19,221 nucleotides of DNA from Actinomycetota bacterium (GTDB lineage: Bacteria; Acidobacteriota; Blastocatellia; Chloracidobacteriales; Chloracidobacteriaceae): assembly GCA_013298335.1 (NCBI GenBank), contig JAAFHI010000006.1:1-19221 (forward strand), read 5' to 3'. Of this stretch, positions 1 through 19,221 are shown piece after piece; position 1 is the first letter of the stretch; the number at the start of each line of letters is the position of its first letter. Made by a program: the position numbers and the translations under genes. The notes below the pieces were generated by a model. The model did not search any database. It had not been told where the DNA came from and worked only from the letters and a program-made list of their open reading frames with translations.

Positions 1-1061
1 TGCGGCGGCTGCGCGAGCATGAACTGCGCGTGCGAGCCGTTTTCGCCCTGATAGCCCTGAATCGAGAAGTCGGAAAACATCGGATCGAGGCCCGCCATCG
101 GCGAGAAGAGGTCGCTCTGGCCGGAATAGACCGAAACGAGGTCGCCGACCTGAATGCGGCCTTCGCGCTTCACTTCGCTGCCCATCGCGACCACGAGCGC
201 CAGCCCGCCTGATCCGGAGGTGTGGTAATCCTGATCGTGGTCGTCCATCACCGAAATCGGAATTCCCGTCAAAGCCCAGATATCGTTGAAGTTGACTTCG
301 CTGACGAGGATGTAGAGCAGTACCTGGTCCGGGTTCGGCATTTCAACCGGGACGACAATTTCCTTTTCGACATCAATCGGGTCGCCGTGGAGCGCCGCAC
401 CGGTTTTCGGGTCCTTGACGACCGCCTGCGCATACTGCCACTTGGGAATCTGGGTCAGTCCGGGGAAAAACGGCGTGTACATCGGAAGCAGGTCGCCCGC
501 GTCGAGCAGTTCCCGTTCCTTTGAATCGCCCTTGAACATCAGTGTCCGCATCGGCAGCGGGGCGCTTTTCTTGTCGAGAAACGCCTGGATGCCGAACTGT
601 CCGCCTTCCGGATCGGCGACCGCCTCGGCGAAGGTCCGGGCTTCATTCTTCAAGCCCGCGCCGTAGCCGTTTTCAAGTCCGTAAAAGATGCAGTCGAGCG
701 CGCGCCGGACCGCCTTTTCGCGTCCGACGACCTTGGCCTGCTCGATGAACCGGATCACCCGCGGATGGTTTTCGATGGTACTTCTCGAAAAGCCCGCGAG
801 CGGCGCATCCCACGCGGTCACGGCCTGTTTGCGTTCGGCGAAGCGTTCGGCGAGCGTGCCTTTTCCGGTGAGGATGTACTCGCGGGCGTGCCGGGCGGCG
901 ATTTCGACGGCGGAAACGGGACCGTCGGCGATTTCGTCCACCAGACCGATGGCATGGGCGTGTTCGGCGTCGAGATTTCGACCGCCGAGGATGATTTCGA
1001 TGGCTTCGAGCAGGTTTTCGATGAATTGCGCGTTCAGCGCGGCGGCGGCTGAAGATTCCAT
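1..1061 (-). CDS. Crotonase C-terminal half fused to acrylyl/crotonyl-CoA reductase-like domain (partial, 3' end off window)
   Basis: Translating the minus strand from ATG at 1061 gives an open frame of 353 codons that runs off the window. Residues 1 to about 175 look like the C-terminal half of an enoyl-CoA hydratase/isomerase, with a GGRNLDAEHAHAIGLVDEI stretch near residue 26 and FGIQAFLDKKSAPLP near 157. The rest resembles the N-terminal part of a medium-chain reductase of the crotonyl-CoA carboxylase/reductase and acrylyl-CoA reductase group (EVNFNDIWALTGIP, DYHTSGSGGLALVVAMGSEV, then VGDLVSVYSGQS). The order hydratase then reductase matches the last two modules of propionyl-CoA synthase. 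A GAGG lies 9 bases before the ATG. The crotonase half containing the oxyanion hole and catalytic acids is absent, and the frame upstream reaches a stop just beyond 1175. So this is either a 5'-truncated gene or a short fusion with an inactive hydratase part. Likely role: NADPH-dependent reduction of an enoyl-CoA. Confidence 0.72.
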   Translation of the reverse strand, partial: MESSAAAALNAQFIENLLEAIEIILGGRNLDAEHAHAIGLVDEIADGPVSAVEIAARHAREYILTGKGTLAERFAERKQAVTAWDAPLAGFSRSTIENHPRVIRFIEQAKVVGREKAVRRALDCIFYGLENGYGAGLKNEARTFAEAVADPEGGQFGIQAFLDKKSAPLPMRTLMFKGDSKERELLDAGDLLPMYTPFFPGLTQIPKWQYAQAVVKDPKTGAALHGDPIDVEKEIVVPVEMPNPDQVLLYILVSEVNFNDIWALTGIPISVMDDHDQDYHTSGSGGLALVVAMGSEVKREGRIQVGDLVSVYSGQSDLFSPMAGLDPMFSDFSIQGYQGENGSHAQFMLAQPP

Positions 1062-1700
1062 GAGCGGATACCTCGGATGAAGACCGGAGATGACGTACGG
1101 AGCGTGGGAGACGGAAGGCGGGATCGAAGTTCGTCCCGTTTTTGAATAATAGGTTTTTGAACGATGAATCACCATTCAGTGCGTTCTTTTTCGAACTGTT
1201 GGCGGAAAATAGTTGCGTAAATCCCGGTTGAGCGAGGAAAAACGGTCATTCCGGATTCCGCCTCGCAAACGGGCCGCCTCCGGGCGTGAAGATCGGACCT
1301 GCACAATTCGGGGGGATTGCCGCGGCATTGCCGCATGCGGAGCTTCTTTTGAAGGGACTGGAACGGGCCGACACGCTGCTCCATCTGACGCCCGAAAACA
1401 GCCAGCGGCTACGCGCGCTCCCGATGAACGGTTCTTCAAAGTTCCGTGGTGGCGAATCGGTCTGAAGGTCGTTGCGGACGATGTGCCGGAGGCAGGGGCA
1501 TTCAATTCTCCCGCCCCTCCGGATTTTGTGGGTTGAAATTGCCGAACCGGCCTGAAACCCTGCCCACCGCGCTTCCGCAAATAGCCCCCGATGATGCGAG
1601 TCTTCGAGCGAATCGGGGGAAACGGGGCGGATGGGGGATGGAAAAGGGAGAATTGAATGACCCTGGCCGGAGGACTCCGACTTGTTTTCCGGGAGTCTGA
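1062..1700. other. Long intergenic region between divergent genes
   Basis: This stretch separates the minus-strand reductase fusion from the plus-strand metal-handling genes, so promoters for both must lie in it, but I could not identify a convincing -35/-10 pair. The only coding-like segment is the short frame at 1286-1465. No hydratase sequence continuing the truncated reductase gene was found in any frame. Confidence 0.5.
1286..1465 (+). CDS. Possible small protein or gene remnant, unrecognised
   Basis: A GTG-started frame of 59 codons reads as a reasonable protein, with an amphipathic stretch (AELLLKGLERADTLLHLTPE) and local G/C-rich third positions like the real genes. The frame is open further upstream to a stop near 1227, so the start is uncertain. 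There is no clear ribosome binding site and I recognise no family. It could be chance or a decayed gene fragment. Confidence 0.22.
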   Translation: MKIGPAQFGGIAAALPHAELLLKGLERADTLLHLTPENSQRLRALPMNGSSKFRGGESV

Positions 1701-1781
1701 ATGGCAACGTACGCTTTCTCACCTTCGAGCCGCGCTTTTACCCGGTTCGAAGAACACCCCGGACCCATCGAGTTTTCGTGA
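1701..1781 (+). CDS. Possible 26-residue leader peptide coupled to the next gene
   Basis: ATG at 1701 follows a GGGAG with six bases between, and encodes a 26-residue peptide (begins MATYAFSPSSRAF). Its TGA at 1779-1781 overlaps the GTG at 1778 that I chose for the next gene, giving the four-base GTGA overlap typical of translational coupling. The peptide has no Cys run, membrane helix or known motif. If real, it supplies the ribosomes for the downstream Cys/Met-rich protein, whose own start has only a weak binding site. It could be chance. Confidence 0.38.
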   Translation: MATYAFSPSSRAFTRFEEHPGPIEFS

Positions 1782-2257
1782 CGCCGTCGCCCCGGACAAT
1801 CAAGGTGTGTTCAGCCGCGCAGGCCGCCGCCTTCGGCCAACTGGTCGTGGCCGCGCTGTTGTCGCTGGGCGGTCTGCTGTTTCTCGGGGCGCTGACCGGG
1901 AAGTTTTCGAATCCGCTCGACGCGATGTGTTCGATGGGGCCGTCCTGCAAGATGGATGGCGACCGGATGTCCGCCGACTGCCCGATGATGACGGCGAAAC
2001 GGGCGGCCACCTCCGAACCATCTCTCCCGCCGGGCTTCAATCCGGGCGAACCGAGCCTGCACGGTAAATGCTGCTGCGACGTTTCCGGCTCGACAACCGC
2101 GAGTCAGGTCCAGTCGGCGCTGCTCGCCGGAAACGTCGCGACGCTGCCGCCGCCCGAACCAGCCATTGTCCGCTCTGCCCGGCGGCAGCTTTTTCCGCGC
2201 TTTCAATTCCTCGACCGGCGGCTCTCCCGCGCCCCGCCCGCATTCTCCCTCGCATAG
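1778..2257 (+). CDS. Cys/Met-rich single-pass membrane protein, putative metal handling (copy A)
   Basis: The 159-residue protein from GTG 1778 has one hydrophobic helix at about residues 17-40, then a segment dense in Cys and Met: C51, C57 and C68 with Met at 50, 53, 59, 64, 70 and 71 (AMCSMGPSCKMDGD, then DCPMM). A second cluster, GKCCCD, lies at residues 96-101, and the tail is basic and Pro-rich. I know no named family. Such Cys/Met spacing fits soft-metal binding (Cu, Hg, Ag), and the next gene is an exported HMA protein. The gene at 2744 shares its layout: AAAFG at the helix start, a Cys-Pro after the helix, a Cys-x-Cys patch and a RAPP-x-FS tail. The frame is open upstream, so an earlier start is possible; the GTG is preferred because it overlaps a small upstream frame. 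The metal role is inference. Confidence 0.6.
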   Translation: MTPSPRTIKVCSAAQAAAFGQLVVAALLSLGGLLFLGALTGKFSNPLDAMCSMGPSCKMDGDRMSADCPMMTAKRAATSEPSLPPGFNPGEPSLHGKCCCDVSGSTTASQVQSALLAGNVATLPPPEPAIVRSARRQLFPRFQFLDRRLSRAPPAFSLA

Positions 2258-2389
2258 CTCAAGCAACTCATTGAAGCTGAATCACTTCGGCGCGTTTTCG
2301 CGTGACCGGATGCCTTTGTCCGTCCGCGCCGGTCGTGTGGCCGGTTGCGACAATATCTACCCTCACTTTTTTCAAAACGGAGAATTAAG

Positions 2390-2707
2390 ATGAAAAGGAC
2401 AATCCTTGCCCTTGCTGCCGCCGGTTGCGTTTTCGCCGGCCCGTTTGTCTCGCCGGAGCCGGTTTTTACGGTTCAGGCCCAAACTGCGAACCTGAAGACG
2501 GTGAAGTTGACTGTTTCCGGGATGCACTGCGAGGGATGCGTCAACCGCGTGACTCGCTTCCTCAAAAAAGAACGCGGCGTGACGGCCTGTACCGTCAATC
2601 TTGAAACCGGAATCGCCGAAGTCAGTTTCGACCCCGCCCGGTCGAACGAAAAACGCCTGATCGCCGCCGTGAAAAAGGCGGGCTACAAGGCGACCGTTCA
2701 AAGCTGA
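2390..2707 (+). CDS. Exported heavy-metal-associated (HMA) domain protein
   Basis: The 105-residue protein starts with MKRTILALAAAGCVFAG, a signal peptide likely cleaved after the VQA at 28-30. The rest is one HMA fold with the motif GMHCEGC at residues 44-50, where C47 and C50 bind the metal, and the usual beta-alpha-beta ending (AEVSFDP, then LIAAVKKAGYKATV). The family carries Cu(I), Hg(II) or Zn(II) as free chaperones or as domains of P-type ATPases; a signal peptide places this copy in the periplasm, like MerP. A GGAG lies seven bases before the ATG, a strong site. It sits between two related Cys-rich membrane proteins, 132 bases after the first and 36 before the second. Which metal it binds cannot be told from sequence. 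No MerA, MerT or metal ATPase is visible here. Confidence 0.88.
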   Translation: MKRTILALAAAGCVFAGPFVSPEPVFTVQAQTANLKTVKLTVSGMHCEGCVNRVTRFLKKERGVTACTVNLETGIAEVSFDPARSNEKRLIAAVKKAGYKATVQS

Positions 2708-2743
2708 CGGCTATTTCGTCGCTGCCCGTAAGTCCTTTGGAAA

Positions 2744-3277
2744 GTGAGTTTCCAGCCGGTGCCCGGATCATTCAGAAACCGCCCGCCCGAACCGAACCGC
2801 CCCGCCGTCCACCGACGCGCGGCGGCGGCGTTCGGCTGGTCGGTGTGTCTTTCCCTGCTCGGGCTGGCGGCGCTGGTGGGTGCTCAGGGCGGATTCGGGG
2901 CGGCGCGCGGGCTGCTTTCACGGTTGAAGTGGGCGGTCCCGGAGGCTTCCTGCCACGTCGAAACCACTTCGCCCTCGACGGTCGGCTGTCCGGTCAGGCA
3001 GCGTCGGCTGCTGCGGGATACCCGACCGGGGGGCTGGAATCAGCCGTTTTCGGCCAATCTCGACGAACACTGCCGGTGCGTGGTCGCCCCGACGTCCGCC
3101 GGGGGCCGCTCGTCTCTTCGCGGCCTGATTCCCGCCACCGCGTGGGTCGTGTTTTTCAGCCTTGAACCCCGCCGACCGGTCCGTTCCAATCCGGTGTACG
3201 CGCGGGGCCGCCCCTTTTCCCAGGCGTCTCCCCGGGCCCCGCCGGAGTTCTCTTCCGTGTCGTTTGAAATCCTTTGA
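2744..3277 (+). CDS. Cys-rich membrane protein, putative metal handling (copy B)
   Basis: The 177-residue protein from GTG 2744 has a hydrophobic helix at about 27-50, cysteines at C70 and C82 (GCPV) and a Cys-x-Cys at C110/C112 (DEHCRCVV). A second hydrophobic stretch (GLIPATAWVVFFSL) lies at about 128-140, and the tail is Pro-rich with RAPPEFSS. By eye it aligns with the protein at 1778 at four places in the same order, so I read the two as diverged duplicates flanking the HMA gene. It has far fewer Met residues than copy A, so metal preference may differ. The ribosome binding site is weak (TTGGAAA right before GTG); a start five codons later is possible. It follows the HMA stop by 36 bases, consistent with one transcript. 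I know no named family. Confidence 0.55.
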   Translation: MSFQPVPGSFRNRPPEPNRPAVHRRAAAAFGWSVCLSLLGLAALVGAQGGFGAARGLLSRLKWAVPEASCHVETTSPSTVGCPVRQRRLLRDTRPGGWNQPFSANLDEHCRCVVAPTSAGGRSSLRGLIPATAWVVFFSLEPRRPVRSNPVYARGRPFSQASPRAPPEFSSVSFEIL

Positions 3278-3380
3278 ACTGAATTATTTGCGCGCGTTTT
3301 TCCCGGTCCCGATGCGATCGGCGAGACGTCCGCGCGCCATCGACGGTTCCCGCCGAATCGGGAACGCGCCCGGAGAGAAC

Positions 3381-3401
3381 ATGCAGAAATTGACCGTTCT
3401 T
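3381..3401 (+). pseudogene. 5' fragment of IS630-like transposase gene, cut off by the TnpB element
   Basis: ATG 3381 follows GGAG with five bases between, a strong start, but the frame keeps only seven sensible codons (MQKLTVL) before entering the end of the TnpB element and stopping at 3431. Removing 3402-4804 joins these codons in frame to QTVQALEEVEAR at 4805, which is the kind of N-terminus seen before the helix-turn-helix of IS630-type proteins. This is inference from the two flanks; the exact junction is uncertain by about three bases because TTC is shared. Confidence 0.5.
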
Positions 3402-3560
3402 CCAAACCTACACAAAACTACTCATATCTGATGAAAGCTATGCAGTCGTTTTGCCGTTGGATTCCCGCTTCGTCGCGGACGGTTTCACGGCAGCCTTGCG
3501 ACCGCCGCCAGCGCCTTCCGCTCCACGGGCTGACACGGTGGAACTCACCGCGTATTTCTT
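3402..3560 (-). ncRNA. Expected position of the TnpB guide RNA (omega RNA)
   Basis: In characterised TnpB systems the guide RNA overlaps the 3' end of tnpB and runs through the right end, with the guide copied from the DNA next to the element. Here that would place the scaffold over the last codons of tnpB plus the 36 bases to 3402, with the guide reading the minus strand below 3402. This position rests on the family, not on a structure I could fold; the upstream limit is arbitrary. Confidence 0.3.
3414..3430. repeat. Outer inverted repeat of the TnpB element, right end
   Basis: The minus strand here reads CAGATATGAGTAGTTTT, which matches the plus strand at 4784-4801 (CAGAAATGAGTAGGTTTT) with one substitution and one inserted base. 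The pair faces outwards from tnpB on both sides. Confidence 0.6.
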
Positions 3561-4634
3561 CAAATTGACCGCCGCGTTCACATCCCGGTCCAGAACCTTT
3601 CCGCATTCCGGGCAGGTCCACTTTCGGGCCGAAAGCGGCAAGGTTTCGAGTGTGTGACCGCACGCCGAACAGGTCTTGCTCGACGCAAACCATTGACTCG
3701 CAACGACAACCAGATTTCCACGACGTTCCGCCTTGTAGGTCAACTGACGTTTGAACTCGTGAAATCCCTGATCGGCAATTGACCGCGCCAGTCGGCGATT
3801 CTTGAGCATCCCCGATACGTTCAGGTTCTCGATGCCGATGGTGTGAAAACGACGGGTCAGGTCCGTCGTCAGTTTATGGAGTCCGTCGCGGCGGATATTT
3901 GAAATTCGGGCGTGCAATCGCGCCAGCTTGGTTTTCGCTTTGTGGCGATTGCGCGACCCTTTTTCTTTCCGCGACAGGCCGCGTGACAGCCGCTGAAGTC
4001 GTTTCAGAAGAACGCGATGCGGCTTCGCGCCTTCCAGTTTCTCCCCGGTTGAGAGCGTCGCCTGCGTCGCGACGCCAAGATCGACGCCGACGGCCTCCGA
4101 ATCGGGCGCGACGCCTGGGTGGGGTTCTTCGGTTTCAACCGCAACGCTCACGAACCACCGGTCGGCGGTTCTGGAAATCGTGGCCGAAAGGATTTTCCCC
4201 TCGAATCGCAGCCGTTCCCGCAGGCGTACCCAGCCGAGATTCGGAATCCGGATGCGCTGGTCCTTGATTTCGAACTGGTCATTAGAAATCGTGAACCGGT
4301 CGTGGACGCCCTTTTTTCGAAACACCGGGTACTTTGCCCGGCCCGCGAAAAAGTTCTCGAACGCCCGACCAAGCTGCTTGATTGCCATCTGCGGCGCGCA
4401 CTTGGTCACTTCCAGCATCCACGCAAAGTCTTTTCGCTTGACCGCGTTGAGTTCCCGACGCAAAAAGCCTTCGGTCGGTTTTGGCTGGTTCGGATCGGCC
4501 CGGTGAAGGTCATATCGCCGCTTCCATTCCGCCAGCGCCCAGTTGTACGCAAACCGCGCCGTCCCGCAGGCTTTCGCAAAGTAGGTCGCCTGCCGGTCGT
4601 TCGGTTCAAGGGCAATTTTATGCGCCGTCAGCAT
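3438..4634 (-). CDS. tnpB: TnpB, RNA-guided endonuclease of IS200/IS605-type element
   Basis: The 398-residue protein begins MLTAHKIALEPND, the usual TnpB N-terminus; an in-frame start 29 codons earlier adds unrelated sequence and is not used. All three RuvC acidic sites are present: VGVDLGVA, IGIENLNVSGM and DRDVNAA. The zinc finger between the last two has its four cysteines (CSACG and CPECG), and the N-terminal bundle and the FVSVAVE beta region are intact. Length is normal for the family (about 350-420), so it looks functional. TnpB cuts DNA next to a short motif under guidance of an RNA from the element's right end, which helps the element persist. The C-terminus (AVSSTVSARGAEGAGGG) is of the kind found in many TnpB groups in high-GC bacteria. 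No TnpA gene is nearby. It lies antisense to the transposase frame it interrupts. Confidence 0.95.
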   Translation of the reverse strand: MLTAHKIALEPNDRQATYFAKACGTARFAYNWALAEWKRRYDLHRADPNQPKPTEGFLRRELNAVKRKDFAWMLEVTKCAPQMAIKQLGRAFENFFAGRAKYPVFRKKGVHDRFTISNDQFEIKDQRIRIPNLGWVRLRERLRFEGKILSATISRTADRWFVSVAVETEEPHPGVAPDSEAVGVDLGVATQATLSTGEKLEGAKPHRVLLKRLQRLSRGLSRKEKGSRNRHKAKTKLARLHARISNIRRDGLHKLTTDLTRRFHTIGIENLNVSGMLKNRRLARSIADQGFHEFKRQLTYKAERRGNLVVVASQWFASSKTCSACGHTLETLPLSARKWTCPECGKVLDRDVNAAVNLKKYAVSSTVSARGAEGAGGGRKAAVKPSATKRESNGKTTA

Positions 4635-4759
4635 TTCGGGATTCCCCGCCGACCGAATAGAATTGGTCGTCCCAAGTCTGGAACGTTTCCTCCAACCAAT
4701 GCAACAGTGGAATGGAAACACTGGAAAGAAAAAAATGCCGTTCCGATTAAAATGAAAAC

Positions 4760-4786
4760 CTGCTTATTTTGATTATAAATAAGCAG
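4760..4786. repeat. Left-end hairpin of the TnpB element
   Basis: CTGCTTATTT at 4760-4769 and AAATAAGCAG at 4777-4786 form a perfect 10-bp stem with a 7-base loop. A further AAAACC (4755-4760) and GGTTTT (4796-4801) pair outside it with spacers. The segment is far richer in A/T than its surroundings. Such subterminal hairpins are what TnpA recognises in IS200/IS605 ends. Confidence 0.65.
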
Positions 4787-4801
4787 AAATGAGTAGGTTT
4801 T
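4784..4801. repeat. Outer inverted repeat of the TnpB element, left end
   Basis: CAGAAATGAGTAGGTTTT is the partner of the repeat at 3414-3430 and overlaps the last three bases of the left-end hairpin. It sits immediately inside the proposed boundary at 4804. Confidence 0.6.
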
Positions 4802-4804
4802 ATT

Positions 4805-5338
4805 CAAACTGTTCAAGCCCTTGAAGAAGTCGAGGCCCGGCGGCTGAAAGGCGCGCGACTGCTGCGCGCGACCGATCTTTCGCAATCCGAAATCGCCCGT
4901 CGGCTGGGCGTCACTCGCGCCGCCGTTTCCGTTTGGGCGCGGCGGCTTGAAAACAACCCGATGGGGAATCTCCGAAAGCGGCGGATCGGCCGTCCGCCGC
5001 AACTGTCAAAACGCCAGTGGACTGCGATTCTGGAAACCCTTGCCCAGCCGGAAAAACCGATCGGATGTGCCGGTGACCGCTGGACCCTCGAAGACATCCG
5101 CCGGTTCATTCACCGGAAATTCGACGTCGAATACAGCATCTGTTTTCTTTCGGTCAAACTGAGGAAACTGGGCTGGGACGTGCATGAACAACGGTTCAGT
5201 CACCCGCTGAACTGTCAAATGAACCGGGATCGGATTCTGACCTGGGAGTTGCTACGGACCTCCGTCCGGAAGCCGGATGGGTTGGGAAATCCCCCCGGTC
5301 GTCGTCCTGTCCTTGAGGGCAGGGCGAACGGAGGCTGA
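4805..5338 (+). pseudogene. IS630-like transposase N-terminal region (helix-turn-helix), interrupted and lacking the DDE domain
   Basis: The frame opens at 4793 with no usable start before 4961, yet conserved sequence begins at 4811. VQALEEVEARRL is followed by a clear helix-turn-helix (LSQSEIARRLGVTRAAVSVW), a GRPPQLSKRQW linker and a second winged-helix segment (WTLEDIRRFIHRKFDVEYS, then KLRKLGWDVHEQR). This is the two-part DNA-binding region of IS630/Tc1-like transposases. Its real start is probably ATG 3381, separated by the TnpB element. The similarity stops near 5215 (FSHPLN). After that the frame reads through unrelated structured DNA to TGA 5336, and no DDE catalytic domain follows in any frame. 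It is therefore broken at both ends. A stand-alone regulator with this fold is a less likely reading. Confidence 0.7.
5255..5326 (+). ncRNA. Orphan TnpB right-end / omega-RNA-like structured segment
   Basis: Three stems lie close together: CGGAC-CTCC-GTCCG (5255-5268), GGG-AAAT-CCC (5284-5293), and a 10-bp stem with two G-U pairs and a TTGA loop at 5303-5326 (CGTCCTGTCC and GGGCAGGGCG). The order of a GGGAAATCCCC element followed by a hairpin of the form GTCCTT-x-AGGGC is typical of the 3' end of many IS605-type elements, where it forms the end of the TnpB guide RNA. No tnpB lies on this strand, and it does not match the right end of the element at 3402, so it would be a remnant of another family. 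It replaces the missing 3' part of the transposase. Confidence 0.4.
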
Positions 5339-5357
5339 ACAGTTACAAAAAAACTGG

Positions 5358-5380
5358 CCGAACTGGTCAAACCAGTTCGG
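5358..5380. repeat. Perfect 10-bp inverted repeat upstream of the PhoD-like gene
   Basis: CCGAACTGGT and ACCAGTTCGG are perfect complements separated by CAA. No T-run follows on the plus strand; a run of seven A lies just before it, so on the minus strand it could work as a weak terminator. It could also be an operator for the gene at 5508. Confidence 0.45.
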
Positions 5381-5507
5381 TTCAGCGTTGCCATTCAAGG
5401 TCGTTTTGGACAAGATTGGCGGCTCGTCTCAACTTCCGGGTAACCACGGTGTTACAAAATCCGCCTGTGCCCCAGCGCGGAGATCTTTTCTTTTCGGCTG
5501 AACCTCA

Positions 5508-6890
5508 TTGAAACGACGTTCCTTTCTCGGACATTTGCTGCTCTCGCCGGTTGCCCTTTCCCTTTCCAGGTTGCGGGCGCGGGGCAAGGAACCGGACGCC
5601 CTCCTTTCCGGCCCGATGCTCGGCTACGCCGAAATGACGGAAACCGTCATCTGGCTCCAGACCCGACGTCCCGTTCGGGTCCAGGTGCGGTACTGGAAAC
5701 AGGGCGACACTGCCCATGCTCATTTGAGCGAGATCGTCAAAACCGGTCCCGAAAGCGACCACATTGCCCGTTTCACCTTGAGCGGACTGGACTTCGGGGC
5801 GCGCTACGATTACGAAATCTTCATCGAGGGTGAGCGGATCGAACGGCCCTACGCGATGACCTTTCAAACCCAGCCGATGTGGAAGTGGCGGACCGAGCCG
5901 CCGAACTTCAAGGTCGCCTTCGGGTCCTGCGCCTATATTCCCGATCCGCCCTTCGACAAGAAGGACGCCCCGGTGAGCGGCAATCCGTGGGTGTTTCCGG
6001 TCATCGCCGACCAGAACCCCGACCTGATGCTCTGGCTCGGCGACAACTGCTATCTGCGGGAAGCCGACTGGCTCACCGAGGCGGGGATGCGCTACCGCTA
6101 CGCGCACACCCGCGCCCATCCGATTCTTCAGCCGCTGTGGGCGAAAACACACCACTATGCCACGTGGGACGACCACGATTTCGGCCCGAACGACAGTGAC
6201 CGTGCGTTTCGTGGGCGGGAATCCACGTTCAAGGTCTTCCGGGATTACTGGCCGAATCCCGCTTACGGCACGGCGGAGACGCCCGGCGTGTTCGGGCGGT
6301 TTCAATGGGGCGACATCGACTTTTTCATGCTCGACGACCGGTACCACCGTTCGCCGAACGCGCTTTCCGAGAAATATCCCGGCAAGACGATGTTCGGCGA
6401 GGGGCAGTTCAAGTGGCTGACGGATTCGCTCCGGGAGAGCGAAGCGCCCTTCAAGATCGTCGCCAACGGAAACCAGATGTTGAATGATTTCAACCAGTAC
6501 GAGGGACTGAACCGGTTTCCCTCCGAACAGGAGCGATTGTTCGATTTCATCCGCGAGGAAGCCATTCCGGGGGTGGTGTTCCTGTCCGGCGACCGGCATT
6601 TCACGGAACTGCTGAAGAAAACCGTGCCGGGGATCTATCCGCTCTACGATTTCACGTCGAGTTCGCTGGCCTCGGGGCTGCCGACGCCGGGACCGAAGGA
6701 AATCGACAATCCGCTCCGCGTGCCGGGCACGCTGGTTTACGGCAGGCACAATTTCGGGACCCTCGAATTTTCAGGTCCGCGCAAGGAGCGGGTGATGACC
6801 CTGCGGTGTTTCGACGCCGACGGAAAGGACCGCTGGCGGCATGACATAAGGGCTTCGGAACTCACCTTCCCCAAGTCTGGGATAAAATGA
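5508..6890 (+). CDS. PhoD-like alkaline phosphatase family protein, exported
   Basis: The 460-residue protein starts at TTG 5508, chosen because the resulting N-terminus MKRRSFLGHLLLSPVALSL is a Tat-type signal (RRSFLG) and no ATG or GTG is better placed. An N-terminal Ig-like domain (about 33-125) precedes a metallophosphatase domain with GSCAY at 139, LWLGDNCY at about 175, WDDHDFGPND at 220 and SGDRHF at 360. These are the PhoD-family metal ligands (Asp, Cys, Asn, His). Family members cleave phosphate mono- or diesters in the periplasm using Ca/Fe. The set is complete, so activity is expected, but the substrate is unknown. Length is usual for the family. The ribosome binding site is weak. 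The next gene begins 140 bases on, and no phosphate-regulation site (Pho box) was recognised. Confidence 0.9.
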   Translation: MKRRSFLGHLLLSPVALSLSRLRARGKEPDALLSGPMLGYAEMTETVIWLQTRRPVRVQVRYWKQGDTAHAHLSEIVKTGPESDHIARFTLSGLDFGARYDYEIFIEGERIERPYAMTFQTQPMWKWRTEPPNFKVAFGSCAYIPDPPFDKKDAPVSGNPWVFPVIADQNPDLMLWLGDNCYLREADWLTEAGMRYRYAHTRAHPILQPLWAKTHHYATWDDHDFGPNDSDRAFRGRESTFKVFRDYWPNPAYGTAETPGVFGRFQWGDIDFFMLDDRYHRSPNALSEKYPGKTMFGEGQFKWLTDSLRESEAPFKIVANGNQMLNDFNQYEGLNRFPSEQERLFDFIREEAIPGVVFLSGDRHFTELLKKTVPGIYPLYDFTSSSLASGLPTPGPKEIDNPLRVPGTLVYGRHNFGTLEFSGPRKERVMTLRCFDADGKDRWRHDIRASELTFPKSGIK

Positions 6891-7030
6891 TAACCCCTGT
6901 TTTTTCAATGAGATCGTGGTGACGGCGGGTGGTTGTGGCGCCGCGGAACCGGTGAATCCAGACTTTCCCGTCCGAGGACGACTCAAACGATGGCTGAACG
7001 GTTCCCATTCCTTTTTCCATCGGACTCCCT

Positions 7031-8692
7031 ATGCGCCTGCGTTTCTGTGTGCCGATCCTTTTTGCCGTGGCGATGCTGACCGGGACCGCGTTCGGTCAGC
7101 GCGTTTCGTTGAATGTGCCTCCGCGCGACACCGACAGCCAGATTTCGACCAATCTCGAAGCCCATTACTGCGAGTTGAATCCGGCGGTCCCGCCAAAAAA
7201 CCGGCTGTTCGTCTTCCTTCCCGGTACTGGCGGCACGCCCGCGGTCTACAAACTGGTCTGCGACGCGGCGGCGGATCAGGGGTTTCATGTCGTCGGGTTG
7301 AACTATCCCAACGACGAGGCGGTGAATGCCCTGTGCGCGGGCGGGACCGACCTCGACTGTTACGGCAACGTCCGGCTGGAAACGCTCGACGGGACGGACC
7401 GCACCTCGCTGGTGGACGTCAACCGGCCCAATTCCATTGAAAACCGCCTTCAAAAAGTCATTGCGTACCTCAACGGACGGTTTCCGAACGGCGGCTGGGG
7501 GCAGTTTCTCGAAGCCGACGGCAGCGTGAAGTGGCCGCTGGTGGTCGTGGCCGGGCATTCGCAGGGCGGCGGGCACGCGGGCATCATCGGGCGGTATCGT
7601 CCGGTGGCGCGGGTCATCATGTACGCCGCGCTCGATTTCAACGCCCGCACCGGACGCCTCGCCAACTGGATCGCCTTTCCGCAAAACACACCGAACGCCA
7701 CGCCGCCCGACCGGTTCTGGGGGTTCATCCACCAGCGGGATGAACTGGTCAACCCGACGCTGACCACGACGCTCGGCTGGCCAGCCTACGGGATGAACGC
7801 CTTCGGCCCGGTGGTGAACGTCGATTCCGCCTTCGTGCCGTTTTCGAACACCCATTCACTGACGAGCAACCTCGATCTGCCGGATGCGAGCGGGAATTTT
7901 CACGGCATGATCGTGGTGGACGTCCGGACGCCGAAGCTGGGCGACGGCACGCCGGTCTATAAACCTGTGTGGGACTATCTTTTAACCGGCAAACCGGCCT
8001 CGACCGTCGGGGCGTTCCGTCCGGCGAAGGGCTTCACCTACCTGCGAAATTCCAACACGCCGGGGTTTGCCGACCGGGAATTCTTTTACGGCACCGCCGG
8101 AGACATCCCGGTGGCGGGCGACTGGGACGGCGACGGGAAGGACAGCATCGGGATTTACCGCAACGGGACGTTTTACCTGCGGAATTCCAACACCGCCGGG
8201 TTCGCCGATCTTCAGTTTCCCTATGGCGCGCCGGGCGACCTTCCGATTGTCGGCGACTGGAACGGCGACGGCGTGGATACGGTGGGGGTGGTCCGCAACG
8301 GACGGTTTCTGCTGCGGAATGCCAACTCGGCGGGACCGGCGGACCTCGACTTTTTCTACGGCACGGCGACCGACCTTCCGATTGCGGGCGACTGGGACGG
8401 CAACGGGACCGACACCGTCGGAGCGTTTCGTCCGTCGAACGGGTTCGTCTATCTGCGGTATTCCAACACCGAGGGCTTTGCCGATGTGGAATTTTTCTAC
8501 GGGCAGGCGGGCGACCGTCCGGTGGTGGGCGACTGGAACGGCGACGAGGTGGACACCATCGGGATTTATCGCGCCGACGCCGTGGCGGCGACCTTCTTCA
8601 TCCGGAATTCGAATTCGAGCGGCTTCGCCGATACGAGTTTTTCCTACGGCACGCCCGGCGATCTGCCCGTCACGGGGTTCTGGGGAAGCTGA
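7031..8692 (+). CDS. Secreted alpha/beta hydrolase with five C-terminal FG-GAP-like repeats
   Basis: The 553-residue protein has a signal peptide (MRLRFCVPILFAVAMLTGTAFG). Residues about 25-320 form an alpha/beta hydrolase with an FLPGTGG oxyanion region and the nucleophile elbow AGHSQGG, serine at 177; it resembles BPSS1187-type hydrolases. From about residue 325 come five repeats of roughly 45 residues, each with YLRNSNT-x-GFAD, FFYG, GD-x-PVAGDWDGDG and DTIGIYR-like segments. The DWDGDG/DWNGDG motifs are Ca-binding-type loops as in FG-GAP/VCBS propellers, and the fifth copy ends in GFWGS without one. Such C-terminal repeats are common on surface proteins and may bind calcium or polysaccharide. 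An esterase or polymer-degrading role is likely but the substrate is unknown. The 140-base gap before it shows no clear terminator. Confidence 0.82.
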   Translation: MRLRFCVPILFAVAMLTGTAFGQRVSLNVPPRDTDSQISTNLEAHYCELNPAVPPKNRLFVFLPGTGGTPAVYKLVCDAAADQGFHVVGLNYPNDEAVNALCAGGTDLDCYGNVRLETLDGTDRTSLVDVNRPNSIENRLQKVIAYLNGRFPNGGWGQFLEADGSVKWPLVVVAGHSQGGGHAGIIGRYRPVARVIMYAALDFNARTGRLANWIAFPQNTPNATPPDRFWGFIHQRDELVNPTLTTTLGWPAYGMNAFGPVVNVDSAFVPFSNTHSLTSNLDLPDASGNFHGMIVVDVRTPKLGDGTPVYKPVWDYLLTGKPASTVGAFRPAKGFTYLRNSNTPGFADREFFYGTAGDIPVAGDWDGDGKDSIGIYRNGTFYLRNSNTAGFADLQFPYGAPGDLPIVGDWNGDGVDTVGVVRNGRFLLRNANSAGPADLDFFYGTATDLPIAGDWDGNGTDTVGAFRPSNGFVYLRYSNTEGFADVEFFYGQAGDRPVVGDWNGDEVDTIGIYRADAVAATFFIRNSNSSGFADTSFSYGTPGDLPVTGFWGS

Positions 8693-9152
8693 GGCCAGAG
8701 CGCCACAAAAAGGTGCGGAGCGTGGTTTGGGAAGCCGCCGACGGGAGGACGGGGCGACGTTGGGATTCGCTTTTCGACGCGCACTGTTAGTGCTCCCAAC
8801 ACTTCATCTTTCGCGGAAACCACTGGTATATAAGGACTAACGAAGGGAATCGTCCCTCCGCAGGCTGCACGAGGCGCGATTAGGAACACTCTCGGGCGAG
8901 AACAATTCGGCGTGACGGCTGAACTCGTCGGGCTTCGGCCACGACGACCGCCCGTGCCTTTCGGTACATTGAGTTCAGTACCATCTCCACGATTTTTCCG
9001 GTTCTATTGGAACAACTCTCCCCGGCGAAGGTCCGACTTTTCGGACTGCCGGGGACTTTTCCGTGTCCGAAAAAAACGGTTTTCCGGCATTCGTGAGGGA
9101 TTTTTCGCATGGAATCCGACTTTTAAAGATAGAAAGCGGTTTCAGAGGAACC
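8693..9152. other. Non-coding region upstream of the sigma factor operon
   Basis: I see no gene in these 460 bases on either strand. The region has a short stem at 8844-8857 (AGGGA-ATCG-TCCCT), an A/T-rich TATATAA at 8827-8833 that could be part of a promoter, and the strong hairpin at 9019-9055. It must hold the promoter of the sigma factor gene unless that is read through from the hydrolase. Confidence 0.45.
9019..9055. promoter_or_regulatory. Strong two-part hairpin in the leader of the sigma factor gene
   Basis: TCCCCGGC (9019-9026) pairs with GCCGGGGA (9048-9055), and inside it GTCCGA (9031-9036) pairs with TCGGAC (9041-9046) around a CTTT loop. It is followed by CTTTTCC, a weak T-run. 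It may be a terminator for upstream transcription or an attenuator; it ends 97 bases before the sigma factor ATG. Confidence 0.5.
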
Positions 9153-9731
9153 ATGAAAGAGACACCCGGCGAAATCACGAACCTGCTGCTGGCCTGGAAC
9201 AACGGCGACGAAAGCGCCCTGAACCGGCTGATTCCACTGGTTTACGACGAACTGCGCAAGATCGCGCGCCAGTTCGCGAACCGCCAGTGTACGCAACTCA
9301 AGAACGCGTTCCAGCCGACGGTCATCGTCCACGAAGCCTATACCCGGCTGGTGGACGAGGAGCGGGTCGAGTGGCGCAACCGGGCGCATTTTTACGGTAT
9401 CGCCGGGCGGACCATCCGCCGGATCATCGTGGATGAATACCGCAAGATGAAGGCAAACAAGCGCGGCGGCGACTGGGAGCAGGTTTCGCTGGGCGAAGTG
9501 GACGGGGCGGCCCTGCCGCGGGTGGATCTGCTCGCGCTGAACGCGGCGCTGGAAATGCTCGAAACGTGGGACGAGCGCAAGTTCCGGATTACCGAATTGC
9601 GGTTTTTCAGCGGTCTGACCAACCGGGAAATCGCCGAGGTGATCGGGGCGTCCGAGAAAACGGTCGAACGCGAGTGGAGGAGCGCCAAGGCGTGGTTGTA
9701 TCGCGAACTGACACGGGGAGCGGCATTGTGA
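9153..9731 (+). CDS. Sigma-70 family ECF-like sigma factor (TIGR02999 type)
   Basis: The 192-residue protein begins at ATG 9153, preceded by GAGG with good spacing; the frame is open further up but that part is not conserved in character. Region 2 is visible as FQPTVIVHEAYTRLVD, then RAHFYGIAGRTIRRIIVDEYRKMKA; region 4 as ITELRFFSGLTNREIAEVIG with the DNA-contact helix SEKTVEREWRSAKAWL. The spacing and sequence match the TIGR02999 (Sig-70_X6) group common in Acidobacteriota and Planctomycetota. It directs RNA polymerase to a dedicated promoter set. No anti-sigma factor is encoded next to it. Instead its stop overlaps the start of a Ser/Thr kinase, which suggests control by phosphorylation, as shown for EcfP and PknT in Vibrio. 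Targets are unknown; the downstream secreted genes are plausible. Confidence 0.92.
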   Translation: MKETPGEITNLLLAWNNGDESALNRLIPLVYDELRKIARQFANRQCTQLKNAFQPTVIVHEAYTRLVDEERVEWRNRAHFYGIAGRTIRRIIVDEYRKMKANKRGGDWEQVSLGEVDGAALPRVDLLALNAALEMLETWDERKFRITELRFFSGLTNREIAEVIGASEKTVEREWRSAKAWLYRELTRGAAL

Positions 9732-11581
9732 GCGAACTCGATCGGCGGGCCATGCGGATATTCGAGGATGCGCTGGACCTTGCGCCCGACGCGCAGGCCG
9801 GATTTATCGCGGACGCCTGCGGCGGGGACGCCGCGCTGCGCGAGGAAGTCGAACTGCTGCTCGCGAGCGACCGTCAGGCGCACCAGCTTTCGGAAGCCGT
9901 CCGGGCCGAGATCGCCGACGTCGCCGGGGCCGTCATGGTCGCGCCGTCGGGGCAGAGCCTCGCGATGGTCGGGGTGAAACTGAACGGGCGCTACGTCATC
10001 GAAAAACGGATCGGCGCGGGCGGCGTGGGGGTCGTGTTTCTGGCCCGCGACGAACACCTGCACCAGCGTCAGGTCGTGGTCAAGGTGCTCAAGGAGAGCC
10101 GGGACCCGTGGTTGCTGCGGAAGTTCACGCAGGAAAGCGAGGCGCTGACCCGGCTCGATCATCCGAACGTGGTCAAGGTGCTCGATCGCGGGATGGTCGA
10201 GGACGGGCGCCCCTTCCTGGTGATGGAGTTCGTGAAGGGCGAGACGCTTGAGGATTTTCTCAAGCTGGGCGCTGGACGGCTCGACATCGCGACCGTCATC
10301 TTGTTGATTCACCAGATTTTCCGGGCAGTCGAGACCGTTCACGGGGGCGGCATCATCCACCGCGATCTGAAAACCAGCAACATCATGGTGCGGTTTCAGG
10401 CGGACGGCACGCTTCAGGCCAAGCTGATTGATTTCGGCATCGCCAAGATTTTCGAAACGACCGCCGGCAATCAGACCACGACGCCGCTCACGGTCGGCAC
10501 GCTGCCCTACATGGCGGCGGAACTCTTCGACGGGCAGGAAGCCTCGGTCGCGAGCGACGTCTACGCGCTGGGCATCATCGCGTTTGAACTGCTGACCGGG
10601 GCGAGGCCGTTCGTCGCGAAGGGCCGGAGCCTGCTCGCCCAGATTCTCGAATACCGGAACCTTCAGGAAACCGGGGCGGGCGGACAGTTGCGGTCGCTCC
10701 GCCCGGAACTTCCCGAGCAGTTGGAGTCGGTGCTGCTGACCGCGCTCGCGTTTCATCCTGAAGCGCGGTATCAGCGCGTCCTGAGTTTTGAAACGGCGCT
10801 CATCGCGGCGCTGGAGGGCATCGACGCCGCCGGGATTCCCGAAACTGAAACCCTCACGCTCGGCGGCTCCGAATCGAAGGTCGAGGCCGCGTCGGCGGTG
10901 GTCCCGTCGGGCACCACCGCTCGCCGGGCCACCGGTGACCTGCCCAAAACAGCGCCTGTCAAAATGAACTGGCCCGTGACCGGCCTCATCGGAATTCTGA
11001 TCGGGACCGGCATCGCGCTCACCATTGTCGGGGTCCCGCCGCGCTGGGGCTTCCCGAAGCCGGGGTCGGTCCCGACTCCCGCGCCCGCGCCGGTGTCCGT
11101 GCCCGTTTCGGCAAAGAACGCACCGGCCCTGCCGTTCACTTTGGAAGATGCTCCAACAGTGGCGACCGCCGGGCAGGAAATCCGCCTCCGGGCGACGCTC
11201 AACCGGGGCGGGTACTTTTATGTCTTCAGCGAGTCGCCGTCGCTGCGGACCGACGCGCTCCCGAACTACACGGTGCTGTTTCCGGGTTCGTCCGACAACG
11301 GCGGGTCGTCGCGCTTCGACGTCCGGAATCTCGTGATTCCGCCGGTCGAGTCCGGCCCCGGATTCGTTTTCGAGGGAAAACAGGGGACCGAGAAACTCTG
11401 GGTCGTCTGGTCGGCGGAAAGCGTGCCGGTGCTGGAAACGGTCCGGATTCGAGCCAATCCGAAGGATCAGGGCGTGGTGACCGAACGGGAGCAGGTGCTC
11501 GCGCTCGGCGAATTCCTGAAAAAACACGTTGAACCCGATGAAAACGTGACCGTCCGGTGCGTGAAAATCGAACACCGCTAA
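9728..11581 (+). CDS. Membrane Ser/Thr protein kinase with C-terminal DUF4384-like domain
   Basis: The 617-residue protein starts at GTG 9728, overlapping the sigma factor stop by four bases. Residues 1-60 carry the N-terminal segment typical of these kinases (RIFEDALDLAPDAQAGFI, then LREEVELLLASD). The Hanks-type kinase domain spans about 85-360: glycine loop GAGGVGVVF, K119 in VVVKVLK, HRDLKTSN with D213, and DFG at D235, so it should be active. One membrane helix follows at about 414-438 after a Thr/Ala linker. The remaining roughly 150 residues outside the membrane read LRATLNRGGYFYVFS and are DUF4384-like, similar to the next gene's product. I infer that this outer domain senses an envelope signal and the kinase acts on the sigma factor or other proteins inside. 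It is coupled in translation with the sigma factor. Confidence 0.93.
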   Translation: MSELDRRAMRIFEDALDLAPDAQAGFIADACGGDAALREEVELLLASDRQAHQLSEAVRAEIADVAGAVMVAPSGQSLAMVGVKLNGRYVIEKRIGAGGVGVVFLARDEHLHQRQVVVKVLKESRDPWLLRKFTQESEALTRLDHPNVVKVLDRGMVEDGRPFLVMEFVKGETLEDFLKLGAGRLDIATVILLIHQIFRAVETVHGGGIIHRDLKTSNIMVRFQADGTLQAKLIDFGIAKIFETTAGNQTTTPLTVGTLPYMAAELFDGQEASVASDVYALGIIAFELLTGARPFVAKGRSLLAQILEYRNLQETGAGGQLRSLRPELPEQLESVLLTALAFHPEARYQRVLSFETALIAALEGIDAAGIPETETLTLGGSESKVEAASAVVPSGTTARRATGDLPKTAPVKMNWPVTGLIGILIGTGIALTIVGVPPRWGFPKPGSVPTPAPAPVSVPVSAKNAPALPFTLEDAPTVATAGQEIRLRATLNRGGYFYVFSESPSLRTDALPNYTVLFPGSSDNGGSSRFDVRNLVIPPVESGPGFVFEGKQGTEKLWVVWSAESVPVLETVRIRANPKDQGVVTEREQVLALGEFLKKHVEPDENVTVRCVKIEHR

Positions 11582-11594
11582 GTGGAGAACGCCT

Positions 11595-12497
11595 GTGAAA
11601 CCGACCCCTGTCTTCAATCGCGCGCTGTGTCTGTCCGTGGTTTGTCTGGTCGCCTTCGGCTGGGGGCTGCGGGCGGCGCAGGACGACACCACCCGCGACA
11701 TCAAGCGGAAGTACCGCGAGTTTGCCGCCCAGCGCGCGAAGCCGACCCGTCCGAAGGCCGCGACGGTGTCCGCGCGGAAAAAATCGCCATCGCCCGAAAC
11801 ATCATCCGAACCGTCGCCCGACGCGGCCCCGGTGACGCTCGCCAACGCGGTGGGCGTGACCGCCTGGCGGCTGCGACCGGCGGAAACCCGCAAACTTTCG
11901 CATTCTGAAAACACCCTGATTGCGGGCTGGACCGCCGAGCGGCTGTCGTCGAACACCAGACTGCTGCCGGGAGATCGCGTCCGGTTCACGGTTGAAGTGC
12001 CGCGCGAAGGCTATCTGTATGTGGTGAGCCGCGAACAGTTCGCCGACGGCAGTTTCGGCGAGCCGAGCCTGATTTTCCCGACGACGCGCATCCGCAACGG
12101 GAGCAACCGGGTAAGTCCGGGGCTGCTGGTCGGCATTCCGGCGCTCGAAGACAACCCGCCCTTCTTCACGCTCGAACGGAGCCGTCCCGATCAGGTCGCC
12201 GAATCGGTCAGCATTCTGGTGACGCCGGAGCCGATTTCGACGCTCGCCATCGGGCGCGAGCCGGTGACGCTCACGCGCGAGCAGTTCGCCGAGTGGCGGC
12301 GGCTGGAAACGAACGTCGAGAAAATCGAACTCGCGCAAACCGACACGAAGGGCTACACCGCGGTCGAGCACGCGGCGGAACGCGGCCTCAAAACGCGCAG
12401 GCTGACGCAGGGCGACCCCCTTCCGCAGACGCTCTACCGCTTGAACTCGGCCAATGACCGGCTGTTCGTGACCTTTCCGATTCCGATTTCAAAGTGA
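11595..12497 (+). CDS. Secreted DUF4384 protein
   Basis: The 300-residue protein starts at GTG 11595, with GGAG seven bases before it and 13 bases after the kinase stop, so it is in the same operon. It has a signal peptide (LCLSVVCLVAFGWGLRAAQ), a charged low-complexity linker to about residue 75, and a DUF4384 beta-sandwich: LLPGDRVRFTVEVPREGYL, YVVSREQFADGSFGEP, SLIFPTTRIRNGSNRV. DUF4384 commonly occurs with caspase-like or kinase domains. The same fold ends the preceding kinase, so the two may contact each other outside the membrane, or the secreted copy may compete for the same ligand. The function of the domain is not known. A palindromic repeat, not a clear terminator, follows. Confidence 0.82.
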   Translation: MKPTPVFNRALCLSVVCLVAFGWGLRAAQDDTTRDIKRKYREFAAQRAKPTRPKAATVSARKKSPSPETSSEPSPDAAPVTLANAVGVTAWRLRPAETRKLSHSENTLIAGWTAERLSSNTRLLPGDRVRFTVEVPREGYLYVVSREQFADGSFGEPSLIFPTTRIRNGSNRVSPGLLVGIPALEDNPPFFTLERSRPDQVAESVSILVTPEPISTLAIGREPVTLTREQFAEWRRLETNVEKIELAQTDTKGYTAVEHAAERGLKTRRLTQGDPLPQTLYRLNSANDRLFVTFPIPISK

Positions 12498-12532
12498 ATC
12501 CGGGAGCGTTGCCCGTTTCAAAGGAGCGAAAG

Positions 12533-12580
12533 TGTTTTGCGGCTGTGCCGCGTTTGTACTACTCCCGTGTGGGCTGATTT
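12533..12580. repeat. Short hairpin repeat, unsplit copy of the element at 17869
   Basis: TGTTTTGCGGC, then TGT, then GCCGCG with a tail ending CTGATTT. GCGGC and GCCGC form a hairpin (12539-12551) and CCC-GTGT-GGG a second small one. The copy at 17869-18073 has the same flanks with 160 bases placed in the hairpin loop. Confidence 0.6.
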
Positions 12581-12600
12581 CGGTATCTCCAGGTCCCGTG

Positions 12601-12891
12601 ATGGTTTTTGAAAATTTGAACCGGGAATAGCGCTGGTTTCGGGTTTGAAGAGGCGCGGATGCGCCGCCAGATAATAGCCGCGCCCGTTAGGGCGTGGTGG
12701 CGTTCGGTAAACCAGACCCGGAGCGCCAACGGCGCGGCACAGAAAACGGACGTGCCGCCGCTGACGCGGCTCACGAATGTTTTCCGCCAATCCACCCCGG
12801 CCTGACGGCCGGGGCTATTATCTGGCGGCGCATCCGCGCCTCTTCAAACCCGAAACCAGCACTATTCCCGATTGAATTTTTCAAAAACCAT
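12601..12891. repeat. Large palindromic REP-like element with 79-bp arms
   Basis: Bases 12601-12679 and 12813-12891 are inverted copies matching at 75 of 79 positions. The 133 bases between them contain further small hairpins: CGCCC-GTTA-GGGCG, GCGCC-AAC-GGCGC and, at 12795-12814, CCCCGGCC-TGAC-GGCCGGGG. No protein is supported. It occupies most of the 522-base gap between the secreted DUF4384 gene and the TPR-CHAT gene, and so may limit read-through or stabilise the upstream mRNA. The remaining bases to 13019 show no gene. Confidence 0.85.
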
Positions 12892-13019
12892 AACGGACTA
12901 AATAGTTGAAGAAAAAAGCGTTGCGTCTCGTTCACGAGGCTTGTTGCCGCGCTGTCCGTTCGGGCCGGGCAGGCGGCTGAACGGTGACCGTCCGGACTCC
13001 GAACCGTAAGGTGAATGGA

Positions 13020-16000
13020 ATGAACTTCGTAAAAACGCTCGGGTTGTCGTCGGCGCTGGGGCTCTCGGTCTTCCTCTGGCTGAATGGCGGACACTTTTCG
13101 CCGGTCGTGGCGCGGGCGCAGTCCCAGGTTGAAACCCGGCTCGAAGCCGGGAAGACGATCACCCGTGACCTGAAGGGCGGGGAGGTCGCGTCCTATCCGG
13201 TACGACTTGAACCCGGCGGCATGCTCGACGCGGTGGCGGTTCAAAAGGGAATCGACGTGACGCTGCGGCTGATCGGGCCGGATGGAAAACCGCTCGTCGA
13301 GGCCGTCAGTCGCCGGGGCGCGGAGGACGAGACCGCCCGGATCGGTTTCATTTCCAATGCCGACGCCGACTATCGTCTGGAGGTCGTGGCGTTCGAGAAA
13401 GACGCCAGGCCGGGGAAATTCGATCTTTCGCTGCTTGAACTTCGGCAAGCCTCGGAAAATGACCGGCTTCGAATCAAGGCGAGGGGGCTGTTCGGGCAGG
13501 CAGTCGCGCAGGCCGAGGCGCGGAAGTTCGACGCGGCGCTGCCGAAAGCCGAGGAATCCGTTCTCCTGTTCGAACGGGTGCTCGGCTCCGATCACCTTGA
13601 AACCGCTTCCGCCGTCAACGTGCTTGCCCAGATTCTTCAGGCGAAGCAGGAGTACGCGAAAGCCGAGCCGCTGTTTCTGCGGGCGCTGGCGATTCGCGAA
13701 AAACAGCTCGGCGCGGACCATCGCGACGTGGCCTGGAGCCGGAACAATCTGGGGCTGTTCTACAAAACCAGAGGCGATTTCGGAAAAGCCGACCCGTACT
13801 ACCAGCAGGCCATCGCCATGCTCGAACGCCAGCCCGGCGCGGATCGCCTCAATCTGGCCGAATTTCTCAACAATCTGGCCGTCCTCAACCGCGTCCGGGG
13901 CGATTACGCGAAGGCCGAGCCGCTGTATCTCCGGTCGCTCGCCATCCGGGAAAGTGAACTGCCCGCCGACCACCTCGATATCGCCCTGAGCCTCAACAAT
14001 CTGGCGCTGCTCTACAACTACCGGGGCGATTACGCGAAGGCCGAGCCGCTCTTTCTGCGTTCGCAGGCGATTTATGAAAAGCGGTACGGCAAGGATCATC
14101 CCGACGTGGCGGCGGCGCTGAACAATCTCGCGCTGCTCTACAAGTCGATGGGGAACTATCCGCAGGCCGAGCCGCTGTACCTCCGGGCGCTGGCCATCAA
14201 GGAAAAACAGTGGGGGCCGGATCACCCCGACGTGGCGCTCAGTCTGAACAACCTTGCCACGCTCTATCAGGCGACCGAGGCGTATGACAAAGCCGAGCCG
14301 CTCCTCCGGCGCGCGCTGGCGATTCGGGAAAAGAGCCTCGGCCCGGAGCATCCGCTGGTCGGAACCAGCCTCATCAATCTGGCTTTGGTCTATCTCCTCA
14401 AAGGCGATCTGGAGAAAGCCGAGCCATTGTTCGCCCGAGGGGTGGCGGTTTTCGAGAAGCAGGCCCCTGATCATCCCCAGTTGGCGATCGGGTTGAACAA
14501 CTGGGGCGGGAAATACCTGATGGCGGGAGATTTCCGGAAAGCCGAAGCCCTGATGCTCCGGTCGTTCGACATGCGCGAGCGGGTGCTCAACGCGGACCAT
14601 CCCGACGTGGCGAACAGTCTGGTCAATCTGGCGCGGCTCTACCGGGTCATGGGGAATCCGTCGAAAGCCGTGACTTACGCCACCCGCGCCAATGCCGTCA
14701 TGGAGCGCGATTTTCTGCGCAATCTCGTCGCCGGTTCGGAGCAGCAAAAGGTTTTGTATCTGAAGCGGACCGCCACCTACGCCGACACGACCATCTCGCT
14801 GCACGTCGGCTCGGCGCCGAACGACCCGGAAGCCGCGAAAGCGGCGCTCTCGGTGATTCTGCAACGCAAGGGCCGGGCGCTCGACATCATGTCGCGCAAC
14901 ATCGAGGCGCTGCGGGCGCGGGCCACGCCCGAAGACCGGGCGCTGCTCGACGAACTGGCCGTCACCCAGACGAAACTGGCCAACCTGCTGGTGCGGGTTC
15001 CCGAGGGAAAAGCGGCGCAGGGCTACAAGGATCAGGTCACGGCGCTTGAAACCCAGGTGGACAAACTTCAGGCCGACATCGGGGCGCGCAGCGCGAGTTT
15101 CCGGCTGCAAAGCCTGCCGGTGACACTCGATGCGGTCCAGCGGGCCGTCCCGGAAGACGCCGCGCTGGTCGAGTTCGCCTTTTTCCGGCCCTACGACGCG
15201 GCGATGAACACCTATGGCGCGCCGCGCTTCGTGGCCTACGTCCTGAATCACACCGGCGATCCGAAGTGGGTCGATCTCGGCGAGGCCGGGCCCATCCAGT
15301 CGGCCATCGAACGGCTGCGGCAGTCGTTCACCATCGCCGACGCCGAGGCGAAGCGCGACCTCCGGCCACTGGCGCGGGCGGTCGATCAACTGGTCATGGA
15401 ACCGGTTCGGCGACTGCTCGGCGACCGCAAGCGGCTGCTGATTTCACCGGACGGCGTCCTCAACCTGGTGCCGTTCGCGGCGCTCGTGGATGAAAACAAC
15501 CAGTATCTCGTCGAACGCTATTCGATGAGCTACCTGAGCAGCGGACGCGACCTGCTCCGCCTTCAGGAGAAAACCGGCCAGCCGTCGCCGCCGCTCGTGT
15601 TCGCCGACCCCGATTTCGGCGCGGCGTCAGGGCCGTCGCTGGGGCTGCTCGCCGGAATCACCATTTCGCGGTTGCCGGTCACCGCCGTCGAGGCCGCCGC
15701 CATCCGCCGGATTTTCCCCGACGCGAAAGTCCGCCAGCGGGCCGAGGCGACGGAAACCGCGCTCAAGGCGGTTCACGGTCCCCGGATTCTCCACGTCGCG
15801 ACCCACGGCTTTTTTTTCAAGGCGGAAACCGAGGCGCCCGAGCCGGAAGCGATGGCCGGCGCGAACCGCAAGCTCACCCACGGTCCGGAAAGCGCCGGTC
15901 CGACCTGGACGCAACTCAACCAGCCGCTCGTCCAGTCGGGACTGGTCATGGCGGGCGTCAATCTCCGCCGCGCCGAAACCGGTGACGACGGGGTGTTCAC

Positions 16001-16352
16001 CGCGATGGAAGCCGCCGGGCTCGACCTGTTCGGGACGGAACTGGTGACGCTGTCGGCGTGCGATTCCGGGGTCGGCGAAATCCGGACCGGCGACGGCGTC
16101 TACGGGTTGCGCCGCGCGCTGGTGCTGGCCGGTTCCGAAACCCAGATGATCAGCCTCTGGCCGGTGTCCGATCGCGGCACCGGCGAACTCATGGCGAAGT
16201 ACTACACGCTCCTCAAAGCAGGCGAAGGGCGCGGTGAGGCACTCCGCAACGTCCAACTCGCCATGCTCAAGGACCCCAGGCGCCGCCATCCCTACTACTG
16301 GGCCAGTTTCATCCAGTCCGGCGAATGGGCGAACATGGCGGGAAAACGGTGA
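13020..16352 (+). CDS. Secreted TPR-repeat CHAT-domain protein (caspase-like peptidase)
   Basis: I place the start at ATG 13020, after AAGGTG, giving 1110 residues; an in-frame GTG at 12984 adds 12 residues before what looks like a signal peptide (MNFVKTLGLSSALGLSVFLW). Residues about 38-145 form a beta-sandwich of the PPC kind (ITRDLKGGEVASYPVRLEPG). Ten TPRs of about 42 residues follow at 150-570, with the repeated core LNNLALLY, GDYAKAEPL, ALAIREK, DHPD. A helical link leads to a CHAT domain at about 790-1105, with HVATHGFF (H929) and LSACDSGVGE (C1014) as the catalytic pair. It ends with SLWPVSDRGT and HPYYWASFIQSGEW, typical of the family. CHAT is a caspase-fold peptidase. Here it is exported, so it acts outside the cytoplasm. 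It follows the sigma/kinase/DUF4384 genes across a 522-base gap and may have its own promoter. Confidence 0.94.
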   Translation: MNFVKTLGLSSALGLSVFLWLNGGHFSPVVARAQSQVETRLEAGKTITRDLKGGEVASYPVRLEPGGMLDAVAVQKGIDVTLRLIGPDGKPLVEAVSRRGAEDETARIGFISNADADYRLEVVAFEKDARPGKFDLSLLELRQASENDRLRIKARGLFGQAVAQAEARKFDAALPKAEESVLLFERVLGSDHLETASAVNVLAQILQAKQEYAKAEPLFLRALAIREKQLGADHRDVAWSRNNLGLFYKTRGDFGKADPYYQQAIAMLERQPGADRLNLAEFLNNLAVLNRVRGDYAKAEPLYLRSLAIRESELPADHLDIALSLNNLALLYNYRGDYAKAEPLFLRSQAIYEKRYGKDHPDVAAALNNLALLYKSMGNYPQAEPLYLRALAIKEKQWGPDHPDVALSLNNLATLYQATEAYDKAEPLLRRALAIREKSLGPEHPLVGTSLINLALVYLLKGDLEKAEPLFARGVAVFEKQAPDHPQLAIGLNNWGGKYLMAGDFRKAEALMLRSFDMRERVLNADHPDVANSLVNLARLYRVMGNPSKAVTYATRANAVMERDFLRNLVAGSEQQKVLYLKRTATYADTTISLHVGSAPNDPEAAKAALSVILQRKGRALDIMSRNIEALRARATPEDRALLDELAVTQTKLANLLVRVPEGKAAQGYKDQVTALETQVDKLQADIGARSASFRLQSLPVTLDAVQRAVPEDAALVEFAFFRPYDAAMNTYGAPRFVAYVLNHTGDPKWVDLGEAGPIQSAIERLRQSFTIADAEAKRDLRPLARAVDQLVMEPVRRLLGDRKRLLISPDGVLNLVPFAALVDENNQYLVERYSMSYLSSGRDLLRLQEKTGQPSPPLVFADPDFGAASGPSLGLLAGITISRLPVTAVEAAAIRRIFPDAKVRQRAEATETALKAVHGPRILHVATHGFFFKAETEAPEPEAMAGANRKLTHGPESAGPTWTQLNQPLVQSGLVMAGVNLRRAETGDDGVFTAMEAAGLDLFGTELVTLSACDSGVGEIRTGDGVYGLRRALVLAGSETQMISLWPVSDRGTGELMAKYYTLLKAGEGRGEALRNVQLAMLKDPRRRHPYYWASFIQSGEWANMAGKR

Positions 16353-16363
16353 GGGCGGGGAAA

Positions 16364-16427
16364 GGATGAAGGATGAAGGCGGAAGGATGAAAAAGAAAAG
16401 GATGAGGGATGAAGGATGAGGGATGAA
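16364..16427 (+). repeat. Degenerate GGATGAA heptamers after the CHAT gene
   Basis: Seven copies of GGATGAA or GGATGAG begin at 16364, 16371, 16385, 16400, 16407, 16414 and 16421. They lie inverted relative to the TTCATCC run at 16489, so transcripts through both could form a long stem between the two convergent genes. Confidence 0.85.
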
Positions 16428-16488
16428 AAAAACCGGCTGAAATTTGAAGAAAAGACTTGACGGGAAAAACCGAAAACCGACCATTTCC

Positions 16489-16579
16489 TTCATCCTTCAT
16501 CCTTCATCCTTCATCCTTCATCCTTCATCCTTCATCCTTCATCCTTCATCCTTCATCCTTCATCCTTCATCCTTCATCC
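16489..16579 (-). repeat. Thirteen perfect tandem heptamers (TTCATCC / GGATGAA)
   Basis: The 91 bases are exactly 13 units of 7 bases with no variation. On the minus strand the unit is GGATGAA, and the glycosyltransferase runs into it and stops there (its last residues are RMKDEG). Perfect identity suggests recent expansion by slippage, like the heptamer arrays of cyanobacteria. Confidence 0.97.
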
Positions 16580-17777
16580 GCCCGGCGACTGTTTCTTCGA
16601 TGATTTCGGATGCACGGCCCACCCCGCCGAACGGGTTCAGGGATTCACCGAACGCCTTTGCCTGTTTTCGAAACGCACCATTTGAGAGGACGTGGGTCAT
16701 GGCCTGGGCGAGCCGGTCGGCGGTACAGGACCGGAACGGCAGGGGTGGCGGTCCGAGGCCCAGTTCCGAGACGCGAAGGCCGTGGTAATGCTGGTCGCCC
16801 AGATGCGGGACGATGATCTGCGGGACGCCGGCAATCGCCGCCGAAGCCAGCGTGCCGACTCCGCCGTGATGGATGACCAGGGACAGGCGTGGGAAAAGCG
16901 TGGCGTGCGGCGCGTCCCCGACGATGAAGCACCCGTCCGGCGGTTCGACTTCGCCCAATCCCGACCAACCGGTGCTGATGAGCAGCCGTTGCCCCGCCTT
17001 TCGGGCCGCCCCGGTCAGCAGGTTCAGGACCAGGCGGGGATTCCGGTGTTTCATGCTCCCGAATCCGGCATACACCGGGGGCGGACCGGCCTCCAGAAAC
17101 GCAGTCAATTCCGGTGTCAGTTCCCGCCGGTCCGGAAGCCGCCAGAGGCCCGTGAGGTGATGACGGCCCGCATCGCCCGGAATCGGAAGCAGCCTCGGCT
17201 CAACCGCCAGCAGCAACGTTCCGGAGTGGGCAAGGTATTCGTAAATACTTGAAGGCGCTGGACATCCGAGCTTTCGACGCTCCCGAATCAAAGGCCCGCC
17301 CAGTACCGGAATCATTGCATCCTGAAGCCACCACAGGCTTCGGTGCATCCACGGCGGGAAGCTCCGAACCGGGAAACTGAGCGGGGGCAGTTCGGTCGAG
17401 CGCAAATAAACGGGACTGAACACGCCGTAGAAATACGGGATGCGGAGCGTTTCCGCCACCGACGGTGCGGCCAGGTGGAGCATCGCGCCGACCACCGCGT
17501 CGGCACCGGCGCAGGCTTCGAGAAGCGAGGAAAACTGCTCGGGAACATGCTGAAAGACTTTCCGGAGCGTTCTGAACTCGTTCTGGGTACCGTCGAAGAA
17601 GTTCCCGAAGTCCGGTCCGGCACGGTGAAAAGGAAAGCCGAGTGCCCGTATCCGGTCGCCAAAATTGTCCGGGGCAGAGAAAACGACCTGGTGGTTGCGG
17701 TGACGCAGGGTTTCCCCAAGCGCCAGCATGGGCTCGACGTCACCCCGGCTTCCGAATGTCGCCAGTACGATTTTCAA
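16560..17777 (-). CDS. Family 1 (UGT/MGT-type) glycosyltransferase
   Basis: The 405-residue protein begins MKIVLATFGSRGDVEPMLAL, the GT-B N-terminal motif of the sterol and antibiotic glucosyltransferases, read from TTG at 17777. No earlier ATG gives a better start and the ribosome binding site is weak. The C-terminal donor site is clear: HHGGVGTLASAAIAGVPQI followed by VPHLGDQHYHG, binding a UDP-sugar. Length is normal. Such enzymes move a sugar to a small hydrophobic acceptor (lipid, sterol-like or polyketide), on the cytoplasmic side. The acceptor is not predictable. The gene is alone and convergent with the CHAT gene. Its final six codons come from the heptamer array, which looks to have replaced or extended the original end. 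Confidence 0.9.
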   Translation of the reverse strand: MKIVLATFGSRGDVEPMLALGETLRHRNHQVVFSAPDNFGDRIRALGFPFHRAGPDFGNFFDGTQNEFRTLRKVFQHVPEQFSSLLEACAGADAVVGAMLHLAAPSVAETLRIPYFYGVFSPVYLRSTELPPLSFPVRSFPPWMHRSLWWLQDAMIPVLGGPLIRERRKLGCPAPSSIYEYLAHSGTLLLAVEPRLLPIPGDAGRHHLTGLWRLPDRRELTPELTAFLEAGPPPVYAGFGSMKHRNPRLVLNLLTGAARKAGQRLLISTGWSGLGEVEPPDGCFIVGDAPHATLFPRLSLVIHHGGVGTLASAAIAGVPQIIVPHLGDQHYHGLRVSELGLGPPPLPFRSCTADRLAQAMTHVLSNGAFRKQAKAFGESLNPFGGVGRASEIIEETVAGRMKDEG

Positions 17778-17868
17778 GGTGCGTGCCCCGCAAGGAAGAT
17801 TGAAGTTCCGGAAAGCGGATCATTCTAAATCAGTCCACACGAGATTGAGACACTTCAAAGGATGGAAA

Positions 17869-18073
17869 TGTTTTGCGGCTTGCCGCCCGATGTGCGGAAT
17901 GGCTTTGCCTTTCCGCCACGCGTCCCCCTTCAATCTCGCGAGGGGCTGCGCCCCGAGCGGATATATCGGGCTGAAGCCCTCAATTCTTTGGGGTGACCGA
18001 TGCGGAAAGGCAGAGCCATTCCGCACATCAGGCGGCACAGCCGCGCTTGTACCAATCCCACAGGGTCTGATTT
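17869..18073. repeat. Nested palindromic REP-like element
   Basis: The outer flanks (17869-17879 and 18040-18073) match the short repeat at 12533-12580; where that copy has a TGT loop, this one has 160 bases. The inserted part is itself an inverted repeat: 17875-17916 pairs with 18002-18044, with two mismatches and one extra base. Its interior holds hairpins such as GGGGC-TGC-GCCCC and GGGCT-GA-AGCCC. Together with the terminator at 18111 it fills most of the 537-base gap between divergent genes; no protein is supported there. Confidence 0.75.
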
Positions 18074-18110
18074 AGCCGGTACAGCCGGAAAAAAACGACC
18101 AGCCGGTTTC

Positions 18111-18144
18111 CCGCCTTCGGTATGCCCGATGGGCGGTTTTTTTT
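18111..18144 (+). terminator. Rho-independent terminator, plus strand, without an obvious upstream gene
   Basis: CCGCC and GGCGG (18111-18115, 18132-18136) with an inner TCGG/CCGA stem and a TATGC loop, followed by eight T. The nearest upstream gene on this strand is the CHAT gene, 1.8 kb away, with the opposite-strand glycosyltransferase between. Confidence 0.75.
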
Positions 18145-18288
18145 GTCTCCGGAATTTTTTTTGAGGGAATGCGTCACCGAAATCCGACTTACTGAGTAGA
18201 CGGTTTTTCGAACAGTCGGTCGTCCTGAACGCTGCCATCCAGAGGGGCCTTTGCGGTGGTGGTCACCTTGCCGTTTTTCGAGAATCCG

Positions 18289-18308
18289 TCACCTCCTTTT
18301 TCAGGTGA
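18289..18308 (+). promoter_or_regulatory. Hairpin masking the ribosome binding site, with a 16S-tail-like arm
   Basis: TCACCT (18289-18294) pairs perfectly with AGGTGA (18303-18308), and AGGTG is the ribosome binding site of the gene starting at 18315. The left arm with its next bases, TCACCTCCTTTT, is nearly the sequence at the 3' end of 16S rRNA. This would hold the site closed until something opens the stem. Confidence 0.5.
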
Positions 18309-18314
18309 CCCGCC

Positions 18315-19221
18315 ATGTCGTTCCGTCCACGTATCCTTCTCATTCTCTTTGTTTTGTCGGCGCTTCTTGTTTCGGTGGGGCTGCCCTGGCTGGTTGCACC
18401 GAAAACCGTGTCGGCAAAAATCGGCGCGCCGACGGCGAGCGCGTCAGAGATGTGGGGAACGATCAGTCCCGAAAATGCGCTGGGGCGCCTGATGCCGGGC
18501 GAGGCCCGACCGGTCGGCGCGAGTGGCCGGGTTTCGGCGGGGCGACCGGGGCAAATCACCAACGGCGTGGTCTTCGCGGGCGACGTGCCGCAACTGATCG
18601 CGGCGTTGCGCGACGTGAACGTAGACACGATTTACCTCAATCCGGGCGGGACCTACACGCTGACCGCGCCCGACAACGGCGTTGACGGCATCAACGGGCT
18701 TCCCGACATCAACCACGGCGTGACCATCTACGGACGCAACGCCACCATCCGGCGCGATCCCTCCGCGCCGGCCTTTCGCTTTTTCCACGTTTCGGGGCCG
18801 AATAATCCCGGGATTCCGGTCAATCCCTCCAACGCAGGCGCGCTTTTTTTGAATGATCTGACGCTGACCGGCGGCATTGCGCGCGGCGGAAAGGGCGGCG
18901 ACTCGCAGAATCCCGGCGGCGGCGGGGCGGGAATGGGCGGGGCCATTTTCAACAATGGCGGAGTGGTCATTCTGACCCACTGCAAACTGATCGGGAACCG
19001 GGCTGAGGGCGGGGCCGCCGGGGTTGGGACAGACCCCTACGGCTATGGCGGCGGCGGCGGTCTGGGCGGCAATGGCGGAAGCGGAAATCGGCTTTTTTCG
19101 GCTCAGGGTTTTACCGTGACCTCGGGCGGCGGCGGCGGAAGCGGCGGCAATGGCGGAAACGGATTTTTGGGCAGCGGTGGCGGTGGCGGCGCGGGACTAT
19201 TCGCCTGTGGCGCGAGCGGCA
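18315..19221 (+). CDS. Secreted Gly-rich beta-helix surface protein (partial, 3' end off window)
   Basis: The first 302 residues are visible. A signal peptide (RILLILFVLSALLVSVGLPW) is followed by a segment typical of right-handed beta-helix surface proteins: VPQLIAALRDVNVDTIYLN, PGGTYTLT and VTIYGRNATI, then FLNDLTLTGGIARGG and GGAIFNNGGVVILTHCKLIG. From about residue 195 the sequence is dominated by Gly runs (GGGGGSGGNGGNG), like polymorphic outer-membrane and other repeat-rich proteins. The start at ATG 18315 is supported by AGGTG upstream. Such proteins are exported and often serve in adhesion or form fibres; the C-terminal anchor is not seen. It is divergent from the glycosyltransferase, and its translation may be controlled by the hairpin just before it. 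Confidence 0.8.
   Translation, partial: MSFRPRILLILFVLSALLVSVGLPWLVAPKTVSAKIGAPTASASEMWGTISPENALGRLMPGEARPVGASGRVSAGRPGQITNGVVFAGDVPQLIAALRDVNVDTIYLNPGGTYTLTAPDNGVDGINGLPDINHGVTIYGRNATIRRDPSAPAFRFFHVSGPNNPGIPVNPSNAGALFLNDLTLTGGIARGGKGGDSQNPGGGGAGMGGAIFNNGGVVILTHCKLIGNRAEGGAAGVGTDPYGYGGGGGLGGNGGSGNRLFSAQGFTVTSGGGGGSGGNGGNGFLGSGGGGGAGLFACGASG

Follow-up and report, generated by a model that had tools for sequence, protein, structure and literature searches.

Four genes on the forward strand, with a palindromic repeat between the last two, make up the locus studied here within the window (the whole 19,221-nt stretch of DNA that was analysed). The first gene (9153..9731, ATG to TGA) encodes a 192-aa ECF-type sigma factor, and its profile matches (TIGR02999, 192.8 bits against a cut-off of 126.15; PF07638, 164 bits) bear out the original prediction of a TIGR02999-type sigma. 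The second (9728..11581), whose GTG start shares four bases (GTGA) with the end of the sigma gene, as had been described, encodes a 617-aa Hanks-type Ser/Thr kinase (PF00069, 152 bits) with a kinase domain, one predicted transmembrane span (a single hydrophobic span near residue 417 in the GTG-start reading) and a DUF4384-like tail predicted to lie outside, formed by the last 150 residues (11129..11578). Thirteen bases past the kinase stop, a GTG at 11595 opens the third gene (11595..12497), for the secreted DUF4384 protein noted earlier (hereafter D43), 300 aa long with an N-terminal signal peptide by inspection. The fourth gene (13020..16352, ATG start) encodes a 1110-aa TPR-CHAT caspase-like protein with an N-terminal export signal by inspection, and is identified as a CHAT peptidase by PF12770 (278 bits) together with the catalytic residues H929 and C1014, both located as claimed. 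The repeat (12596..12896) consists of two 105-nt arms that are 90% complementary, and at one end a match to Rfam Acido-Lenti-1 covers 12795-12841. The earlier description did not include this repeat, of which complete or incomplete copies occur by the dozen at other sites in the genome; it is read as an insertion and not as part of the module.

In the window, DUF4384 scores fall under the Pfam cut-off of 27 bits (D43, 21.8; kinase, 19.3; excised tail, 23.9), and the assignment leans on relatives: with an E-value limit of 1e-3, PF14326 is matched by 26 of 30 secreted homologues and by 17 of 32 kinase tails, and the profile of the tails aligns with that of the secreted homologues (hhalign E 2e-17). 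The earlier description of a kinase ending in an outside DUF4384-like domain finds its support in these relatives. A sequence search of the PDB found no relative of D43. An export heuristic was positive for 44/55 CHAT, 18/19 Peptidase_C14 (hereafter C14) and 78/88 D43 proteins, as compared to 1/69 sigma factors and 3/58 other kinases. Moreover, the catalytic His and Cys are conserved in all 55 CHATs linked to the module and all 18 unlinked ones (>600 aa).

Searching Acidobacteriota for these genes revealed 53 tail-bearing proteins of kinase length, 37 of which have a D43 gene within 10 kb, against 0.64 expected; a check of 49 of the 53 found the kinase domain in 48 and none in one (L225, with no D43 partner), which makes the figure 37/52. 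Thirteen confirmed tail kinases have no D43 on their stretch: one lies beside a CHAT gene, one beside a C14 gene, one beside a sigma gene and ten beside none, three of these ten at contig ends or on short contigs. Seen from the other side, 60 D43 genes with 5 kb on both flanks had, within 9.5 kb, a DUF4384 kinase in 45 cases, a caspase-fold gene (CHAT or C14) in 45 and either in 56; neither a kinase tail nor a caspase partner was found within this distance of 12 out of 93 D43 genes, some of them on cut contigs. A CHAT gene lies near D43 in 20 of 33 cases (2.45 expected) and within 300 bp in 11 (0.45 expected), the 33 being the D43 genes of the 12 genomes with a CHAT count. The first 60 places surveyed are a part of the D43 match listing, taken mainly by rank; one candidate scoring took at most five per genome, and its counts are lower bounds. 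A second set of 50 loci from a named-genome scan comprised 22 known and 28 new ones, 25 of the latter with a DUF4384 kinase or CHAT. The family profiles were built from D43 loci and so overlook divergent tails. The kinases of five related genomes (L088-L092) and of L234 score as lacking DUF4384; in L088-L092 the tail is visible by eye, and the tail profile recovered G002 (L088) and G025 (L234). L088-L092 count as having kinase partners in the tree, sigma and layout counts (where they passed the filters), and not in the 60-gene association count.

Control loci, drawn from seven genomes (G014, G015, G017, G021, G023, G025 and G055), gave a different picture. Around 40 control sigma genes we found an ordinary kinase in 35, a DUF4384 kinase in one, CHAT in two, D43 in one and C14 in one, with any of the last four in just three; ordinary sigma-kinase pairs, like most other CHAT genes, lack the module neighbours. 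Among 20 control CHAT loci, a DUF4384 kinase and D43 were present in two. Control sampling skipped places already taken as D43 loci, except for G023:C34 (L118), which overlaps L048; once the known D43-locus sigmas are restored, 4/44 sigma genes among the matches listed for the same seven genomes have a DUF4384 kinase. The concern that CHAT is rarely beside the other parts would hold in part from the CHAT side, in that among the 31 CHAT genes in the matches listed for these genomes 9 are in module loci, 19 outside and 3 unexamined.

Could these genes lie side by side with no functional link? CHAT, kinase and TIGR02999 genes are abundant in Acidobacteriota (at least 65 CHAT matches in G001 and at least 60 in G003; among the matches listed for 12 D43-bearing genomes, each genome has 6 to 36 for TIGR02999 at E≤0.001), and within the window's own family CHAT lies near D43 at the chance level in G001 (1/6; 0.91 expected) and with a weak signal in G003 (1/3; 0.43 expected). 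For the module class, however, the observed and expected counts (37 versus 0.64; 20 versus 2.45) and the controls contradict chance, which we regard as very improbable. The grouping of DUF4384 kinase, D43 and caspase-fold gene is far above chance and not accidental, although for the window's own CHAT alone a chance neighbourhood is possible.

The association also redraws the four-part system originally proposed: kinase, D43 and a caspase-fold gene co-occur far above chance, but just 15 of the 60 full-flank cases have kinase, CHAT and sigma all lying no more than 9.5 kb from D43, and the sigma gene is optional. Likewise, CHAT is a frequent neighbour of D43 but not a fixed part, since the caspase-fold slot is filled by TPR-CHAT or by Peptidase_C14, in forms that include TPR-CHAT, WD40-C14, TPR-C14 and other C14; in the window's nearest relative, L035, a C14 caspase takes the place of CHAT. 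The idea of a single CHAT lineage dedicated to the module was partly rejected: linked CHATs spread over several lineages, including the window's, but linked and unlinked ones do cluster on a tree of 73 CHATs (7 changes versus 16.4 when shuffled). CHAT near D43 is retained in the five genomes L088-L092, which belong to another genus; two more genomes of that genus (G006, G009) gave no D43 match in the D43 search.

Swapping of the caspase-fold protein, together with a small gene that diverges rapidly and lies upstream of CHAT, may be typical of conflict loci, and would suit a weapon or cell-death system in which exported CHAT or C14 attacks other cells nearby or the envelope of its own cell, D43 is its carrier or its immunity partner, and the role of kinase and sigma is no more than regulatory. 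Caspase-fold proteins do recur in bacterial conflict systems, including, in the excerpted text of PMC8195603, EACC2 systems with a caspase and an ECF sigma. Nevertheless, for the four window proteins the PADLOC defence library gave no matches other than to kinase domains and TPRs, and D43 is the conserved element, not the variable one; we consider a weapon improbable.

We compared the evolution of D43 with that of the kinase tail. The two split once, into two old clades with matching branching (1 D/T change on the tree), and none of the 56 D43-tail pairs from the same locus are sisters; these results rule out recent duplication or gene conversion behind the matched trees. Across 56 loci, distance matrices of D43 and tail correlate at r 0.80, as compared to r 0.36 for D43 and kinase domain, and the D43-tail partial r of 0.77 was reached by none of 500 permutations. 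Within type A alone the D43-tail partial r is 0.47, equal to that of tail and kinase domain (0.45), and the matched trees may in part reflect co-inheritance of neighbouring genes.

By contrast with this pairing, gene order is shuffled, with 25 layouts in 57 loci. Kept order was accordingly rejected as a criterion for the module. Nor did we find a promoter motif shared by CHAT and sigma genes, a check originally suggested: no spaced pair of words in the 120 upstream regions had a count above those of five shuffles per set, a search that covered far diverged regions, in which a missing motif does not mean absence. Aligning the upstream DNA of L088-L092 revealed conserved blocks with no visible link to the sigma, one of which reads as the housekeeping promoter of a divergent gene; in L174, L176 and L182 (Bryobacterales/Acidobacteria), the aligned DNA ahead of the sigma and CHAT genes reads as mostly coding sequence. 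The sigma factor might drive the CHAT gene and DUF4384 might sense an envelope signal, as first suggested.

The sigma factor itself provides clues to how it may be controlled: firstly, its gene adjoins that of a Hanks kinase; secondly, at the position of the acidic DAED box of canonical ECFs it has FQPTVIVHEAY, in which DAED is absent and a Thr conserved, the two features by which ECF43-type sigmas are recognised in the portions of PMC13147305 and PMC8999054 at hand. This uncharged, Thr-containing motif is what would be expected of a kinase-activated ECF, and we liken the sigma to ECF43 by kinase adjacency and Thr motif, its family matches being to TIGR02999/PF07638 and not an ECF-group assignment. 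The Thr is present in 19/21 module-linked sigmas, the other two having an acidic residue beside it; it is also present in 35/40 control sigmas and is thus not specific to the module. As far as the same excerpts go, the Thr in place of DAED is phosphorylated in ECF43 sigmas (PMC13147305, PMC8999054), but a T51A mutant of Xanthomonas citri EcfK (the equivalent Thr) is still functional and a linker Thr also matters (PMC13147305), which leaves room for switches other than the QPT Thr. Nor can activation of the sigma be the whole of the output, since no sigma is within reach of 28/57 kinases despite at least 1.5 kb of upstream DNA. Sigma is present in 24/57 kinase-D43 loci, where it mostly accompanies CHAT, and a further five loci are cut; L048 entered this 57-locus layout count as sigma-less, yet the adjoining stretch L118 shows a sigma.

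Together, these sequences look like an undescribed surface signalling module of many Acidobacteriota. Going by which genes occur in the loci, by the topology read from sequence, and by the catalytic residues, the sigma motif and the matched evolution, we favour, with a little more confidence than doubt, a core of three parts: a single-pass Hanks kinase with an outside DUF4384 tail, a DUF4384 protein that is exported, and a caspase-fold protein, also exported, of the TPR-CHAT or Peptidase_C14 type. In somewhat under half of loci a TIGR02999 sigma joins them. The kinase would be controlled by the paired outside DUF4384 domains together with the caspase-like protease, and would itself, in many loci, activate the sigma. 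Judging from their matched evolution, D43 and tail would work as partners on the outer side of the membrane, presumably in physical contact, and the caspase-like protein would work with this pair in the envelope; in the presumed direction of signalling, an altered D43-tail-caspase complex would alter kinase activity, the kinase would phosphorylate the QPT Thr in region 2.2 of the sigma and so provide the negative charge otherwise given by DAED, and the phosphorylated sigma would bind RNA polymerase to transcribe a presumed regulon.

Alternatively, the caspase-like protein could be the input: an envelope trigger would cause it to cut D43 or the tail, and the kinase would report the cut, comparable to DegS/RseA or to Csx29/Csx30 releasing a sigma. 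Exported CHAT and D43 share a compartment with the kinase tail, and a swapped protease (CHAT or C14) with D43 and tail kept is expected if D43 is a common substrate; the sigma-less C14 loci would offer no transcriptional route by which the kinase could reach the protease within the locus. In the available part of PMC10028731, moreover, a TPR-CHAT protein adjoining an ECF sigma acts upstream of the sigma in type III-E CASP. Yet no caspase-fold gene lies near 12 of the 48 kinase-D43 loci with enough upstream DNA, and we consider this input role unlikely, though a more serious contender than a weapon. Returning to the favoured module, the boldest reading of it is one we hold tentatively, slightly short of an even call: a caspase-based circuit outside the cytoplasm, in which interchangeable exported caspase-fold proteases (TPR-CHAT, WD40-C14, TPR-C14, other C14) would be read via a dedicated DUF4384 pair, one exported and one on the membrane kinase, which in many loci would switch on a sigma by Thr phosphorylation.

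Several known systems share parts of this arrangement. ECF43 sigmas (EcfP/PknT of Vibrio parahaemolyticus; EcfK/PknS of X. citri) likewise have a Ser/Thr kinase gene beside the sigma gene, and a Thr motif in place of DAED (QTTA consensus, STTA in EcfP; here QPTV, QPTA, QSTA and QTTA); by contrast, those known control polymyxin resistance or T6SS, and the excerpts mention no DUF4384 tail, exported DUF4384 or caspase-fold partner (PMC8999054, PMC13147305). Type III-E CRISPR CASP (Csx29 TPR-CHAT, Csx30, CASP-sigma) also ties a TPR-CHAT protease to an ECF sigma but, in the sections at hand, is RNA-triggered and CRISPR-bound and frees its sigma from a cleaved inhibitor (PMC10028731), whereas here there are a kinase and an export signal on CHAT; neither CASP hallmark, Cas7-11 in the locus or a non-exported TPR-CHAT, was found, as a Pfam scan of the window's ten ORFs showed no Cas7-11 and CHAT carries its export signal. 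EACC2/caspase systems (Kaur et al. 2021) join a caspase domain and an ECF sigma in one neighbourhood, with kinases and extracellular sensors among the variable partner domains, but combine an EACC2-caspase protein with a DUF1822-type TPR protein, the partial text naming no exported caspase or DUF4384 (PMC8195603). CHAT and subtilase genes lie near ECF54 genes, for which the excerpt proposes proteolytic regulation and names no kinase (PMC8999054). Elsewhere, DUF4384 occurs in caspase-like proteins and orthocaspases, and is said to accompany N-terminal kinase domains often; these fusions are domains of one protein, and the passages available mention no separate exported DUF4384 partner (PMC6426788, PMC7475262, PMC8283722).

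Literature searches returned no description of the set of kinase, D43, caspase-fold protein and sigma. To our knowledge, DUF4384 has no assigned role, and we know of no pathway for exported bacterial CHAT or caspase-like proteins. If the proposed module is correct, both would be placed in one circuit, and caspase-fold proteases would be coupled to trans-membrane kinase signalling. Kinase-activated sigmas have, in the part of PMC8999054 at hand, been tested in a few Proteobacteria, and groups from other phyla have been proposed to work in this way. They would then extend to Acidobacteriota, where sigma-kinase neighbours are very common (35/40 sampled TIGR02999 loci).

In the window, a TIGR02999-type sigma factor gene (9153–9731), a kinase gene whose product ends in a DUF4384-like tail (9728–11581), a gene for a separate exported DUF4384 protein, here D43 (11595–12497), and a gene for a TPR-CHAT protein with a predicted export signal (13020–16352) all lie on the plus strand. 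The first three are tightly packed, with a 4-base overlap between sigma and kinase and a 13-base gap between kinase and D43, just as the original prediction had described them. A TnpB-like/IS605 OrfB gene (PF01385, PF07282, PF12323) occupies 3438–4721 of the window on the minus strand. A second locus of the same genome (L054) has two genes matching our Peptidase_C14 (C14) profiles; the one that was scanned contains many WD40 repeats. In the D43 branch and the tail branch alike, the window is closest to locus L035, where sigma, kinase, D43, M48 peptidase and C14 caspase genes follow one another on one strand.

D43 relatives were present in 30 of the 58 genomes searched, including that of the window. 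Our sample combined 60 fetched loci with 50 from a named-genome scan (22 identical, 28 new) and totalled 93 distinct D43 genes, 60 of them with at least 5 kb on either side; within 9.5 kb of these 60, we found a DUF4384 kinase near 45, a CHAT gene near 34, a C14 gene near 12, either caspase-fold gene near 45, a kinase and/or caspase-fold gene near 56, and a sigma gene near 24. Viewed from the kinase, D43 lay within 10 kb of 37 of 53 tail-bearing proteins of kinase length (21 genomes), as against 0.64 expected at random. CHAT lay within 9.5 kb of 20 of 33 D43 genes, as against 2.45 expected from CHAT densities. A check of 20 tail proteins (14 without any near D43, six with; two others lie just past 10 kb) found the kinase domain in 19, all but that of L225; with earlier loci included, 48 of the 53 are confirmed kinases and four were unchecked. 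The four genes had been proposed as one signalling system: kinase, D43 and caspase-fold genes do occur together far above random expectation, but kinase, CHAT and sigma were found together near only 15 of the 60 D43 genes. The grouping is a real, conserved acidobacterial module.

This association is a property of the DUF4384 kinase subclass, not of sigma–kinase pairs or CHAT genes at large. In seven genomes, controls drawn without places already known as D43 loci gave 40 TIGR02999 loci with an ordinary kinase in 35, a DUF4384 kinase in one, CHAT in two, D43 in one and C14 in one, and 20 CHAT loci with DUF4384 kinase plus D43 in two. When the D43 loci were put back, they held 4 of the 44 sigma genes listed for these genomes and 9 of the 31 CHAT genes (three of the 31 not examined). 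Ordinary sigma–kinase pairs mostly lack CHAT and D43 as neighbors. In 35 of the 40 sampled TIGR02999 loci (L095–L134), the Ser/Thr kinase has no detected tail and mostly adjoins the sigma gene. Within the window's own family, CHAT lay near one of six D43 genes in genome G001 (65 CHAT matches), close to the 0.91 expected, and near one of three in genome G003; two loci (L231, L232) carry a C14-profile gene, kinase and D43 in that order in place of CHAT; and a third genus has D43, sigma, kinase and CHAT in a row in five of seven genomes (L088–L092), with no D43 match in the remaining two (G006, G009). Thirteen confirmed DUF4384 kinases lack D43: one is beside CHAT, one beside C14 and one beside sigma. 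The remaining ten have no such neighbor, and three of them lie at the end of a contig or on a short contig.

Across 57 kinase–D43 loci, gene order, whose retention the original prediction had set as a check, is not kept: layouts vary, the commonest being sigma–kinase–CHAT–D43 (10), then kinase–D43 alone (9), and sigma is optional, present in 24 (one further locus has it just past its stretch). The presence of sigma accompanies that of CHAT: among 48 loci with enough upstream DNA, sigma was found in 16 of 26 CHAT loci versus 4 of 22 others (Fisher p 0.003). It occurred in 2 of 10 loci with C14 and no CHAT, a rarity that weakens a purely transcriptional model. In three loci (L053, L057, L061), sigma and CHAT are paired on the strand opposite kinase and D43, and can therefore also act as a unit. 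Where CHAT is missing, its slot is often filled by another caspase-fold protein. These include WD40-C14 (L202), TPR-C14 (L043, L044) and C14 without a repeat match (L044, L035); a C14 with an FGE-sulfatase domain stands beside a CHAT in L068. Most other C14 genes were called by profiles made from these examples, not by Pfam.

A simple rule identified export signals in 44 of 55 CHAT, 18 of 19 C14 and 78 of 88 D43 proteins, but in 1 of 69 sigma factors and 3 of 58 ordinary kinases; from this difference, we predict that tail, D43 and protease share one outside compartment. All 53 DUF4384 kinases retain HRD and DFG. D43 and the tail carry the same domain (hhalign E 2e-17), whose two lineages parted once, long ago, and have branched in matching fashion since. 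Distance matrices correlated at 0.80 for D43 and tail and at 0.36 for D43 and kinase domain; tail against kinase domain gave 0.51, even though both sit in a single protein. The D43–tail partial correlation was 0.77 overall, 0.47 in type A and 0.78 in type B, never matched in 500 permutations each; within type A, the tail–kinase domain correlation (0.45) is on a par with that of D43 and tail, so the stronger co-evolution claim rests on the full set. We infer from these sequences a lasting partnership, explained most simply by contact, in which D43 would touch the kinase tail outside the membrane.

The window's sigma factor has FQPTV where the DAED box would be. In ECF43 sigma factors, the box is reported to be QTTA (STTA in EcfP), with the partner kinase phosphorylating the second Thr (PMC13147305, PMC8999054). 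This Thr is found in 19 of 21 linked sigma factors and in 35 of 40 controls; the two linked ones that lack it carry an acidic residue beside the position. Because controls share it, a Thr-phosphorylation switch is, by analogy, likely for many TIGR02999 sigma factors in this sample and not special to the module; the partner kinase would phosphorylate the Thr at the DAED-box place. The X. citri EcfK T51A mutant is described as still functional, with a linker Thr that also counts (PMC13147305), so the QPT-motif Thr may not act alone. While the protease had originally been cast as a product of the sigma factor, the type III-E CASP system offers a precedent for CHAT upstream: its TPR-CHAT is reported to act before an ECF sigma factor (PMC10028731). 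A search for a shared promoter motif in DNA upstream of the sigma and CHAT genes, as the original prediction had proposed, found none.

Between D43 and CHAT in the window lies a palindromic repeat (12596–12896) with two 105-nt arms, 90% complementary, and an RNA fold z of -21. It gave 88 alignments in the window's genome (both orientations counted), representing dozens of whole or partial copies, one of which, on contig C624, is separated by about 235 bases from a D43 gene. Since CHAT directly follows D43 in four kinase–D43–CHAT loci (L082, L083, L137, L142), the repeat most plausibly represents an insertion. The window's only Rfam match, Acido-Lenti-1 (RF01687), falls at one end of it, suggesting that this 'RNA' is perhaps no RNA gene but the terminus of a MITE-like mobile repeat.

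Directly upstream of CHAT, several loci carry small, fast-diverging genes (95–479 aa; L051, L165, L167, L169, L171, L172 (two), L173, L174, L176, L182, L184) whose products have a [DSTN]Wx[AS] motif in common close to the C-terminus; none of seven scanned passed a Pfam cut-off. Among linked CHATs, 16 of 55 have a match to the pattern upstream, and among unlinked ones 4 of 18. Counted per ORF, it matched 4 of 114 on the opposite strand in the corresponding position. Of the 16 linked matches, 12 were retained by eye, and two of the other four are sigma genes. The small protein is a candidate substrate or partner of CHAT. In five loci (L063, L064, L065, L074, L078), DUF11 proteins ending VPVFPPxC fill the same slot.

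D43 matched at E≤1e-10 in at least 28 of 396 genomes of the phylum, a lower bound as at most five candidates were scored per genome, and the listed matches above 130 bits all fall in the window's class save one genome (G081). In the protein database, 835 of 8000 scored proteins were relatives at E≤1e-10. All 50 named records come from MAGs. Their titles give Blastocatellia, Pyrinomonadaceae, Chloracidobacterium, Bryobacterales, Terriglobia, Acidobacteria/Acidobacteriota and similar, and in one case Acidimicrobiia; this last holds a kinase–D43 locus (L178, VFZE01000065.1), reflecting transfer or misbinning. DUF4384 appears in domain lists of caspase homologues and, according to one of these papers, often co-occurs with N-terminal kinase domains (PMC6426788, PMC7475262, PMC8283722). 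We found no description of this gene set in the open-access literature. To our knowledge, the exported caspase-like part sets the acidobacterial module apart from every kinase–sigma pair so far described.
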